From an uncultured Planctomycetota bacterium (GTDB lineage Bacteria; Planctomycetota; Phycisphaerae; UBA1845; UTPLA1), in assembly GCA_900696465.1 (NCBI GenBank), contig CAADGE010000023.1:1-64000 (forward strand): a stretch of 64,000 bases of DNA, in the 5' to 3' direction. The notes below the pieces were generated by a model. The model had not been told where the DNA came from and searched no databases. It saw nothing but the letters and a program-made list of their open reading frames with translations. Made by a program: the position numbers and the translations under genes. Shown piece after piece: positions 1-64,000 of this stretch; positions within the stretch are counted from its first letter, which is position 1, and every line of letters begins with the position of its first letter.

Positions 1-2
1 GC

Positions 3-320
3 GGTCGCATCAGCATCCGGCCGGGCCTGCCCGCCGCCGAGGAATTCGCGGTGATCGCGCACGAACTGGCGCACGAGCTTCTGCATCGCGGCGAGGACCG
101 CCCGGCCAGCAAGACCGTCCGCGAGACTGAGGCCGAGGCCGTCGCGTTCGTCGTCAGCCAGGCCGCGGGCCTGGACGCCGGCGCCGCCGCCCGCGACTAC
201 ATCCAGCTTTACGACGGCAAGACCGATACGCTGGCCGCGTCGCTGGACCGCATCCAGCGCACCGCCGCCGACATCATCGCGGCGCTGCACGCGCCCGAGG
301 AGCAGGCGCACGCCGCATGA
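3..320 (+). CDS. ArdC/ImmA-IrrE-like zinc metallopeptidase, C-terminal part (5' end outside window)
   Basis: The reading frame is already open at base 3 and runs to a TGA at 318-320, so only the last 105 residues are visible. They begin GRISIRPGLPAAEEFAVIAH and contain HELAHELLH, an HExxH zinc-binding helix, followed by a downstream Glu-rich helix (ETEAEAVAF) that can supply the third ligand, the pattern of ArdC-type antirestriction proteins and ImmA/IrrE peptidases. Proteins of this type are usually carried by plasmids, conjugative elements and islands, often with an N-terminal ssDNA-binding domain that would lie off the window. It is followed by a strong terminator. Its place beside a restriction system fits an accessory element. 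The family call is good; antirestriction activity is inference. Confidence 0.75.
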   Translation, partial: GRISIRPGLPAAEEFAVIAHELAHELLHRGEDRPASKTVRETEAEAVAFVVSQAAGLDAGAAARDYIQLYDGKTDTLAASLDRIQRTAADIIAALHAPEEQAHAA

Positions 321-333
321 TCCGTCACCGCAC

Positions 334-362
334 CCCGGCGGCTCGCTCCCGCCGGGTTTTTT
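334..362 (+). terminator. Rho-independent terminator after the metallopeptidase gene
   Basis: A perfect 8-bp stem, CCCGGCGG (334-341) pairing with CCGCCGGG (349-356), encloses a 7-nt loop and is followed by six T residues (357-362). It begins 14 bases after the stop codon at 318-320. Confidence 0.85.
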
Positions 363-435
363 CAATGTTCAAGGCGTCGCGAGGTTTTTCGATCAAGCCC
401 TGGACAGTTGTTGCAGGACCACTATCCTAGAGTGC

Positions 436-657
436 ATGAACACACCCACACACGATGATCGTATTCGGCGGCTGGAAGAACTGCTTGTCGGCCTTCTCGA
501 CGGTGTTGACGGCTACGAGTCTGAAACCGGCACGCTTGATCCGTACTGGAAGTCGGAAAGCATCGAAGCAACAAGGTCCTATCTGGCAGCACTGCCCGAT
601 CACGGAGCCGCCGCCGGATACTGGCTCGCGCGGACGACGAGGGCAGACGAACACTGA
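436..657 (+). CDS. small hypothetical protein
   Basis: A 73-residue frame starting at ATG 436, with a charged N-terminal helix (DDRIRRLEELLVGLLDG) and an acidic middle. It has no signal peptide, membrane segment or motif I recognise. It lies between the peptidase terminator and the 3' end of the convergent AIPR gene, and its end is 14 bases from that gene's stop. Frames on the opposite strand here look less protein-like. It could be a small accessory protein of the defence locus or a chance frame. Confidence 0.45.
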   Translation: MNTPTHDDRIRRLEELLVGLLDGVDGYESETGTLDPYWKSESIEATRSYLAALPDHGAAAGYWLARTTRADEH

Positions 658-671
658 CCGTCCCTAGCCTG

Positions 672-2963
672 TCAGCGAACCTGATCGACTCGATATGAAA
701 GATCGCCGGTCGGTGCATGCACACTTACAATGTCACCGATTCGCCGGTGCAGTAGCGCCTTACCGAGGGGACTCCCGACGCTGACGGGAGAAATCGAATC
801 GCCGGCCGGCTGATCATCCAGTGCATTCACGACTCGCACAATCTGGACAGAACCATCCGTCAGACCGGCAATCTCGGCAACGCGACCCGGTACAACCATG
901 TCTTCGGTGATTTCCGGGACCATGCCTCCGAGCTGCGAGGCTGCCACGAGCAGATCAATCAGGTCCCGCAGATTCTTGAGCCTTCGGCCGCCGGTACCCT
1001 TCAGGTCGGACCATCGCTTGGTCGCGAAAGCTCGCACTTCCTCGCCGCGATGCCTGGCCATCCACTGCCGGCCGGTGAGCGCCTCCAGTTCCTCCAGCGT
1101 CCTCGTGTCGGAAAGGAATCGCTGACGTATCTGCTCCCAGTCCTGCGCAGCCGAATCCACTCCGGGAGACACGGATCGAAACGGCCGATCGGCCCATTCC
1201 GTCTCCCATTCACTCTCTACGCCGAAATCGTGTTCGCGGAACCGATCCCAGCATTCAGGCTTCTTTGACCATTCGCCAACGTTTCCGCAGGTTGCCGTGA
1301 GGTGCCGATACGCCGCCTGACACGCCAGCTTCAGCGCGTCCTGTGTCAGCGGCGGCACGCGCTGCCCGTCCCAGATGCGGTCAAGGTTGATCCGGTGCCC
1401 TGACCGGTGTGAAACCCAGGCGACTGCATATGCGACGGAGTTTGCGCGGTATCCCTCCAGTCCCATCGACGAGAATAACCGTTCTGCTGTGCGAAACAGA
1501 ATGGCCTTGGCGATAGTGTGCCTGAAGTAGTTCTGGTCCACGACCGGTTCCCCGTCTTCCTCAAGCCGTTCCGCGAACGCAAGGAAGTTCTTCTCGGCAC
1601 CTCTGCAAACAAGGTATGGCAACCCCATCCAGGCATGCTCGTGTTTCGCCAGGTCCGTCTTTGTGAACTTCCGATGCATAGGGTTGTTTGCTGACCACTC
1701 CCTCTGCCGGGCAGGGGTACCCTGTCTCGCCCTGTCGTCGAGATACGATCCGCGTGCCCTTTCGTAGTACCAGAGTGAGCCCCGGTCCATTCCGGATGCG
1801 GGCGGGGACCACACAGTCCTGGACAGCGCCTCCAGCTGTCGGTGGAAACGGCTGCTGGCTGAAAGGTCAGCCCCGTTCACCTTGTTCTGGCTGTTGGCGT
1901 ACTTCGAAATCAGGGGCACGATCTCGGTGACCTTCTGCGGATCGCCAAGCACAGTCAGCTTGACCTGCACCACCACGTGCGAAACATCCACCTTCTCCTT
2001 CTTCAGTGCATGGAAGATTGATGCCGTCGTCTGTCCGCCATTCACAATCTGAAAGTCGGTGACGCGCTCCAGTGCTGCATGTCCGTCGCTGCCGGCCCTC
2101 AGCCGGACCTCTGCAGCCGTGCAGCAGAGGCCGTTGTTGTACGCGAGGAATCGGTGGGGTTCTTCTTTCAGCGTCTTCTGCAGCCCCTTGTTTATCTTTC
2201 CGCGTGCTTGGAGGAACGCACGGACGTTTCGCTCAAGAAGCCGCTGTCCGTGTTCGCCGTAAATGCGCGCGAGCAGCGGCGCCTTGACAAACGCGAGAAA
2301 CGTCCGGTACTCCCCTGTACAGTCTGCCGTCTGGAGGCACGGGATGGCTCCGCCGTAGTCGTTCACGAAATCCAGCGTGATGGTTTCGCGATAGCCCACG
2401 CGAAGCCGGCTGAGCTTCTCCATGTCCCACAATACGTAGCGCACTTCCAGACCGGGAATCTGCTCCTGTTCAATTTCCAGTGACTTCACAATCCCGTCCG
2501 TGAGCAGAAACAGCCGAACGGTTGTCAGAAGGTCTTTTGCTTCATGAATGCGCTGGGCAGCCTCGAATGCTTCATGCGATTCGTCCATCTGAGTGTGGTG
2601 ACCGTCACGCGCCCGACGCAGGAACCCGCGAAGCAGCCTGAAGTGATCGACGACCTCGCTCCGGGAAACCGTTTCCGGACGACCGTTGCCCCGGTACAGA
2701 ACCACGAACAGATCGAGAGTTGCGCCATCGCCCGAGAGTGACCACGCGTTCACCTTGGCCGCGGGGAGTCTTCCGCGACTTCCCGCCGAGTGGTAGCAGA
2801 CTTCGGCGCCATCCGATTCGTTGTGCTCGTTCAGCATTTCGAGCACCAGTTCAGTGAAAGTGTCCTCGCGCAATTCCGCGCTGGTGTCGTCGCCCGCCTT
2901 CAACTGCACCTCCTGGTAAAGGTCGGCGGCGAACTGCTCTGTGTGTGTCAGCGAATCGGTCAT
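672..2963 (-). CDS. AIPR-family protein (abortive infection phage resistance)
   Basis: A 763-residue protein with the AIPR core (Pfam AIPR, originally named from lactococcal abortive infection proteins). Recognisable blocks are FLAYNNGLCCTA, DFQIVNGGQTTASIFHAL and VPLISKYANSQNKVNGADL in the middle of the chain, with an acidic N-terminal region and a charged C-terminal extension. AIPR proteins recur beside DNA methyltransferases and paraMORC ATPases in restriction-type loci; their biochemical activity is not settled. It is the last gene of the leftward operon, 84 bases after the HNH gene. I chose ATG 2963 (MTDSLTHTEQFAADLYQEV), which matches the family N-terminus; a GTG at 3038 would add 25 atypical residues. 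Role in this operon: effector or accessory nuclease, inferred from context. Confidence 0.85.
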   Translation of the reverse strand: MTDSLTHTEQFAADLYQEVQLKAGDDTSAELREDTFTELVLEMLNEHNESDGAEVCYHSAGSRGRLPAAKVNAWSLSGDGATLDLFVVLYRGNGRPETVSRSEVVDHFRLLRGFLRRARDGHHTQMDESHEAFEAAQRIHEAKDLLTTVRLFLLTDGIVKSLEIEQEQIPGLEVRYVLWDMEKLSRLRVGYRETITLDFVNDYGGAIPCLQTADCTGEYRTFLAFVKAPLLARIYGEHGQRLLERNVRAFLQARGKINKGLQKTLKEEPHRFLAYNNGLCCTAAEVRLRAGSDGHAALERVTDFQIVNGGQTTASIFHALKKEKVDVSHVVVQVKLTVLGDPQKVTEIVPLISKYANSQNKVNGADLSASSRFHRQLEALSRTVWSPPASGMDRGSLWYYERARGSYLDDRARQGTPARQREWSANNPMHRKFTKTDLAKHEHAWMGLPYLVCRGAEKNFLAFAERLEEDGEPVVDQNYFRHTIAKAILFRTAERLFSSMGLEGYRANSVAYAVAWVSHRSGHRINLDRIWDGQRVPPLTQDALKLACQAAYRHLTATCGNVGEWSKKPECWDRFREHDFGVESEWETEWADRPFRSVSPGVDSAAQDWEQIRQRFLSDTRTLEELEALTGRQWMARHRGEEVRAFATKRWSDLKGTGGRRLKNLRDLIDLLVAASQLGGMVPEITEDMVVPGRVAEIAGLTDGSVQIVRVVNALDDQPAGDSISPVSVGSPLGKALLHRRIGDIVSVHAPTGDLSYRVDQVR

Positions 2964-3047
2964 GGATGCACTAGTCAGGTCCCGTCTATTCAGTACGGTC
3001 ACCGGCGCGGCGAAAACGAGCCGGCCGAAGGGAATCACTTCAATCCA

Positions 3048-3887
3048 TCAGGTGACCGGATGAGCTTCTCCAGCGGCTGCCAGCATTGCCCGCAGTTCCT
3101 CCATGCTGAACGGCGGTTTTCTTCGATGAATCATGGAATGGCAGTTCGAGCATAGCGGCATCAGGTCGAGAGCGGGATCAACCACTGTGTCCGGCGCGAT
3201 TCCCGAAACGGGTTCGACGTGATGCACTTCGATGAACCCGCTCCCGATACCGCCGTACACCGCACCGAAATCGAAGCCGCAGGCCTTGCAGATCGCACCG
3301 TGGATTTCGATGCACGCCGCCCGGTTGATCGTGCTTCGCTCGTACCGGTTCACTTCGATGCGAACGATGCCGCCTTCCTCCTCGCCCGCAATGTCGTGTT
3401 CAAGCGGCAGCAGGGAAAGCGAAAGTCCGAGCGCTCTGCCTCCCCATGTGATCGCCAGATCCTCGACCGCCTCAACGGCACTCTGATCCACGGCGACAGG
3501 TGACCGCACAACGCGGATCGAGACCGTCCGCCATCCGGAAGGCCATGAGCTTCCGATCGCGGGATCGACAGGCATGCCGTTGACGGCGAATGTGACCGCA
3601 GCACCGTCTCGCGTGCACGCGGCCGAAAACGCCGCAAATACCGAACGCTGCTGTGCCGACGCCCTCTCCATTTCCGCGACAAGCGCCGATGCGAAGTTGT
3701 CCGGCAGAAACTCCGCTTCGACGGAACGCCAGCCGACCAGCACGTCAATTGCGAATCCCTGGGTTTTCGCAACATGGACGGGCCAGATGCGCATTCGCGG
3801 GCCCTCCTCGGCGCGCCGCGACTCTCCGCGCACGGGCAGTCCGTAGCGGTCAGTCAGAATCCCTGCTATCCGGGCAGCATCCATCAT
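3048..3887 (-). CDS. HNH endonuclease with uncharacterised N-terminal domain
   Basis: A 279-residue protein. The C-terminal about 90 residues form an HNH nuclease: zinc ligands C200-x2-C203, the catalytic pair H222-H223 inside FIEVHHVEPVSG, and C246-x2-C249-H250 (PLCSNCHSMIHRR). The N-terminal about 180 residues are not recognised; they are rich in beta-type segments and may bind DNA or a partner. Its start overlaps the GHKL ATPase stop by four bases (ATGA), so the two are translationally coupled and probably work together, the ATPase controlling access or cleavage. The HNH fold supports DNA cleavage; target specificity is unknown. Confidence 0.88.
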   Translation of the reverse strand: MMDAARIAGILTDRYGLPVRGESRRAEEGPRMRIWPVHVAKTQGFAIDVLVGWRSVEAEFLPDNFASALVAEMERASAQQRSVFAAFSAACTRDGAAVTFAVNGMPVDPAIGSSWPSGWRTVSIRVVRSPVAVDQSAVEAVEDLAITWGGRALGLSLSLLPLEHDIAGEEEGGIVRIEVNRYERSTINRAACIEIHGAICKACGFDFGAVYGGIGSGFIEVHHVEPVSGIAPDTVVDPALDLMPLCSNCHSMIHRRKPPFSMEELRAMLAAAGEAHPVT

Positions 3888-5494
3888 TCGCTGTTCCCGC
3901 CGTCAAGGTCCGGGTCCGGCAGGTCTTCGACCAGCGCGCGCAGTATGCGCGAAACCTCGAATCGAAGCTCGCTGAAATGCTTCCGCGTGGCCTCGCTGAT
4001 TGTGCCCAGTTCGGCTTCAGCGAGCGCCCACAGCAGCGAATCCATGCCCTGAATGGTTACGCCGGACCTGAGATTTGGCACGTATACCTTGTGGTAGTAC
4101 GGGTGTCCTGTGTTGATCTGCACGGCATGGTGTCCCTCGATGAGCGTCGGTGACCAGAGAATGCCGTCGTCGAGCGACGGCTCGGGCTTCACATTCACCT
4201 GATCGGGTCCCGCGGGGGCCGAAAGAGGCAGCTTGAGCCGGATCGTTCCTTTCCTGTTCTGTATCTCGACTTCGCTCGTGCTGGCGTTCACGACTGTCAC
4301 TTCGGCCGTCTTCAGGTCGTCTTCCTTCGTGCGTATGTTGGCGTTCGAGTCAGCATGCGCATTCTCAGCCTTCGCCTGCGCTTTCTTGCGTTCACCTTTC
4401 CGATACCGTTCATTTGCGGCGTTGCGCGGGGCAGGTATGAATTGGTCCCTGATCCAGTTGTAGAGTGAATCGTTCAGCAGTATTCGCGATTTCTTGATAT
4501 CCACATGGAATGCGCTGTCCAAGCGGTGGTCGAATGAGAACTCCACACGCAGCAGCGTTGAGTGCGGCTCCTTGGTGAACATTCCGAGCCAGTCGTGAGG
4601 ATGAATCAGCCGGTTTTCCCGGTAGATGTAGATTCCCTGCATGTGATTCGTGAGGCGAGCCTCGCGCGCCGAGGCCTCATCAGGAAACTGCTCCCGACGC
4701 GGAAGCACGAAGGCGCGGATCGAAAACTTGGTGACCTTGCCGTCTCCGATTTCCACATCGGGATTGTCCTTCGCAACGACTTCCGTTTCGTCAAGGCCTT
4801 CGCAGAAGGGGTCCCACGCGCTGACCTGCGCGCCGTTTACACGCAGCACAACGTTACGCGCGCGCATGTCCTTTTCGTCCAGGAATCGCTGATAGACCAT
4901 TGCGGCGTGCTCCTCGAAGCCGCCGCGAATACGTTCAATCGCCTTTCGGGCGTGCCCGCCGCCGGGATTCTGATAGGTCGGAAGGAGCCGATCGACCTTT
5001 TCCCAGACGACAAGCGTTCCCGTCCCGCCGTTCGCAGTCCTGTCCAGAAGCTGGAGCTCGTTCTTCGCGGGCGCGTCGAGAAGCAGCTCCCACTTATTCA
5101 CCTTGTCAACGTGATCCAGGTCCCACGTGGCTTTGATTGGTTCAGCACCTTTCGATCCGCGGGATATGACTGAGAGCCGCCGGGCAAACGCAGTTGATGC
5201 GGTCTTGAGGCCGAGACCGAACTTGCCCAGCCGGCTAGCTGCTTTTTTGCCCGTGGCGCCGTATGTCATCGCATCAAGTAGTGCATCCCGATCCATTCCG
5301 CAGCCGTCATCAGCCACTGTAACGACGACATCGCCGTCAACATCCATGTCAATATTGACATTGATTGCGCCCGCTCCGGCATCGACGGAATTGTCCACAA
5401 TGTCGGCGAGCGCCGTGTTGAAGTCGTATCCGGTATCGCGCAGCCCTTCGATGAGCCTTGACGGTATCGGCGGAAGGTTGTGTTTCTCAGTCAT
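3884..5494 (-). CDS. GHKL-type ATPase, paraMORC/MutL-like
   Basis: A 536-residue protein with an N-terminal GHKL ATP-binding fold. The N-box region is ALADIVDNSVDAGA (residues 28-41), the ADP-binding loop is DDGCGM (62-67), and the glycine-rich lid is GKFGLGLKTAS (90-100). An S5-like transducer region follows, then a Lys/Glu-rich segment around residues 365-390 and a C-terminal domain I do not recognise. The N-box carries Asp31 where MutL has its catalytic Glu. This family was described in restriction-modification neighbourhoods by Iyer, Abhiman and Aravind in their work on MutL homologues and the origin of MORC ATPases. It is expected to clamp DNA and reorganise protein-DNA complexes on ATP binding. 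It sits 17 bases after the EcoRII-N gene and overlaps the HNH gene. Confidence 0.88.
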   Translation of the reverse strand: MTEKHNLPPIPSRLIEGLRDTGYDFNTALADIVDNSVDAGAGAINVNIDMDVDGDVVVTVADDGCGMDRDALLDAMTYGATGKKAASRLGKFGLGLKTASTAFARRLSVISRGSKGAEPIKATWDLDHVDKVNKWELLLDAPAKNELQLLDRTANGGTGTLVVWEKVDRLLPTYQNPGGGHARKAIERIRGGFEEHAAMVYQRFLDEKDMRARNVVLRVNGAQVSAWDPFCEGLDETEVVAKDNPDVEIGDGKVTKFSIRAFVLPRREQFPDEASAREARLTNHMQGIYIYRENRLIHPHDWLGMFTKEPHSTLLRVEFSFDHRLDSAFHVDIKKSRILLNDSLYNWIRDQFIPAPRNAANERYRKGERKKAQAKAENAHADSNANIRTKEDDLKTAEVTVVNASTSEVEIQNRKGTIRLKLPLSAPAGPDQVNVKPEPSLDDGILWSPTLIEGHHAVQINTGHPYYHKVYVPNLRSGVTIQGMDSLLWALAEAELGTISEATRKHFSELRFEVSRILRALVEDLPDPDLDGGNSE

Positions 5495-5511
5495 GCTGTA
5501 TCTCTCTCCAT

Positions 5512-5940
5512 TCAGTCACTCCGCATCGGTATCACTCTCCAGGTTGAACCCAGCTTTATTCTGCCGGCAGTCTGCTGGTCGCCCGCCCTCCGGCAGGTGA
5601 TCCGGTACGAATGACCGTCCCGGTGCAGCGTAAGCCTGTCTCCGGCCCGCAGGTTGTGCGATCGCAGAAACGGAGTCATGCAGGTCAGCCGGTATTCATT
5701 CCGGGTACCGCCGAAGAACCTGTTGTTATAGTAAATGAAGGCAAACGTCCATGCTTGCCCGGACGTGTCCGTGAACCTGATATGCAGACGGGGGTTGTAT
5801 TCACGCGGATCAAGTGCGGGAAAGAACCGAAGTATCGCCTCATCCTTGGGAATCAGAATCCCGGCCTGGTGTCCGCCGGTTTCACCCGCGTCATTGGCGC
5901 TCAGTTCCTTGGTGATCGCCGCCGGACGTTCACTTGGCAT
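5512..5940 (-). CDS. stand-alone EcoRII N-terminal-type DNA-binding protein
   Basis: A 142-residue protein that is almost entirely one EcoRII-N-like domain (DNA-binding pseudobarrel, B3-like). The diagnostic block LSANDAGETGGHQAGILIPK occurs near residues 13-32, followed by FAFIYYNNRFFGGTRNEYRL and a basic C-terminal strand. In EcoRII this domain binds an extra copy of the recognition site and controls the catalytic domain in the same chain. Here no nuclease domain is attached, and a full-length EcoRII relative with its own copy of the domain is encoded three genes upstream. It probably supplies sequence recognition to the SNF2/GHKL/HNH part of the operon. Its start lies 11 bases inside the end of the SNF2 gene. 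Confidence 0.85.
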   Translation of the reverse strand: MPSERPAAITKELSANDAGETGGHQAGILIPKDEAILRFFPALDPREYNPRLHIRFTDTSGQAWTFAFIYYNNRFFGGTRNEYRLTCMTPFLRSHNLRAGDRLTLHRDGHSYRITCRRAGDQQTAGRIKLGSTWRVIPMRSD

Positions 5941-7849
5941 GAGCGGCCTCCTTCCCGACGGGCGACAGATTGATTGCTTTCAGGATGTCGGCCAGGTCGT
6001 CCGCACCTCCCTCGACGCCGACGACGGCCGTTCCTGCAAGACTTCGCTTGCGGGCCATGCGGCCATCAATGACCTCTTCCACGGTGCGAGCGTGAAAGAG
6101 CCGGTGGACGGTGACGGGTCGGGTCTGACCGCGCCTGAATGCACGCGCGGTCGCCTGATCCTCGACGGCCGGGTTCCATTCCAGGTTGTAGTGAATAACG
6201 TGGTTCGCGGCCGTGATGTTGAGGCCCGTGCCGCCGGCCTTCGGATTCAGGACAAGAATCGCACCGCCAGAATGTTCCTGAAACCGGTCCACCAGCGGCT
6301 GACGCTCCGACACATCGGTGCGCCCGTCCAGAACCATGCACGGCACGCCGAAACGGCGCGGCAGGTCGGCCGCCAGGATGTCAGCCATTTCAGTGAAGGA
6401 CGTGAAGATCAGCGCCTTCTCGCCGCAGAGAACTATCTCATCAAGAATTTCAAGAAGTCGGGCATACTTTGTGCTTCGCGGAAGCGGGTCCCCCGAGCGG
6501 CCGGCCACAAGGAACGGATGCGTGCAGAACAGTCGTAGCTTGATGATCGAGACCAGCGAGGCGGATGCGCCGTATTCGGCGGCAATCCGCGTTCGAATTG
6601 ACTCGTATTCCGCCGCCCCCTCGTCGGAAAGATCGATCGCCTGCGGAATGTCGATCCGCTCCGGAAGGTCGGTCGCCACTTGCGCCACACGCCGTCGGAG
6701 AATCAGCGGAGAGACGAGCGGTTCTAGCGATGAGGCTCCGTCCGGAGAATCAGAAAACTGCCGCTCGAAATCAGGCTGTGTTCCTAGAAATCCAGGCACG
6801 GCGAAATCCATCAGCGACCACAGATCGAGCAGCCGGTTCTCGACAGGCGTTCCGGTCACTGCGATTCCAACGCGGCGGGGGATTTCCTTCATCGCGCGCG
6901 TCCGCTGCGCGGCAGGCGTCTTGATGGCCTGCGCCTCATCGAGAATGACCACATTCCATTCAATCATTTTCAGGAGCGACAGGTCCCGCATTGCGGTATC
7001 GAACGTGGTAAGGACGATGTCCCAGGTTCGCAGGTCGGCTGGAAATCCCGTCCTGTCGCCCCCGCGGTGCTTGAGCACCTGCATCGACGGCGAAAATTTC
7101 GCAAGCTCTCGCCTCCAGTTCTCCAGGAGTGTTGCCGGCGCCACCACGAGCGACGGTTTGCGGCCGTCCTCCAGTTCACCCGCAAGTACGGCAATGACCT
7201 GCACCGTCTTCCCGAGGCCCATTTCGTCCGCGAGAATGCACCCGAGGCCTTCGTCCGTGATCCGGCTGAGCCATACGACTCCGGCAGCCTGATACGGGTA
7301 AAGCGTTGCAGTGAATGATCGCGGTAGCGCAGGCGGCGCTTCCGTCCGGACCGATGGCTCCGGAGGTGCCTCAAATGAAACCAGTGAATCAGAGGCGGCA
7401 CGCAGTGCCACGTACTGCCGCAGCGTGAGCGTTCCGGGCACGGAGATTCCGGCGAGCGAAAGGCATTGCTGCACCGCGCCAAGCGAATCCGCGGGAAGGG
7501 GGAGCCAGCGTCCCGCAGCAAGCAGGTGATCGGCGCCATTGACAATGTAAGCGGCGGTCAACGGCTCGCCCTCGTGCACCAGTTCGAGCCGGCATTGGGG
7601 CGCTACCGAAAGATCGGTCGCAGGAGGTCGTACCCGGATGCGGACATCCGGTGGAAATCGGCCGAATTCAGTGTCGGGCAGCGCCTCCGAGGGTCGCGTT
7701 TTCACTTTCTGGCCGCGGATTGTGAGTCTGCCCTTGAACTCCGCACCCACAACTTCCGAGGCAGCCGGAGCTATGTCAGTGCCGTCGGGGAGGCGCAGCC
7801 GAAGCTGGTTGTCGGCGAGGTACCACTCTGATGATGGGATTGCAGTCAT
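5930..7849 (-). CDS. SNF2-family DNA translocase/helicase
   Basis: A 639-residue superfamily II ATPase of the SWI2/SNF2 class. Motif I is CILADEMGLGKTVQ with the Walker lysine near residue 214, motif II is DEAQ (304-307) and motif III includes AVTGTPVENR. The C-terminal RecA domain has KALIFTSFTEMAD, AGGTGLNITAANHVIHYNLE and motif VI ATARAFRRGQTRPV. The first 170 or so residues are a family-specific N-terminal region. I chose ATG 7849 because it overlaps the vsr stop by four bases (ATGA); a longer frame upstream only shadows vsr. Such enzymes track along double-stranded DNA. In this operon it likely moves the GHKL/HNH complex or remodels bound protein. Confidence 0.9.
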   Translation of the reverse strand: MTAIPSSEWYLADNQLRLRLPDGTDIAPAASEVVGAEFKGRLTIRGQKVKTRPSEALPDTEFGRFPPDVRIRVRPPATDLSVAPQCRLELVHEGEPLTAAYIVNGADHLLAAGRWLPLPADSLGAVQQCLSLAGISVPGTLTLRQYVALRAASDSLVSFEAPPEPSVRTEAPPALPRSFTATLYPYQAAGVVWLSRITDEGLGCILADEMGLGKTVQVIAVLAGELEDGRKPSLVVAPATLLENWRRELAKFSPSMQVLKHRGGDRTGFPADLRTWDIVLTTFDTAMRDLSLLKMIEWNVVILDEAQAIKTPAAQRTRAMKEIPRRVGIAVTGTPVENRLLDLWSLMDFAVPGFLGTQPDFERQFSDSPDGASSLEPLVSPLILRRRVAQVATDLPERIDIPQAIDLSDEGAAEYESIRTRIAAEYGASASLVSIIKLRLFCTHPFLVAGRSGDPLPRSTKYARLLEILDEIVLCGEKALIFTSFTEMADILAADLPRRFGVPCMVLDGRTDVSERQPLVDRFQEHSGGAILVLNPKAGGTGLNITAANHVIHYNLEWNPAVEDQATARAFRRGQTRPVTVHRLFHARTVEEVIDGRMARKRSLAGTAVVGVEGGADDLADILKAINLSPVGKEAAHAK

Positions 7850-8274
7850 CGCAGCTGCACTCCGTTCGCCGAGCGTAGAAACGCTGCAATGCGCCGCCGC
7901 AGCCGGCCGGGATCGGAAAGCCAGCATTCCCATATAACCAGGACCTCCCAGCCGAGCAGCCGAAGTTCCTTCAGATTGCGCCTGTCGCGCAGCACATTGG
8001 ACCTGAATTTCCGCTCCCAGAACTCGACGTTTGTGCCGCACTTCACGCGGCCCAGCGGACAGCGGTGACGGTGCCAGAAGCAGCCGTGAACAAAAATCAC
8101 TTTCTGCGAGGATCGGAATACGAGATCAGGCCTGCCCGGCAGGTCCTTTGCGTGAAGCCGGAACCGGAAGCCGAGCACATGCACGAGCGATCGCACCGCG
8201 CGCTCGGGACTTGTGTTCCGGCTGCGGATGGCCGCCATGTTGCGGTTTCTCTGTTCTCGCGTTAGCACATCCAT
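7846..8274 (-). CDS. vsr: Vsr very-short-patch mismatch endonuclease
   Basis: A 142-residue protein of typical Vsr length. It starts with the usual TREQRNRNMAAIRSRNTSPE block and carries the active-site Asp50 (GRPDLVF), the metal/zinc motif FVHGCFWHRHRC (61-72) and the C-terminal W/E-rich strand VLVIWECW. Vsr nicks 5' of the T in T:G mismatches produced when 5-methylcytosine deaminates in a Dcm site, starting repair back to C:G. Its presence supports the neighbouring methyltransferase being an m5C enzyme. The stop overlaps the SNF2 start, and the gene begins two bases after the endonuclease stop. Confidence 0.95.
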   Translation of the reverse strand: MDVLTREQRNRNMAAIRSRNTSPERAVRSLVHVLGFRFRLHAKDLPGRPDLVFRSSQKVIFVHGCFWHRHRCPLGRVKCGTNVEFWERKFRSNVLRDRRNLKELRLLGWEVLVIWECWLSDPGRLRRRIAAFLRSANGVQLR

Positions 8275-8276
8275 CT

Positions 8277-9455
8277 TCAGGCCAGCTTCCTCTTCACGGT
8301 TCGAATGAATCCTTCGACATCAAGCAGATGCACGCCCCTGACGCGGGGATATCGGCTGTGCAGTTTTTTGGGCACGACAAGCGAGACACCGTGCTCGTGC
8401 ATCTGCGTCATCTGCGATGCCGAAACGCCTTCCTGAATCGTCAGCAGATGCTTGTGCGCCACCCTCGGCGCCTCCTGCGTGACCTTCCACCACCGATCCT
8501 TACAGGTCGTCTTCACTCCCACCATGAACAGCTTCTGCGCCGGGAATCTCAGGTCTTCATACTGCGTTCTGCCCAGTATCAGTATGTCCGGCTCCCCCGG
8601 AAGGGAAGGGCGCACGTCGAATGGGATACCAGCATCGCGGAGCAGATAAGCGACATGGTTCTCCATCGACCGGCCGGCTCGCGACTTTCTGCGATTCATA
8701 ATTGCCGAGGCCGTCTTCAGAAAATCATCGATATCCTTGAACAGCCGGCAGACCTGTTTAGTGCACAACTGGCGTTCCACCAGCTGGAACAGGCGGTACT
8801 CCGCTCTCATCAGTTCCATCAGGCGATCATCGGCGGCTCGTCCATCGAAATCCGTGATGCAACGGATTAATGCCTCTTTCGCTTTCTCCGAGAACACGCG
8901 CCCTGTGGGGAACTGTCGCACCGATTCAGCAAACTTCCGGAATTGCTGATCAATGCAGTCATCCTCCGAAAGCTCCGGCGGCTCCCGTTGTAAGTCATAA
9001 ATTGCCCAGGTACCGATCGCCTCGACACCGAGTGCGGCCTGCACGTCGTCAATGTCCTCCGGCAGATCAATGATGTACGCAAGAAAGTTATGGTGGTCCT
9101 TCGGAATGAGCACCATCATGTCACCGACCATGTCCTCATTCAGATATGGAAACTTGCGACCAAATGAAGTAAGCCGGTACTCGCTGCGAGGCCTCTCTTT
9201 CTTGCCCTTTCCGTACCATGTCACAACCGAATCTGTGGGATACTCTCCCTGCCACACAATACGAACCTTCGATTTGTCGTTGCGGCCCTGTATTGGCGGA
9301 AATGGAGCGTACAGGTTCCATGCGGATTTGGGCAGATAGAACCCCGCCTGATTGCTTCCTGTCAGGCCGCAGTCGTTCGCGGAAATGAACTTCAGTATGG
9401 CTCGGCCATATTGCTGCGCTTCAAGAACAGCTTTTTCCGCGAATGGCGACTGCAT
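8277..9455 (-). CDS. EcoRII-family type II restriction endonuclease
   Basis: A 392-residue protein, close to EcoRII length. The N-terminal effector domain shows FISANDCGLTGSNQAGFYLP (residues 23-42). The C-terminal catalytic domain carries GRSMENH with E265, PDILILG with D290, VKTTCKDRWW with K315, and IQEGVS with E342, matching the PD-(D/E)XK active-site layout of EcoRII. EcoRII cleaves before CCWGG and needs more than one site copy; the same recognition is inferred here from both domains and the adjacent Dcm and Vsr genes. It lies 18 bases after dcm and two bases before vsr. Confidence 0.93.
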   Translation of the reverse strand: MQSPFAEKAVLEAQQYGRAILKFISANDCGLTGSNQAGFYLPKSAWNLYAPFPPIQGRNDKSKVRIVWQGEYPTDSVVTWYGKGKKERPRSEYRLTSFGRKFPYLNEDMVGDMMVLIPKDHHNFLAYIIDLPEDIDDVQAALGVEAIGTWAIYDLQREPPELSEDDCIDQQFRKFAESVRQFPTGRVFSEKAKEALIRCITDFDGRAADDRLMELMRAEYRLFQLVERQLCTKQVCRLFKDIDDFLKTASAIMNRRKSRAGRSMENHVAYLLRDAGIPFDVRPSLPGEPDILILGRTQYEDLRFPAQKLFMVGVKTTCKDRWWKVTQEAPRVAHKHLLTIQEGVSASQMTQMHEHGVSLVVPKKLHSRYPRVRGVHLLDVEGFIRTVKRKLA

Positions 9456-9473
9456 ATGACGCTCGGTTTTGTT

Positions 9474-10697
9474 TCATCGACGACTGCCGCCGGCCGCGGA
9501 CTTGAGCAGGCATCGCCGGTTCTCGGTAAAGTGCCGGCACAACACCTTCACGACCTGTCGCGCGACGGCCGTCGATACGGCCGGGACAACCGCGTTGCCG
9601 AACTGACGATACGCCTGAGTGTCTGATACGACGATAGGAAGCTCGTCTCTGAAGCCAAGGAATCGGGCAACTTCGGCATCGAATCCCATCAGCCGCGCCG
9701 CCTCACGAGGCGTAAGCCGGCGAGGATTCTTTCGCTTCTGAGGAATCAGGATTTCCGATCCGTCCTTGTAGTAGCGAGCACTCAGTGTTCGCGTGATACC
9801 GTTCAGGTCCGCAAGTCCGAAGCCGAATCCATTTCCCTTTTCGGCATGACGCTTCGCGTATTCCTGCAAGTACTCCCAGAGGTGGTCGCTGAGCGTATAA
9901 TGTTTCGGCGGGGAAGGCTCAAGAACGTCGCGCAGCCTAGGCGAGGCATTGATCGGTTCGGGGAATTCGAAAACCGGCGAGTCCCGGAATTCCTTCCGGT
10001 CGAAGCAGACAATGAAGACCCGCTCCCGGTGCTGAGGAACGCCGAAGTCGGCGGCGTCAAGCACTTTGTCGAAGACCCAGTACTTGAGCTCCTCCAGATT
10101 GCTCCTGATCACCTTCCACGTCCGGCCCTGATCATGCGACTTGAGATTCTTCACGTTTTCAAGCACCAGAACCGGGGGCCGCTTCACCTCGACAATATTG
10201 ACAATGTCAAAAAACAGCGTGCCCTGCGTCAGACACTTGAACCCGTGCGCGTATCCGAGGCTGTTTTTCTTCGAGACGCCGGCAATGCTGAACGGCTGGC
10301 ACGGAAAGCCGGCAACCAGCACATCGTGCTCCGGAATGTCCTTCGGCCTGATTTTCGTGATGTCGCCCTTCGGCTCCTCGCCGAACCACCGGTGATATGT
10401 CTTCTGCGCGTACTTGTTCCATTCCGAAGTGAACACGCAGGTTCCGCCTGCACGCTGGAAGCCGACGCGGAGTCCGCCGATGCCGGCGAACAGGTCGCAG
10501 AATGTGAACGGGATTCCATGAGGGAGCGGCAGAACCCGTGCGGCACCGTCAAACAGGGTGGGCTGGTTGCCATCGCAGGCGCGTTCCAGCGCCTCCAGCA
10601 CGAATTCCTTCTGGCTCATCCGGCGCGTCCGCCGCTCGGACTCGATCCACGTCCGCACGCGGTCCGGAACGTCGCGTATCAGGAGCTTGTCGCCCAT
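9474..10697 (-). CDS. dcm: DNA (cytosine-5) methyltransferase, Dcm/M.EcoRII type
   Basis: A 407-residue m5C methyltransferase. Motif I is FCDLFAGIGGLRVGF (66-80), motif IV is GFPCQPFS with nucleophile C133, motif VI is ENV (180-182), motif VIII includes QHRERVFIV, and motif X is YRQFGNAVVPAVS near the end. The first about 45 residues, before the catalytic core, read like a small ribbon-helix-helix or helical DNA-binding extension (LLIRDVPDRVRTWIESERR). It modifies the inner cytosine of the cognate site to protect the host. First gene of the leftward operon, transcribed away from the XRE gene across a 99-base control region. Confidence 0.95.
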   Translation of the reverse strand: MGDKLLIRDVPDRVRTWIESERRTRRMSQKEFVLEALERACDGNQPTLFDGAARVLPLPHGIPFTFCDLFAGIGGLRVGFQRAGGTCVFTSEWNKYAQKTYHRWFGEEPKGDITKIRPKDIPEHDVLVAGFPCQPFSIAGVSKKNSLGYAHGFKCLTQGTLFFDIVNIVEVKRPPVLVLENVKNLKSHDQGRTWKVIRSNLEELKYWVFDKVLDAADFGVPQHRERVFIVCFDRKEFRDSPVFEFPEPINASPRLRDVLEPSPPKHYTLSDHLWEYLQEYAKRHAEKGNGFGFGLADLNGITRTLSARYYKDGSEILIPQKRKNPRRLTPREAARLMGFDAEVARFLGFRDELPIVVSDTQAYRQFGNAVVPAVSTAVARQVVKVLCRHFTENRRCLLKSAAGGSRR

Positions 10698-10716
10698 CGG
10701 TGCCTCTGGGTAAAGT

Positions 10717-10733
10717 TGCTAGCAGTGCTAGCA
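10717..10733. promoter_or_regulatory. tandem palindromic operator candidate upstream of dcm
   Basis: Two copies of the 8-bp palindrome TGCTAGCA at 10717-10724 and 10726-10733, one base apart, so their centres are 9 bp apart. They lie 20-36 bases upstream of the dcm start codon, where they would overlap the dcm promoter or early leader. The arrangement suits an autoregulatory repressor such as the methyltransferase N-terminal extension or the XRE protein. No binding evidence exists beyond symmetry and position. Confidence 0.5.
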
Positions 10734-10755
10734 GAGTGTCCCAGGACCGAGGTTC

Positions 10756-10784
10756 TTGCAATATCGCCAGTATGGTGATATGTC
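10756..10784 (+). promoter_or_regulatory. promoter of the XRE gene with an inverted-repeat operator in its spacer
   Basis: TTGCAA (10756-10761) and TATGTC (10779-10784) are separated by 17 bp, placing transcription start a few bases before the GTG/ATG start. An inverted repeat, ATATCGCCA (10761-10769) and TGGTGATAT (10773-10781) with one mismatched pair and a 3-bp centre, fills the spacer and touches both hexamers. This is the layout of a self-repressing XRE regulator. TTGCAA is itself palindromic and could serve as -35 for dcm in the other direction with CACTCT 17 bp away, but that -10 is poor. Confidence 0.55.
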
Positions 10785-10796
10785 TCCCGGACCGAT

Positions 10797-11246
10797 GTGG
10801 CGAACATGCGATACCTTGCAGAACTCATCCGATCGCGCCGCGAGGCTGCCGGACTCCGACGCGCCGAGCTTGCACGGCTTGTGGGCGTTGACTGGCGCAC
10901 ACTCTGGCGGTGGGAGACGGGAAAGCGACAGCCCCGAGGTGACGTTCTTGAGCGCCTGCTTCGCGCGACCGCGGCTTCGACAGACAAGTCTGCGCTCCCG
11001 AAGACGCCGAAGGGCAGGGGCAACACTCGAAATCCAGGGACGCTAATCATGGACGAAACACGTGCGAAGATGATTGCCAAGGCGCTTCAGGCCGAGACGT
11101 GGCAGAGCGGAGGGGGAATCTGGCTTGTAATCCGGCGCCGTGCCGACGGACACCTTGTCGTAATATCCGAGGACACTATTAACGAATACGACAGTGAGGA
11201 AGCCTTCGAGGCTAGTGAAGCAGCCAATTTCATTTTGCTTGCATGA
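10797..11246 (+). CDS. XRE-family regulator fused to a small C-terminal domain
   Basis: A 149-residue protein from GTG 10797; ATG 10806 is an alternative that loses three residues. Residues about 4-60 form a Cro/C1-type helix-turn-helix (YLAELIRSRREAAGLRRAEL, then VDWRTLWRWETGKRQPRGD). After a basic linker, residues 85-149 form a separate acidic domain (DETRAKMIAKALQAETWQSG onward) that has its own in-frame ATG at 11049 and could also be made alone. Divergent from the defence operon, with an inverted repeat in its own promoter, it is the likely controller of the methyltransferase/nuclease operon, comparable in place to restriction-modification C proteins but longer. Confidence 0.8.
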   Translation: MANMRYLAELIRSRREAAGLRRAELARLVGVDWRTLWRWETGKRQPRGDVLERLLRATAASTDKSALPKTPKGRGNTRNPGTLIMDETRAKMIAKALQAETWQSGGGIWLVIRRRADGHLVVISEDTINEYDSEEAFEASEAANFILLA

Positions 11247-11322
11247 GCATCGCGAGCCGTGACGCTTTTGCATTGCGCGAGGATCAGACGGCCACTATGA
11301 TTGGACAAACTAAGAGAGGCGC

Positions 11323-11757
11323 ATGTCAACAACCTATTACTGGTATCGCCCGCGAGAGCTTGATTCCGAGGCTTTTCAGGCGTGGGCTGATGACTGCCGC
11401 AAGATAATCGAGGCGGCAGCCAAGGACCGGGGCGGTCACTCTGTTGCCATCCGCGGTGAGGACGGAACCGGGGAGCCGATCTTCTCGCGGGACCTCGTTG
11501 CGCTGAACGGCGATGCATCCGCCGGCCTTGAATTCGAGCCCTTCGTCGTGCCGCGGCTATTAAAGAAGGAGTTCCGCGACCGAACGGACGAGGATGGCCG
11601 TATTTTCAGATTTTGCAAGGTCGCCGGCAGGCCATACGAAAGTGTGGTGACAGCATGCCTAGCAGCATTCGAGCGGCGCTTTGGCTCGGCCGTGCGCATT
11701 GAGGCAGATGCATCAGGCGAGAAAGGACTGGCTGAAGCACGCGGGCGCCAGCATTAG
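11323..11757 (+). CDS. hypothetical protein
   Basis: A 144-residue soluble protein, start MSTTYYWYRPRELDSEAF, preceded by a purine-rich AGAGAGG. It holds mixed alpha/beta sequence with GEDGTGEPIFSRDLVALNGD and a C-terminal helix, with no signal peptide or membrane segment. I do not recognise the family. Base and codon use look coding throughout. It follows the XRE gene in the same direction and may belong to the same island cargo. Confidence 0.7.
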   Translation: MSTTYYWYRPRELDSEAFQAWADDCRKIIEAAAKDRGGHSVAIRGEDGTGEPIFSRDLVALNGDASAGLEFEPFVVPRLLKKEFRDRTDEDGRIFRFCKVAGRPYESVVTACLAAFERRFGSAVRIEADASGEKGLAEARGRQH

Positions 11758-12083
11758 CAGTTTGCCTGTCAACATGCGCCAATCATACGCAATGAGTCTA
11801 ATCACTGGCGCGTTTGAGGCACGATGCGCAGGTGTTTGTGAACGCCATTTTAGCGCCATGAGCCATCACAGTTTCCGGCGAAACAGTTGAATCGACTGAA
11901 TAACCCCCGGCACCTAATTGTGAGATACGGGAGCGGATGGGAAATCGAATCGCCCGAGCCCCTTCTGGAGTGGTCAAAAATGCGGTTTTCTGGGGAAACT
12001 TTGGCGGAAATCTTGATGGATTCCGCCACCCCTTTTCGTTCTGCGGCGTGTATATAATTACGGCAGGCGTTGGAGGTCGATTT
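11758..12083. other. intergenic, no gene seen
   Basis: These 326 bases hold only short frames with no protein-like features. The composition is lower in GC than the flanking operon. GGAGG at 12072-12076 serves the next gene. Confidence 0.5.
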
Positions 12084-12344
12084 ATGGATTGTCGTCGTTG
12101 TGGCTGGACGTTTGGTGAGGATGACACCCGCTGCCAAAAGTGCGGCTGGCGCTCTGGCCGAGCCCACTTATTGGGCTTCGGAAGCAGCTCGTCTGACAGT
12201 TCGTCATACAAATGCCCGAGATGTCGAGACACCCGAAAAGTCCCCTCAACGGGAATGCGGTTTCTTACCAGCCTTTTCACTCTCGGTACGACCTGCGAAA
12301 CCGAACCCTGCCCCGACTGTTGCCCTGGCAGCGATAACGACTGA
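12084..12344 (+). CDS. small zinc-ribbon protein
   Basis: An 86-residue protein with two zinc-binding knuckle sets: CRRCGW and CQKCGW near the N-terminus, then CPRCRDTRKV with CPDCC near the C-terminus, separated by a Ser-rich linker. I chose ATG 12084 because GGAGG sits 7 bases upstream; a longer frame from 11937 adds sequence without protein character. Paired zinc ribbons like this bind nucleic acids or proteins, but no specific function can be given. Confidence 0.7.
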   Translation: MDCRRCGWTFGEDDTRCQKCGWRSGRAHLLGFGSSSSDSSSYKCPRCRDTRKVPSTGMRFLTSLFTLGTTCETEPCPDCCPGSDND

Positions 12345-12895
12345 ACAATTCGATTGATCAGCGGCCGTGACCTGTCGGCTTTGCATCTTTCACGGTTTCA
12401 CGGAGTCATTCCTACGCCGCCTCCGCGAAGCGAAGCCAGAAAATTGCCCGGATTGACCGCAAAATCAGCGTTCTTTCGCTATCCGGGGCATGTAGATGGC
12501 GGGCGTAGCGAGCCCCCGCTAGTAAGTATTTTATTTACAATGAGTTACATCTTGAGTCGCGTCTTTTTCGAGCCACTTTCTTTTCTGGTTTGAGTCTCGG
12601 CTCCTAAGCCGCGCTCCCCTCGTACTTTGGGGGCGACGGTTCTCAGAGGGCCCCACCCACTGCATTCATCTGCAAACCGAGAGGTTCGCGCGCGGCCTCT
12701 CACGCGTCGAAACGAGCGTTTATGGGCCACATCCTCTCTCTTCCAGCTTCCAGGCCGCACGGCCGCATAAGAGGTTAATTCGCTTGGCTGTGATCTGTCG
12801 GCGATTCGATGCAGTGCCACTTGCATGTCACTCGGAAAAATGTCGGATGAAAGGTTTAGCAAACGCTCGACTGACGGGCTACTTCGCTTTGATAG
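12345..12895. other. intergenic, decayed sequence
   Basis: No supported gene in 551 bases. A GC-rich stem-loop (GCGGGCG and CGAGCCCCCGC around 12499-12519) and an AT-rich stretch near 12520-12545 are visible. The long minus-strand frame here is antisense to the RND fragment and lacks protein features. The right end abuts the breakpoint of the truncated RND gene. Confidence 0.45.
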
Positions 12896-14296
12896 CCGTG
12901 GCCAGATCCCGGAACATCCCTGGAGGCCGTGCGACGGATCACGATTCAGGTCAGCAAGGAACTTCGATCCATTCCCGGCGTTCGTAATTTCGGTGCGCAC
13001 ATCGGTCGTGCCGAAGTGGCGGAAGAAGTGGTTGGCCCTAATTTCACCGAGTTGTGGATCAGCATCGATCCCGACGTGGACTACGACGCCACTGTCGCTC
13101 GAATTCAAGAAGTCGTCGACGGCTACCCCGGCCTCTACCGCGACGTGCTGACCTATCTCAAGGAGCGCATCAAGGAAGTTCTCACAGGTGCGAGCGCCAG
13201 TATTGTCGTGCGCGTCTTCGGTCCGGACCTCAACACGCTGCGTGCCAAGGCACAGGAAATCGGTGCCGCGATCAAGGATGTTGGCGGCATCGCCGACTTG
13301 AAAGTGGAGCCGCAAGTGCTGGTGCCGCAAATTCAAGTCGCCTTGCGGCCGGAAGCCGCGGCGCAGTTCGGGCTGACGGCGGGGTCCATACGGCGAGCCG
13401 CCATGACAGTCGTCAAGGGAATGAAGGTGGGAGAAGTGTATGATCGACAGATGGTTTTCGATGTGTCGGTATGGGGCAAGCCCGGCGCTCGTTCGGATAT
13501 TGACGCGATCCGCGAGTTATTGATTGATACGCCCGGCGGTGGGCATGTACCCTTAAAGGACGTCGCTGACGTTTCCATCGTCGCTACCCCGAATGAAATC
13601 AAACGCGAAGGAGCATCGCGACGTATCGACGTGACCTGCAATGTCCGCGGCCGCGATCTTGGCAGCGTTGCCCATGAAATCGAGGATCGTGTTCGCAAAC
13701 TCAGCTTTGAGCGAGGATACCATCCTGAATTCCTCGGCGAGTATGCCGCGCGCGTCGAATCCCGAAACAAACTGCTGCTGCTTTCCGCATTCGCGTTGGT
13801 GGGAATATTCCTGCTCCTGCACATGGATTTTCAATCCGCCCGGCTTGCGGGCCTTGTCTTCACCACGCTTCCATTCGCGTTGATCGGCGGCGTCATAGGC
13901 GCGGTGATCAGCGGAGGTGTACTTTCGCTTGGGTCGCTCGTCGGATTCGTGACCGTGCTGGGAATTGCTGCGCGAAATGGAATCATGATGGTCAGTCACT
14001 ATCGGCACCTGCAATCTGAAGGCGTGCCGTTCGGGTTGAAACTGGTCCTGCAAGGCGCAGAAGAGCGGCTTTCCCCCATTCTCATGACCGCGCTGTGTGC
14101 CGGACTTGGGCTCTTGCCGCTCGTAATTGCCGGAGATCGCCCCGGGCATGAAATCGAACATCCCATGGCAATCGTCATTCTCGGGGGTCTCGTCACATCG
14201 ACCATCTTGAATCTGATTCTGCTGCCCACGTTTTATTGGCTGACATTTCGAGACAGCACGGCGAGGTCGCTGAGCAAACCCCAAAGTCTGCCGTGA
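12896..14296 (+). pseudogene. CzcA/CusA-type heavy-metal RND efflux pump, 5'-truncated
   Basis: About 465 residues matching the C-terminal 45% of a roughly 1,030-residue CzcA-type pump. Homology begins at [11 protein letters not shown] (12911), just after an in-frame stop at 12893-12895, so about 570 residues including the first membrane half and first porter domain are missing. What remains includes the second porter domain, docking-type segments ([20 protein letters not shown]) and the last transmembrane helices ([20 protein letters not shown] and [17 protein letters not shown]). A GTG at 12929 could start a 455-residue product, but it could not form a working pump. No adaptor or outer-membrane channel gene is nearby. 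Most likely a recombination remnant. Confidence 0.85.
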
Positions 14297-14822
14297 TACA
14301 GATCAACGGCTTTGGATCCAGCGTTCCATTTTCACCGTGAAGGATCGCGCACTAGGCCGGGAAATGCAGCCAGAAAACAGCCCGGAGTGAGCGAACAATG
14401 AGGTTTGAGTCGTCTGGTTTAGCGCGACGGCGGGCGTAGCTGGCCGCAACTTGATCGACGGCCTTGGCGCGATCGCCAGGGCCATTCGAGATGGGAAAAT
14501 CGCCTCCCGCTGGCTGTAATCTTTGAAGCAGGGGAAAAGCGGGCGTCAAAGACCAATAAAATCGCTCAGATACTCGAAGGCCAGCGGAAAATTATCTGAA
14601 TATTTTAATCATGCTCGTTGGTTGTACAGTGATAGAATTATGGCTAAGAGGTGGATCGGAGGCCAACCGTCCATTGATCCTCTGACCGGACGGATCAGAC
14701 TCGTCTCAATAACCGAATCGTAGAAGTCGAGTACTCCTTGCCTCGCGGAATCCCTACGGTGACTCGTCCGAGCCTGATAGTGCCGATGTTTCTTCGCCAA
14801 GTGAAATGGGAGCAGGTCGTTG
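14297..14822. other. intergenic, no gene seen
   Basis: 526 bases with only short, unlike-protein frames between the RND remnant and the secreted repeat protein gene. The second half is AT-richer and probably contains the promoter of the downstream gene; I see no convincing consensus. Confidence 0.45.
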
Positions 14823-16067
14823 ATGAAAGTAAGAACTACAAAACAAGTGTGTGCGGCGGTGTGTTGCTGTCTTCTGTATTGCATCCGTGTTGAGGGAGCC
14901 GCCCATGTATGGTATGCGCACATCAATTGGACCCCCTATATGACTGGTGGGCCCGTCTTGAACGGACCGTCCTACGTTTATCCAAACAGTCTGATGCTGG
15001 TGATTATGAACGTTTCTAATGGCGCTACGCTTGACGACGTGTGGCACAGTACGCAGTACACGTTTAGCGACTTACCTCCAGTTTGTATTGATACCGGTAT
15101 GTATCACGGGCTTGGTTTGACTAGTGATAATTATTTTTTGATCCGGGCGCCAGCGACGCCGGGGATCTACAGCATCAGCTTCCAGGCATTTACCGGGGAG
15201 GTGTGCGGAGCCAACCCCAGCAACATCGTCACACTGACGGATTGGATTAATGTGTGTCTCGATGTGGATAGCGACGGTGTGCTGGATTGCCTGGACAACT
15301 GCCCGAATGACGCCAATGCCGATCAGGCCGACGCCGATGGCGACGGCGTGGGCGATGCCTGCGATGCCTGCCCCGACACGCCGATCGGCGAGTCCGTCAG
15401 CACCAGCGGTTGTTCGTGCAGCCAATTGAATTGTGATGACGGCGATCCCTGCACGCTGGACAGTTGCCTGAACGGTGTCTGCTCCAACGTGCTACAGGAC
15501 GCCGATGGCGACGGTGTATGCGATTTCAACGATCTGTGCCCCGGCACGCCAAACGGAGTTGCCGTGGATGCGCATGGGTGTCCCTGTGGTCAGTTGGACG
15601 ATGACAACGACGGTGTCACCAACTGCGATGACAACTGTGCCAATACGCCGGTGGGCGAAACGCCCAATGTCAGCGGTTGCTCGTGCAGCCAGGTCGATTG
15701 CGATGACGGTGATCCCTGCACACTCGACACGTGCTCCAATGGGGTCTGTACTTCTGTCCTTCAGGATGCCGATGGCGACGGCCTCTGCGACGCCAACGAC
15801 GGCTGCCCGGACGATCCCAACAAGTCGGCCCCCGGCGCATGCGGCTGCGGCGTGTCCGACATGGACTCCGATGGCAACGGCACACCGGACTGCAACGACG
15901 CGGACGACACGGACGACATCGGTGACAGTGGATTGCCGGTGCCAACCAACGAGGCCTGCGGGGTCATGTGCGCTTCCGGAACTGGTGCGGTCATGCCAAT
16001 CGTGACTCTATGCCTGATAGGTCTGAGGCGATTGAGTCGGCGCAGAAATCGAACTTCCGCGGGCTGA
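14823..16067 (+). CDS. secreted thrombospondin type 3 repeat protein with C-terminal Cys/hydrophobic/Arg anchor
   Basis: A 414-residue exported protein. It has an N-terminal signal (KQVCAAVCCCLLYCI), a 110-residue beta-type domain, then calcium-binding thrombospondin type 3 repeats (DVDSDGVLDCLDNCPND, DADGDGVGDACDACPD and others). Twice these alternate with a Cys-rich module, GCSCSQLNCDDGDPCTLDSC and GCSCSQVDCDDGDPCTLDTC. The end is CGVMCASGTG, a hydrophobic stretch AVMPIVTLCLIGL and RRLSRRR, a tripartite tail resembling prokaryotic C-terminal sorting/anchoring signals. I chose ATG 14823; a TTG directly before it is possible. It is a calcium-stabilised surface protein by inference; its ligand is unknown. 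Confidence 0.85.
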   Translation: MKVRTTKQVCAAVCCCLLYCIRVEGAAHVWYAHINWTPYMTGGPVLNGPSYVYPNSLMLVIMNVSNGATLDDVWHSTQYTFSDLPPVCIDTGMYHGLGLTSDNYFLIRAPATPGIYSISFQAFTGEVCGANPSNIVTLTDWINVCLDVDSDGVLDCLDNCPNDANADQADADGDGVGDACDACPDTPIGESVSTSGCSCSQLNCDDGDPCTLDSCLNGVCSNVLQDADGDGVCDFNDLCPGTPNGVAVDAHGCPCGQLDDDNDGVTNCDDNCANTPVGETPNVSGCSCSQVDCDDGDPCTLDTCSNGVCTSVLQDADGDGLCDANDGCPDDPNKSAPGACGCGVSDMDSDGNGTPDCNDADDTDDIGDSGLPVPTNEACGVMCASGTGAVMPIVTLCLIGLRRLSRRRNRTSAG

Positions 16068-16739
16068 CATTCTCGTTGCATGATGATCGCGGTGTAAATC
16101 CAAGTGCGGCTCGCCGTCGGTTGATAGCAATCGTCTTCGGGTCTTTTTTTTCGATAAGCCATTACCGTCTTTCGGGATAGATAACCCACTCCTGGGTTTG
16201 TCGATAATTGCGTTGAATGCCTGTGCCAGGGAAAACCCGACGCGGCACTTCACACGAAGTTATTTCGCAATGTCAGAAAGCACCTGTCGTCGGTTAACCT
16301 TGCAGTTTTCACAGTCTCTTGGTGCCGAGATGTGACGCTGTTTCCGCTGGGCGGGCGATGGGATTCGAGCCCACGACGTGCAGATTGAGAAGACCTAGGG
16401 AACCCTGAAGCGAAACTATCGAAAACTCCCTTTTTCAGCAGCGTAGCGATCCCAATCACGTTTCGCGATCTTTCGCTCGGCATCACGCTTGTTCGAATTA
16501 AGATACGGTATCGAAGGCGCTGAACGGTACGAGGCGATACAACGATTTGATTGCAATGCCAATAGATCACAGCTTCGACGCGCTGTACGGCGGCATTGCA
16601 AAGGTCCAAATTTGCTCGCGCCAAGGCGGCATGCCGTTTGAATTCCGCGACCGGGTCGTTGCGTTCAATATCCGCTGATTGAATCGATCCGTCGGCACGC
16701 TTTCGTGCAGCGCCAGTTGGGCCACGTCGAAGAGATTCT
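16068..16739. other. intergenic with tRNA-like remnant
   Basis: 672 bases without a supported gene, apart from the tRNA 3'-half-like segment at 16352-16392. Minus-strand frames across it are short and have no features. Confidence 0.5.
16352..16392 (-). tRNA. tRNA 3'-half-like remnant (possible attachment site)
   Basis: Read on the minus strand, this segment gives an anticodon-loop-like TTCTCAA, then TCTGC, a 5-base variable region, a T stem and loop (GTGGG, CTCGAAT, CCCAT, pairing fully with one G-T) and an acceptor 3' strand CGCCCGC. The 5' half (acceptor GCGGGCG, D arm, 5' anticodon stem) does not follow in the expected place, so this is not a functional tRNA gene. Such 3' fragments are often left where an element integrates into a tRNA gene. 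The T loop starts with C instead of T, a sign of decay. Confidence 0.4.
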
Positions 16740-17210
16740 CTATTTGTCGAAGTGGTTGATGTCGTTGACCCACACGCCGCCGGTCTGCCAGTGGTATAAC
16801 CACCCCACGGTGGCGGTCGTATTCACAACCGTCGGCGGGTTGGCGTTGGCTGCTCCCCAGCCGGTTGAGCCCTTTCTGGGCCCGGTTGGGCAAGGCGGTA
16901 TCTTCTTGATGTAGGGGCCGTATTTGTAGACCGCGGTCTTGTTGCTGGACATCGCCCCGGCCTCGCTCGTGTAACGGTCCAGAGCGGTTAGAGAAGTAGG
17001 GTAATTGCCCTTGTGCTCGAGAAAGTAAATCTCCATCGCCTTTCGCATGACGGTGGGGTCGTGTTGCAGGGTGGCCACTTCGGCATCCTTCGATGCGTCT
17101 GAAAGCATCGGCACCACAACGGCCGCGAGGATCCCCAGAATGACCACGACGATCAGAATTTCCACAAGCGTCATCGCGCGGGAAATGCAAATCGACGTCT
17201 GATCAGGCAT
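16740..17210 (-). CDS. type II secretion pseudopilin-like protein (GspG-type)
   Basis: A 156-residue protein starting with a short leader and the class III prepilin helix MTLVEILIVVVILGILAAVV, with the conserved Glu at +5. The leader ends in Arg-Ala rather than the usual Gly before the cleavage point. The globular part contains a C-terminal PPCPTGPRKGSTGW loop and a Trp-rich strand, as in planctomycete GspG-like pseudopilins. No secretion-system genes lie next to it. I chose ATG 17210 for a 12-residue leader; ATG 17231 is equally possible. Confidence 0.8.
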   Translation of the reverse strand: MPDQTSICISRAMTLVEILIVVVILGILAAVVVPMLSDASKDAEVATLQHDPTVMRKAMEIYFLEHKGNYPTSLTALDRYTSEAGAMSSNKTAVYKYGPYIKKIPPCPTGPRKGSTGWGAANANPPTVVNTTATVGWLYHWQTGGVWVNDINHFDK

Positions 17211-17646
17211 ATTCGTGTGGCCCGCAATCATTCACATTGTCTATCGGATTACGGGTGTGTGTGCTGGAGTAAAGCGCGCGATAAACGGACCGGTTGGGGC
17301 GTACTTCGACCCTGGAGCTAGCGCTTTCGATCATACTTCTTCGTCCTTAAGGTCCAGTAAGCCGCGGAAAATAGTCATCTACCCGTAGGAAGATGAGCAT
17401 GGCGCGAACCTCCAATAATGACGTGTGTCGTTACCACCTTCCCCCATGTTTGGTCCAGTCTCTTTGTTAATCCAACACCGCTCGCAGCACATTCCGTGGG
17501 CGGGCAGTGTGGAGCGAGGGAACCGAACGTAGCGCAGCCTGCCCACGGCGGCGCGACCGACCCACCCCGCGAGCCATTCTGTTGGTTCGATATATCCGAC
17601 GTCTCTACGCAGCATCCGACCTGTCTGACACGCCCATCTTGATCGA
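17211..17646. other. intergenic, no gene seen
   Basis: About 430 bases between the pseudopilin gene and the transposase remnant. Minus-strand frames here lack family features and overlap one another, and the region is probably non-coding or decayed insertion-sequence DNA. Confidence 0.4.
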
Positions 17647-17917
17647 CTAGGCCTCCGGCGCCGGCGGTCAATACCCCAACGAATTGTGTGGCCGCACTGT
17701 GTTGTAATGAACCCGCCATCGCTCAACCAGGATATTCGCCTCCTGCAGCGTGGAGAAGATCTCGCCGTTCAGCAACTCATCGCTCAGCTTCCCATTGATA
17801 ATCTCTACGTACCCTTTTCCAACCGGCTGCGCGGCTCGATGAACAGCTTCTTCACGCCCACCCGATTTAACCAATCTCGCACCACCTTCGCCGTGAATTC
17901 CGGTTCGAAGCCGCCGA
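17647..17917 (-). pseudogene. IS3-family transposase, decayed C-terminal fragment
   Basis: The minus strand encodes the end of an IS3-family OrfB integrase domain in two frames. EPEFTAKVVRDWLNRVGVKK-FIEP lies in one frame; then, after a one-base deletion near 17835, VGKGYVEIINGKLSDELLNG and the typical HYNTVRPHNSLGY continue in another. A TGA replaces the expected Arg after LGY, with PPAPEA and the original stop at 17647-17649 still readable. Catalytic Asp residues lie in the missing upstream part. No terminal inverted repeats are evident. A non-functional relic. Confidence 0.8.
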
Positions 17918-17964
17918 CGGGGGCATGGTGCCTTGTCTTGCAGACGGCCATAGGCCGTCGGATA

Positions 17965-18330
17965 TCAGCGATCGATGGTCGTCGTGGAGCGTCGCTCGGC
18001 GGCCTTGCGGCCCGGCGGTTTCGGGTCGATGCCGGGGGCCTGACCCTCCCACTCGCCGGTGCGGGCGTCGCGCCACTCCTTGGCGAGAACCTTGCCGCGC
18101 TCGTCGAAATGGATCACGACCGAGAGATGGCTTTTGTCATCCTCGTATTCCCAGCGGTCTTCGGAGTGCGCAGCGTAGTTGTCGCCAAGCGTCATGCGGA
18201 CCTCGTCCTTGTTGGACAGGCCCTCCTTGATCATGTCGTAATTCTGACGGGTGAGCTTGTTTTCGGCGCAGCCGCTCCAGAGAAAGAGGACGACGGGCGC
18301 GACCAGAACGAACCATCTTCTCGCGTGCAT
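17965..18330 (-). CDS. small lipoprotein with BamE/SmpA-like domain
   Basis: A 121-residue protein with a lipoprotein signal (MHARRWFVLVAPVVLFLWSGC, Cys21 as the lipidated residue). The mature part begins with KLTRQNYDMIKEGLSNKDEV, which resembles the first helices of the SmpA/OmlA (BamE) fold, then short strands (WEYEDDKSHLSVVIHFDERG) and a Lys/Arg-rich tail. It is expected to be membrane-anchored in the periplasm or outer membrane. It follows the other lipoprotein gene in the same direction by 27 bases, suggesting a two-gene unit. Confidence 0.75.
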   Translation of the reverse strand: MHARRWFVLVAPVVLFLWSGCAENKLTRQNYDMIKEGLSNKDEVRMTLGDNYAAHSEDRWEYEDDKSHLSVVIHFDERGKVLAKEWRDARTGEWEGQAPGIDPKPPGRKAAERRSTTTIDR

Positions 18331-18357
18331 GTTGGATACCTCCCCGTTGCATCGGAC

Positions 18358-18927
18358 TTATGGTTCCGTCGTAAGGGCGTTGAGAATTTCCTCACGGACA
18401 ACACGGAACTCAAACTCGTACTGATCGAAGAGACGTTCGCTACCGGGCGCCTGAAAGCTGGCGACCAGGATGTACTTCTGCTGCGGGGCGATCGGGCGAC
18501 CCTCCCAGCTCAATTGAAACTCGTACGATGAGGTGATGCGCTCCCAGAACTGCTTCTGGTCCCGTGTGTTGAGCACCGGCTGTGTCCAACTCTGAATCAA
18601 CTGACCCTTGCGATCACCGAGGGCACTGCGATAGGAATACAGCTCGAAGATGAATACGCCGTAGGCCTTGACCGGGTCGCCAGCGGCGTCCAGTGTGCGC
18701 AGGGAGACGGCGATGCCGTCGGGCACGGCGTCGCTGTCAAAGCTCCGCGGCTTGGTGAAGGGCTGAATCTTGATGCTGCGCGGGCTGTAGAAGGCGATCA
18801 GCTCCTCCGTACTCGGACCGTCGGACGTCTGGCCGATTTCACCGCGCTGACAGGCGGGCCCGGAGAGGGCCAGGGCGACGGCGAGCAGCATCCATGCAAT
18901 GCCCGGTGCGACTGATCGAAGCGACAT
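18358..18927 (-). CDS. hypothetical lipoprotein
   Basis: A 189-residue protein with an N-terminal hydrophobic segment ending in LSGPAC, a lipobox-like sequence with Cys26. The mature region is beta-rich (ISVSL-type strands, YSYRSALGDRKGQLIQSW, YEFQLSWEGRP), close to a transthyretin-like or immunoglobulin-like sandwich, but I cannot assign a family. It is upstream of the BamE-like lipoprotein gene and probably cotranscribed. Confidence 0.7.
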   Translation of the reverse strand: MSLRSVAPGIAWMLLAVALALSGPACQRGEIGQTSDGPSTEELIAFYSPRSIKIQPFTKPRSFDSDAVPDGIAVSLRTLDAAGDPVKAYGVFIFELYSYRSALGDRKGQLIQSWTQPVLNTRDQKQFWERITSSYEFQLSWEGRPIAPQQKYILVASFQAPGSERLFDQYEFEFRVVREEILNALTTEP

Positions 18928-19079
18928 GACCCATCCCTTTGGTCAAAGGCCGGCGGCACAGGTGGTCCGCGCCTGCGGTGTCCCTACCCGATCGATGGGG
19001 CGGATTGTAGTCCTGCGGCAGGCAGCGTCAATACAGAAGCATACGTGGGCAGAATAGCGACGAACGACCGGGCGCGGTC

Positions 19080-20954
19080 CTACATCGGCCACACCCAGTA
19101 GATGATGATCGTGCTGACGAGCATCGAGAGAATATTCAGTGGCAGACCGACTTTGACGAAGTCGGTGAACTTGTAACCGCCGGGACCAAAGACCATCAGA
19201 TTCGTCTGGTAGCCCATGGGCGTCGTGTAGGCCGCGGAGGCAGCGACGGCCACGACGATGGCGAGGGCGCGCGGGTCCTGAATGAACGGCAGCTTCGTCG
19301 CAGTGGCCATGGCGATCGGGAACATCAGCGCCGCTGCGGCGTTGTTCGTAAGAAACTCTGTCAGCACCGTGGTGCAAAGGTAGACTGCGGCGATGACGGC
19401 GATCGGCCCGAGCGTGCCGACGACCGAGGTGATACCGCCGGCGATGAACTGCGCCACGCCGGTCTTTTCCATGGCCGTGGAAATACCGAAAGAGGCGGCG
19501 ATTACGAACAGCACGTCCCACTGAATATTTCTCCGTGCAGTGGCCGACGAGACGCAGCGGAAGATGACCATGAAACCCGCCGCGGCCAACGCGAAAAAGA
19601 CACGGCCGCGATCGAAGAAGTCGCTCAGCCCTGTTCGTGCCACGGGAGCTGTAGCACCGGCCCGCGCGCGTACCGACATGAACCAGTCGAGCAGATCGGG
19701 GATGGCCATCATAACGACCATCAGGGCGAGGATCACCAGAGCAATGCCGGCGCGTTCGTGTCGTACGGGCTCAGCCCCGCCCACTTCGCTGACCAGGTAA
19801 AAATCGGTGTTGTTGCGATGGGCGCGGAGAAAGCCGGAAGCCGTCTGAAGCAGCAGCGTATCGCCGGGGCGAAGCACGATATCGCCGAGCTTCCCGCCGA
19901 GGCGGACGCCGTTGCGATGCACGGCAATGATGGCGGCGTCATAGACCGTCCGGAAATTGGCGCCGCGGATGCTCCGACCCACGAGCGGGCTGCTCTGGCT
20001 GATGACCGCCTCGCAGAGATGCTGGCCGAGGCGCTGGGTAATCGATTTAGTATCGAGTTCTTCACCGGCAGGTACCAGTCCCTTGATCTTCTGCAGATCG
20101 ACAATCGTGCCGACGACGCCGACAAACAGCAGGCGATCGCCGCTTTTGAGCTTTTCATCCGGAGCGACCGGTGCGATCGACTCGCCGTCGCGCTCGATCT
20201 CGACGAGAAACAGACCTGGGAGCTGCCGCAGACCAGCGTCCTGAACGGACTCGCCGATCAGCGGGCAGATCGGCTCGACAAGCATCTCAACCATGTACTC
20301 GCGTTGCGAAGCGCCAATCTGCTCGATGAACTCCTTGCGAATCGGCAGTAGCTTAGGAGCAATGTAGATCAGATAGAGCAGCGTGATTGCAGCCAGCGGC
20401 AGGCCGACGGCCCCGATCTCCAGAAAGCCCATCCCGCGATAACCCAACTGCTCAGAACCAAGCATGAACCCGTGAACAACCAGATTCGTGCTGGTACCGA
20501 TGAGGGTCACGATGCCGCCAGCAACGGACATGTACGAGAGCGGCAGCAGATATCGCGAGGGCGATAGCTGGTGTTTGCGGCACCAGTCCAGCACGACCGG
20601 CATGGCCATGGCCACGATCGTGGTGTTGTTCAACAGGGCCGACATCGCGCCGACCGGGCCCAGCAGCCGGACCATCGTGCGCCGCTCCGACCGGGGCAGC
20701 CCCAGCAGCTTTCGGGCGATGCCGTCGAGCGCGCCGCTGTCACGAAGGCCCGCCGCGACGACGAAGAGCGCGGCCACGGTCAGCATGCCGGCGTTGGAGA
20801 AGCCGCGCAGGGCCTCGGTGGGCGTAAGAATTCCGACAAGGCCAAGCAGCGTCAGCCCGCCGAGAAAAATAACATCCGCCAGATGCGAGAATCGCGTCAG
20901 CCCGTAGAGCATGACTGCGATCAGAATAAGCACGAACCAGCCGTCCCAGTTCAT
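19080..20954 (-). CDS. SLC13-family anion permease with two TrkA-C (RCK) domains
   Basis: A 624-residue membrane protein of the divalent anion:Na+ symporter type. About six N-terminal helices include the signature NNTTIVAMAMP and GTSTNLVVHGFMLG. Two cytosolic TrkA-C-like domains occupy about residues 215-380 (IGESVQDAGLRQLPGLFLVE and VGRSIRGANFRTVYDAAIIA). A second helix bundle has a repeat of the signature as FLTNNAAAALMFP and GYQTNLMVFGPGG. The substrate (sulfate, dicarboxylate or another anion) cannot be told from sequence. It is transcribed alone, downstream of the DUF554 gene. Confidence 0.92.
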   Translation of the reverse strand: MNWDGWFVLILIAVMLYGLTRFSHLADVIFLGGLTLLGLVGILTPTEALRGFSNAGMLTVAALFVVAAGLRDSGALDGIARKLLGLPRSERRTMVRLLGPVGAMSALLNNTTIVAMAMPVVLDWCRKHQLSPSRYLLPLSYMSVAGGIVTLIGTSTNLVVHGFMLGSEQLGYRGMGFLEIGAVGLPLAAITLLYLIYIAPKLLPIRKEFIEQIGASQREYMVEMLVEPICPLIGESVQDAGLRQLPGLFLVEIERDGESIAPVAPDEKLKSGDRLLFVGVVGTIVDLQKIKGLVPAGEELDTKSITQRLGQHLCEAVISQSSPLVGRSIRGANFRTVYDAAIIAVHRNGVRLGGKLGDIVLRPGDTLLLQTASGFLRAHRNNTDFYLVSEVGGAEPVRHERAGIALVILALMVVMMAIPDLLDWFMSVRARAGATAPVARTGLSDFFDRGRVFFALAAAGFMVIFRCVSSATARRNIQWDVLFVIAASFGISTAMEKTGVAQFIAGGITSVVGTLGPIAVIAAVYLCTTVLTEFLTNNAAAALMFPIAMATATKLPFIQDPRALAIVVAVAASAAYTTPMGYQTNLMVFGPGGYKFTDFVKVGLPLNILSMLVSTIIIYWVWPM

Positions 20955-21018
20955 AGGCCCTGTTTTCTACCGCAGCCGGTGGCGCGTGGCCAGTCACAAG
21001 GTCCGCGCCGCCCTTTGA

Positions 21019-21888
21019 TCACCCGCCTGTAAGCAGGATGCCCGGCGAAATCCGCTCTACCAGCCAGATCACCACGGGCGGAAGAAAGATCCCCGGCAGC
21101 AGATCGGCGACCGGTATTTTCTTTATGTTAAGAATCATCAACGCCGTGGCCAGCAGTACGACACCTCCGACGACATTCATGAGTTGCAGCGAGAGGTCGG
21201 GCAACATCCCTGCGAACCGCCAGGCGGCCAGCGCCAGCCCCCCTTGGAAGACCAGAACCGTCACCACGCTGAAGAAAACCCCCGCTCCCAGCGAGGCCGC
21301 CAGGGCCATCGAACAGAACCCGTCCAGAAAGGACTTGATGTAGAGCAGACTCGGGTTTCCATGGCCGCCGTTTTGCAGGCAGCCCAGGAGCGTCAGCGGT
21401 CCGACACAAAAGATTACGCTCGCTGAAAGAAACCCCTCCGCGAAGCGCCCGGCGGGTGCGCGACCGGCAAGCTGTGGACTCTCTGTGGCAGAAATCGCAT
21501 TTGTGCCGCGCTGAGGCGCGGCCATCGCGACCTGCCTGGCATCATGCCCGCTGGCCCCGAGCCGAGAATGAATCAGGCAACCGAGACCTTCGATGCGATC
21601 ATGCAGCCGCAGGGCCGTACCGAGCATCGCGCCGACGATCAAAGAACCGACGGTCACCATCGCCAGCCGCGCGCCGTACGTGGGAATCCCCTCGCCATAA
21701 CGCCGGGCAGTCTCCGACATCACCAGCACCGAGGCATCGATGCCCAGGGTGATCGTGACCAGCCCGAGACAATTCAAAATGATCTGCTGATAACGATCAG
21801 GAATGCGCGCCGAAAGCAGCAGACCGGCGCCGGAGCCGACCGCGACAGTCAGTACATTCACGATCGTGCCGTTGAGTATGTTCCACAT
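21019..21888 (-). CDS. DUF554 membrane protein
   Basis: A 289-residue protein starting MWNILNGTIVNVLTVAVGSG, the typical DUF554 (YdfK-like) N-terminus. It has about seven hydrophobic segments, including FLSASVIFCVGPLTLLGCLQ and the conserved SLLYIKSFLDGFCSMALAAS. A hydrophilic insertion around residues 115-150 is longer than usual. Function is unknown in the family; a small-molecule transporter is possible. It lies 64 bases upstream of the SLC13 gene in the same direction. Confidence 0.88.
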   Translation of the reverse strand: MWNILNGTIVNVLTVAVGSGAGLLLSARIPDRYQQIILNCLGLVTITLGIDASVLVMSETARRYGEGIPTYGARLAMVTVGSLIVGAMLGTALRLHDRIEGLGCLIHSRLGASGHDARQVAMAAPQRGTNAISATESPQLAGRAPAGRFAEGFLSASVIFCVGPLTLLGCLQNGGHGNPSLLYIKSFLDGFCSMALAASLGAGVFFSVVTVLVFQGGLALAAWRFAGMLPDLSLQLMNVVGGVVLLATALMILNIKKIPVADLLPGIFLPPVVIWLVERISPGILLTGG

Positions 21889-22047
21889 GGATGGGTGCCG
21901 GATTCATTGACCAACGCCAGCGGTCGGACGCATCGACCCGGCAGGGAACGTATGCGGCCGCAGGCATGAGGTCAACCAGACGATGCACGATCAATCCCCA
22001 CTGCTGTCCAGTGACCGATGTGGTGCCTTCGTGCTACGATGGAACAT

Positions 22048-22956
22048 ATGCCGGAACTCCCGGAGGTACAGACGATCGTCTCTCAACTGGCTCCCGCCCT
22101 GAGGGGGGCGCGCATCGAGTCCGTCCACATCGAGCGAGAGGATGTGATCCGCGAGGGGCGCCGCTCGCTGGCCACGCAGTGCCGCGGTCGCAAGGTTGAG
22201 CAGGTCTCACGGGAAGGTAAGCGGCTCTGGTTTCGGCTTAACGGGCCTGGTCGGAATGACTACGCCGCTCTCGTGATTCACCTCGGCATGAGCGGTCGAC
22301 TGACGCTGGACGCGCGCGATACTCCCCTGCTGCCGCACACGCATCTTCGCATCCGATTCGAGGGCAACGCGCACGAGCTGCGTTTTCGCGATCCGCGACG
22401 ATTCGGCGGCGTCTGGTACGTGCCGCAGCCCACAGACGGCAAAACGTGTGCGTCGAAGAACTCCACTGCCGCGCGGACGGCGCCGGGCCTTGCGCCCCTT
22501 GGACCGGATGCATTGACGATCCGCGCGGACTGTCTACGCGAAATCACCCGTCGACGCCGCCAGATCAAAGCCGTGCTGCTTGATCAGCGGATCATCAGCG
22601 GCCTGGGAAATATCTATTGCGACGAGGCACTGTACCGGGCCGGCATTCACCCCGTCACGCCGGCGTCGCAACTCACGGACATGCAGGTCCGGCGACTGGC
22701 GGATTGCATCCGTGCAACGCTGCGCTCGGCGGTCGCCGCCGGCGGATCGACGCTGCGAGATTATCGTGATGCCAGCGGCGCGGAGGGCTGGTTTCAGGTC
22801 AACCATCGCGTCTATGGGCGCGAGGGCCAGCCCTGCCGGGACTGCGGCGCGATCATCCAGCGAAGTCTCATCGCCGGCCGCTCCACGCACACCTGCCCGA
22901 ATTGCCAGACTGCAACGAAGGCAAAACCGACACGCAAGCGGGCGGTGCGGTCATGA
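22048..22956 (+). CDS. mutM: formamidopyrimidine-DNA glycosylase (Fpg/MutM)
   Basis: A 302-residue base-excision repair enzyme that removes 8-oxoguanine and formamidopyrimidines and nicks the abasic site. I chose ATG 22048 because mature Fpg must begin M-P-E-L-P-E, with Pro2 as nucleophile and Glu3 as general acid. Other landmarks are Lys in EGKRLWF, the HLGMSGRL loop, the helix-two-turn-helix QRIISGLGNIYCDEAL, and the zinc finger CRDCG...CPNC at the C-terminus. About 25 residues around TDGKTCASKNSTAARTAPG are an insertion absent from most relatives, making it longer than the usual 270. It is coupled to the next gene by ATGA. Confidence 0.95.
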   Translation: MPELPEVQTIVSQLAPALRGARIESVHIEREDVIREGRRSLATQCRGRKVEQVSREGKRLWFRLNGPGRNDYAALVIHLGMSGRLTLDARDTPLLPHTHLRIRFEGNAHELRFRDPRRFGGVWYVPQPTDGKTCASKNSTAARTAPGLAPLGPDALTIRADCLREITRRRRQIKAVLLDQRIISGLGNIYCDEALYRAGIHPVTPASQLTDMQVRRLADCIRATLRSAVAAGGSTLRDYRDASGAEGWFQVNHRVYGREGQPCRDCGAIIQRSLIAGRSTHTCPNCQTATKAKPTRKRAVRS

Positions 22957-24233
22957 GCGATTCACGGTCCGCACATGGCAAGACTGATCCACCCGCGACG
23001 CATTCCTCGCAGATTTCAAATCAGAAGGAACGGCAAACAGGCAGGCATCGACTCGGCCTGCTGGCCGTTGCGTATTTCGCGGCGGCGTTGCTCTTTGACC
23101 GTCTGGCCACGAGCATCGTCATCGGTGTGCTGGCGTATCTGTTCTACGAGATCATCGTCCGCCGAAATCGAAAAGTCATCGCGCTGACCATCAGCGCAGC
23201 GGCCTCCCTCGCGGCCTTCGAATACGCCGGTCGATATGTGCTCCGCGCGCAGTTCGGCAGATACTTCGACGACGGCGCGGACCATCGACTCAAGCCCAAT
23301 GCGGAATTGGGCATTAATTCCGACGGCATCCGCTGCCCCGTCGAGCATGACGACTTCACCGACGAGACGTTCAACATCATCTTCCTCGGCGACTCGTTCA
23401 CCTATGGCTCTCTGCTCGCGTTTGATGAGACCATGCCCGCCCAGGTCGAGCGCCTGCTGCGCGAGCGCTACCCGCAACTGGCCTCCCGCACGATCAATTT
23501 CGGCTGGATCTCTTCCTCGCCGGCGCCATCGCTGCGGCTGCTCAAAGACATCGGCGCGAAGTACAAACCCGACCTGGTCATCCAGTGCCTCGATGTCACT
23601 GACTTCCACGATGACCTCTGGATCCTACGCAAGGTTGGCTATTGGGATCGCTCGCCCACCGCCTTTCTGCTGGCACGGCTCGGGCAGTTGGCTGACATCA
23701 ATATTCACGGAATGCTTCAGGAACTTTACGTCTCCTTCAGGTTGAACAGGTTCGCGCGAAGCCGACCGGGAACCGATCGACCCATACCCGCGCATCGCTT
23801 CTTCGTCGTTCTTCAGCCGCTGGAACAGAGTCTGCCCGACATGAGCGAGACGGAGCATCAGCTTCGCAAAACGCATCGCTACTGTCGCGACGTGCTGAGA
23901 GCCGAGTACATCCTCGTGATGTTGCCCCGGCATTTTCAATACAATGCCCGTGAATCACCGCGAAACTGGGAAAAAGGCAGTTACCCTTTGCTCGGGCCTT
24001 ATGTGCACGAGCCGTTCAAATGGCTCGATGCCCTTCGACCTCGTGTCGATTTCCCCTGCCACTCGCTACTGGAGGACTTCGAGCGGACCAACGTCTTCCC
24101 GACCTGTTTCGAACACGATCCGCACTGGAATGCGGACGGCGCGCGTGTCGCCGCTGAAGGGATACTCCGAATACTCCGCGAGGAATCCGTCCTGAAGGAT
24201 GACGCGAATCAAACCGCCACGCTGCCGCAGTGA
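22953..24233 (+). CDS. membrane-anchored SGNH/GDSL-type hydrolase-like protein
   Basis: A 426-residue protein with two N-terminal transmembrane segments (LGLLAVAYFAAALLFDRL and a following helix) and an extracytoplasmic SGNH domain. The nucleophile block is IIFLGDSFTYGSLL, and the last block is HDPHWNADGARVAAEG with the Asp-x-His pair. The middle of the domain (LVIQCLDVTDFHDDL) takes the place of the block III Asn. Such proteins act as esterases or O-acetyl transferases on carbohydrates or lipids; the substrate here is unknown. The start overlaps the mutM stop (ATGA), so it is translated from the same message. Confidence 0.75.
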   Translation: MSDSRSAHGKTDPPATHSSQISNQKERQTGRHRLGLLAVAYFAAALLFDRLATSIVIGVLAYLFYEIIVRRNRKVIALTISAAASLAAFEYAGRYVLRAQFGRYFDDGADHRLKPNAELGINSDGIRCPVEHDDFTDETFNIIFLGDSFTYGSLLAFDETMPAQVERLLRERYPQLASRTINFGWISSSPAPSLRLLKDIGAKYKPDLVIQCLDVTDFHDDLWILRKVGYWDRSPTAFLLARLGQLADINIHGMLQELYVSFRLNRFARSRPGTDRPIPAHRFFVVLQPLEQSLPDMSETEHQLRKTHRYCRDVLRAEYILVMLPRHFQYNARESPRNWEKGSYPLLGPYVHEPFKWLDALRPRVDFPCHSLLEDFERTNVFPTCFEHDPHWNADGARVAAEGILRILREESVLKDDANQTATLPQ

Positions 24234-24268
24234 ACCGGTCGTGGCATGTTCATCGACAAGAACGAGTT

Positions 24269-25171
24269 TCATCGTACTTCGGCACTCTCCGGAGCCGCAG
24301 ACGGTCCGCGCGTGGCGATGAAGATGCCGGCGAGAATCATCGCCGCGCCGATCAGTTGAGCCGTTCCGGCGGTCTCGCCCAGCAAGAGGTAGGCAAGGAT
24401 GCCGGCGCCCACCGGCTCTGCCAATATGCAGACGGAAACGAAGGTCGCCGACAGGTGCTTGAGGGCGTAGTTCAGCGAGCCGTGCCCGAGCAACTGCGGA
24501 GCGATCGCCAGCGCAACGAAGCAGGCGTACGTCTGCCAGCGATAGCCGACCGCACCCACACCCGACAAAGAGGCCACCGCGCAGAGAATCACGGCCGCCA
24601 CGCCGTACACGCTCACCATGTATGAGAACACGTCCACCTCAGCGCGAACCTTGCGGCCAATGAGCAGGTAGCCCGAAGCCGTCACCGCGCCACCCAGCGC
24701 CAGCAGATTGCCGTAGAGACCGTTTTCACTTCCGACGGAATGATCGGAGATGCTGATCAATACTCCGCCCGATGCGGCGAGACAGATTCCCACGATCAGC
24801 GCCGCGTAGATTCGCTCCCGCAGGAGCAGCCAGGAGCCAATGCCCACGAAGATCGGGTTGGTCGTCACGATGACCACGGAACTGAGCACCGACGTATGTC
24901 GCAGCGAGGTCATCCAGAAGAAGAAGTGCGCCGCCAGAAACAGGCCGCCGAAAAGGACGTAGCCGGTCAGCTTCGGCGGAATACGCAGCAACCGAACTCC
25001 GCGAGTAGCCGCCAGACCTGGAATAAGCACGATCGTGGCGATGCCCAGTCGGGCCGCGGCGATGACGACCGGCGGGGCGTCGTCGCACCATCGCACCAGA
25101 ATCGCCGACGAAGAGATCGAGAGCATCCCCACGGCCAACAAAAGCGGAAGCAACATCCGATGGCGATTCAT
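24269..25171 (-). CDS. EamA-family (DMT superfamily) transporter
   Basis: A 300-residue protein with ten predicted membrane helices in two EamA repeats. The first has ISSSAILVRWCDDAPPVVIA and ends SSVVIVTTNPIFVGIGSWLL; the second has ATFVSVCILAEPVGAGILAY and a terminal helix. Members export metabolites or amino acids; the substrate cannot be inferred. It is convergent with the SGNH gene, whose stop is 35 bases away. Confidence 0.9.
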   Translation of the reverse strand: MNRHRMLLPLLLAVGMLSISSSAILVRWCDDAPPVVIAAARLGIATIVLIPGLAATRGVRLLRIPPKLTGYVLFGGLFLAAHFFFWMTSLRHTSVLSSVVIVTTNPIFVGIGSWLLLRERIYAALIVGICLAASGGVLISISDHSVGSENGLYGNLLALGGAVTASGYLLIGRKVRAEVDVFSYMVSVYGVAAVILCAVASLSGVGAVGYRWQTYACFVALAIAPQLLGHGSLNYALKHLSATFVSVCILAEPVGAGILAYLLLGETAGTAQLIGAAMILAGIFIATRGPSAAPESAEVR

Positions 25172-25662
25172 GACGCTCCATCTCGTGGTCCCGTCGCGGC
25201 ATACTCACTCGCGTGTGGAAACCATGATCAACAACTGGCGCTTCGGCAAGCGTAGTTGAATAGCAGCAAGTCACCGTTCAGTACGACCAGAAACTGCCGT
25301 GTATCCGCATCCGTGGAGCGTGTCCGGCTTCCCACACCGCCTAAAATACTGGGCAATGCTGCCCAATGTTGGGTTATCAGGTCTATATCCCGGCATCGCT
25401 TGCCGAGAAGTCTAAATTACATAACTAAATTATTTACAATTACTTAAAACAATAAAACGGCGCCCATTCGCCCATTGTCTCATCCTTGGCACAGACAGTG
25501 ACATGTACGGGGTGGGGTACTCCGGATTGTGCAGTCCGTCCGCAAGACTTCCTCGTGACAAATATGAGATTTCGCTGCGGACGTGCCGGGGAATTAGCGC
25601 GTACGTCTTCGGCCGCGGGAGCCGAATCACCAACGTCGAATTCGCCCGGCGGGTCCAGCGAT
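25172..25662. other. intergenic, AT-rich block
   Basis: 491 bases without a recognised gene. A notably AT-rich stretch at about 25411-25455, against GC-rich surroundings, may hold promoters for the flanking genes. An in-frame extension of the downstream STAS-like gene runs back to 25486, but its N-terminal residues look random. Confidence 0.4.
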
Positions 25663-26067
25663 ATGACGCAGACCATGACTAGAAAACACGACAAGGCCCA
25701 CGACGCCGCGACCGGCGAGGCGCGGTATCTCCTGGATCGCTGGGAGTTCTCCGTCTCCAGCACGGGCCTGCTCTGGATTCAGCCGACGCGATCCTCTCTC
25801 ACCCCGGAAGAACTTGCGGGCATGTTCTCCCTGCTGGCGCAGGATTGTCAGAACGACATGCCGAGGATGATCAAGCTGGACCTCAGCGGCGTCCGAATCG
25901 TCGGCGAGCAGTGGACGACGATCGAAGCCATGATCATCGACTTCGCCCACCAGATTCGGGCGGAAATCCGACTGGCGCGAAGTACGCGAGGCCCGGCCTC
26001 GTCAGTGATCTTCTCACGACCAGTTGCAACCGGAAACGAGCCCGGCCCCCTGCCACCAGCCGCGTGA
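25663..26067 (+). CDS. hypothetical protein, possibly STAS-like
   Basis: A 134-residue soluble protein from ATG 25663; the upstream start at 25486 gives an unlikely extension. The central part reads as a short alpha/beta fold: strand LLWIQPTRSSL, helix TPEELAGMFSLLAQDCQ, strand MIKLDLSGVRIVG, helix. This resembles an anti-sigma-factor-antagonist (STAS) core, but the usual phosphorylated Ser motif is not clear. It lies 105 bases upstream of guaA. Function uncertain. Confidence 0.5.
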   Translation: MTQTMTRKHDKAHDAATGEARYLLDRWEFSVSSTGLLWIQPTRSSLTPEELAGMFSLLAQDCQNDMPRMIKLDLSGVRIVGEQWTTIEAMIIDFAHQIRAEIRLARSTRGPASSVIFSRPVATGNEPGPLPPAA

Positions 26068-26131
26068 TGTAAGTTCGCTCATTGACCCTTCTCGCAGACC
26101 CATCATACCGATCTCTCTGCCGATCATGACT

Positions 26132-26169
26132 TTGACGAAACGGCGCACCGGTCTTAGATTACACCGGTC
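26132..26169 (+). promoter_or_regulatory. guaA promoter, giving a nearly leaderless mRNA
   Basis: TTGACG (26132-26137) and TAGATT (26155-26160) are 17 bp apart, predicting transcription from about 26166-26168, only five to seven bases before the guaA ATG at 26173. Two direct copies of CACCGGTC (26146-26153 and 26162-26169), each with a palindromic ACCGGT core, bracket the -10 box and could be an operator or, in RNA, a small hairpin. No Shine-Dalgarno sequence precedes the ATG, which agrees with leaderless initiation. Confidence 0.45.
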
Positions 26170-26172
26170 ATC

Positions 26173-27723
26173 ATGAACCCGCCGTCGATCGCCATTCTCG
26201 ATTTCGGCTCGCAATACGTGCAACTGATTGCCCGTCGCGTGCGCGAAAATCAGGTCCACTCGCTCATCTTCGCGCCGAATGTTTCCCCGGAGATTCTGCA
26301 GCGCCATTCGGTAATCGGCATCATTCTCAGCGGCGGCCCGTCCAGCGCGTACAACCACTCCGCTCCGCAGCCGCATCCCGGCCTGCTTAACATGGGCGTA
26401 CCCGTCCTGGGCATCTGTTACGGCATGCAGGCCGTCTGCCAGCAACTTGGCGCCAAGGTTCAGGCAGCCGCCCAGCGCGAATACGGCCGCACGACGCTCG
26501 AGCGCACCGCCGATGATCCCCTCGTGCGGCACCTGCCCGCGCGGACAACCGTCTGGATGTCACATGGCGATGTAGTAACCGGCCTGGGCGAAGATTTCGT
26601 CACCCTCGCCCGTACTCCGCACAGCCCGTTCGCCCTTGTCCGCCATCGCAGCCGCCCGCTGTACGGCATTCAGTTTCATCCTGAAGTGACGCACACGCCG
26701 GAAGGTGCCCAGATCCTTCGAAACTTTCTTTTCGACATCTGCAACGCCCGGCCGACGTGGAATGCCGGCAACATCCTTGACCAGGCCGTCGAGCAGATCC
26801 GCGAGCGACTCCGCGGCGAGGCGCACGTGATCTGCGGCCTTTCCGGCGGTGTCGATTCCTCCGTGACCGCCGCCCTGCTGCATCGCGCCGCGCCGGACAA
26901 ACTTACCTGCATCTTCGTGGACAACGGCCTGCTCCGTCTCCACGAGCGCGCCCGCGTCGAGGCCATCTTCCGCGGCCACTTCCGGATGGACCTGCACGTG
27001 GTCGACGCGTCAAAGCGCTTTCTGGAGCGCCTTCGGGGCGTCATCGATCCGCAGGAAAAACGCATCCGAATCGGCCACGAATTCATTGACGTCTTCCGCG
27101 AAGAAGCCGCTCGCATTCCGAATGCCCGCTTCCTCGCACAGGGTACCCTCTATCCCGACGTGATCGAATCTGGCCACAGTGCCGCAGGCACCGCCGCGAA
27201 CATCAAGCTGCATCACAATGTCGGCGGTCTTCCGGCCGAACTGGGCTTCGAGCTGATCGAGCCGCTGCGCGATCTGTTCAAGGATGAAGTCCGCATGATC
27301 GGCGAGCTGCTCGGTCTGCCGGAGGAGATCGTCTGGCGACATCCCTTCCCGGGGCCGGGCCTTGCCGTGCGCATTCTCGGCGAAGTCACGCCCGAGCGTC
27401 TCGAACTGCTCCGCCCCGCCGATCAGATCATCATCGAAGAACTGACCGCCGCCGGCTGGTATCGCAAGGTAGCCCAGGCCTTCGGCGTACTCATGCCCGT
27501 CTCCAGCGTCGGTGTCATGGGCGACGGCCGGGCCTACCAGGGTCAACATGTGATCGCAGTCCGCTTCGTCGAATCCACGGACTTCATGACCGCTGACTGG
27601 GTGCACATCGATCCCAACGTGCTGTCGCGCATCAGCAGCCGTATCACGAATGAGGTGGCCGGAATAAACCGGGTCGTGTACGACGTCACGAGCAAGCCGC
27701 CGGCCACCATCGAGTGGGAATAA
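26173..27723 (+). CDS. guaA: GMP synthase (glutamine-hydrolysing)
   Basis: A 516-residue enzyme converting XMP, glutamine and ATP to GMP. The N-terminal class I glutamine amidotransferase has [11 protein letters not shown] (nucleophile Cys) and the catalytic His/Glu in [11 protein letters not shown]. The ATP-pyrophosphatase domain has the P-loop [15 protein letters not shown], and the dimerisation domain ends in the usual [11 protein letters not shown]. Length and domain order are those of bacterial GuaA. Start [20 protein letters not shown] is the family N-terminus. Confidence 0.97.
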
Positions 27724-28045
27724 CCCCTATGTTCGGCACCCAAATGGCCATTTGCCAAGTATCCGCGACAATCTTACAATCCATATCGTGAATCTTTGGA
27801 CCGGCAGGGCTTCGACAGATCATGGCGAATCTCGTCCTCTCGACGTGCCTGTCAGAACATCAGCGTAATACGCATGAGGATGTCAGGCGTTGCCGGACCA
27901 TGCGAGCGGGACTACGCTTGAGTAGGATTCAACGAATCGGGTGGAGCGCCGGGCCATGGCTGCACACGAGGGCGGCGATCGGTAACGCACTTCTTGAGTC
28001 GGCCCACCTGTTCGTGAAGCGAACCGAGCCGCTGGACGCGCGATC
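27724..28045. other. intergenic, no gene seen
   Basis: 322 bases between guaA and the Rrf2 gene. A 75-codon frame ending by ATGA overlap with the Rrf2 start has no protein-like features. Promoter elements for the regulator are presumably here. Confidence 0.4.
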
Positions 28046-28477
28046 ATGATTTACTCCGTCGGATGCGAGTATGCGATCCGCACGCTGATCAAGCTGGCCA
28101 GGAGCAATTCTGCCGGTGGCTTCGTTCTCCTGCGAAACCTCATTGATTCGGAAAACATGCCAGAGCACTTTGTCGGCAAGCTCATGCAGACGCTGGTGCA
28201 TGCGGACATTCTGGTCTCCGCCAAAGGTCGCGGCGGCGGCTTCGCTCTGTCCCGCCCGGCCGGACAGATCACCCTTCGCCAGATCGTCAGCGCGATCGAC
28301 GGCGACGAGCGAATCGATCGCTGCATTCTCGGTTTTGCTTCCTGCGATGAACTGCAACCCTGCCCGCAACACGACGAATGGGCCCCGATCCGCAGGCAGA
28401 TCGGCGAGTTGCTCGATCACACCACGCTGCAAGACCTGATCAAAGCACTCGAGAAGAAGTACCACCCGTCGATGTGA
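28046..28477 (+). CDS. Rrf2-family transcriptional regulator
   Basis: A 143-residue regulator with the Rrf2 winged helix: N-terminal MIYSVGCEYAIRTLIKLA, recognition region VHADILVSAKGRGGGFALSR, then a long C-terminal helix. Three cysteines in the segment CILGFASCDELQPC (residues 92-105) match the Fe-S cluster-binding loop of IscR/NsrR/RsrR-type members. It therefore probably senses iron-sulfur status, nitric oxide or redox. No obvious target operon is adjacent; the convergent neighbour is the photolyase gene. Confidence 0.9.
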   Translation: MIYSVGCEYAIRTLIKLARSNSAGGFVLLRNLIDSENMPEHFVGKLMQTLVHADILVSAKGRGGGFALSRPAGQITLRQIVSAIDGDERIDRCILGFASCDELQPCPQHDEWAPIRRQIGELLDHTTLQDLIKALEKKYHPSM

Positions 28478-28537
28478 GTGACCTGAACAGGTCGTGCAGA
28501 CGCCCTGATGATCACGATCGGCAACTCGGCGTACGCA

Positions 28538-30019
28538 TCACCCGCGACCTGCGAAGCTCGTACCGGGCTTGCGCGGGGACTTTGCTGCAGCGACATCTCC
28601 GCCTTGTTGCTTGACTGCTTTGAACATCTCCAGTGCTGCGGCACGTGCCTGTGCATGATCAACGATCGGCGCGGGATAATCCTTGCCGATGATGCAGCCG
28701 TAGCCGTTCTGTTCGAGGGCGGTTGCCTCCTGGGGCGCGTGGATCAACGGTGCAGGGTAGCGTGCAAGCTCCGGGACGAAGCGGCGGATGAATTCACCGT
28801 CTGCGTCAAACTTCCGGGACTGCAACATGGGATTGAAGATGCGGAAATACGGCTGTGCATCAGTGCCGATGCTCGCCGCCCACTGCCAGCCGCCGAGGTT
28901 CTGCGAGAGATCGTAGTCGAGCAGCTTCGATGCGAAGTAACGCTCGCCCCGCTTCCAGTCGATTCGCAGGTGTTTCGTGAGAAACGAAGCGGCAATCATC
29001 CGCAGCCGATTGTGCATGTATCCGGTCGTGTTGAGCTGGCGCATCGCGGCATCAACGATCGGGTAGCCGGTGCGGCCCTCGCACCACGCGGCGAATTGCT
29101 TTCGATCATGCCGCCACACGAGCGCGTCATAGGCGGATTGAAACGCCCGCGTCTCGGTGTGCGGCCAGTGGTGCAGAACCATGTTGTAGAACTCTCGCCA
29201 GATCAGCTCGTCGACCCACTTCTGCGCCCCGGTCGAGCCCTGGGCCAGCGCCTCTCGTAACAACTCGCGAATGCTGATGGTCCCGAAGCGCAGATGCACC
29301 GAGAGCCGCGACGTGCCCTCGATGCCGGGGTAGTCGCGATCGCGACCGTAATCGTCGATCCGGGAAAGAAACTCGTGAAACATCGCACGTGCAGCGCGGC
29401 GGCCGCCGGGCCATCGCAGGTCGGTCGCTTCAAAGCCCAGCTCAGAAAGCGTCCACGGATGCGACTGAACACCGGCAGGCGGCGGAGCGAGCTTCGCGGC
29501 CTTCGAGGGCGCATCACGCGCTTCAAGATCGGCATCGGTGAGCTTCTGGCGCCACGCGTTGCGATAGGGTGTATAGACGCGAAAGGGTTCGCCGGATCGA
29601 CTGACGACTTCGTCCTTCTCGAAGACGACATGATCCTTGAATGTCCGAAGTGCGCGACCGTCGGCGTCGAGCGCCGCGGCCACTGCGCGATCCCGGGCGA
29701 TGCACCTGGGCTCCTCATCGTGACTTGCATAGACGGCGTCGGCCTTCAACTCGGCCGCCAGCCGCGGAAGTTCTTCCCGTGCGCGGCCATGCCGGATGAT
29801 CAACCCGGCGCGACGCCGACGCAGCGCCGCGTCCACCTCCGTCACGGATTGATGGATGAACTCGACACGGCGATCGGCCCGATCCGCCAGCGCATCGAGG
29901 ATATCGCGGTCAAAGCAGAAGGCAGCATAGACGCGGTCGGCGGCGTTCAAGGCCTGGGTGAGTGCGGTGTGATCATCCAGCCGAAGATCGCGACGAAACC
30001 ACACGAGAACGGTTTTCAT
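28538..30019 (-). CDS. phrB: deoxyribodipyrimidine photolyase (class I CPD type)
   Basis: A 493-residue FAD enzyme that reverses UV-induced pyrimidine dimers with blue light. The N-terminal antenna domain begins [20 protein letters not shown]. The C-terminal FAD domain shows [33 protein letters not shown], the [20 protein letters not shown] block, and the signature [20 protein letters not shown]. The Trp electron chain residues are present in these blocks. A 20-residue Lys/Pro tail follows. It lies 16 bases downstream of a CarH-like regulator gene, the arrangement of light-induced photolyase operons. Confidence 0.96.
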
Positions 30020-30035
30020 GACACGGCCCAGATCT

Positions 30036-30938
30036 TCAGGTGGCTACGGCAGGGCTTGGCTTCGTCTGGACTGATCGGGAATCAAGTGTCCGGGCAAAGG
30101 CGACGAGATGCCCGAGGGTGTCGCAGTAGGCCGAGTAGCGGATTCGCTGACGGACAGGTTCGGTCAGCGCGCGACCGCCGACGACGAGCGCGGTGCCGAC
30201 CTGAGCGGCAGTCTCATAGAGCTGACGACCATCCTCCACGAAGCGTTCGAGTGAATCGATCGTCGAAACGCTCAGCCAGAAGAGCCGCGGCCGCTGGTCA
30301 CGAATGGCCGCGCAAAGCGTCGACGCCGGATTTCCGGTGCCATAGGACTCGGCGCTCCAGCCGATTTCCCGCAGGGTCAGCGCCACCATGGCCGTGGCCA
30401 GCGTGTATGGATCGTATTCCAGTGTCGCACCGATGGCACAGGGTGCGTCCGGCGGCGGAGGCGTGACAGCCGCCCGAAGCTGCCCGAGGACACGGTGGAC
30501 GATCTCGCACGCCCGGCGCTCCCGGTACACCTCGATCTTCCCGTTCTCCCAGTTGTGACCGATCCGTCGAAAGTCCTCGGCGAAGGCCTTGTCGCAGATG
30601 TCGCCGATCGAATACCCGGCCAGGTAAAGCCCCATCACCAGCCGTTCGACCTGCTCTTCGTCTCCCTGCTCCAGCGCCGCCTGCATCAGCTCACGTACCC
30701 GCTCGATCGTCGCGTCGCCGTGGCCAGTCGTGGTAGGCAATCCAAGGACCTCAGGCCGAACGATCTGGTGGCCTGACTGTCGGAGAAACTCAAACACGCC
30801 GCTGATTGGTAGTCGCCGATGCCCGCCTGCAGTGCGCGATGCCCGAAGAAGTCCCTTGTCGCACCATCGCTTGAGTGAGGCCTCACTGACGCCGATGGCG
30901 AGAGCGACCTGTTTGGGGGTGACTATGTGCTTAATCAT
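30036..30938 (-). CDS. MerR-family regulator with CarH-like cobalamin-binding-type domain lacking His ligands
   Basis: A 300-residue regulator: MerR winged helix (residues 5-55, [20 protein letters not shown]), a four-helix bundle (about 75-155) and a Rossmann-type B12-binding-like domain (about 165-285). It aligns without gaps to the Thermus CarH landmarks as I recall them: W130-x9-E140 is kept, but H132, H142 and H177 of CarH correspond to E131, R141 and D176. The cobalt ligands used in light sensing are thus absent. It precedes the photolyase in the same operon and probably controls it and itself. The photochemical route must differ or be lost. Confidence 0.88.
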
Positions 30939-30977
30939 GAGTGAGCGATTCCTTAAACTTAATGAGCGTTTTGAATG

Positions 30978-31006
30978 ATTCTATTGACCAAGCTGGCAGA
31001 ATGCAA
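30978..31006 (-). promoter_or_regulatory. promoter of the MerR-photolyase operon
   Basis: On the minus strand TTGCAT (31006-31001) and TAGAAT (30983-30978) are separated by exactly 17 bp, about 40 bases upstream of the regulator start. The surrounding 30939-31150 stretch is AT-rich. A pair of GAGCG-containing half-sites between the promoter and the start could be regulator binding sites, but this is weak. Confidence 0.5.
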
Positions 31007-31196
31007 CGTATTGAGTATAACTTATTTATCGGCAATGTCTTATGTAAGATTGTCACTGGGATAGAGCATTTCCTATCGAGCGGAGAATTGAATCGCTGGT
31101 GAAGAAAAGCTATAACCACACATACAATCCTCTGAACGTTATGAACGAATTGTACTAGCGTCTTCTCGCAATCGAGGTACAGAATTGAGACGCCGA

Positions 31197-32690
31197 ATGA
31201 TCTTGATCTCCCGGAGATTCTTAATCGCCATGACCACGCTTCCCATGCTTCTGATTGCTGTGTCCGGCTGCATGTGGCTGCCGCCGGCAGCCGTCACCCG
31301 AGCAGACCTCGGCACATCATTGCAGCGATTTGAGCAGGCCTACCGGAAGCACCCGCCCACAGGAGATAAGGTCGCTGAAGTCAATCGCGCCTTTGATCAG
31401 GCAACGCTGGCGTTCTTCCTTGGGAATTTCGGGGAAGTCATCAAGGGCATCGAGGCCGCGGCGGACATGCTCCGCGCTTCTGCAACGACGGATGCCCAGC
31501 GCGTCGCCGCATCGCTCAAGCTGCGTCTCACACCTTCTGCGGGAATGGCCGGAAGTGCCACGCCGCCCACTCTGCGACTGACCAGCATGTATGAGGTCGT
31601 GCTCTCCGAAGATCAGGAAATCGAATTGCGCCTGCGCGTCCGCGATCAGGCGGGCTTGATCGTCCATGAACAGCCGCTGCGCGTCATGGGTTCTGCATCG
31701 ACACGGATTGATCTCACGGCCAACCTGGAATTAGACCCTGCGAAGCTGACAGCGCAGGACTATCGACTGGAATTGATCGCGGATGGTGAATCCTTCTTCC
31801 TCCTGCGCTGGCCGGTGACTACTGAATCGCTCACCCGCCTGCGCGCGGCAAATACAACCCGACTGGAAAAGCTGACCGCGTCAACACCGGCCCTTGAGCA
31901 GGCCCTGGCATCGACCCGGGCCAGAAACGCCCTGCTGCTTGATCCGCCGGGCGAGGATCGAGTCATCGAGTTCATCACCGAGCGCAGCGCGTTGGCAACT
32001 TCCGTAGCTAACGAAGTGGAGCGTTTGGAGGCAGAGGAGAACCCGTTCCTGTTGCGTAAGGGCAACTATTGGCGCGTCTTCAAGCGCGCGGGAGACGAGG
32101 TGCCGCTGCGCATTTACTGTCCGGAATCGCTTGATCTGAGCAAGCCGGTCCCACTCGTTGTTGCTTTTCACGGCTATGGCGGCGATGAGAATCTGTTTCC
32201 TGATGGGTACGGTGCAGGCACCATCCTGAAGCTGGCCGAACAGCAGGGTTTTCTGCTCGTCTGCCCGCTGACCTACCCTTTCATGAACAGCCCGGCGGTC
32301 TTCGATCGACTGCTCGAAGTGATCGGCTACGACTATCCGATCGATCTGGCCCGGGTGTATCTCATGGGGCATTCGCTTGGCGCGGCATGTGCGGCCAGCA
32401 TTGCGCCGCGCCGTGCGGATCGCATCGCCGGGATGTGTCTCTTCGCCGGTGGCGGCAATCTGCCCGATGCCGACACACTTCCGCCGACGATTGTCTTCCT
32501 CGGGGGGCTTGATCTGGTCTCACCGCCATCGCGATCTCGACCGGCTGTTCAGCGTGCGATCGAGAAAGGACTGCCGGTCACTCTTCGCGAGAAACCGGAC
32601 CTGGGCCACACGATCCTGGTCGGTGAATCCCTCGGCGAAGGAACCGCCTTTCTCATGGAGCGGCGTCTCGATTCAGCGCGTCGGAAATAG
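31197..32690 (+). CDS. alpha/beta-hydrolase (esterase) lipoprotein
   Basis: A 497-residue exported lipoprotein: signal MILISRRFLIAMTTLPMLLI ending at AVSGC. An N-terminal about 270-residue helical/beta region is unassigned. The C-terminal alpha/beta-hydrolase (PVPLVVAFHGYGGDENLFPD) has nucleophile Ser in GHSLGAACAA and the terminal His in DLGHTILVG, as in polyhydroxybutyrate depolymerase/feruloyl-esterase-like enzymes. TTG 31185 with a GAGG upstream is an alternative start four codons earlier. Substrate unknown; probably acts at the cell envelope. Confidence 0.85.
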   Translation: MILISRRFLIAMTTLPMLLIAVSGCMWLPPAAVTRADLGTSLQRFEQAYRKHPPTGDKVAEVNRAFDQATLAFFLGNFGEVIKGIEAAADMLRASATTDAQRVAASLKLRLTPSAGMAGSATPPTLRLTSMYEVVLSEDQEIELRLRVRDQAGLIVHEQPLRVMGSASTRIDLTANLELDPAKLTAQDYRLELIADGESFFLLRWPVTTESLTRLRAANTTRLEKLTASTPALEQALASTRARNALLLDPPGEDRVIEFITERSALATSVANEVERLEAEENPFLLRKGNYWRVFKRAGDEVPLRIYCPESLDLSKPVPLVVAFHGYGGDENLFPDGYGAGTILKLAEQQGFLLVCPLTYPFMNSPAVFDRLLEVIGYDYPIDLARVYLMGHSLGAACAASIAPRRADRIAGMCLFAGGGNLPDADTLPPTIVFLGGLDLVSPPSRSRPAVQRAIEKGLPVTLREKPDLGHTILVGESLGEGTAFLMERRLDSARRK

Positions 32691-32957
32691 CGGTGTAGAT
32701 CGATCGCCATGTACCGGTCAATCGGTAACGAATGATCCGGCTGTGACGAACGCATCCGCCCGATAAGGCCCCGGACCGCTGACGCCGACGGCGAGATCAT
32801 CCTTCGGCGCTTCATTCTTTCTGCACTTCCGCCCGATGCTAAGGATGCCCGGAGCGGCCGGGTCATGCCGGGCAGGTGGGAAGCAGGCGTGCAAATCTTC
32901 GTGGGGCATCGGATTCCGCACTGCCTGGTGCAAGAGTCGACGTATCGGAGGTGGGAC

Positions 32958-33290
32958 ATGTCGCAGGTGCAGATGAATCGTGATCTGGATCAGCGAGGTC
33001 AATCGCTTGAGGCGACGTCCGGACGAATTTGCTGGCGGCGTGAGATGCGGGATGGGGTGTATCGCGGCTGGTTGAACGAAACCGGCGCCGACGGTTTGTC
33101 ATTCATTGTTGGTGCCAGCGTGCAGCCCGAAGTGGGGCAGATCATTCGCGTTGACCAGCAAGCGACCGGAGAGGGGCGATTCCGCATCCTGCAAACGACG
33201 GCCTACGACGAACACCTTGTGCTGGTGGTGGCAGAGCGGGTGGGCCGGGAGGTTGCAATCGTCAACGCCGGCAGGCCGATCGTGCATTGA
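32958..33290 (+). CDS. small PilZ-like protein
   Basis: A 110-residue protein from ATG 32958, preceded by GGAGGTGGG. The middle resembles a PilZ barrel: GRICWRREMRDGVYRGWLNE and ADGLSFIVGASVQPEVGQII. The c-di-GMP-binding RxxxR and D/NxSxxG motifs are imperfect. The last 192 bases overlap the 3' end of the convergent zincin gene on the other strand. A role in c-di-GMP signalling is only suggested. Confidence 0.6.
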   Translation: MSQVQMNRDLDQRGQSLEATSGRICWRREMRDGVYRGWLNETGADGLSFIVGASVQPEVGQIIRVDQQATGEGRFRILQTTAYDEHLVLVVAERVGREVAIVNAGRPIVH

Positions 33291-36128
33291 GTGCGGGCCG
33301 CGTCCGTAACGCCCGACGCGCGTCTGCCCGTCCAGCCAGTTGAGCAGCATTTCCACGAAGCTACGGCTATCCAGCGCGTTGTGGTGACCATCGTTGTTCA
33401 AATCGCCGATGCAGTCTTCGGGCGGAGCCGACAGGAGCGCCTGTACGAAAGACGGGATGTCGGCCGTCGTCACAAGGCCGTCGCCATTGAAATCCCCCGA
33501 CTGACACTGGGACGGCGTGAACTCGTGCGCACCGCGATCCACGATCGGCGGCGAGCCGGCACCGGTGTCGACGATGGCGGGGATGTCCACGCGACGCGGC
33601 AGTCCGCCATAGTCCGAGACCAGTCCGATCGGCAGTGCCGCATTGTTGCCGGCGTCGATGGCCGGTGAGCCGGGGCGCAGACGCACATCGTCATCCTTCG
33701 TGCCGAGTAAGCCGTCGCGGCCGTCAGGGTCAAGTAGTCGCGGATCGAGCCCATTATTGCCAACACCGCCCAGCGATCCGGTCCATCCCTGAAGGATTGT
33801 GTGGTTGATGTAGGTCTGTCCGGCGAAGTTCCAGACCTGCTGTCCCTGGATATCACCGAAGTCGGCGACATTCTCCCAAAGGATGCAATTGACCACGCTC
33901 GGGCCGTCGGAATCGTTGGCGATGGCGCCGCCGACTGCCCCACCGTCGTTGCCGACCATCGTGCAGTTGACGATCGTGGGACTGCTGCCTGCGAAGGTGG
34001 TCATGGCGCCGCCGTAGTTGGCGACGGCGACGTTGCCGGTAAAGACGCATCCGGCGATGAGCGGATCGCTGGCGATGATGTCGAACGCGCCGCCGTGGAA
34101 GTCGGCGATGTTCCCATGGAAGCCGCAGTTGAAGTAGGCGGCATCGCTGCTGGGGCCGTTCTCGATGGCACCGCCGTAGGCGCTCTGATTGCTCACGAAG
34201 CTACAGCGCGAGAACACGGGGGCGCTGTCGTAGGTGGTGACCGCGCCGCCAACGTATCCGGACAGGTTCAAGCTGAAGGTGGAATCGCTGATCTGCGGGG
34301 CGCTGCCATCGAAGCAGGCCAGTGCGCCGCCGCCGGGGAAGTAGTCTGGATCTGCGATGTTGCCGGTGAACGTGCAGGACGAGATAACCGGATCGGCGGC
34401 CTCGCAGTAGATCGCGCCTCCGCTTTGTCCGGCGAGGTTGTTTTCGAAGTGGCAGTTCTCGATGGTTGGACCGGCCGCGAGGACGCGCATCGCGCCGCCG
34501 CGGATAAAGAAGAAGACGGACTCCACATCGGCATTGCCGCCCTGAACGATGAATCCATCCAGCACGGCCGTGGCGTCGACATCCTCAGCGACCACGACGT
34601 GCATGGTGTTGTCCGACGAATCACCAGACAGACCGATGTCGCCCGTGAGAATCGTCGGGTGTGCGACGGGGTCGCGCTGGGATCGCAAGGTTTCGTTGCC
34701 GGCAAAACCGCCATAGAGCGCGACGCCATTCTGCAGGCGAAAAGAAAGCTGCCTCAGCGCGGTGCCCAGGTCCGGTGTGTAGGTTCCCTGGGCCACCCAG
34801 ATTTCCTGCACGTCGCCGCGGGAGCGCGCGGCCTGGCAGAGGGCGTCGTGCAGATCGTTGAATGCGGAGGCCCATGTCGTTCCATTGCCTCCGGGAGCTG
34901 CCGCCGCATTGACACGAAGCACCGCTGGGGCACCGATGACCGGCGACACGCGGTAATTGGCCACGATGTGTCGGGTCTGGTTGATCGTGAGCGCGTTGTT
35001 TGCGAAGGCGCTACCGGTGGGACGACCGGTGTAGTTCACATTCGGGTTGGAAAAATGCGGGATCGTCGGATTGGGCTGGAAGACGGCCATGATGGTATGC
35101 CACTGATTGAGCGGATCGACGTAGCCGTAGGAATAAGGGAAGTAGGCGTCGTTGAACGAGTTAGGCAGGTCGTGGGCGCAGCCGAGGTTGTGGCCGATCT
35201 CGTGAGCCATGGTGTACAGATCCCAGTTGTCCCAGCGCATCTCGTGAAAACCACTCGCGCCGGACGGATTCGTCGGCGCGAAGACGCGGCCGCCGACCTC
35301 CAGGTTGTTGACCCAGAGGCCGACCAGGTCGGCGCTGTATTGTTCCCGAAGGGTATGCGCGGGGGCCAGGGCACCAGCACCGGCAAGGAGCAGCGGACCG
35401 TCGATCGAACTGTCGCCGGTCTCAACGTAGGCAACTTCCGCGGTGTGTACGAGGAAGATGCTGGTGTTGATCTGGCTATTGGCGAAGGCGAGGTTGGTAT
35501 CGGCCACGGCGAGGTTGATCAGGGTCTGAATGGCGGAGGTGCCACCTGCGGCGATACGGGCCTGGGTCGTGTAGACGATCAGCAGGTCGATGATGGTGCC
35601 GTCGTCGCAGCCGACCGGGACGGGTACGCCGCGCGGGGAGATCGTCGAGGAGCCCGAATCTGCTGCCGATTTCAGTGGTATCGGGTGAAGCTGACGCTCG
35701 ATAAGTTTCTGTTCGACGGTGGACACGCCGCAGTGGTGTGTGCGATCTCGAACAAGTTCGATCACACGATGACGATTCTGCTCGAAAGGGAGAATTTGAA
35801 TCTCCCGCTCGACATCCAATTGGATCGAGCCCGCCAGGAGAGCTTCGCGGCGGTAAAGTTTGAAGCGAAGGGCGGAATCGGAGTTAACCCGGCCGGTCAC
35901 GATGTGTGTATCGATTGTTGATAGAGCGACATTTTCAATCAGAAGCTGGATGTCGACGTTCTGAAAGAATACGGGACGAAGCACCCTGCCGGGCTCAAAG
36001 GACGCGGCAATGAGCGGGTCTGCATGGAAATCAGCGGACCGGATGACCTTCCGTGTTGGTTGCTCGGCAGCGAAGGCGTGGGCTGCGGCGGCGACTGACA
36101 AAGCAACGCCGATGATGTGAAGCCCCAT
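33099..36128 (-). CDS. secreted zincin metalloprotease with beta-helix repeats and dockerin
   Basis: A 1,009-residue protein. A signal peptide (MGLHIIGVALSVAAAAHAFA) sets the start at 36128. A reprolysin-like zinc protease domain carries MAHEIGHNLGCAHD near residues 306-319. After it comes a right-handed beta-helix/Pmp-type repeat region (motifs such as GGAIYCEAADPVISSCTFTG, GGAMTTF and GGAIAN), then a type I dockerin with two EF-hand-like loops, GDFNGDGLVTTAD and GDLNNDGHHNALD. The last 64 residues after LNWLDG are Pro/His-rich, unlike a dockerin end, and lie antisense to the PilZ-like gene; a lost stop codon may explain them. Likely a cell-surface or exported protease. Confidence 0.88.
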   Translation of the reverse strand: MGLHIIGVALSVAAAAHAFAAEQPTRKVIRSADFHADPLIAASFEPGRVLRPVFFQNVDIQLLIENVALSTIDTHIVTGRVNSDSALRFKLYRREALLAGSIQLDVEREIQILPFEQNRHRVIELVRDRTHHCGVSTVEQKLIERQLHPIPLKSAADSGSSTISPRGVPVPVGCDDGTIIDLLIVYTTQARIAAGGTSAIQTLINLAVADTNLAFANSQINTSIFLVHTAEVAYVETGDSSIDGPLLLAGAGALAPAHTLREQYSADLVGLWVNNLEVGGRVFAPTNPSGASGFHEMRWDNWDLYTMAHEIGHNLGCAHDLPNSFNDAYFPYSYGYVDPLNQWHTIMAVFQPNPTIPHFSNPNVNYTGRPTGSAFANNALTINQTRHIVANYRVSPVIGAPAVLRVNAAAAPGGNGTTWASAFNDLHDALCQAARSRGDVQEIWVAQGTYTPDLGTALRQLSFRLQNGVALYGGFAGNETLRSQRDPVAHPTILTGDIGLSGDSSDNTMHVVVAEDVDATAVLDGFIVQGGNADVESVFFFIRGGAMRVLAAGPTIENCHFENNLAGQSGGAIYCEAADPVISSCTFTGNIADPDYFPGGGALACFDGSAPQISDSTFSLNLSGYVGGAVTTYDSAPVFSRCSFVSNQSAYGGAIENGPSSDAAYFNCGFHGNIADFHGGAFDIIASDPLIAGCVFTGNVAVANYGGAMTTFAGSSPTIVNCTMVGNDGGAVGGAIANDSDGPSVVNCILWENVADFGDIQGQQVWNFAGQTYINHTILQGWTGSLGGVGNNGLDPRLLDPDGRDGLLGTKDDDVRLRPGSPAIDAGNNAALPIGLVSDYGGLPRRVDIPAIVDTGAGSPPIVDRGAHEFTPSQCQSGDFNGDGLVTTADIPSFVQALLSAPPEDCIGDLNNDGHHNALDSRSFVEMLLNWLDGQTRVGRYGRGPHSMHDRPAGVDDCNLPAHPLCHHQHKVFVVGRRLQDAESPLSGRLLVNANDLPHFGLHAGTNNE

Positions 36129-36426
36129 GCGGAATGGACGATGGCATCGAACGACTGCTGAAACAGAAAAGTCGCGCAGACCTCGTGTCAGGTGGCAAGT
36201 CAAGGGAATGGTCCTCCGGCTGTGCCAAGCGGGAGTCGGCACGGGCGCCATGATACCGGTAATGGCGGGTCGGATTCAATCGCAGGGTGAGGTGAGCAGG
36301 AAATGGGCGCGGCGACGTGTTGGGTGCATTGAAAAAGGCGGGTGGGACGCCCGTACCACCCTGATGCGATGGCTGCGACAACGGCAATGGCGGCGACCTC
36401 GGTGGGCTTCTCCGGCGACTTCATCT

Positions 36427-37269
36427 TCACATGGCCAGCGACTCGGTGCGGAGCAGGTACTGGCCGGACATCTCGCCGAGGAAGACGAAGATCATCGACA
36501 GGTAGAAGATGGCTGTGGCGGATTGCGTGGCCCGACGACGGACGCAGTCCCAGACCATCCAGGCGAAGATGGCCGTGCCGAGGACGCCGACGCCGAAGCG
36601 GATAGACATCAGCAGCCAGAACCACGTGTAGTTGCTCTGTGCAACGAATCCTCCTTGCCATGCTGGGTAGCTCGCGCCGATGACCCAGACGCAGCGCAGG
36701 GCGACGATGATCAGGTAGAGTCCGGCGAGGCGACGAAGCGGCGCAATCGACATGCCGGTGTCGGTGAGGTACCGATGACCGAGAAGCATGGCGGCGGTGG
36801 CGGTGCCGAGCAAACCTGCGCCCAGCAGGACGGATGCCGTCGCGGCGAGTCCGCGAGGGCTACCCAGGGCAATCGGCGCAGCGGTGCGGGCTTCTGTCGC
36901 AACGACCAGCGTATCGGGCATTGTTGCCAGCAGGACGGCCGCCGTGAGCCAGACGATTGCGCATGCGGCGGCCCAGAGTCGCTGCGAGGCGCGGACCGAT
37001 TCACCCTGCAGGGCGTTAACGACGATCCATGCAAATGCGGCAACGACGCCGGCGGCAAGCAGCCCGATGACCATGCGATGCGGATCCGGCTCGCTGGCGA
37101 TTTCGGCAACAGCGGATTCCCGATAAAGAAAGCCGATGGCCAGCACAGCCATCGCCATGCAGACGATGGCCATAAGCCGCAGGTACTTCCAACTTACCTG
37201 CCGAAGCTGAACGACTGCTACCGCAAGGGCACTTCCACCGGCGAGTTGAGCGAGAAACGTGGGCAGCAT
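36427..37269 (-). CDS. multi-pass membrane protein, hypothetical
   Basis: A 280-residue protein with about eight hydrophobic segments (MLPTFLAQLAGGSALAVAVV, then WKYLRLMAIVCMAMAVLAIG, and others). The topology, and the Trp/Tyr-rich segment SNYTWFWLLMSIRFGVGVLG, recall DmsC/NrfD-like quinone-interacting subunits, but no diagnostic motif is seen. The start at 37269 shares one base with the pepA stop (TGATG), so translation is coupled. Function unknown. Confidence 0.65.
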   Translation of the reverse strand: MLPTFLAQLAGGSALAVAVVQLRQVSWKYLRLMAIVCMAMAVLAIGFLYRESAVAEIASEPDPHRMVIGLLAAGVVAAFAWIVVNALQGESVRASQRLWAAACAIVWLTAAVLLATMPDTLVVATEARTAAPIALGSPRGLAATASVLLGAGLLGTATAAMLLGHRYLTDTGMSIAPLRRLAGLYLIIVALRCVWVIGASYPAWQGGFVAQSNYTWFWLLMSIRFGVGVLGTAIFAWMVWDCVRRRATQSATAIFYLSMIFVFLGEMSGQYLLRTESLAM

Positions 37270-38795
37270 CAGTCCGACCTGCGAAGATAGTCGACGAGCA
37301 ATCGAACACCGAAGCCGGTCGCACCGGCCGGGCAGAGCGGGGTCTGCTTCGTCGTGTTGGCCACACCCGCGATGTCGAGGTGGGCCCACGGCGTCTGGTC
37401 GCTCACGAATTCCTTGAGAAACATCGCTGCGGTGATGGCCCCGGCAAGACGCCCGCCGACGTTCTTCAGATCGGCGTCGGCGCCGGCGATCTGTTCGCGG
37501 TAGACCGGCCAGAGCGGCATCCGCCAGAGACGATCGCCGGTCAATTCACCGCTCTTGAGCAAGGCATCGGCCAGAGCGTCCTTCGTACTGAACAGTCCGG
37601 CGCACGCATCGCCCAGGGCAACGGTACACGAGCCGGTGAGCGTCGCAAGATCAATCATCGCCACGGGCGAGTACGTCTTCTCGGCATAGTGAAGGCAATC
37701 GGCGAGCACCATGCGACCTTCGGCGTCGGTATCGAGGACCTCGATGGTCTTGCCACTCATCGAGCGGACAATATCTCCCGGCCGATAGGCCTCGCCGCTG
37801 ATCGCATTGTCGGCGGCACCGATGACACCGATGACGTGACGCGGGAGCTTGAGCCGCGCCGCGGCCACCATCGTTCCCAGGACCGCCATGCCGCCGCACT
37901 TGTCATACTTCATCTCGACCATGGAGGCCGTAGGCTTGATCGAGTAGCCGCCGGTGTCGTGCGTGATGGCCTTGCCGACGAGAACGATCGGCCTTCCCCT
38001 CGTGCGCGACGGCTTGTGTTCCAGCACGATCATACGCGGCGGCGTGGCCGAGCCGCCGCCGACGGCGAGAAACGCGCCCATGCGTCGGGCCTTGAGATGC
38101 CGCTCGTCAAAGATACTGCAACGGAGCTTATGGCGACGGGCCAGCTGCTGCGCGCGACGGGCCAGCGTGACCGGGTTGATGACGTTTGGCGGTTCGTGGC
38201 CGAGCGCTCGAGCGAGATTGACGCATTCGGCCACAACGGCCGCCTCCTCAGCAGCGCGGCGGGCGCGCGCGGTCATGCCGCGAGGCGAGGCGAGCACCAG
38301 CGTCGAGGCCGGTGGCCGAGAATCATCCTGAAGCTGTGAACGGTGCTCGTAGAAACGGAAGGAACTCAGGACGGCGCCTTCCACCCAGGCGGCGATTGAA
38401 TCCGAACCGGCGAGTTGCTCCAGGACAGCGCTATCGAGAACAATCTTCGCGGCCCGGTGACGCGCGGCCCATTCCGCGGCGGCGGCGGCGGCGGTGCGCA
38501 CGTCGGCCATCTTGATTGGCCGCTCCTCGCCAAGACCAACAAAAGCCAGTCGGGCAAAGGGCAGCTTTCTCGGCAGGATGACATCATCCACGCTGCCGGG
38601 CTGCTTTGCCCCATGATGCCGGGCGGCGAGTGAAACGGCGTGCTCCGCCAACTCGCGGGGCAGACCTTCGGTTGGCGGAGGGACGACCTTGCCTTGGCGA
38701 ATGACGACCGGAACAACCAGAACATCGCCGCGCAACGCGCGATCAAGCCGGGCAAATCGAAGTGTAAGTCGCGGTGCTTGGGTACTTGCAGGCAT
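37269..38795 (-). CDS. pepA: leucyl aminopeptidase (M17 family)
   Basis: A 508-residue cytosolic di-zinc aminopeptidase. The C-terminal catalytic domain has VGKAITHDTGGYSIKPTASM with metal ligands Lys/Asp, MKYDKCGGMAVLG, and the M17 signature NTDAEGRMVLADCLHYA. The N-terminal domain is the usual macro-like fold. I chose ATG 38795 (MPASTQAPRLTLRFARL); an upstream start adds a basic segment with no family match. Coupled to the downstream membrane protein gene. Confidence 0.95.
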   Translation of the reverse strand: MPASTQAPRLTLRFARLDRALRGDVLVVPVVIRQGKVVPPPTEGLPRELAEHAVSLAARHHGAKQPGSVDDVILPRKLPFARLAFVGLGEERPIKMADVRTAAAAAAEWAARHRAAKIVLDSAVLEQLAGSDSIAAWVEGAVLSSFRFYEHRSQLQDDSRPPASTLVLASPRGMTARARRAAEEAAVVAECVNLARALGHEPPNVINPVTLARRAQQLARRHKLRCSIFDERHLKARRMGAFLAVGGGSATPPRMIVLEHKPSRTRGRPIVLVGKAITHDTGGYSIKPTASMVEMKYDKCGGMAVLGTMVAAARLKLPRHVIGVIGAADNAISGEAYRPGDIVRSMSGKTIEVLDTDAEGRMVLADCLHYAEKTYSPVAMIDLATLTGSCTVALGDACAGLFSTKDALADALLKSGELTGDRLWRMPLWPVYREQIAGADADLKNVGGRLAGAITAAMFLKEFVSDQTPWAHLDIAGVANTTKQTPLCPAGATGFGVRLLVDYLRRSD

Positions 38796-39050
38796 TGAAA
38801 TGGTGATCTTAGAAGTTTTGAGCGCGAGGTGCAACGCGGGAAGCGTGCGGTGCGGGAGACGGCAAACGGAATCCCCGCACGCCATTGGTGCAGTCGCAGT
38901 GTACCAGTGGCATCGTTGGCTTACAGGGTGCAGAGACGTTAGATTACGGGCAAGGTCGGCAGCAGCCAGCGACTACTGTATCAACGCCGATGGATGGAAA
39001 CTGTCGGATTCGCGCTGCGTGCGGCGATCAATCTCTTTCTAAGGAGCGCA

Positions 39051-40022
39051 ATGCGACTTCTCAGCGGCGTACAACCCTCCGGCAAGCTGCACCTGGGCAA
39101 CTACTTCGGTGCGATGAAGCAGCACATCGAAAACCAGGAGCAGCACGAGTGCTTCATCTTCATCGCCAACTATCACGCGCTGACGACGATCCAGGACGCC
39201 CAGCGATTGCGCACGCTGACCTGCGACGTGGCGATGGATTATCTCGCGCTGGGGCTGGACCCTGCCAAAGCTATTCTCTTTCGACAGAGCGACGTGCCAG
39301 AGGTGACAGAACTGGCCTGGATCCTCTCGACGGTCACCGGCAAAGGACTGCTCGATCGGGCGGTGAGCTACAAGGACAAGGTGGACAAGGGGCTGCCCGC
39401 CTCGATGGGGCTGTTCTCGTATCCGGTCCTTCAGGCGGCGGACATTCTGATCTATCGCAGCGACGCAGTGCCGGTGGGTAAAGACCAGAAGCAGCACATC
39501 GAGATGGCCGCGGACATGGCGGGCTACTTTCACAATACCTACAAGTGCGAAGTGTTCGTTCTGCCCAAGCCGATGTTCAACGAAGCGGCGGTGGTCCCGG
39601 GCCTGGACGGCGAAAAGATGAGCAAGAGCTACGGTAACACGATCGACCTCTTCGAGGAGCCGTCAGCGGCGAAAAAGAAGATCATGAGTTTGAAGACCGA
39701 CAGCACACCGGTGACCGACCCGAAGGACCCGGACAAGTGCAGCGTCTTCGCACTGCTCAAGCTGTTTGCGACGGCGGAAGAGACTGCGGAGTGGTCGCAG
39801 CGGTACCGCGCCGGTGGCATGGGCTACGGCGATGCCAAAAAGCGGCTGGCGGAGTTGTACGAAGCAAAGTTCGGCCCGGCCCGGGAAACACGAAAGAAAC
39901 TCGCGGAAGATGCGCGGTACGTGGAAGATGTTTTGGCGGAAGGCGGCCGCAGGGCGCGGACCGTCGCCCAACAGGTGATGGATGACGTCCGCAAGGCGTG
40001 CGGGATCGTCGTGCGGAAGTAA
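39051..40022 (+). CDS. trpS: tryptophanyl-tRNA synthetase
   Basis: A 323-residue class I synthetase charging tRNA-Trp. It begins MRLLSGVQPSGKLHLGNYFG with the HIGH-type HLGN, has the TrpRS block MGLFSYPVLQAADILIY, and KMSKS at residues 189-193. AAGGAG about 6 bases upstream supports ATG 39051 over an upstream start at 38994. Length is normal for bacterial TrpS. Confidence 0.97.
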   Translation: MRLLSGVQPSGKLHLGNYFGAMKQHIENQEQHECFIFIANYHALTTIQDAQRLRTLTCDVAMDYLALGLDPAKAILFRQSDVPEVTELAWILSTVTGKGLLDRAVSYKDKVDKGLPASMGLFSYPVLQAADILIYRSDAVPVGKDQKQHIEMAADMAGYFHNTYKCEVFVLPKPMFNEAAVVPGLDGEKMSKSYGNTIDLFEEPSAAKKKIMSLKTDSTPVTDPKDPDKCSVFALLKLFATAEETAEWSQRYRAGGMGYGDAKKRLAELYEAKFGPARETRKKLAEDARYVEDVLAEGGRRARTVAQQVMDDVRKACGIVVRK

Positions 40023-40205
40023 TCTCGACCGCAACAATCTCGATCTCCCGGGGGTTTTCTTTTCGTCGCGCGTCTCGCATAATTCACGGAAGGCACGAAC
40101 CGTCGGACTGCCTGAATGCCCCGGGGCGAGAGCAGACCGCCGGACCGGCGCTGCGGATGGCGGTGCTTCTTCTCGCGATGACTGTGCAAGGATGCAAGGT
40201 CGACC

Positions 40206-41243
40206 ATGACGGAATACGCAGTACAAACCGACGCCTACTCGGGTCCGCTGGACCTCCTGCTGTACCTCATCCGCCGTGAAGAGGTCGATCTTTACGACAT
40301 CCCCATCGCACGGGTGACGGAGCAATACTGCCGCTACGTCGAGACCCTGGCGTCGATCGATCCGAACGTTGCCGGTGATTTTCTGGTACTGGCGGCGACA
40401 CTCATGGAAATCAAAAGCCGGATGCTGCTGCCGCGGCCGCCGGTCGAGGAGGGGCAGGAAGAGGACCTGTCCGATCCGCGCCTGGAGCTGGTGCGGCAAC
40501 TGCTGGAGTACAAGAAGTTCAAGGATGCCTCGCTGGAGCTGGCGGCCGCCGCGCAGGTGCAATCGCAACGTTGGCCGCGTACGCCGGTCCGACCGGCGAG
40601 CGCCGCCCCGGACGAACTCGACCTCGAAGACGTACAGATCTGGGACCTCGTCGCGGTCTTCAACAAGCTGATGGCATCGATCGGCGCCGGTGCCGCCACG
40701 CACGACGTGGTCTTTGATGACACACCGATTGCACTACACGCGACGGATATTCTCGATCGCCTCCAGAGCGAAGGCGGCGAACTCGGCTTCGAAGCCGTCT
40801 TCTTCGGCCGAACGCGCGCCGAGATGATCGGCCTCTTCCTCGCGCTGCTGGAGCTGATGCGCCAGCAGCGCATTCGCGTACTGCAGGAAGGGATGTTCGG
40901 CCCCATCCGGATCGTGCTGCTCTCTGCCGAGCCGATCACCGTTGGCGCTGAGTGGGAGCCGGCGATTCGCGAAGCCGTGCTCGGCCCGCCGCTTTCCGCA
41001 GATGAACATGCCGATCCGGCGGCGTCGACTGCGGATAGAAGCTTATCGAACGACGAAGCGGATGTCGGGCTGGACGATGAAGACAACCTGTCGTCGAACG
41101 CCTCTGATGACGATCTGGATGAGGACGATCGATTCGACGAACTGGACCGGATCAAAACCGATGTGGACATTGACGCGATCCTCAAGCACGGCGAGCTGTC
41201 GATTCAGCAGCCGGAAGCGCCGCAGGAGGACCCCGAGTCATGA
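40206..41243 (+). CDS. scpA: segregation and condensation protein A (kleisin)
   Basis: A 345-residue kleisin of the SMC-ScpAB condensin complex. The N-terminal SMC-binding helices are YSGPLDLLLYLIRREEVDLY and DIPIARVTEQYCRYV; AGDFLVLAATLMEIKSRMLL is the family core; and the C-terminal winged helix is followed by an Asp/Glu-rich tail longer than usual. It overlaps the ridA start by four bases (ATGA). scpB, often next to it, is not in the window. Confidence 0.93.
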   Translation: MTEYAVQTDAYSGPLDLLLYLIRREEVDLYDIPIARVTEQYCRYVETLASIDPNVAGDFLVLAATLMEIKSRMLLPRPPVEEGQEEDLSDPRLELVRQLLEYKKFKDASLELAAAAQVQSQRWPRTPVRPASAAPDELDLEDVQIWDLVAVFNKLMASIGAGAATHDVVFDDTPIALHATDILDRLQSEGGELGFEAVFFGRTRAEMIGLFLALLELMRQQRIRVLQEGMFGPIRIVLLSAEPITVGAEWEPAIREAVLGPPLSADEHADPAASTADRSLSNDEADVGLDDEDNLSSNASDDDLDEDDRFDELDRIKTDVDIDAILKHGELSIQQPEAPQEDPES

Positions 41244-41701
41244 AACCCTCTGAACGACTGGCTGATCTGAAGCTCGTCTTACCCGATTCGCCCGCCCCGA
41301 TCGGGGCTTATGTCCCCGGCATTCGCACCGGCAATCTCGTATTCGTCAGCGGACAGTTGCCTTTTGTCGATGGGAAACTGACCTGTACGGGCAGAGTGGG
41401 CCGCGACGTGACGCTGGAGCAGGCGCGCGCCGCGGCACGCGTGGCCGGGCTGAATGCAGTTGCAATCGCCGCGAAGACGGCCGGCGGCCTCGATCAGATC
41501 GGGCGAATCATCCGTCTTTGCGTCTTTGTATGCAGCGCGGATGATTTTTTCGATCATCCAAAGGTGGCCAACGGCGCGAGCGACCTGATGGCAGAGATTT
41601 TCGGAGACGCAGGGCGACACGTTCGTGCCGCCGTGGGTGCCGCTGCGCTGCCGATGAATGCGAGTGTCGAAGTGGAAATGATGGTGGAACTCGTCGGCTA
41701 A
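41240..41701 (+). CDS. RidA-family (YjgF/YER057c) protein
   Basis: A 153-residue protein of the RidA fold, similar in length to the YjgH/Rid-like subgroup (PIGAYVPGIRTGNLVFVSGQ, then VCSADDFFDHPKVANGASDL). The C-terminal block ends AALPMNASVEVEMMVEL, where the enamine-deaminating RidA enzymes carry Arg105 in a (I/V)R-A pattern; here the segment HVRAAVGAAALP keeps the Arg. It likely hydrolyses reactive enamine/imine intermediates. Translationally coupled to scpA. Confidence 0.88.
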   Translation: MKPSERLADLKLVLPDSPAPIGAYVPGIRTGNLVFVSGQLPFVDGKLTCTGRVGRDVTLEQARAAARVAGLNAVAIAAKTAGGLDQIGRIIRLCVFVCSADDFFDHPKVANGASDLMAEIFGDAGRHVRAAVGAAALPMNASVEVEMMVELVG

Positions 41702-42039
41702 AACGATTCATCACTCACCACCCGGACATCAGCCGGAAAATGAGCGACGAGCTGCCTTCGTCAGGCGCATTGAGCTCATTGAAAACTTTCAATTCAGCGT
41801 TGCAGGTTGAATGATCTGCACGAATGCGCAACATTACCTAGGCTCGCGCGATATTAATTTTGAACTTTTGATTTGAGCACTGCGACGCGTTTTGTTGATA
41901 ATCTATTTATATGAAGAGTGGCGCAAGACGCGCGGGCCCATTGCTGCGATCGCGTCACGAGCCATTCAACGGCATTGGCCGGAAGCCGGGGCCGACGGGC
42001 TGCAACCGATGAGTTCCTGCAATTCGAGATGACGCGCTG
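41702..42039. other. intergenic, no gene seen
   Basis: 338 bases after ridA. AT-rich around 41855-41920, likely promoter DNA for the small gene that follows. Confidence 0.4.
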
Positions 42040-42267
42040 ATGGATGAATCTACAGAGTTTCGCGTCTGTATTCATTTCACGGATGGAGTCTGCGCGTATC
42101 GCGGCTTTCGCACACTCGGGGCCGCAGTGAAGTTCTACGAGGAGCGCAAGTCTGCTCAGGGCAACATTCACAAACTGGAAGTGCAGCAGGCGGTCCTGCC
42201 GGGCCAGTGGATTCTGCGGGAGGACTGGACGAATCCACAGGCATCATGCGGACATAAGACCCACTAA
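42040..42267 (+). CDS. small hypothetical protein
   Basis: A 75-residue protein, start ATG 42040. The sequence is protein-like: beta strands (EFRVCIHFTDGVCAYRGFRT), a helix (AAVKFYEERKSAQG) and a Trp-containing end (PGQWILREDW). No family recognised and no partner gene. Confidence 0.5.
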   Translation: MDESTEFRVCIHFTDGVCAYRGFRTLGAAVKFYEERKSAQGNIHKLEVQQAVLPGQWILREDWTNPQASCGHKTH

Positions 42268-43301
42268 CCAGATCAAGGAGCAAAATCTTGGAGCCGGCCG
42301 AGGGATATCATCCACCCGGCCAAGCCCCATTAGACACTCTGAAGGCCCGAGGGTCCATTTCCAGTGACGCGTCTCGCCATGCGTCGCGTGTAACAGCAAT
42401 CTCAATTCGCGACGGAACGAGGTCGTTCGCTCCACATCGCTTCAAGCCGACTTCACGACCATAAAGTTACAATCAAGAAATCGTGCAGGGGCGCTCATGG
42501 AGAATATAGAGTGCAGGGCGATATATTTTATCTCCTTTTCTGACAACGCTTTATCAGCCGTAATTTCGCCGGCCGATAACGATGGATTCCAGGAATCCAG
42601 AGCGATGCCGCCTTGGCTTTTCCTGCTGCTTGGTTCAATGATGGCGACGCTGGACGACGTGCCCGTGCACCCGATCCGATCCCGATGCCAGAAAACGCCG
42701 GGGATTTGAATCGAGATCGACGCGCTTCTCGCCGGCACAGATTTGATCTCGATTCCCATTGATTCTTCAAACGCATCTCGATCTATAGATTGAGAGTTCG
42801 CGCGGGCAGCGCGCGTTGCGCCTCGTCATGGCGCATACCGCATTTCGCTTTTTACTCATTCAGGCACGGCGACTCGTGTGTTCCGAGCACGTCGGTCTGA
42901 TTCCTGCGACGGTGTACATTCAAGCCAAACTTCTTGCAGCTTCTGCTGCGATCGCGATGGATATGCCTCAAGCAAAGGCACGGCGGAGATTAAAAAATCA
43001 TAATCTGAAGCGTGACTTCGTTCGCGCCGTTTCCGCTTCGTCCGCTGAGCGCATCGATGCGTCTTGTTGTTTTAATAGAAGTGGAGCCGATGTGATCGAC
43101 GCCGCGGCCGCCTGATTTCGGCACGATCATCAAGCATCCGCGCGAGTTTGTTTCGCGCGGTCATCGGCTTCGGACACAGAGACGACCCCCACGACAACCC
43201 GGACGGCGGATCTGCGAATCCCTGCCGCCTTCGACAGGACGGAGATTCCGCGCGCCGGGCTCGTCGCGGCTCGTCTCATGACGCGAAAGCGAGGTTACTT
43301 C
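42268..43301. other. long intergenic stretch, no supported gene
   Basis: About 1 kb with only unlike-protein frames. The best, plus-strand 42816-43115 (99 codons), is rich in Arg/Ala without a start signal. Local composition is lower in GC near 42510-42560. It may be decayed DNA or hold an RNA I cannot identify. Confidence 0.4.
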
Positions 43302-43874
43302 ATGACGCGAAGCAGCACTTTCATCCTCCTGAGCGTGGCGATTCTCTTCGCACCTTCATCGCTGCAGGCCGACGATCCGATCAACAAGAACCTGGCCTTT
43401 TCGATCCACGAAGAACCGAACGATCCGGAGACCCCGGTCGTGTTTGTCGTCGAGCTGGACCTTCGGGCCGCCGACGCCGACGGCGACGATGTCGGCTGGG
43501 AAGTGAAGCAGGCACGGTTCAAGAAGCTGGACGGCCAGCAGGTGATCAAAGAGTGGTTCATCAACTGGCCGATGTTCGACACGACCGACGGCCTGTGGTG
43601 GATTTCGCATGACGACGCCGTGAACCCGAAATTGGCGGAGTTTGGCATTCCTCCATTGCTATCAGGTACGGCGCAGCGAAAGAACGCGAGCGGACCGGGG
43701 CTTGAGTTTGAAATGGAGGGCGGTGCGTACACGCCGCCGCAGGGCGGCCCGCCATACCCGATGACGTCCTCGCTGACCTACATTTTCCAGGAAGTGGGCA
43801 GCTCCACGCCGGAAGAGAGCGGCGAGGAAGAACCCGTCGCGGTTGATGAAAATGAAGAAGTTTCTGGCGACTAG
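43302..43874 (+). CDS. exported hypothetical protein
   Basis: A 190-residue protein with a signal peptide (MTRSSTFILLSVAILFAPSS, cut after LQA) and a mature beta-rich, acidic region (FVVELDLRAADADGDDVGWE, KEWFINWPMFDTTDGLWW). The C-terminal tail is very acidic (EESGEEEPVAVDENEE). ATG 43302 has GAGG just upstream; 43278 would be an alternative. Unrecognised family, found in a position suggesting a single-gene unit. Confidence 0.7.
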   Translation: MTRSSTFILLSVAILFAPSSLQADDPINKNLAFSIHEEPNDPETPVVFVVELDLRAADADGDDVGWEVKQARFKKLDGQQVIKEWFINWPMFDTTDGLWWISHDDAVNPKLAEFGIPPLLSGTAQRKNASGPGLEFEMEGGAYTPPQGGPPYPMTSSLTYIFQEVGSSTPEESGEEEPVAVDENEEVSGD

Positions 43875-43899
43875 CCGGCTATTATCGTGTGAGCATGTT

Positions 43900-43943
43900 G
43901 AGCGAGCACCCGAGCGGTGTCCTGCTACTCGGGTTGCTCGCTC
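43900..43943. terminator. stem-loop between convergent genes
   Basis: Left arm GAGCGAGCACCCGAG (43900-43914) pairs with CTCGGGTTGCTCGCTC (43928-43943), with a one-base bulge and 13-base loop. It straddles the end of the minus-strand TPR gene and follows the stop of the plus-strand gene by 26 bases. There is no T run on either side, so termination would have to be Rho-dependent or stem-only. Confidence 0.35.
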
Positions 43944-45157
43944 GATGCGCTTGTTTCGCGCTTCGCCAGAAGACGTGAAGCGATTCGCTTCTCTACGATT
44001 CGTCGGTTGACGTTCAACGCGTGTTCGAGTGACTGATAGTCTTTCCACTTGGTCTCCGCCTTGCGGGAACGGCAGAATTCGCCAAGCAAGTGCTCCGTCT
44101 CCCTGATCCAGAAACCAGCTGCTTCATCGTCGGCCTCTGTCTTCCGGGAAATGTGCCAGATCGTAAATTTGTTGATCGACGCAAGAATGCTCACCTGTCG
44201 CGCGGACGGCTCCGGATTAAGTCTTGCCAGTTCCTGACGGACTTCGAACGCATCCAGGTAATAGGCGAGCGCCGCCTGAGGTGATTCGAGCATGCTCGCA
44301 TATTGGCCCAGGCGATCCAGTGAGCCGCCGAGCGATCGCGCGACCAGGTAGTTGTCGGGCTCGATTTCCAGGAGCCGGACCTGCAGGAGTCGCGCGGCTT
44401 CCTGCTCCTCGAAGGCACGCTCCCACTCCTTTCGCACTGCATGGATCGTGGCCATCGAATGGTGCGCACCGGCCATGTAATCAAGATCGCCGGGTATAAA
44501 CTCCTGCGATTCGAGCAGCACCTGCGCCAGGCGCTTTGAGCGCGTTGCATATTCCTCCGCTTCGTCGTACCGCCCCTCATCGATTAGAACTCGAACCATC
44601 CGGTTGCATGTTCGAACCAGCTCACGGCGCCAGTGCGGGATGTCGGGTTCTACGGAGAGAAGGTATTCACCGATTCGCACAGCTTCCTTCAAGTGATTCT
44701 CGGCAATGGCGAGTTCAAGGAGATCCGAGTAGGCGTTGGCCGCATTGATGCAGGACAGGCGGTATTCGTGCATCAGCAGTACGTTCGTCGGATGGGCTTC
44801 GCTGAGCCGTCGACGCAGAGCAAGGCCGGTTTCAAGATCCGCGATGCATTCGGCCGCCATGCCCATGGCTGCACGAGCACGACCTCGAATCGCGTAGTAA
44901 GCGGCGAGAACTTCCTGGTCAGCGAAGCGTTCGCGAACTTCACCCGAACGTGCACGTCCGTGTAAGCCGACGTCTTCGGTAGCCGCTTGTGGCCGTTGGG
45001 ATGATGCAGCAAGGACCGCCGATCCGGTACGTGGTGCGTCGTGCGATGGAACTGGCTCCTCCGCCTTCGCGTTCTGCCGCTGGCCCGTCGGGTTCGGTAT
45101 TCCAGCCGGCTGCGCGGTGGATTCCTCCAACTTCTCAAGGACCGCAAGCGTGCCGAG
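43925..45157 (-). pseudogene. TPR-rich C-terminal half of the kinase gene, downstream of an in-frame TGA
   Basis: This frame continues the kinase gene at 45158-47131 without any shift; only the single TGA at 45158-45160 separates them. About 410 residues of helical tetratricopeptide-type repeats follow (AYYAIRGRARAAMGMAAECI, EEYATRSKRLAQVLLESQ). A TTG at 45130 could start a 401-residue product, but no ribosome-binding site is evident. The reading frame is otherwise intact, so the stop is recent, is read through, or is a sequence error. A CGA-to-TGA change would restore Arg in VAE-R-LGTLAVL. Confidence 0.7.
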
Positions 45158-47131
45158 TCACTCGGCGACGTCGAGCACTCTTAAGGCGTCGTCCGCACGG
45201 CCGTTGTTGACGCAGGCAGTGGCCATCCAGACCAACAGTTTTCCCTGATCTCGATGGACGTGTCGGTCGTCTGGTAATCGGGAAACGAGCATGCGACCGA
45301 CGCGGAGACCCTCCTCGAACTGATCGAACTGGTCATCCTCCTTGAGACAGCCGAGCTTCGTGCGGATGCGCAGGTGGAGACGCAGCGCTTCGAGCGGCGC
45401 GGAGGCGGCCGGCGAAAATGGGAGCGATGCGAACGGACCCAGAACACCTGCACTTGAAAGATCGGACGTTGAAGCCCTCACATTGGCCGGCGAAGACGCC
45501 TGAGCGACGGATGCATCCTGCGCTTGCTGGCCGCGACGATTCTGCTGGTTGCCCAGAGCAAGCGAAAGTACCTGCTCGTAATGTTCACGGGCATCCGCAT
45601 ACTTGCCTTGGGTCGCTGCGATGTCGCCGCGCTTTTCGTAAATCTTCAGCTTCAGGTCCTGCATCTCGCTGTCGGCCTCGACGAGTTCCTGAAGCGTAAC
45701 GAGACGGGACGCCAGACTGTGGAGATGTGCGTCGCGCACCGCCGAGCCGCCCGCCAGCACGCTCATGTCTTCCTCGATCGTGGTCGCCACCTCGTCGAAG
45801 AGCGAATGGGCGAAGGCGGCGACGGCCCGCGCCTGGTCGCGCTCCCGCGCGGCCCTGAATGCGTAATAGGTCGTAACGATCGACGCGACGGTCAGGGTGG
45901 CAGCGATGACGGCAGCCGCGGCGAACTGGATGCGATAGCGGCGCACCGTCTTGCGGAGGATGTACAAATTGCTCGCGGCGCGTGCCTGGACGGGCTCGCC
46001 GGCAAGATAGCGCTCCAGATCTTCGGCCAGCGCCGTTGCCGACTGGTAGCGTCGATCCTTGTCCTTTTCGAGCGCCTTAAGAAGAATTCGATCGAGGTCA
46101 CCCTCAATGGGACCGACGGTGGAGCGACCCGCAGAATTCAGTCCGCGCAAGGCGCGGGAAGGCACCATGGGTTCTTCGTCGAGGATGCTGCGGCGGATGT
46201 CCTCGTAGTCACCGACGACCGGGTACGGGAATCGACCGGTCAGCAGCCGATAGAGGATGACCCCCAGCGAGTAGATGTCCGAGAGGACGTCGACCTCATC
46301 AGTCGCACCGCGAACCTGCTCAGGGCTCATGTATTCTAGCGTGCCGACGACCTGCCAAGCCATCGAGAGCATGGATCGCCCTTCGGTGTCGGCGAGTTCG
46401 ATGTTCTTGGCAAGACCGAAGTCGAGGATCCGCGGGCGTCCTTCGAAGTCTACGAGGATGTTGAACGGCTTGAGGTCACGGTGGATGATGCCCTTTTGGT
46501 GTGCATGAGCGACGGCTTGGCAGACCGGCAGTAAGAGGCGCACACACTCGCGCACCGTAGGCCCTTCGCAGAGCAGATAATCGTCGATCGGGAGGCCATC
46601 GACGAATTCCATCGCGAAGTAAGGCCGTCCATCGACAACGCCGCTCTCATAAATGGTCACGATATTCGGGTGCTGCAGGCGCGCAATCAGCGCCACCTCG
46701 CGGGCGAAGCGCTCTCGCTGCAGGGAGGTAGAAAAAGGTCCATCATTCAGCACTTTCAACGCAACGGTGCGACCGGTGGAAAGCTGGATGGCTTTGAAGA
46801 CAACGCCCTGACCGCCCTGTTCGATGCGAGAAAGGATTTTGAATCCCTTGAAATGGTCTCGAAGGAGGCGCAGGTCTCTCTGGTTTTCGGGGTCGTTCTC
46901 CTCGCTGGCCGGATCGCGCTCGGACGCGACTGACTGTTTCCGTGCGAGGAAAATCAATCGCGCGGTTTGAAGCCGCTCGCCCAGTTCGGGCATCAACTCA
47001 GGGTGACATCGGATGAACTGCGGATCGTCGGGTTCGACGCCGGCCTCCCAGGCCGCAAGGGCCTCACGCACGACCTGCTCAATTCGGGCGCGCCGGCCAT
47101 CCGCGGGCTCCTGATCATTTGTGGGAGGCAT
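45158..47131 (-). CDS. transmembrane Ser/Thr protein kinase (Hanks type), truncated at an in-frame TGA
   Basis: 657 residues to the TGA. The kinase domain spans about residues 93-365: glycine loop EQGGQGVVFKAI, VAIK-type Lys in TVALKVL, catalytic HRDLKPFNIL near 216-225, DFGLAK near 238, and GTLEYMSPEQVRG. One transmembrane helix is near 402-424 (AAAVIAATLTVASIVTTYYA). A helical TPR-type region follows and is cut by the stop. It is the PknB-like architecture common in planctomycetes. Its first 17 bases overlap the end of the sigma factor gene, pairing phosphorylation with sigma control. Confidence 0.9.
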   Translation of the reverse strand: MPPTNDQEPADGRRARIEQVVREALAAWEAGVEPDDPQFIRCHPELMPELGERLQTARLIFLARKQSVASERDPASEENDPENQRDLRLLRDHFKGFKILSRIEQGGQGVVFKAIQLSTGRTVALKVLNDGPFSTSLQRERFAREVALIARLQHPNIVTIYESGVVDGRPYFAMEFVDGLPIDDYLLCEGPTVRECVRLLLPVCQAVAHAHQKGIIHRDLKPFNILVDFEGRPRILDFGLAKNIELADTEGRSMLSMAWQVVGTLEYMSPEQVRGATDEVDVLSDIYSLGVILYRLLTGRFPYPVVGDYEDIRRSILDEEPMVPSRALRGLNSAGRSTVGPIEGDLDRILLKALEKDKDRRYQSATALAEDLERYLAGEPVQARAASNLYILRKTVRRYRIQFAAAAVIAATLTVASIVTTYYAFRAARERDQARAVAAFAHSLFDEVATTIEEDMSVLAGGSAVRDAHLHSLASRLVTLQELVEADSEMQDLKLKIYEKRGDIAATQGKYADAREHYEQVLSLALGNQQNRRGQQAQDASVAQASSPANVRASTSDLSSAGVLGPFASLPFSPAASAPLEALRLHLRIRTKLGCLKEDDQFDQFEEGLRVGRMLVSRLPDDRHVHRDQGKLLVWMATACVNNGRADDALRVLDVAE

Positions 47132-47849
47132 GGCCCGTATCCTGCGGATCGTCCGTTGAGGGATCCGTCGTATCGCCGGTCAGATACTGCGACGAGCTGC
47201 CGAGCACCTCTTTCAACTGTCGAAGACCGTGGAACAGAAGACCGCGAACAGAGGACTCTGATCGATCAAGTAACTCGGCGATCTCACTATAGGACTTGCC
47301 ATCGAAGAAGCGAAGCCGGATGACGTTTCGACGATCCTCCGGCAACGTGGCAAGCGCCGCCTGCAACTTGTCGTGGGCCTCGGCCAGAGCGGCGGCGCTG
47401 ATCGGCGTCTTGCCCGGCGCGGAGACGATCTCCCAGAGCTGAATGGCGGAGGAATATTTCTCATCATCAAACGGGTGCTTCACGACCTGTCCGCCGCGCT
47501 TCTCGCAGCGAGCGGCCTTGATGACATTAATGAGATGCCGCTGGGCAATACAGGCAAGCCAGCGATCCAGCGAAACGTCATCACTGCTCTGGAGTGAGTC
47601 GAGACTGCGAAATGCCGCCAGAAAGACGCCTTGCAGGATGTCCTCAACCTGAATCTCGCTTCGAAGATTGGCCGGTATCCGTCCCTGGAGCAGGGCGCGA
47701 AGTCTTTGCGCTCGATCCATGAGCGCATTTTGCAACTCGATGGGCGAGATCACCGGAGCGCGGTCAGGGTTGAACTTGAGTACCGAGTCTGCGGCCTCTT
47801 CGCGCTGCTCCGGTCCGGAATCCCCTGATGGCAATGGTTCTTGTGACAT
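47115..47849 (-). CDS. ECF-type RNA polymerase sigma factor
   Basis: A 244-residue sigma-70 family protein. Region 2 has VEDILQGVFLAAFRSLDSLQ and WLACIAQRHLINVIKAA; region 4 has ALATLPEDRRNVIRLRFFDG then SYSEIAELLDRSESSVRGLL. An unusually long N-terminus rich in Ser/Asp/Pro precedes region 2, and about 25 residues rich in Asp/Thr follow region 4. I chose ATG 47849; ATG 47939 is also possible. Overlap with the kinase gene suggests the kinase tunes its activity, as in planctomycete sigma/kinase pairs. Confidence 0.9.
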   Translation of the reverse strand: MSQEPLPSGDSGPEQREEAADSVLKFNPDRAPVISPIELQNALMDRAQRLRALLQGRIPANLRSEIQVEDILQGVFLAAFRSLDSLQSSDDVSLDRWLACIAQRHLINVIKAARCEKRGGQVVKHPFDDEKYSSAIQLWEIVSAPGKTPISAAALAEAHDKLQAALATLPEDRRNVIRLRFFDGKSYSEIAELLDRSESSVRGLLFHGLRQLKEVLGSSSQYLTGDTTDPSTDDPQDTGHASHK

Positions 47850-48293
47850 TCCAAATCTCAATCCATCGCGACCAGTACGCCATGAGATCAGGTCAAACTC
47901 CAAGCGACCCGCGCCATACGGCAAATCGGACCGCTTCACATTCTACGCCGGCCGCCCGCAGGGCTTCTGATAGCAGTACCCAACAATTTGTAAGCAAATG
48001 TGATCCGGGCGGACACTCTCAATTCGTACATGATAACCGAGACGGTTCGTGTCTCACCCTATCACTAGCGTTGGCATGGACGAGCATCTGTTGTGACAAC
48101 TCCGACCTGTCCGCAGGTGCTTTGTCTCAAAGAGGTTAAGGAGAGGAATGAAACCCATGCAGCTTCGAGAAAGCAGTCTGCATGCGGACAATGCCGATTC
48201 GCTGGGCCTTGTGACCCAGTATCGCGCGCGATATTACCCTCGCGTGCTTATGACTCGGAAGAAATGGGCTGCCGCCTCCGGAAAAATCGGCTG
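47850..48293. other. intergenic, no gene seen
   Basis: 444 bases between the sigma factor start and the 3' end of the PilZ gene on the same strand. Contains the presumed promoter of the sigma-kinase operon. Plus-strand frames here run into DNA antisense to the PilZ gene. Confidence 0.4.
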
Positions 48294-48728
48294 TCAGACC
48301 GGAAGCAACTGTGGGACATCGAATCGCAGCACGAAGCCGATTCGATCGTCGGCATCTCCATGGACGTTCATCTCGGTGCGGATCACGGTGGCGTAGCCGA
48401 GGGACTTGCCCAGCTGCTGACCAGCATTACGCGGATCGGCGGTCGCGCCGGCAATGCGGGCTTCGTAGCGCTGGCCAACGGCGAGACCGAAGCCGATCGG
48501 TGCGTTGGCGCGCAAACCGGCGTCGGAGATGTCACGCGTCTTGCACCGCAGAATCGTCTGCGACTGCGGATCAATCAGCCAGAGATCAACAGCGACCGGT
48601 CGTCGGGAATAGTCGCGCTGATCAAGTCGATTGACCCTGCGGGCACCGCTGCTGTATCGCTCGAAGATCGGTGGAGTGGCGACGTGCGAGCCGCCAAGGG
48701 GAATGGGGGTTGGCAAATGCGTGGACAT
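48294..48728 (-). CDS. PilZ-domain protein (c-di-GMP binding)
   Basis: A 144-residue protein. After a 30-residue N-terminal extension, a PilZ domain has the ligand motif RDYSRRPV (RxxxR type, residues 38-45), then DISDAGLRA (DxSxxG) and the closing strand GFVLRFDVPQ. c-di-GMP binding is therefore likely. It is monocistronic, in front of the sigma-kinase operon. Confidence 0.88.
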   Translation of the reverse strand: MSTHLPTPIPLGGSHVATPPIFERYSSGARRVNRLDQRDYSRRPVAVDLWLIDPQSQTILRCKTRDISDAGLRANAPIGFGLAVGQRYEARIAGATADPRNAGQQLGKSLGYATVIRTEMNVHGDADDRIGFVLRFDVPQLLPV

Positions 48729-49081
48729 GTTGGTCTCCTTCTTGCGAGAGGGCGCCTACGAGCGCTCGCGATGCCGCCGGAGCGGCATCATGCTACCGCA
48801 ACGCGATTGCCTTCGGCGACGGCGAGTGCCATGCAGGCGTCACCGCGACGTGACGACGCCGAAAGCAATGCTCCTTCCCCTGCACGTACCCGCGTTCCGC
48901 GGCATCTTCACCCCCAAGCGCGGCCAACGGATGCGTTGTTGCCGTAACCCCTTCAACCGTGGAGCATTATACCCCAGCAGCGGCCGCCGTCAATGTAATA
49001 ATGGCGTAACACAGACACCCGCAACTACTGTGCCCGGAATGGCTTATTACAAAGAATTGACAGCCGCGCGAGGGTCGCAAT
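48729..49081. other. intergenic, no gene seen
   Basis: 353 bases separating the PilZ gene start from the pyrC 3' end, both on the minus strand. No terminator hairpin with T run or protein-like frame recognised. Confidence 0.4.
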
Positions 49082-50395
49082 TCAGGCAACGGCGGCGGGT
49101 TCGAGACTGAAGCGTACCACACCCGCGACGATGGTATGGGTTGCCCTGCCCGACAGCTTCCACCCGTCGAATGGGCAATTTCGACTCTTGGAGCGGAACT
49201 CGCCGACTTTGACCGTCCAGTTCATCGCCGGGTCGATGATTGTCACATCGGCGTCGGTGCCAAGGCGCAACGTGCCCTTGTCCAACTGAAGAACGCGAGC
49301 CGGGTTGATGGTCAGCATCGCAATGAGCCGCGGCCAGTCCACGTGCCCCGGCTCGATGAGGGCCTTGGCAAACAGACCGAGTGCGATTTCCAGACCAATA
49401 ATTCCGAACGGGGCCGACTGAAAATCGAGTTCCTTCTCCTCCTCGCCGTGGGGTGCGTGATCGGTTACGAGACAGTCGATCGTGCCGTCGACGACACCGG
49501 CGATGCAGGCATCAACATCTGCCCGCGAGCGCAGCGGCGGGTTCATCTTGTAGTTGGTGTCATAAGTGGCGCAGGCCTCCTCGGTGAGCAGCAGGTGATG
49601 GGGGCAGACCTCGGCGGTGACAGCAATGCCACGCTGCTTGCCTTCTCGCACGAGCTGCACGCTCCCGGCCGTGGACAGGTGTGCAACATGGTAGCGCGCA
49701 CGGGTCTCGGCGGCGAGCGAAAGATCGCGCTGGATCATCATCTCCTCTGCGATGGCGGGAATCCCCGGCAATCCGATACGCGTCGCCGTGAACCCGGCAT
49801 TCATGACGCCGCCTGCGGCCATGTCCGCATCTTCGCAATGCTGAATAATGGCCCGGTTGAACATGGTGGCGTACTGAAGCGCACGAAACATGACCGCGGG
49901 ATTCGCCACACCGCAACCATCATCGGAGAAGCCCACGGCGCCGGCGCGGACCATTTGCCCCATCTCGGCGAGTTCCTTGCCCTCGCGGCCCTTGGTGATG
50001 GCGCCGATGGGATAAACATTGCAGAGCCCGGCCCGAGCCGCCTGGCGATAAACGAACTCAATCATCGCTTCCGTATCGATCGCGGGCTCGGTGTTGGGCA
50101 TGCAGGCGATGCTGGTAAAGCCGCCGGCGACAGCCGCCGCCGCACCGGAAGCGATGGTCTCCTCGTCTTCATGGCCCGGCTCGCGAAGATGGACATGCAT
50201 GTCAATCAGGCCGGGGCAGACGATTTTGCCGGAAGCGTCGATCTGCCTGGTTGCCTGGGACTTGGAACCTGAGCCGGGCTCCTGTGGCTCGATGGAGACG
50301 ATGCGACCCTTTTCGATGAGGACATCGGCGATTTTGTCGATCCCCTGGGAAGGATCAATGACGCGGCCGGACTTGATGAGGAGTCTGTCGGTCAT
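49082..50395 (-). CDS. pyrC: dihydroorotase
   Basis: A 437-residue type I dihydroorotase of the amidohydrolase superfamily, third step of pyrimidine synthesis. Metal ligands sit in LIDMHVHLREPGHEDEETIA, the substrate loop is ACMPNTEPAIDTEAM, and later blocks AEVCPHHLLLTEE and CLVTDHAPHGEEEK give the remaining His/Asp. It begins 7 bases after pyrB, the last gene of the pyrR-pyrB-pyrC operon. Confidence 0.96.
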   Translation of the reverse strand: MTDRLLIKSGRVIDPSQGIDKIADVLIEKGRIVSIEPQEPGSGSKSQATRQIDASGKIVCPGLIDMHVHLREPGHEDEETIASGAAAAVAGGFTSIACMPNTEPAIDTEAMIEFVYRQAARAGLCNVYPIGAITKGREGKELAEMGQMVRAGAVGFSDDGCGVANPAVMFRALQYATMFNRAIIQHCEDADMAAGGVMNAGFTATRIGLPGIPAIAEEMMIQRDLSLAAETRARYHVAHLSTAGSVQLVREGKQRGIAVTAEVCPHHLLLTEEACATYDTNYKMNPPLRSRADVDACIAGVVDGTIDCLVTDHAPHGEEEKELDFQSAPFGIIGLEIALGLFAKALIEPGHVDWPRLIAMLTINPARVLQLDKGTLRLGTDADVTIIDPAMNWTVKVGEFRSKSRNCPFDGWKLSGRATHTIVAGVVRFSLEPAAVA

Positions 50396-50402
50396 ATCGT
50401 TC

Positions 50403-51398
50403 TCAACTCCCCTCCGCGGCCTGTTTGCAGAGGAACATGACGGCCATCCGCACGGCCAGACCGTTGGTCACCTGTCGCAGCACGGCGCTGTTGGCTCCAT
50501 CGGCGACGCTGGCAGCCATCTCGATGCCGCGGTTGATCGGTCCGGGATGCATGACCAGCACGTCCGGCTTGGCGCGCTTCATCCGCTGGGCACTGAGTCC
50601 GAAGAGCCGGGAATACTCCTGCAAACTCGGAAAGACATTGGAGCTGATGCGTTCGCGCTGAATGCGCAGCATGTTGATCACGTCAAACTGTTCGATCACC
50701 CGATCGAAATCGTGCGCGATCCGAGCCCCCATCTTCTCGAAGGCCCGGGGTACCAGCGTCGTCGGGCCGACCATCGTTACCTCGGCGCCGAGCTTGAGGA
50801 GCCCGTGCAGATTGGATCGGGCGACACGGCTGTTGGCAACGTCGCCGACGATGGCGACCTCGAGCCCCTCGATGCGGCCCTTGACCTGCCGCATGGTATA
50901 GATGTCGAGCAGGCCCTGGGTCGGATGTTCGTGGCGGCCGTCTCCGGCATTGATCACGCAGCAGCCGACGTTGCGGGCGATCAGATGCGGCGTACCGGCG
51001 ACGTGGTGGCGCACGATCAGCAGATCGACGCCCATGGCTTCGATGTTACGCACCGTATCGCGAATGCTCTCGCCCTTGGAGAGACTGCTGGACTTGGCGG
51101 AAAAGTCCACGACATCGGCCGAAAGTCGCTGCGCCGCGAGGACGAAGCTCGTCTTGGTTCGGGTGGAATCTTCAAAGAAGAGATTAACGACGACGCGGCC
51201 GCGGAGAGCCGGCACCTTCTTCACACTGCGGGTGGAGACATCTTCGAAGGCCTCTGCCGTATCGAGTATTAGGCGAATCTCATCGGCGGTAAGGTCCTCC
51301 AGGGCCAGCAGATGGCGATGCGGCCAGACGACCGACTCCCGCTCCGACGCGGCTGCGGCAGACTTCGCCTTTTGCACCGGATCGCCGGTCGTGCTCAC
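50403..51398 (-). CDS. pyrB: aspartate carbamoyltransferase catalytic subunit
   Basis: A 331-residue transcarbamoylase making carbamoyl-aspartate. The carbamoyl-phosphate loop is NLFFEDSTRTKTSFVLAAQR, the active-site loop is SSLSKGESIRDT, and the aspartate domain has VLVMHPGPINRGIE. An N-terminal extension of about 25 residues is unusual. Its start overlaps the pyrR stop by four bases. No pyrI regulatory gene is adjacent. Confidence 0.96.
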   Translation of the reverse strand: MSTTGDPVQKAKSAAAASERESVVWPHRHLLALEDLTADEIRLILDTAEAFEDVSTRSVKKVPALRGRVVVNLFFEDSTRTKTSFVLAAQRLSADVVDFSAKSSSLSKGESIRDTVRNIEAMGVDLLIVRHHVAGTPHLIARNVGCCVINAGDGRHEHPTQGLLDIYTMRQVKGRIEGLEVAIVGDVANSRVARSNLHGLLKLGAEVTMVGPTTLVPRAFEKMGARIAHDFDRVIEQFDVINMLRIQRERISSNVFPSLQEYSRLFGLSAQRMKRAKPDVLVMHPGPINRGIEMAASVADGANSAVLRQVTNGLAVRMAVMFLCKQAAEGS

Positions 51399-51916
51399 GG
51401 CTGCACCTCCACCTTGTCCGCGCCGTCGATCGATTCCAGATATACGGTGACATGCTGACTGTCGCTGGATGTTCTCAGGCCTGTAAAGTCCGGCTGGATG
51501 GGATACTCGCGACCACCGCGGTCCACGAGCACCACCAGACGCACAGCCCGCGGTCGGCCCAAGTCGATGAGTGCCTGCAGGGCGGCACGAATGCTCCGAC
51601 CGGTGAAGATCACATCATCCACCAGGATCAGGTAGCGCCCTTCGATGTCGAAGTCGATCTCAGTCGTCCGGACGACGGCCGATGGGCCGATTTCGGCCAG
51701 ATCATCTCGGTAGAGCGTGATGTCCAGCGAGCCGTAGGCGACCTCGCGAACTCCGCGGGCTTCGAGCATGGGTAGCAGGCGACGCGCCAGTTCGTCTCCG
51801 CGGCGGCGGATGCCAATGACCCCGACCGGACAATTCCGCGGTATTGACGCACTGATCTCGTCGGCCAGACGTTCGAGCGTCCGGCGGATCCCTTTTTCAT
51901 CCAGGAGCGTTTTCAT
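51395..51916 (-). CDS. pyrR: PyrR bifunctional pyr operon regulator / uracil phosphoribosyltransferase
   Basis: A 173-residue phosphoribosyltransferase-fold protein starting MKTLLDEKGIRRTLERLADE. The PRPP-binding motif is LILVDDVIFTGRSIRAAL, and GIRRRGDELARRLLP matches the PyrR N-terminal region. As first gene of the pyr operon it may control it by attenuation when UMP is bound, and it also converts uracil to UMP. No clear PyrR-type attenuator could be drawn by eye in 51917-52050. Confidence 0.93.
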   Translation of the reverse strand: MKTLLDEKGIRRTLERLADEISASIPRNCPVGVIGIRRRGDELARRLLPMLEARGVREVAYGSLDITLYRDDLAEIGPSAVVRTTEIDFDIEGRYLILVDDVIFTGRSIRAALQALIDLGRPRAVRLVVLVDRGGREYPIQPDFTGLRTSSDSQHVTVYLESIDGADKVEVQP

Positions 51917-52248
51917 GAAATCGTGCTTCGCAGGTCGTGAAGATACTCGGCGAATCACGTTGCGACAAGACAGTGGGAGAACAGCAGGCCTCATGGGTTA
52001 CAACGGGCGACGAATCGACGCGATCCGCGCGTGGTCGCTGCCCTTGTGAAATCCCCTATAATGTAAGGCACTGCTCTGGATGGGTTCGCGGTGCATCTCA
52101 TCCGGCTGCTCAGATAAGGCGGCTGCCGGACGCCCGCGCTATCGGATTCTTGCATCATCGGAGCGAGGCCCAATGGCCTGCGGCAGCCGGTTGATGCGAC
52201 CGCACAATTTAAAACACGGTTTCGTCACGAGGTATGCAGTTATCCACC
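51917..52248. other. divergent intergenic region between pyrR and the adaptor gene
   Basis: 332 bases containing promoters for both directions. A TATAAT at 52057-52062 on the plus strand is the clearest -10 element and would give a leader of about 180 bases before the adaptor gene; its -35 (TCGCTG, 16 bp away) is weak. I see no definite pyr attenuator. Confidence 0.4.
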
Positions 52249-53442
52249 ATGAAGACCATCACCCTGATCATCACGGCCGCCGTGATCGCCGGCGGCAGTT
52301 ACTTCGGCTACACGCGTTTTTCCACGAAACAGGCCGCGGACGCTTTTGTGCTGCGTCCGCTGCAGCGCGGCACGATCATTCAAACCGTCTCGGCAACGGG
52401 GACCATCGAGCCCATTACCAAGGTCATCGTGGGTTCACAGGTCAGCGGCAACATTCTGCGCTGGCACGCCGATTTCAATGATCGCGTCACGGAGGGGTTC
52501 GTACTCGCCGAGCTCGATCCCGATCGGTTCCAGACGGCTTACAACCAGGCCAGCGCAGAGCTGGCGATGGCTCAGGCGCGTGAGGAGGAGGCAGCTGTCC
52601 GTTACAAGGACGCCGAGCGCGAGCGACAACGCATCTCCAAGCTCATGGACACCTTCACGGCGAGCGAAAACGAGCTGCTGGTGGCGACGGCGACGGCGGA
52701 CGCGGCGATGGCGGCCTGGCACGCGGCGCAGGCCTCCGTGAAATCCGCCGAGGCGCAGCTCAACGCCGCCAAGGTGGACCTCGACCGGACGATCATCCGT
52801 TCGCCGATCGACGGCGTGGTCATCACCCGGAACATCGACATCGGTCAGACCGTCGCGGCCTCGTTGCAGGCGCCGGAACTGTTCCTGATTGCCAACAATC
52901 TCGAGCGGATGCAGGTCAACGCCAATGTGGCGGAATCGGACGTGGGGCTGATCGAGGAAGGTAAGCCGGCGACCTTCCGAGTGGACGCTTATCCGGATCG
53001 CGTTTTTGAAGGGAAGATTTCGCAGATTCGCTATGACGCGACGATTCTCGACGGCGTCGTGACCTATGTGACCATCATCGAAGTGAACAATCCGGACCTT
53101 GTTCTTCGGCCGGGGATGACTGCGAACGTGACCTTCGAAGTCGCCAAGGTGGAAAACGTGCTACGAATCCCGAACGCGGCGCTGCGGTTCAGCCCGCAGC
53201 CGTTTGATGCCGGCACCGGCGGTCCGCCGCGGCAGGGATCGCGGGTTCCTACGGTGTGGACGCTGGATGGCAAGGGAGAGCCCAGGCCCGTGGAGATCCG
53301 GACCGGCCTGAGTGATGGCAGCTTCACGGAATTGGTGGAAGGCCCGCTGAAAGAGGGCGATCGCATCATCACGGAGCGAAACTGGCGCGGACGGAGCAGC
53401 GGGGGATCGGGTCGACCGGATTTGACGCGGTCGATGCGGTAG
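52249..53442 (+). CDS. MacA-like efflux periplasmic adaptor (membrane fusion protein)
   Basis: A 397-residue HlyD/MacA-type adaptor. N-terminal membrane segment MKTITLIITAAVIAGGSYFG, the lipoyl half VIVGSQVSGNILRWHADFND, a long coiled-coil hairpin (about residues 90-170), the second lipoyl half IRSPIDGVVITRNIDIGQTV, and beta-barrel/membrane-proximal domains. Followed by 33 bases and the ABC ATPase gene. Start at 52249 over 52234 because the signal segment begins there. Confidence 0.92.
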   Translation: MKTITLIITAAVIAGGSYFGYTRFSTKQAADAFVLRPLQRGTIIQTVSATGTIEPITKVIVGSQVSGNILRWHADFNDRVTEGFVLAELDPDRFQTAYNQASAELAMAQAREEEAAVRYKDAERERQRISKLMDTFTASENELLVATATADAAMAAWHAAQASVKSAEAQLNAAKVDLDRTIIRSPIDGVVITRNIDIGQTVAASLQAPELFLIANNLERMQVNANVAESDVGLIEEGKPATFRVDAYPDRVFEGKISQIRYDATILDGVVTYVTIIEVNNPDLVLRPGMTANVTFEVAKVENVLRIPNAALRFSPQPFDAGTGGPPRQGSRVPTVWTLDGKGEPRPVEIRTGLSDGSFTELVEGPLKEGDRIITERNWRGRSSGGSGRPDLTRSMR

Positions 53443-53475
53443 AAAAGCCAAAGGGGGAGGCGGCGGAACGGCGGA

Positions 53476-54237
<762 letters not shown>

Positions 54238-54383
54238 TTCGCTGGCGCGGCTCGCGCGGCCGGCCCGACTTCGGACGATGGCCTTACCGTGGTCGAAGAT
54301 GATCGCAGGATGATTCGAGAACCTTTGCCAGCGATCCTGTCATGACGGTGATGTATCCATCCCGGCTTCTGAAAGAAACGGCG

Positions 54384-55211
54384 ATGCGGCTCGCGATGGG
54401 TGGGTGGATCATCATCATGATGGCAACCAGCGGCTTCGGCTGTCGGCGCTATCCCACTTCGGCAGACGCCATGCCCATCGGCCCGGAACAATCGACGACT
54501 GCACCCGCCACGACGGCCTCGGGACCGGGCGGCACCTCACTTCCCCGAACAACGGAGCGGCTCGAAGAACGACTGCGCATGGTCGCCAGGCAGATCGAGA
54601 GCCGCGGCGTGAAGGATGCGCGGGTCCTGTCCGCGATGCGAAACGTACCTCGACATTGGTTCGTACCGACCGCCTATCAGCGCGAGGCGTATGACGACGG
54701 ACCACTGCCGATCGGCGAGGGACAGACCATCTCGCAACCCTACATCGTCGCCCTCATGACGGAGTCGCTGAAACTCAAACCGGGCGAGAAGGTCCTGGAG
54801 ATCGGAACCGGCTCGGGTTATCAGGCGGCCGTACTCGCTGAACTGACTGACAAGGTATTCACCATCGAGATCGTCGAACCCCTTGGCCGCCGCGCACAGC
54901 GCATCCTTTCCGATCGCGGGTACGGATCGGTCCGGGTGCGAATCGGTGACGGTTACAAGGGCTGGCCGGAAGAGGCGCCGTTTGACGCAATCATCGTGAC
55001 CTGCGCACCGGAGGCCCCACCGAAGGCCCTCGTCGATCAGCTCGCGGTCGGCGGACGGATGTGCATTCCCGTGGGCCCGCAGACATGGGGACAGGACCTG
55101 ATCCTGCTGGAAAAGGATCCTGACGGGCAACTGCGCGAAAAGACTATAGCGCCGGTGAGGTTCGTCCCGATGACAGGAGAATCCGAAAAGGCGGAACACA
55201 AGGACCGATAA
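54384..55211 (+). CDS. pcm: exported protein-L-isoaspartate O-methyltransferase
   Basis: A 275-residue PIMT that methylates isoaspartyl residues in damaged proteins. The SAM-binding motif I is KVLEIGTGSGYQAAVLAEL, the N-terminal VPRHWFVP and EGQTISQPYIVALMTE blocks are typical, and the motif III area is DAIIVTCAPEAPPKAL. Unlike the cytosolic enzyme, it has an N-terminal hydrophobic segment ending TSGFGC, a lipobox-like Cys20 followed by a Thr/Pro-rich linker, which predicts export and lipid anchoring. ATG 54342 is an alternative start. Confidence 0.92.
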   Translation: MRLAMGGWIIIMMATSGFGCRRYPTSADAMPIGPEQSTTAPATTASGPGGTSLPRTTERLEERLRMVARQIESRGVKDARVLSAMRNVPRHWFVPTAYQREAYDDGPLPIGEGQTISQPYIVALMTESLKLKPGEKVLEIGTGSGYQAAVLAELTDKVFTIEIVEPLGRRAQRILSDRGYGSVRVRIGDGYKGWPEEAPFDAIIVTCAPEAPPKALVDQLAVGGRMCIPVGPQTWGQDLILLEKDPDGQLREKTIAPVRFVPMTGESEKAEHKDR

Positions 55212-55430
55212 TAAATTGATTGCCGATATTGAAAGTTGCGAATCGGACGATATTTTGAGAATTAGTTACTTGACGGGCAGCTCCGGGTTCATTTTTAATA
55301 GGACTCGGTAATTGGCGCGGCATTACTCGCCGAACGGAATCGGCGGCAAGAATAGTTTGTTCTTCGTAACCCGTTGCATCGATCGGTGGCAGACCCACCG
55401 AAGCCAGCCAGAAACGAGGAGAAACACCAC

Positions 55431-56348
55431 ATGCACAACCGAGCTTTCCTCGCACTCGCAGTCATCTTGTGTGTCGGAATAGTGTCCTCGGCACGAGCCG
55501 AGCAGGACGCTACCTACGCCATGAATCGATCCGACACGGTGCGGATCGAGCGCCCTCTGCCGCAGGATACGCAGACCGAGTCGTCCAGCACGGTGACGCA
55601 GACCACGACGACCACGAACGACTACCGATTCAAGAATGTCAGCGACTTCTACAACATCCGTGAGGCCAATCCGCAGATCGGCCAGGGCATGTGGCAGGTC
55701 GAGTTTGGCAGCGGCTGGGTCACGAAGTCCAACGGCCGGGATGATGACTTCAACCTTCCCGGTGCAAGCGTGCTCTACGGAGTCACGGACGATATGAACG
55801 TGACCTTCAAGCTGCTGCCGATGAACATCGGCGATGGTGACTGGCAAGGCAACGGCGACTTGGCCCTGCAACTGTTCAACCGTTTCCTGCGTGAGACGGA
55901 AATGCTTCCGGCCCTCGCTGCCTACGCGGAGATGCGAATTCCCAGCGGAAACGGCTCCTCCGGCGTCGATGGCACATTCGGCGGCGTGGTCACCAAGACC
56001 CTCCTACCGAACTTCCGCGCCCACATCGAGGGCTTCGTCAAAACGGTCAACGGTCGACGCGGCTATCAAACACCCGAGGATTATCGCCACTTCCAGTGGG
56101 GCGTCGGCCCGGGCTTTGACTACATGATCGACGAAAAGACCACGGCGATCCTCAACTATCGCATGACCAGCAGCGAGGAGTACGGCCGGCACAATTCGAA
56201 CGTGCTTCAGCTCGGTATGGCCCGCGAGATCATGGACTCCGGCTCGATGGTTCACAACCTCCGCCTCGCGACCGACATTGGTCTCGATGGTCAGGATGAG
56301 ACGCCGAACTTCGGCCTGAAGCTTCAGTACGCGATCGCTATCAAGTAA
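55431..56348 (+). CDS. outer-membrane beta-barrel protein, hypothetical
   Basis: A 305-residue protein with a signal peptide (MHNRAFLALAVILCVGIVSS, cut after ARA) and a mature part of alternating-polarity strands ending in a Tyr/aliphatic strand (KLQYAIAIK), as in outer-membrane barrels similar to the phenol-degradation MetA/DUF3187-like group. A Thr-rich linker (STVTQTTTTTNDY) follows the signal. GAGGAG at about 55418 supports ATG 55431. Transport substrate unknown. Confidence 0.75.
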   Translation: MHNRAFLALAVILCVGIVSSARAEQDATYAMNRSDTVRIERPLPQDTQTESSSTVTQTTTTTNDYRFKNVSDFYNIREANPQIGQGMWQVEFGSGWVTKSNGRDDDFNLPGASVLYGVTDDMNVTFKLLPMNIGDGDWQGNGDLALQLFNRFLRETEMLPALAAYAEMRIPSGNGSSGVDGTFGGVVTKTLLPNFRAHIEGFVKTVNGRRGYQTPEDYRHFQWGVGPGFDYMIDEKTTAILNYRMTSSEEYGRHNSNVLQLGMAREIMDSGSMVHNLRLATDIGLDGQDETPNFGLKLQYAIAIK

Positions 56349-56378
56349 GCGCTGCGATCAAGCAACTTTCGTGCAATC

Positions 56379-56409
56379 GGCCGGGTCACTGCGACCCGGC
56401 CATTTTTTT
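56379..56409 (+). terminator. Rho-independent terminator
   Basis: Perfect 9-bp stem GGCCGGGTC (56379-56387) with GACCCGGCC (56393-56401), loop ACTGC, followed by a T run at 56403-56409. It lies 31 bases after the stop of the barrel protein gene. Confidence 0.9.
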
Positions 56410-56530
56410 GTTTCTACAGCGTGTTGACCCCGCTGCATATGTGCCGCCTGCTCGTCAGGATGAAAGACCGGCCTGTCGATCACGGAACCGTGAATTCTGC
56501 TATCATGTTGCAGCATTCCGGAGGTGCATG

Positions 56531-56911
56531 ATGTCCAAGACCGTAGCAGTGCTGGGGGCTTCGTCGGATCGGAGCAAATACAGCAACAAGGCCATTCGTG
56601 CATATCAACGACAGGGTTGGACCGTCTATCCTGTCAATCCGAAGGGCGGTCAGATCGAGGGATTACAGACCTACGCCTCGGTTGATCAGATCCCCGGAAA
56701 GGTTGATCGGGTTACGCTCTATCTGCCGCCGGCTGTCGGCGTTCAGGCATTGCCTTCGATCGCAAAGGCAAGGCCCGACGAGTTCTACGTAAATCCCGGC
56801 GCGGAGAGCGAGGAACTGGTAGCCAAGGCGAAGGAACTCGGCCTGGAGCCGATCCTGGCCTGCAGCATCATCGAGATCGGAGCAACTCCGAGGGAATTCC
56901 CGGATGAGTAG
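56531..56911 (+). CDS. CoA-binding domain protein (YccU-like)
   Basis: A 126-residue Rossmann-type protein: KTVAVLGASSDRSKYSNKAI, then WTVYPVNPKGGQIEGLQTYA and VDRVTLYLPPAVGVQALPSI. This is the succinyl-CoA-ligase-like CoA_binding_2 fold, close to YccU. GGAGG at 56520-56524 favours ATG 56531 (or ATG 56528 directly before it). Physiological role unknown. Confidence 0.88.
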   Translation: MSKTVAVLGASSDRSKYSNKAIRAYQRQGWTVYPVNPKGGQIEGLQTYASVDQIPGKVDRVTLYLPPAVGVQALPSIAKARPDEFYVNPGAESEELVAKAKELGLEPILACSIIEIGATPREFPDE

Positions 56912-56989
56912 GGAACCGTCCGGCAGGGTGGGCCAGCGGGCGCGGGTCAAGCACAGCATTATCGACCCCGCCATTCTACAAAACAGGTC

Positions 56990-57020
56990 TTGAACCGATT
57001 GCGGGGGATGGGCGTATAAT
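56990..57020 (+). promoter_or_regulatory. promoter of the glutamine synthetase leader
   Basis: TATAAT (57015-57020) with TTGAAC (56990-56995) 19 bp upstream, a longer-than-ideal spacer. Start of transcription near 57027 would give a leader of about 360 bases before glnN, containing the 34-codon mini-ORF. Confidence 0.5.
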
Positions 57021-57077
57021 GCCTCGTACTTGAACTTCTCCCCGCCAGCATACCGGTGCGAGGGAAGGATACGGCGA

Positions 57078-57182
57078 ATGACTTGCCACGACGACATCTA
57101 CACGCGCCTGGTGCTGAAGTGCAGCGACGCGGTCGTCGTGCGCGCCCAGCAGGCCTGCCCGCAGCGCCCCCCCCAGGGGTGA
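57078..57182 (+). CDS. 34-residue leader mini-ORF, Gln-rich
   Basis: ATG 57078 preceded by GAAGGA; 34 codons ending in TGA 57180-57182. The second half contains four CAG glutamine codons (RAQQACPQRPPQG) and three cysteines overall. It lies inside the long leader of the glutamine synthetase gene, the position of a regulatory leader peptide. Whether it is translated is unknown; the Gln content may be chance. Confidence 0.35.
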   Translation: MTCHDDIYTRLVLKCSDAVVVRAQQACPQRPPQG

Positions 57183-57384
57183 CGCATTTGTTTTCTTCCA
57201 GCCACAGGACCGCCCATTCATCACGACCACCAAGCGTGTCGGGAAAGCCCTGCCGCGCCTGCAAGTTTCCAACTTATCCGAGTGAAAAATCGGGGGTGCC
57301 AACGCACCGAGAAACACGATAAAGTTTGCGCTTCGACCGCTCTTTGACGGCGGCCTGCGCAGGATGCAAGAAGGAATCACAAAC

Positions 57385-59589
57385 ATGAGTTTCGAGAATC
57401 GACGTTATGCCGCCATCAGCGAGATCGCCGCGCAACGCTTGCCGCCGCGTACGATTGATCCTGATGCCGATGCTGCAACTGAAATCTTCGGCAAGAACAC
57501 ATTCAATCTGGGCGTGATGCGTTCAGCGCTTCCGAAGGATGCGTTTCGGTCGCTGCTCAAGACGATCTTCGACGGCGAGCCGCTGGACCCGCTGGTAGCC
57601 GACGTGGTGGCCAACGCCATGAAGGACTGGGCCACGACGCGCGGCGCGACCCATTTCTGCCACTGGTTTCATCCTTTGACCGGCGCCACGGCCGAGAAGC
57701 ACGATACGTTTCTGGTGCCCACCGGTGACGGACAGGCCCTGGTGCAGTTCTCCGGCAAGACGTTGATCCAGGGTGAGCCGGATGCCAGCAGCTTTCCTTC
57801 GGGTGGAACCCGTTCGACCTTCGAGGCCCGTGGGTACACCGCATGGGACCCGACGAGCCCGGCGTTTCTGATGGATGGTGTCAATGGAAAGACACTGTGC
57901 ATCCCGACGGCGTTCTACAGCTTTGACGGTACGGCGCTGGACAAGAAGACGCCGCTCCTTCGATCAATCAATGCGCTGAGTCGGGCCGTGGTGCGCATGC
58001 TCCGACTGCTGGGCCACCGCGAGATTCGATTCGCCTCCTGCACGGTCGGCCCGGAGCAGGAATATTTCCTCGTGGATCGTCGCCTCTACTTCCTGCGCCC
58101 CGACCTGATCAACGCCGGGCGAACGCTCTTCGGTGCCCGCCCGCCGAAGGGACAGGAGATGGAGGATCACTACTTCGGCTCGATCAAGGAACGGGTGCTG
58201 GCTTTCATGATGGACGCCGAGCGCGCGCTGTATCAACTCGGCATCCCGATCAAGACACGGCACAACGAGGTCGCGCCCGGGCAGTACGAGATCGCCCCGA
58301 TCTTCGAAAACATCAACGTGGCCACCGACCACAACATGCTGCTGATGGAGGTTCTCAAGAACACGGCGCTCAAGCACGGATTCAAGTGTCTCTTCCACGA
58401 AAAGCCCTTTGCCGGAATCAACGGCTCGGGCAAGCACAACAACTGGTCGATCTGCGACGACCGGGATAACAACCTGCTGGACCCCGGCCACACGCCGCAC
58501 GAGAACATGCAGTTTCTCGTGTTTCTCACGGCGGTCATCCGAGCCGTGCATACGCACTCGAAGCTGCTGCGGGCGACAATCGCCACCGCGGGTAACGACC
58601 ACCGTCTCGGCGCAAACGAAGCACCACCGGCAATCATCAGCATCTACCTCGGCGACAAACTGACGGAGGTCGTGCAGGGGCTGATCGACGGGCGCGCCGA
58701 GTCGGGTTCGTCGCGCGGCGGCGGGTTCATCAAGCTCGGCGTCTCAACACTGCCGCCGCTGCCGAGAGATGACTCCGATCGAAACCGTACATCGCCGTTC
58801 GCCTTCACGGGCAATAAGTTCGAGTTTCGTGCAGTCGGGTCGAGCCAGTCCATTGCCTTCCCGAACACGGTGCTCAATACGATCGTGACCGAAGCCCTCA
58901 TGGGCCTGGCCGATGAGATCGAACATGAAACCTCCGGCGGAACAACGCTGGCAGCAGCCGTCCAGAAGGTCATCCAGGAAAATCTTCGCAAGCACCAGGC
59001 GATTCTATTCAACGGCGACAATTACTCGATGGCCTGGGAGCAGGAGGCGGCGAAGCGCGGCCTTCCGAACCTGAAGAACTGCGTGGACGCCCTGGCGGCG
59101 CTCGTGGAGCCGAATGCCAAGGCGATGTTCAGCCGGCACGGCGTGTATACAGAGATGGAACTGGATGCCCGCTACAAGATTCTGCTCGAGGCCTACATCA
59201 AGACGATCAACATCGAGGCCCAACTGACTGCGGACATGGCTCGGACGATGATCCTGCCGGCGGCGCTGCGCTTTCAGTGCGATGTGGCCGGCTCACTGCA
59301 GGCGACCAAACAAGCGTTGCCCGCGGCGGACTGCTCGGCGAGCGAAAAGGTACTCAAAGACGTAGCTTTGCAGACCGCCCGGCTCAAGAGCGCCGTGGAC
59401 AAGCTGGATGAAATCCGCTCCAAGGCCGATCAGGGCGGCCACGACGCGGCTGCGCACGCGGCGTTTTACCGCGATCAGGTTCGTCCGGCGATGAACGATG
59501 TTCGCCAGGCGGCCGACGCACTGGAACTGGTCGTGGAAGATCGCTACTGGCCGATCCCGAAATACCGGGAACTGCTGTTCATGGTCTGA
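57385..59589 (+). CDS. glnN: type III glutamine synthetase
   Basis: A 734-residue GSIII, which makes glutamine from glutamate, ammonia and ATP. Type III landmarks are the long N-terminal region (RPP-type TIDPDADAATEIFGKNTFNL, then CHWFHPLTGATAEKHDTFL), the catalytic block KTRHNEVAPGQYEIAPIFEN, the ATP-site region HEKPFAGINGSGKHNNWSIC, and the C-terminal helical extension. I chose ATG 57385 (MSFENRRYAAIS). Its own transcription unit, ended by a bidirectional terminator. Regulation through the long leader is possible. Confidence 0.96.
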   Translation: MSFENRRYAAISEIAAQRLPPRTIDPDADAATEIFGKNTFNLGVMRSALPKDAFRSLLKTIFDGEPLDPLVADVVANAMKDWATTRGATHFCHWFHPLTGATAEKHDTFLVPTGDGQALVQFSGKTLIQGEPDASSFPSGGTRSTFEARGYTAWDPTSPAFLMDGVNGKTLCIPTAFYSFDGTALDKKTPLLRSINALSRAVVRMLRLLGHREIRFASCTVGPEQEYFLVDRRLYFLRPDLINAGRTLFGARPPKGQEMEDHYFGSIKERVLAFMMDAERALYQLGIPIKTRHNEVAPGQYEIAPIFENINVATDHNMLLMEVLKNTALKHGFKCLFHEKPFAGINGSGKHNNWSICDDRDNNLLDPGHTPHENMQFLVFLTAVIRAVHTHSKLLRATIATAGNDHRLGANEAPPAIISIYLGDKLTEVVQGLIDGRAESGSSRGGGFIKLGVSTLPPLPRDDSDRNRTSPFAFTGNKFEFRAVGSSQSIAFPNTVLNTIVTEALMGLADEIEHETSGGTTLAAAVQKVIQENLRKHQAILFNGDNYSMAWEQEAAKRGLPNLKNCVDALAALVEPNAKAMFSRHGVYTEMELDARYKILLEAYIKTINIEAQLTADMARTMILPAALRFQCDVAGSLQATKQALPAADCSASEKVLKDVALQTARLKSAVDKLDEIRSKADQGGHDAAAHAAFYRDQVRPAMNDVRQAADALELVVEDRYWPIPKYRELLFMV

Positions 59590-59633
59590 CGACGCTCGTC
59601 TACGAAGGCGATTCCCGCCGGTCGAATAAAAAA

Positions 59634-59672
59634 ACGCCTCCGTCCGAAAGCAATCGCAACGGATGGAGGCGT
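59634..59672. terminator. bidirectional Rho-independent terminator between glnN and the sulfotransferase gene
   Basis: ACGCCTCCGTCCG (59634-59646) pairs with CGGATGGAGGCGT (59660-59672) with one G-T pair and a 13-base loop. On the plus strand it is followed by a T-rich stretch; a run of seven As precedes it, which is a T run for the minus strand. It serves both convergent genes. Confidence 0.88.
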
Positions 59673-59705
59673 TCTGTTTCTTTACGACCGGCAACGCGCG
59701 GCGGA

Positions 59706-60290
59706 TCAGTTCTTCCGCTGGCGGTAGAGGTTCTTGTCGACGACGGCCGTCATGGCCTCGATGTTGAGGCGGCCGCCGAGGAAACTGTTGATGGCGGCGA
59801 TGTGCGGCGCTGAATTCTTGAGCATCGCGTTGTAGTCGACTTCCAGCAGATCCATGCTGGATTGCTTGTCGACCCAGGCGAGTACGTGCTCGACATGTCG
59901 GGCGAGCATGGATCCCATTTCCTCATCGCTGGGGCCGCCCTCCTGGTGAGTGCCGCGGCGGATCATCATCTGCCGTTGTGAAGCCAGTATCTCCGACATG
60001 TTGCGACGCATGAACAGGATTCGGTAGCGATAACCCTCCGTCGGCAGATCGAGCAGGAGCTGGGAGATCATCTTCACGACCTTGCCGCGGGCATCGGGAA
60101 GCCAGCTCTTGTCTTCCTTGATCTTCTTGACGCGCTCAAATTCGTAATAGCCCTTGGGGTTGTCTTCGTCGGCGGCGCGGATTCCGTCTGAGACCGGGGG
60201 AATGCCGCCGGCCTCCAGCATGCTCATCATCATGCTGGTGCCGGAGCGAGGAAGACCGGAAACAATCGTAATGACATCGGGATCCGTCAT
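59706..60290 (-). CDS. sulfotransferase-like P-loop protein
   Basis: A 194-residue protein whose N-terminus ITIVSGLPRSGTSMMMSML is the 5'-PSB loop that binds PAPS in sulfotransferases, and YRYRILFMRRNMSEILASQR is the 3'-phosphate-binding strand-helix. It is shorter than most sulfotransferases (about 250-300), so substrate-binding parts are reduced. Acceptor unknown. It is transcribed on its own toward the shared terminator. Confidence 0.8.
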   Translation of the reverse strand: MTDPDVITIVSGLPRSGTSMMMSMLEAGGIPPVSDGIRAADEDNPKGYYEFERVKKIKEDKSWLPDARGKVVKMISQLLLDLPTEGYRYRILFMRRNMSEILASQRQMMIRRGTHQEGGPSDEEMGSMLARHVEHVLAWVDKQSSMDLLEVDYNAMLKNSAPHIAAINSFLGGRLNIEAMTAVVDKNLYRQRKN

Positions 60291-60549
60291 GAGGGCTGAT
60301 CCTGCAATTGTGGGGTTATGCGTGCGGGTCTCTTGCCGACGGGATCATTCTACCGCAGGGCCCGAAACACGGCAAAGGATTGCGGCGCGTGCTTCGCCGG
60401 GCCTGGCGACCATCCCGGAAAAAGCGAACAGCCAGTGTCGCGGCACACGATGGCGCTCGCGACACTGGCTGACTCCTGAAGTCCACCCGGCGTACGGCCC
60501 GCAGGGCCGATGCATCCAGGCGGACGAAGATGGGTAGCCGTCGCCGGAT

Positions 60550-61014
60550 TTACCAGGCAACGTAGCTGCGGCGCATCTTGCTGGACCGGCGAGCCATGTT
60601 GCTCTTGCGGGTCCGGCGGACGTTGCTGCGGACCTTGTTGCCGCGGCGGGCATAGCTGCGCTTGCCGTAGCGCTTGCGCGAAGTCGTCTTGCTGCCATAC
60701 TTGCGGGTGCTCTTGCGGCTGTTCTTGCGCGAGTTCTTGCGCGCGCTCTTGCGGGTCGTCGAGGTGGTGAAGCCGGACGTGCCGGTGAAGCCCCGGGTGA
60801 TCCATGTGCAGGGGCCGAAGCCGCAGCTGTTCCACTGCTTGCTGAACTGCTTGAGGTCCTTGACGATTTGGGCGGCTTCCATCTTCAGGAAGCTCTTCTC
60901 AACCGGGTTCTTCGAGACTTTGCATCGTCGCTTGAATCGGTTGAACTGATTCTGCTTTCGGACGATCTGGTCCTTGAAAGCGGCCTTGCTGAAATTCTTC
61001 ATCTTGAACGTCAT
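60550..61014 (-). CDS. highly basic, histone-like protein
   Basis: A 154-residue protein. Residues 1-70 are a Lys/Arg/Phe helical region (MTFKMKNFSKAAFKDQIVRK). The C-terminal about 75 residues are almost only Arg, Lys, Ser, Thr, Gly, Asn and Tyr, with RKSARKNSRKNSRK-type repeats and RRTRKSNMARRSSKMRR near the end. AAGGAA about 8 bases upstream supports ATG 61014 over an upstream start at 61134. Composition is like eukaryotic linker-histone tails and bacterial nucleoid proteins; DNA compaction is inferred. Highly expressed by the look of its strong ribosome-binding site. Confidence 0.75.
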   Translation of the reverse strand: MTFKMKNFSKAAFKDQIVRKQNQFNRFKRRCKVSKNPVEKSFLKMEAAQIVKDLKQFSKQWNSCGFGPCTWITRGFTGTSGFTTSTTRKSARKNSRKNSRKSTRKYGSKTTSRKRYGKRSYARRGNKVRSNVRRTRKSNMARRSSKMRRSYVAW

Positions 61015-61391
61015 TGCTTGGTTCCTTTCGTGTACAACGAAGAGCCCGGTCCGGTACCAGGGCACGCCGGTTAGTTCGGCACGGAACACAGGCGGGTTGA
61101 GATAGGAGCCGTCAGCGCGGAAGAAATATTTCAAGTTTGCTCGCCGATGAGCGAGCGGTCCACCCGAGCTGCTACTCGTCTAAACCTCTACAAAATAAGC
61201 AGGTTACGATCGCTAATGGGGTCTTCAAAGGCCGTCGCGACTGCCCCGCAATCAATCCTGCCAATGGAGCTGTTTTTTTCGACGAATCATCGCACTTCTT
61301 GCCGCGAGAGTGCTCACACCGGGCTCACAACAGATCGTGCTCAAGCGCAACCGGGTGGTAGCTGCGGCAACAAAGAGTACCCGCGGATCGA
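61015..61391. other. intergenic, no gene seen
   Basis: 377 bases upstream of the histone-like gene and downstream of the TPR/HEAT gene. Holds the promoter of the former. No hairpin with a T run and no convincing frame. Confidence 0.45.
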
Positions 61392-63830
61392 TCAGGGTTC
61401 CTGCGGATCATTCGTGTCGCTGCCGTGTTCCGCACGGACACGAAGATCATCCGGAAGATAGCTGGCCGCCATGGTACGCACGGCCTGATGTGCATCCGAT
61501 TGGGCAATGTGCTCCAGCACCTTCCGAAACGCATCGCCCTGCTTCGCAGCGAACAGTCGAACGGCAAGTACGCGAATCAAGGGCCTTTCATCCTGTACAG
61601 ACGGCGCTGCCGCGCGCGTCAACTCATCACTCAGAGTTGACCAGCCCGCTGCGACAATCGCATGAGCCCGGACGCGCTCATCTCGGTCACCGAGCAACCT
61701 GGCCAGCGCGCCCTGCAATTGTGTGACGGCCTCCCGCGCTGCAGGATCGCGGTCCATCGCCGGCTCACCGAATTTCCGCGACTGTAGCGCCGCAAGAACG
61801 CCGCCGATCGCATCCACCGCGCGCGTGCGGATGGCCACGTCTCCCGTCATTGCCTGATCGATCAGATCGGTGCGCGCCGTGCCCTTCCACTGGATCGCCT
61901 TTCGCGTCGCGCTGATCGGTCCGGCAGTGACGGTGCCCAATCCCGGCGCCAGCTTGCCTTCGTGGTAGACGGGATCGAACATCGCGGTCAACTCGATCGA
62001 CAGCTCCTGCGTGGCCGTCAGGATCAGGTTTTCGCGGATCGGGCCGACATCAATGGCGACAGTCTTCTCCACGGCGTCCCCCGGAACGAGGACCGGCCGC
62101 TCGCTGAGCAGCACCTGGAGGTAATTCGTAAACTCTGCTGAGACGGGAGGCCCCAATCGGGCACTGATCGCCACCAACGGGCGAGCCATGAAGCCCTCGC
62201 CGAGGGTGATGATGAACGGCGCCGTGTTTTCAAGCCGAAGGACGACGTTCACCGGCCCGACGTGGGGCAGCTCACTGCTTTCAAAGCGCAGCGTGAACTT
62301 CATGAAATCCGCCGTGCGGCGGTAGTAGTCGAAGACGTCGCGCGGGAAACGATCCAGCGCGGCAACAATCTTGCTGTGCAGCGGGGGCTCACCGGCCTTC
62401 TCTCCGTATTTTTCGAGCAGATCACGGATGAGCTTGTAGGCGATACCGGAGTACTGAATGCTCGCCGCCTTATGCAGCAGGGTGATTCCCTCGGACTTCT
62501 CACCGCGCTGGATCATGCAGCGGGCCAGTTCAAGGGCCGCAAGCTGATCCGTCGCCGCCAGCGGGCGAAGGATATCCATTGCTTCATCCACGCGGCTGTT
62601 GGCGCTGAGCGCATAGCCATACGCCAGCTTCGCCAGGTCGCTCGGCGCGCGGGCTTTCATGGCCTTCTCGGAGAGCTTGAGGGCGCGTTCTTTGTCGAGT
62701 TTGTGATAGCAGTAGTACCATGCGATCTGGGCGGCTTCGCCTTCCGGCGCCTTCTCCAGCATTTCTTCCAGCCGCCCTTCGTAGGCCTTCTGGACGATCG
62801 TCTCGTCCTCGACCGCGGCCTCTTCATCACCCAGTTTGCGCCGGGCATGGGCACGAAGCAGCCGGGCCGAATGTAGCGACTCGTCCGCCTTGAGAGCTTC
62901 GTCGGCGGCCTCGACGGCCTTCGCGTAGTCCTCCGAGCAGACGTACGAGATCGCCAGCTTCTGCCAGAGGTCCGCTGCGATCGGCCCGGCCTCCGCGCGA
63001 CGGTGTAGATCGATGGCCCGATTGTACCACTCCTGTGCTTGCTTGTGCAGGGAAATGCGGTCAAGAAACTCAGCCAGGTCCCAGACCAGATTCACCTGGC
63101 TCGGGTTGATGGAGATGAGCTGCAAGGCCAGTTCGACGCGCTGCAGTTCCGGCTCAGTCTCGCCGAAGAGTTCATAGGCCACCTCACGCGCGGCGACGTT
63201 CATCGGATTGAGCCGCAGGGCGGTTTCCACTTCGCGACCGGCCGGCTCGCGCTCTTCACGTTCGTAATGGTGCCGCGCCAGCCAGCCGCGCAGGGCACTC
63301 TCGTAGATGCGCGTCATCGGCTTCTGCTGAAGTTCATCCTGAACGAAGCGGAAACGGGCATCCGCGGTCTGACGCTCGGCGAGTTCAATGTCCAGCCGCT
63401 TAAGGCGAGCGCCGTCGTCCATCGGGGCCAGCCGCACGTAGCGCGACAGCGCGGTACGCGCCGCCTGGCTGCGCCCCATGCGAAGGTGCAGGTCATACAG
63501 CCAGTAGTAGGCCTCGGCACAATCGGGTGCGACGATCGTGGCACTCTCGAGCAGGGCAATCACATGCAGCGACGCACTGCGCGGATCGCTTCGGCCGACC
63601 AGATGACCCTGATGCCGGGCCAAGTGGACCAGCCAGGCGCCGAGGTCGGTCGAAGAATTGGCCGCCGTCGTCGTCGATGGTTGAGCCGACGGTGCCGGCG
63701 TCGACGGCTCCTCGATTTGCAGCGTCGCCTCGGCGGCATCCTGCACGAGCAACGGATCCAACTGTTCATCCGGCAAGTCAGAAACTTGCCCGAAGAGCAA
63801 TATCCCCAAGGCCAGGAGCTTCGCGAGCAT
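61392..63830 (-). CDS. secreted TPR/HEAT-repeat protein, hypothetical
   Basis: An 812-residue protein. It begins with a short signal (MLAKLLALGILLFGQ) and an acidic, Pro/Ser-rich linker. About residues 85-440 are tetratricopeptide-type helices (CAEAYYWLYDLHLRMGRSQA, LWQKLAISYVCSEDYAKAVE). A beta-rich domain of about 130 residues follows, and the last 150 are HEAT-like helices (AALQSRKFGEPAMDRD, LARLLGDRDERVRAHAIVAA). AGGAT just upstream sets ATG 63830. Scaffold for protein-protein contact in the envelope by inference. Confidence 0.78.
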   Translation of the reverse strand: MLAKLLALGILLFGQVSDLPDEQLDPLLVQDAAEATLQIEEPSTPAPSAQPSTTTAANSSTDLGAWLVHLARHQGHLVGRSDPRSASLHVIALLESATIVAPDCAEAYYWLYDLHLRMGRSQAARTALSRYVRLAPMDDGARLKRLDIELAERQTADARFRFVQDELQQKPMTRIYESALRGWLARHHYEREEREPAGREVETALRLNPMNVAAREVAYELFGETEPELQRVELALQLISINPSQVNLVWDLAEFLDRISLHKQAQEWYNRAIDLHRRAEAGPIAADLWQKLAISYVCSEDYAKAVEAADEALKADESLHSARLLRAHARRKLGDEEAAVEDETIVQKAYEGRLEEMLEKAPEGEAAQIAWYYCYHKLDKERALKLSEKAMKARAPSDLAKLAYGYALSANSRVDEAMDILRPLAATDQLAALELARCMIQRGEKSEGITLLHKAASIQYSGIAYKLIRDLLEKYGEKAGEPPLHSKIVAALDRFPRDVFDYYRRTADFMKFTLRFESSELPHVGPVNVVLRLENTAPFIITLGEGFMARPLVAISARLGPPVSAEFTNYLQVLLSERPVLVPGDAVEKTVAIDVGPIRENLILTATQELSIELTAMFDPVYHEGKLAPGLGTVTAGPISATRKAIQWKGTARTDLIDQAMTGDVAIRTRAVDAIGGVLAALQSRKFGEPAMDRDPAAREAVTQLQGALARLLGDRDERVRAHAIVAAGWSTLSDELTRAAAPSVQDERPLIRVLAVRLFAAKQGDAFRKVLEHIAQSDAHQAVRTMAASYLPDDLRVRAEHGSDTNDPQEP

Positions 63831-64000
63831 CACGTATCCTCCGATGAAAGTGTGCTACCACGCGAGATCGAGGTCTCCGTCGCCGCGACCGCACGCGACT
63901 GACGCCTCGCAGCCCGGTCGTTGCGGCACGGAACCCTCTTCGACATCGACACTTGTAATCTTCCGACAGAAATCTGGCAAGCCCCTGCGCTGAGCCAGTA

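Follow-up and report, generated by a model that had tools for sequence, protein, structure and literature searches.

A family of regulators in the phylum Planctomycetota joins a tightly conserved cobalamin-type pocket, in which the metal-ligand position is altered, with a defined predicted operator and with recurrent light-stress genes. The member analyzed here is encoded in a 64,000-nucleotide stretch of contig CAADGE010000023.1 from an uncultured planctomycete (the window; its genome is G000), directly ahead of a DNA photolyase gene. It is a member of a family spread through the phylum and no lone oddity. Computation shows the residue replacements and how well they are conserved, a predicted fold, an operator family with its placement, and the neighbouring genes; repression, binding of this protein to DNA, a light-linked input and a ligand are inferred. 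The reading we favour on balance is that of a B12-fold regulator of a planctomycete light-stress system, which no longer uses His-ligated adenosylcobalamin (AdoCbl) and controls its own operon, phrB included.

The regulator gene and its parts are arranged as follows:

30036-30938, minus strand: regulator gene, 300 amino acids, with BldC/MerR-type helix-turn-helix (HTH), four-helix bundle and Rossmann (B12-fold) domain (open reading frame, Pfam, AF2 model)
30777-30926, minus strand: DNA-binding domain, residues 5-54 (HTH_17 and MerR profiles; HTH_BldC, NF033787)
30477-30692, minus strand: four-helix domain (B12-binding_2), residues 83-154, holding W130 and E140-R141 (PF02607, E 5e-9)
30162-30437, minus strand: Rossmann domain (B12-binding), residues 168-259 (PF02310 at 28.5 bits, under the cut-off of 32.1; fold)
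30516-30521, minus strand: codons of E140-R141, at the position of CarH E141-H142, His replaced by Arg (alignment)
30405-30413, minus strand: codons of D176-P177-Y178, cobalt-ligand His replaced by Tyr (alignment)

The CarH-like succession of MerR, helical and Rossmann domains, which the original prediction had read from the sequence, is recovered by Pfam profiles and by fold. The HTH matches HTH_BldC (NF033787) with E 7e-9, yet its 35.3 bits fall short of the cut-off (77), and it matches the BldC structure (PDB 6ama) with E 0.0023. The AF2 model has a mean pLDDT of 94.3. Its top fold match in the PDB is the B12 photoreceptor CtMerR (8jbt, Z 26.6), and photocobilins (Z 24.7), AppA SCHIC (4heh, 20.3) and TtCarH (5c8d, 20.0) are further matches, the Foldseek and VIA lists leaving room for other families. 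The window genome also encodes a paralogue (G000:C35), 34% identical to the window copy and adjoining a divergent run of folE, fasciclin, DUF378 and lipocalin genes.

The residues of CarH that are key to AdoCbl binding are W131, E141, H142 and H177, and those named for the pocket of CtMerR are W156, E166, H167 and H204 (both according to the account in PMC11796333); it is with the latter four that the pocket columns of the window protein pair. The W-x9-E motif expected from the letters is present as W130-x9-E140, and besides Trp130 and Glu140 the protein retains G127, G200xxxP204, S223xS225, GG and D176. Three CarH histidines (132, 142 and 177) had been predicted to be Glu, Arg and Asp here. 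The first two replacements hold, as Glu131 and Arg141, whereas the third came from an error of register, since Tyr178 stands in that place. Both phmmer and profile alignments lay D176-P-Y178 on the D-x-H of CtMerR (8JBS) and methionine synthase with no gap, the residue numbers of CtMerR agree, and the ligand column is Tyr in 90 of the 92 clade-A proteins described below. The D-x-Y register leaves 41 residues between position 181 and S223, as in the B12 motif D/ExHx2G/Px41SxT/V as published in PMC9304148, and the Asp register leaves 43. The assignment of Asp to His177 is thus ruled out, while the broader statement that the protein lacks the cobalt-ligand His stands; the EH pair is gone as well. 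The position of H132 is itself an unsafe marker of B12 photoreceptors, because working ones differ there, CtMerR having Arg and two photocobilins Gln and Tyr in the description of PMC11796333.

Conservation of the pocket was measured in 85 clade-A proteins below 90% identity, over 13 pocket columns drawn from published motifs. The mean frequency of the commonest residue is 0.94 in these columns and 0.57 elsewhere in the domain (permutation p 1e-5, and 2e-5 for the six columns alone that are not Gly, Pro or Trp); the permutation was run after the list of conserved columns was known, though the column set follows published motifs, and since clade A is defined by Arg141, conservation of column 141 arises there by construction. 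The pocket of the window protein is under strong selection. The high conservation of its remaining residues argues for a pocket that was rebuilt and did not decay, and favours a ligand of some kind. Most likely, the pocket with Tyr178 and Arg141 keeps a ligand or switch other than base-off/His-on AdoCbl. We hold with high confidence that the regulator works without His-on AdoCbl photochemistry; that its pocket binds some ligand is a reasonable expectation, held less firmly.

Two other uses of the pocket have to be weighed here. The protein could still be a cobalamin photoreceptor, binding AdoCbl base-off with Tyr178 or no lower protein ligand, so that photolysis would switch its oligomeric state and DNA binding. 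Retention of the Trp, Glu, Gly, Pro, Ser and Asp residues listed above would suit this, as would the binding of AdoCbl by CtMerR, the closest solved relative, and the His found at the ligand site of 3 of 34 relatives across the phylum. Moreover, a PduO-type adenosyltransferase is encoded in 59 of the 61 genomes of the order, that of the window included, so AdoCbl is probably available to the cell. We nevertheless consider such a photoreceptor unlikely, as 90 of 92 clade-A proteins have Arg and Tyr at the two key His positions of CarH and Tyr as a cobalamin ligand has, to our knowledge, no precedent in any cobalamin protein. Similarly improbable in our estimation is a new class of tetrapyrrole sensor, in which the fold would have been rebuilt in a planctomycete ancestor, and Tyr178 and Asp176 (with Arg141 in the clade of the window protein) would hold the pigment through an oxygen ligand. 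The pigment would be base-off cobalamin, or haem/protoporphyrin, the cell's own blue-light sensitiser; if this were true, lit or accumulated pigment would free photorepair and porphyrin-clearing genes.

Some match to the regulator is given by 38 of the 61 genomes of the order. By alignment, clade-A proteins (E-R at the position of the CarH EH pair) occur in 21 of the 61 and clade-B proteins (E-H) in 9, which makes 28 genomes together. A scan of named genomes through one HTH pattern yielded 361 confirmed relatives, and the best 80 of these 361 by likeness to the query were kept; they are planctomycetes by titles and tree labels, cultured species such as Lacipirellula limnantheis I41 (L070) and Bythopirellula polymerisocia Pla144 (L088) being among the family's hosts. 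After removal of 10 duplicates from 114 aligned rows, 104 distinct proteins remain, with E-R in 92 and E-H in 12, and since the 80 loci were ranked by likeness to the query, the clade-A counts lean towards it. Position 178 is Tyr in 98 of the 104, His in 4, and Ser and Asp in 1 each; all but one of the His rows belong to the outgroup-like L030, L031 and L145. A plasmid search returned 10 records, and one of them, from Rhizobium sp. TH2 (26%), spans the greater part of the query and has EH and E-R-H. On plasmid pTH2c of Rhizobium sp. TH2, an unannotated MerR/B12-domain frame (L145:6001-6720) adjoins a fasciclin gene.

A second sample was an even draw of 199 Planctomycetota genomes, 34 of which match at E 1e-30. 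From 27 of these matching genomes 34 proteins were taken, the genome of the query and six others with 45-50% identity being omitted, and the sample therefore leans to distant relatives. Many of the 34 are only 30-40% identical to the window protein, and L251/L255/L256 and L248/L260/L253 are near-copies. Tyr occupies the ligand site in 28 and His in 3; counted by both positions, 20 proteins are EH/Tyr, 8 ER/Tyr, 3 EH/His and 3 others.

E-R proteins form a single clade, with support of 99 and 96 in two trees built without the trait columns; both are quick trees with SH-aLRT support only, redundant rows being left out of the first and L145, L030, L234b and L250 out of the second. In the second tree, the His-bearing planctomycete proteins are scattered tips among E-H/Tyr ones. 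From the trees, Tyr178 most likely arose before clades A and B split and Arg141 later, in one clade, and the scattered His may be reversals. The outgroup CtMerR sits on a long branch with placement support of 47, so the root and the order of the His changes are not firm. His at the cobalt-ligand position amid Tyr-bearing neighbours was seen in L027 (C7 of G006), L244, L250 and L258, and these relatives are natural controls for questions about the cofactor. Genome G212 (L234) encodes a tandem second regulator with a decayed pocket, having D-R, Asp at the ligand site and GxxW lost.

The surroundings of the regulator gene in the window comprise:

28538-30019, minus strand: DNA photolyase, 493 amino acids, 16 bases downstream of the regulator (PF03441, E 5e-90; PF00875, E 2e-41)
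30963-30982, minus strand: operator 2, AGAATCATTCAAAACGCTCA, 24 bp ahead of the regulator start codon (22.3 bits)
31133-31152, minus strand: operator 1, CAATTCGTTCATAACGTTCA, two 9-bp direct repeats with exact CGTTCA-N3-CGTTCA (32.2 bits)
31185-32690, plus strand: divergent gene beside operator 1, predicted lipoprotein with weak alpha/beta-hydrolase match (open reading frame, Pfam)

The lipoprotein call for the divergent gene is presumptive, from its start as read by eye; 246 bp separate this gene from the regulator. An Rrf2-type regulator gene (28046-28477, plus strand) lies on the other side of the photolyase, and 33099-36251 (minus strand) encodes a long protein that looks secreted and has a metalloprotease-like motif, HEIGHNLGC.

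The candidate operator emerged from 100 regions upstream of family members, where a gapped-word search picked up direct repeats in as many as 42 of the regions, against at most 9 in five shuffles. CGTTCA-N3-CGTTCA occurs exactly in 30 of the regions, in 53 with at most one mismatch and in 75 with at most two, against 0, 0.35 and 4.2 in shuffle controls. Its repeat units are AATTCGTTCA-AATCGTTCA, and the full motif, built from 51 sites, is AAATTCGTTCAAATCGTTCA, two 9-bp repeats. A matrix was trained on 49 sites, those of the window and of the paralogue being excluded, and sites of at least 18 bits were called strong. Operators 1 and 2 give the two top scores of the entire 64-kb window (maximum of 20 shuffled windows, 15.1), and a third, weaker repeat abuts operator 1 and reaches 31156. 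The 102 loci compared (1.12 Mb) hold 132 strong sites, against 1 in shuffled sequence, and 128 of the 132 lie no more than 420 bp ahead of a regulator gene. A strong site is present upstream of the regulator in 70 loci and absent in 32. The training sites come from the same 102 loci, and two-fold cross-validation was therefore added: it found a site in 38/51 and 33/51 held-out loci, with 1 and 3 sites outside. Among the 34 phylum-wide relatives, never trained on, 17 have a strong site, in two cases on the other strand. Orientation is shared by 124 of 125 sites in the 102 loci, and positions near -200, -145 and -15 are frequent.

The candidate operator fits the pattern of BldC, whose subunits, according to PMC5859096, line up head to tail on direct repeats of 9 bp, AATTXXXX(C). 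CarH operator repeats are 11 bp long (TnnACA), and the class II LitR operator is TGTACA-N12-TGTACA; by its letters, our candidate appears to resemble BldC repeats and not the 11-bp repeats of CarH. It is very likely that the regulator acts on its own operon through the 9-bp repeats, and the divergent gene is a possible second target. Across the window genome, one-mismatch matches number 49, against 17 in a reversed control. Scores were obtained for 36 of the 49, and the best among them outside the two regulator loci are 21.7 bits (L163, upstream of a gene that we take to be beta-propeller-like from inspection by eye), 17.6 (L188) and 16.5 (L174); no clear regulon was seen in these 36. An Rfam scan of positions 25000-36000 gave no match, and a promoter scan of the sequence did no better than chance.

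The open reading frames confirm that the regulator gene is followed on the same strand by the photolyase gene, with a 16-base gap (30020-30035), as had been noted. Control of photorepair, which had been read from this gene order, is supported in part: the operon-like order, two upstream operator matches and light-stress neighbours in relatives speak for it, but no more than 4 of 102 loci have phrB as the next gene after the regulator in the same orientation. Neighbourhoods were taken as 6.5 kb on either side in the 102 loci, 46 of which have a flank shorter than 5.9 kb. Families were named by Pfam/NCBIfam on one representative each, and phrB-type genes were recognized by their similarity to the window photolyase; for folE, fasciclin, SDR, DUF378 and DCC genes the names are our own reading of the sequences by eye. 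The commonest neighbours encode a sigma-70 factor (25 loci), flavin amine oxidase (25), CFA synthase (23; furan fatty-acid synthase is akin to it) and fasciclin (22), followed by DUF1365 (17), SDR (16), ferrochelatase (14), phrB-type photolyase (13), DUF1295 (12), folE (10), DPRP photolyase (7), class II photolyase (7) and a SOUL haem-binding gene (6). At least one of the 15 recurrent families is found near the regulator in 81 of 102 loci, and a photolyase of any type in 25. Relatives often have a sigma factor, folE, fasciclin or an amine-oxidase/CFA operon as the divergent partner. It is likely, in our judgement, that the regulator serves light or photo-oxidative stress.

Could the photolyase be adjacent by coincidence, the protein being an ordinary regulator with no part in light responses? 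A photolyase adjoins the gene in few loci, and of 18 photolyase loci unlinked to the regulator (more than 6.5 kb away or on another contig; linked L216 left out) in regulator-bearing genomes, 17 have no operator in the promoter, the exception having two sites (G019, L202). In regulator-free genomes, no operator was found ahead of photolyase in 12 loci; one locus in each of these two sets has no photolyase by tblastn. Chance was computed for phrB-type genes alone among the 15 families: the 1.12 Mb surveyed around the regulators contains 13, where photolyase density in the order (61 genomes) predicts 0.17, many of the 102 loci being from other orders. That excess, together with the recurrence of folE, of CFA/amine oxidase/DUF1365 and of two other photolyase types, makes coincidence very improbable. 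A photolyase domain over the cut-off is also found in 25 of the 28 genomes with the regulator family and in 11 of 33 without (p 8e-6, an optimistic value because the genomes are related).

The signal might be photo-oxidative stress and not light, singlet oxygen or the porphyrin/haem pool being read through the pocket or by upstream factors. In 13 of 102 loci a ferrochelatase gene immediately follows the regulator in the same orientation, SOUL genes are neighbours in 6 and a sigma factor in 25, and the fold matches AppA SCHIC (Z 20.3). Precedents of photo-oxidative circuits are that of the B12-independent CarA as presented in PMC9304148 and that of the MerR-phr pair of V. cholerae (PMC5241685), which would presumably be B12-independent too. 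However, the ferrochelatase loci placed in the first tree all fall into one sub-group, none near the window gene, and to this explanation we give a modest chance. The 13 loci are L107, L109, L119, L122, L124, L126, L127, L129, L135, L136, L139, L141 and L142; 9 of them have no strong operator site. A haem/porphyrin link is possible from these neighbours. Upstream of L135 and L136, where the standard operator is absent, a variant repeat, AATTCGGTC-AAAACA[GA]TC, was observed on the other strand; it may be an altered operator of the ferrochelatase sub-group.

Light could also be sensed by a partner that pulls the regulator off DNA, a BLUF protein in some lineages or the photolyase itself. Precedents are class II LitR with its short LOV protein, phrB and folE being light-induced in the account of PMC9758184, and the removal of BluR by BluF described in PMC3509220. 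Photoreceptor surveys covered the genomes of the order. BLUF is encoded in 10 of the 61 genomes and in 7 of the 28 with the regulator; of the 9 clade-B genomes 5 have it (p 0.004), and of the 21 clade-A genomes 3 (p 1), the window genome being among the 18 that do not. In genome G032, the gene of the clade-A regulator converges with a short BLUF gene (L049:7112-7570, plus strand), whose product is a possible partner in that lineage. Phytochrome was found in 1 of the 61 genomes (G034, which has a clade-A regulator) and not in the window genome. The canonical LOV motif GXNCRFLQ, searched as an exact degenerate pattern that a divergent LOV domain or an assembly gap would escape, is absent from the window genome and was not seen at any of its 11 PAS places; it occurs in 2 of 61 genomes, both of which lack the regulator, hence in 0 of 28 regulator genomes. 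A LOV partner was therefore rejected as a general answer. We doubt the partner explanation as a whole, which would also leave the conserved pocket unexplained.

In the reading that we prefer, a BldC-like HTH would bind head to tail on the 9-bp direct repeats AATTCGTTCA AATCGTTCA upstream of its own gene. In this way the regulator would govern the operon to which it belongs, here together with phrB, the divergent gene being a probable further target. In unstressed cells it most likely acts as a repressor, and light-linked stress would release repression, as with CarH, CarA and class II LitR. The pocket would retain a ligand or switch other than base-off/His-on AdoCbl.

B12-independent relatives in light circuits are in print, namely CarA (PMC9304148) and class II LitR (PMC9758184), as far as these accounts go, and the Vibrio MerR-phr pair (PMC5241685) may be a third. 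New here are a pocket with conserved Tyr and Arg and an operator of 9-bp repeats. Among the open-licence papers listed by planctomycete-targeted searches, no title or abstract concerned this regulator family or such a light-response system. The family points to a planctomycete light-response system and offers a direct test of cofactor change in a light-sensing fold; how the window regulator senses light, if at all, is a testable question, and the predicted operator is ready for reporter use.

Among known regulators, CtMerR of Chloracidobacterium thermophilum (8JBS/8JBT) has the same domain build and is the nearest match of the window protein in sequence and fold. The two are alike in the HTH stretch vSESSVKRW, and from the signature of light response both have GxxW, Glu and GxxxP, but CtMerR, reported in PMC11796333 to bind AdoCbl, keeps EH and the ligand His204 where the window protein has ER and Tyr178. 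With CarH/class I LitR (Thermus, Bacillus, Myxococcus), the window system has in common the domain order, the fold and, as predicted, direct-repeat operators and photoprotective target genes. Assignment to CarH, suggested by the original prediction, was nevertheless rejected: the recognition helix RxWERRY is replaced by SLKRWCDKG, Wx9EH and the ligand His are gone, the candidate repeats found are 9-bp CGTTCA, those of CarH being 11-bp TnnACA, and the NCBI CarH model NF052513 gives 38.4 bits against a cut-off of 400. Of the signature of light-responsive cobalamin domains (SignatureFinder), the protein has GxxW and GxxxP, with EH and GxxH missing. AppA SCHIC (4heh) is alike by fold (Z 20.3); it has a B12-like fold that takes part in light control although B12 does not play its usual part there, and is no DNA-binding regulator. 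Kinship to BluR/MlrA beyond the HTH was discarded, as E. coli BluR and MlrA have PF22270/PF22267 and the window protein neither at E 0.01.

BldC of Streptomyces resembles the window system in 9-bp direct repeats as described in PMC5859096 and may do so in HTH type (NF033787, under the cut-off), but has no sensory domain. CarA of Myxococcus xanthus offers a parallel, since it is paralogous to a B12 photoreceptor and acts independently of B12 in a photo-oxidative circuit; as described in PMC9304148 it has the B12-binding motif and EH but no Trp, whereas the window protein has Trp and neither the ligand His nor the EH His. In V. cholerae, the MerR-like VCA0056 and phr (VCA0057) form one predicted operon, a likeness by description, and VCA0056 with ChrR is reported as needed for the blue-light response (PMC5241685). 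Class IV LitR, mainly of Vibrio, is described as having no B12 domain (PMC9758184); VCA0056 would presumably belong to that class. Class II LitR (PplR1-3, PmlR2) is B12-independent and, as in the window genome, comes as two paralogues with phrB and folE regions (PMC9758184). Filing under this class was rejected: its C-terminus is described there as having no recognisable B12 Rossmann domain, and the window protein has one by profile (under the cut-off) and fold. The signal to PmlR2 comes, in that account, from a short LOV protein, whereas the window genome has no LOV motif by the exact pattern. The light-inducible genes of Pseudomonas given in PMC9758184 include phrB, folE and furan fatty-acid synthase, and this gene set with its split between paralogues is a close parallel to the planctomycete neighbourhoods.
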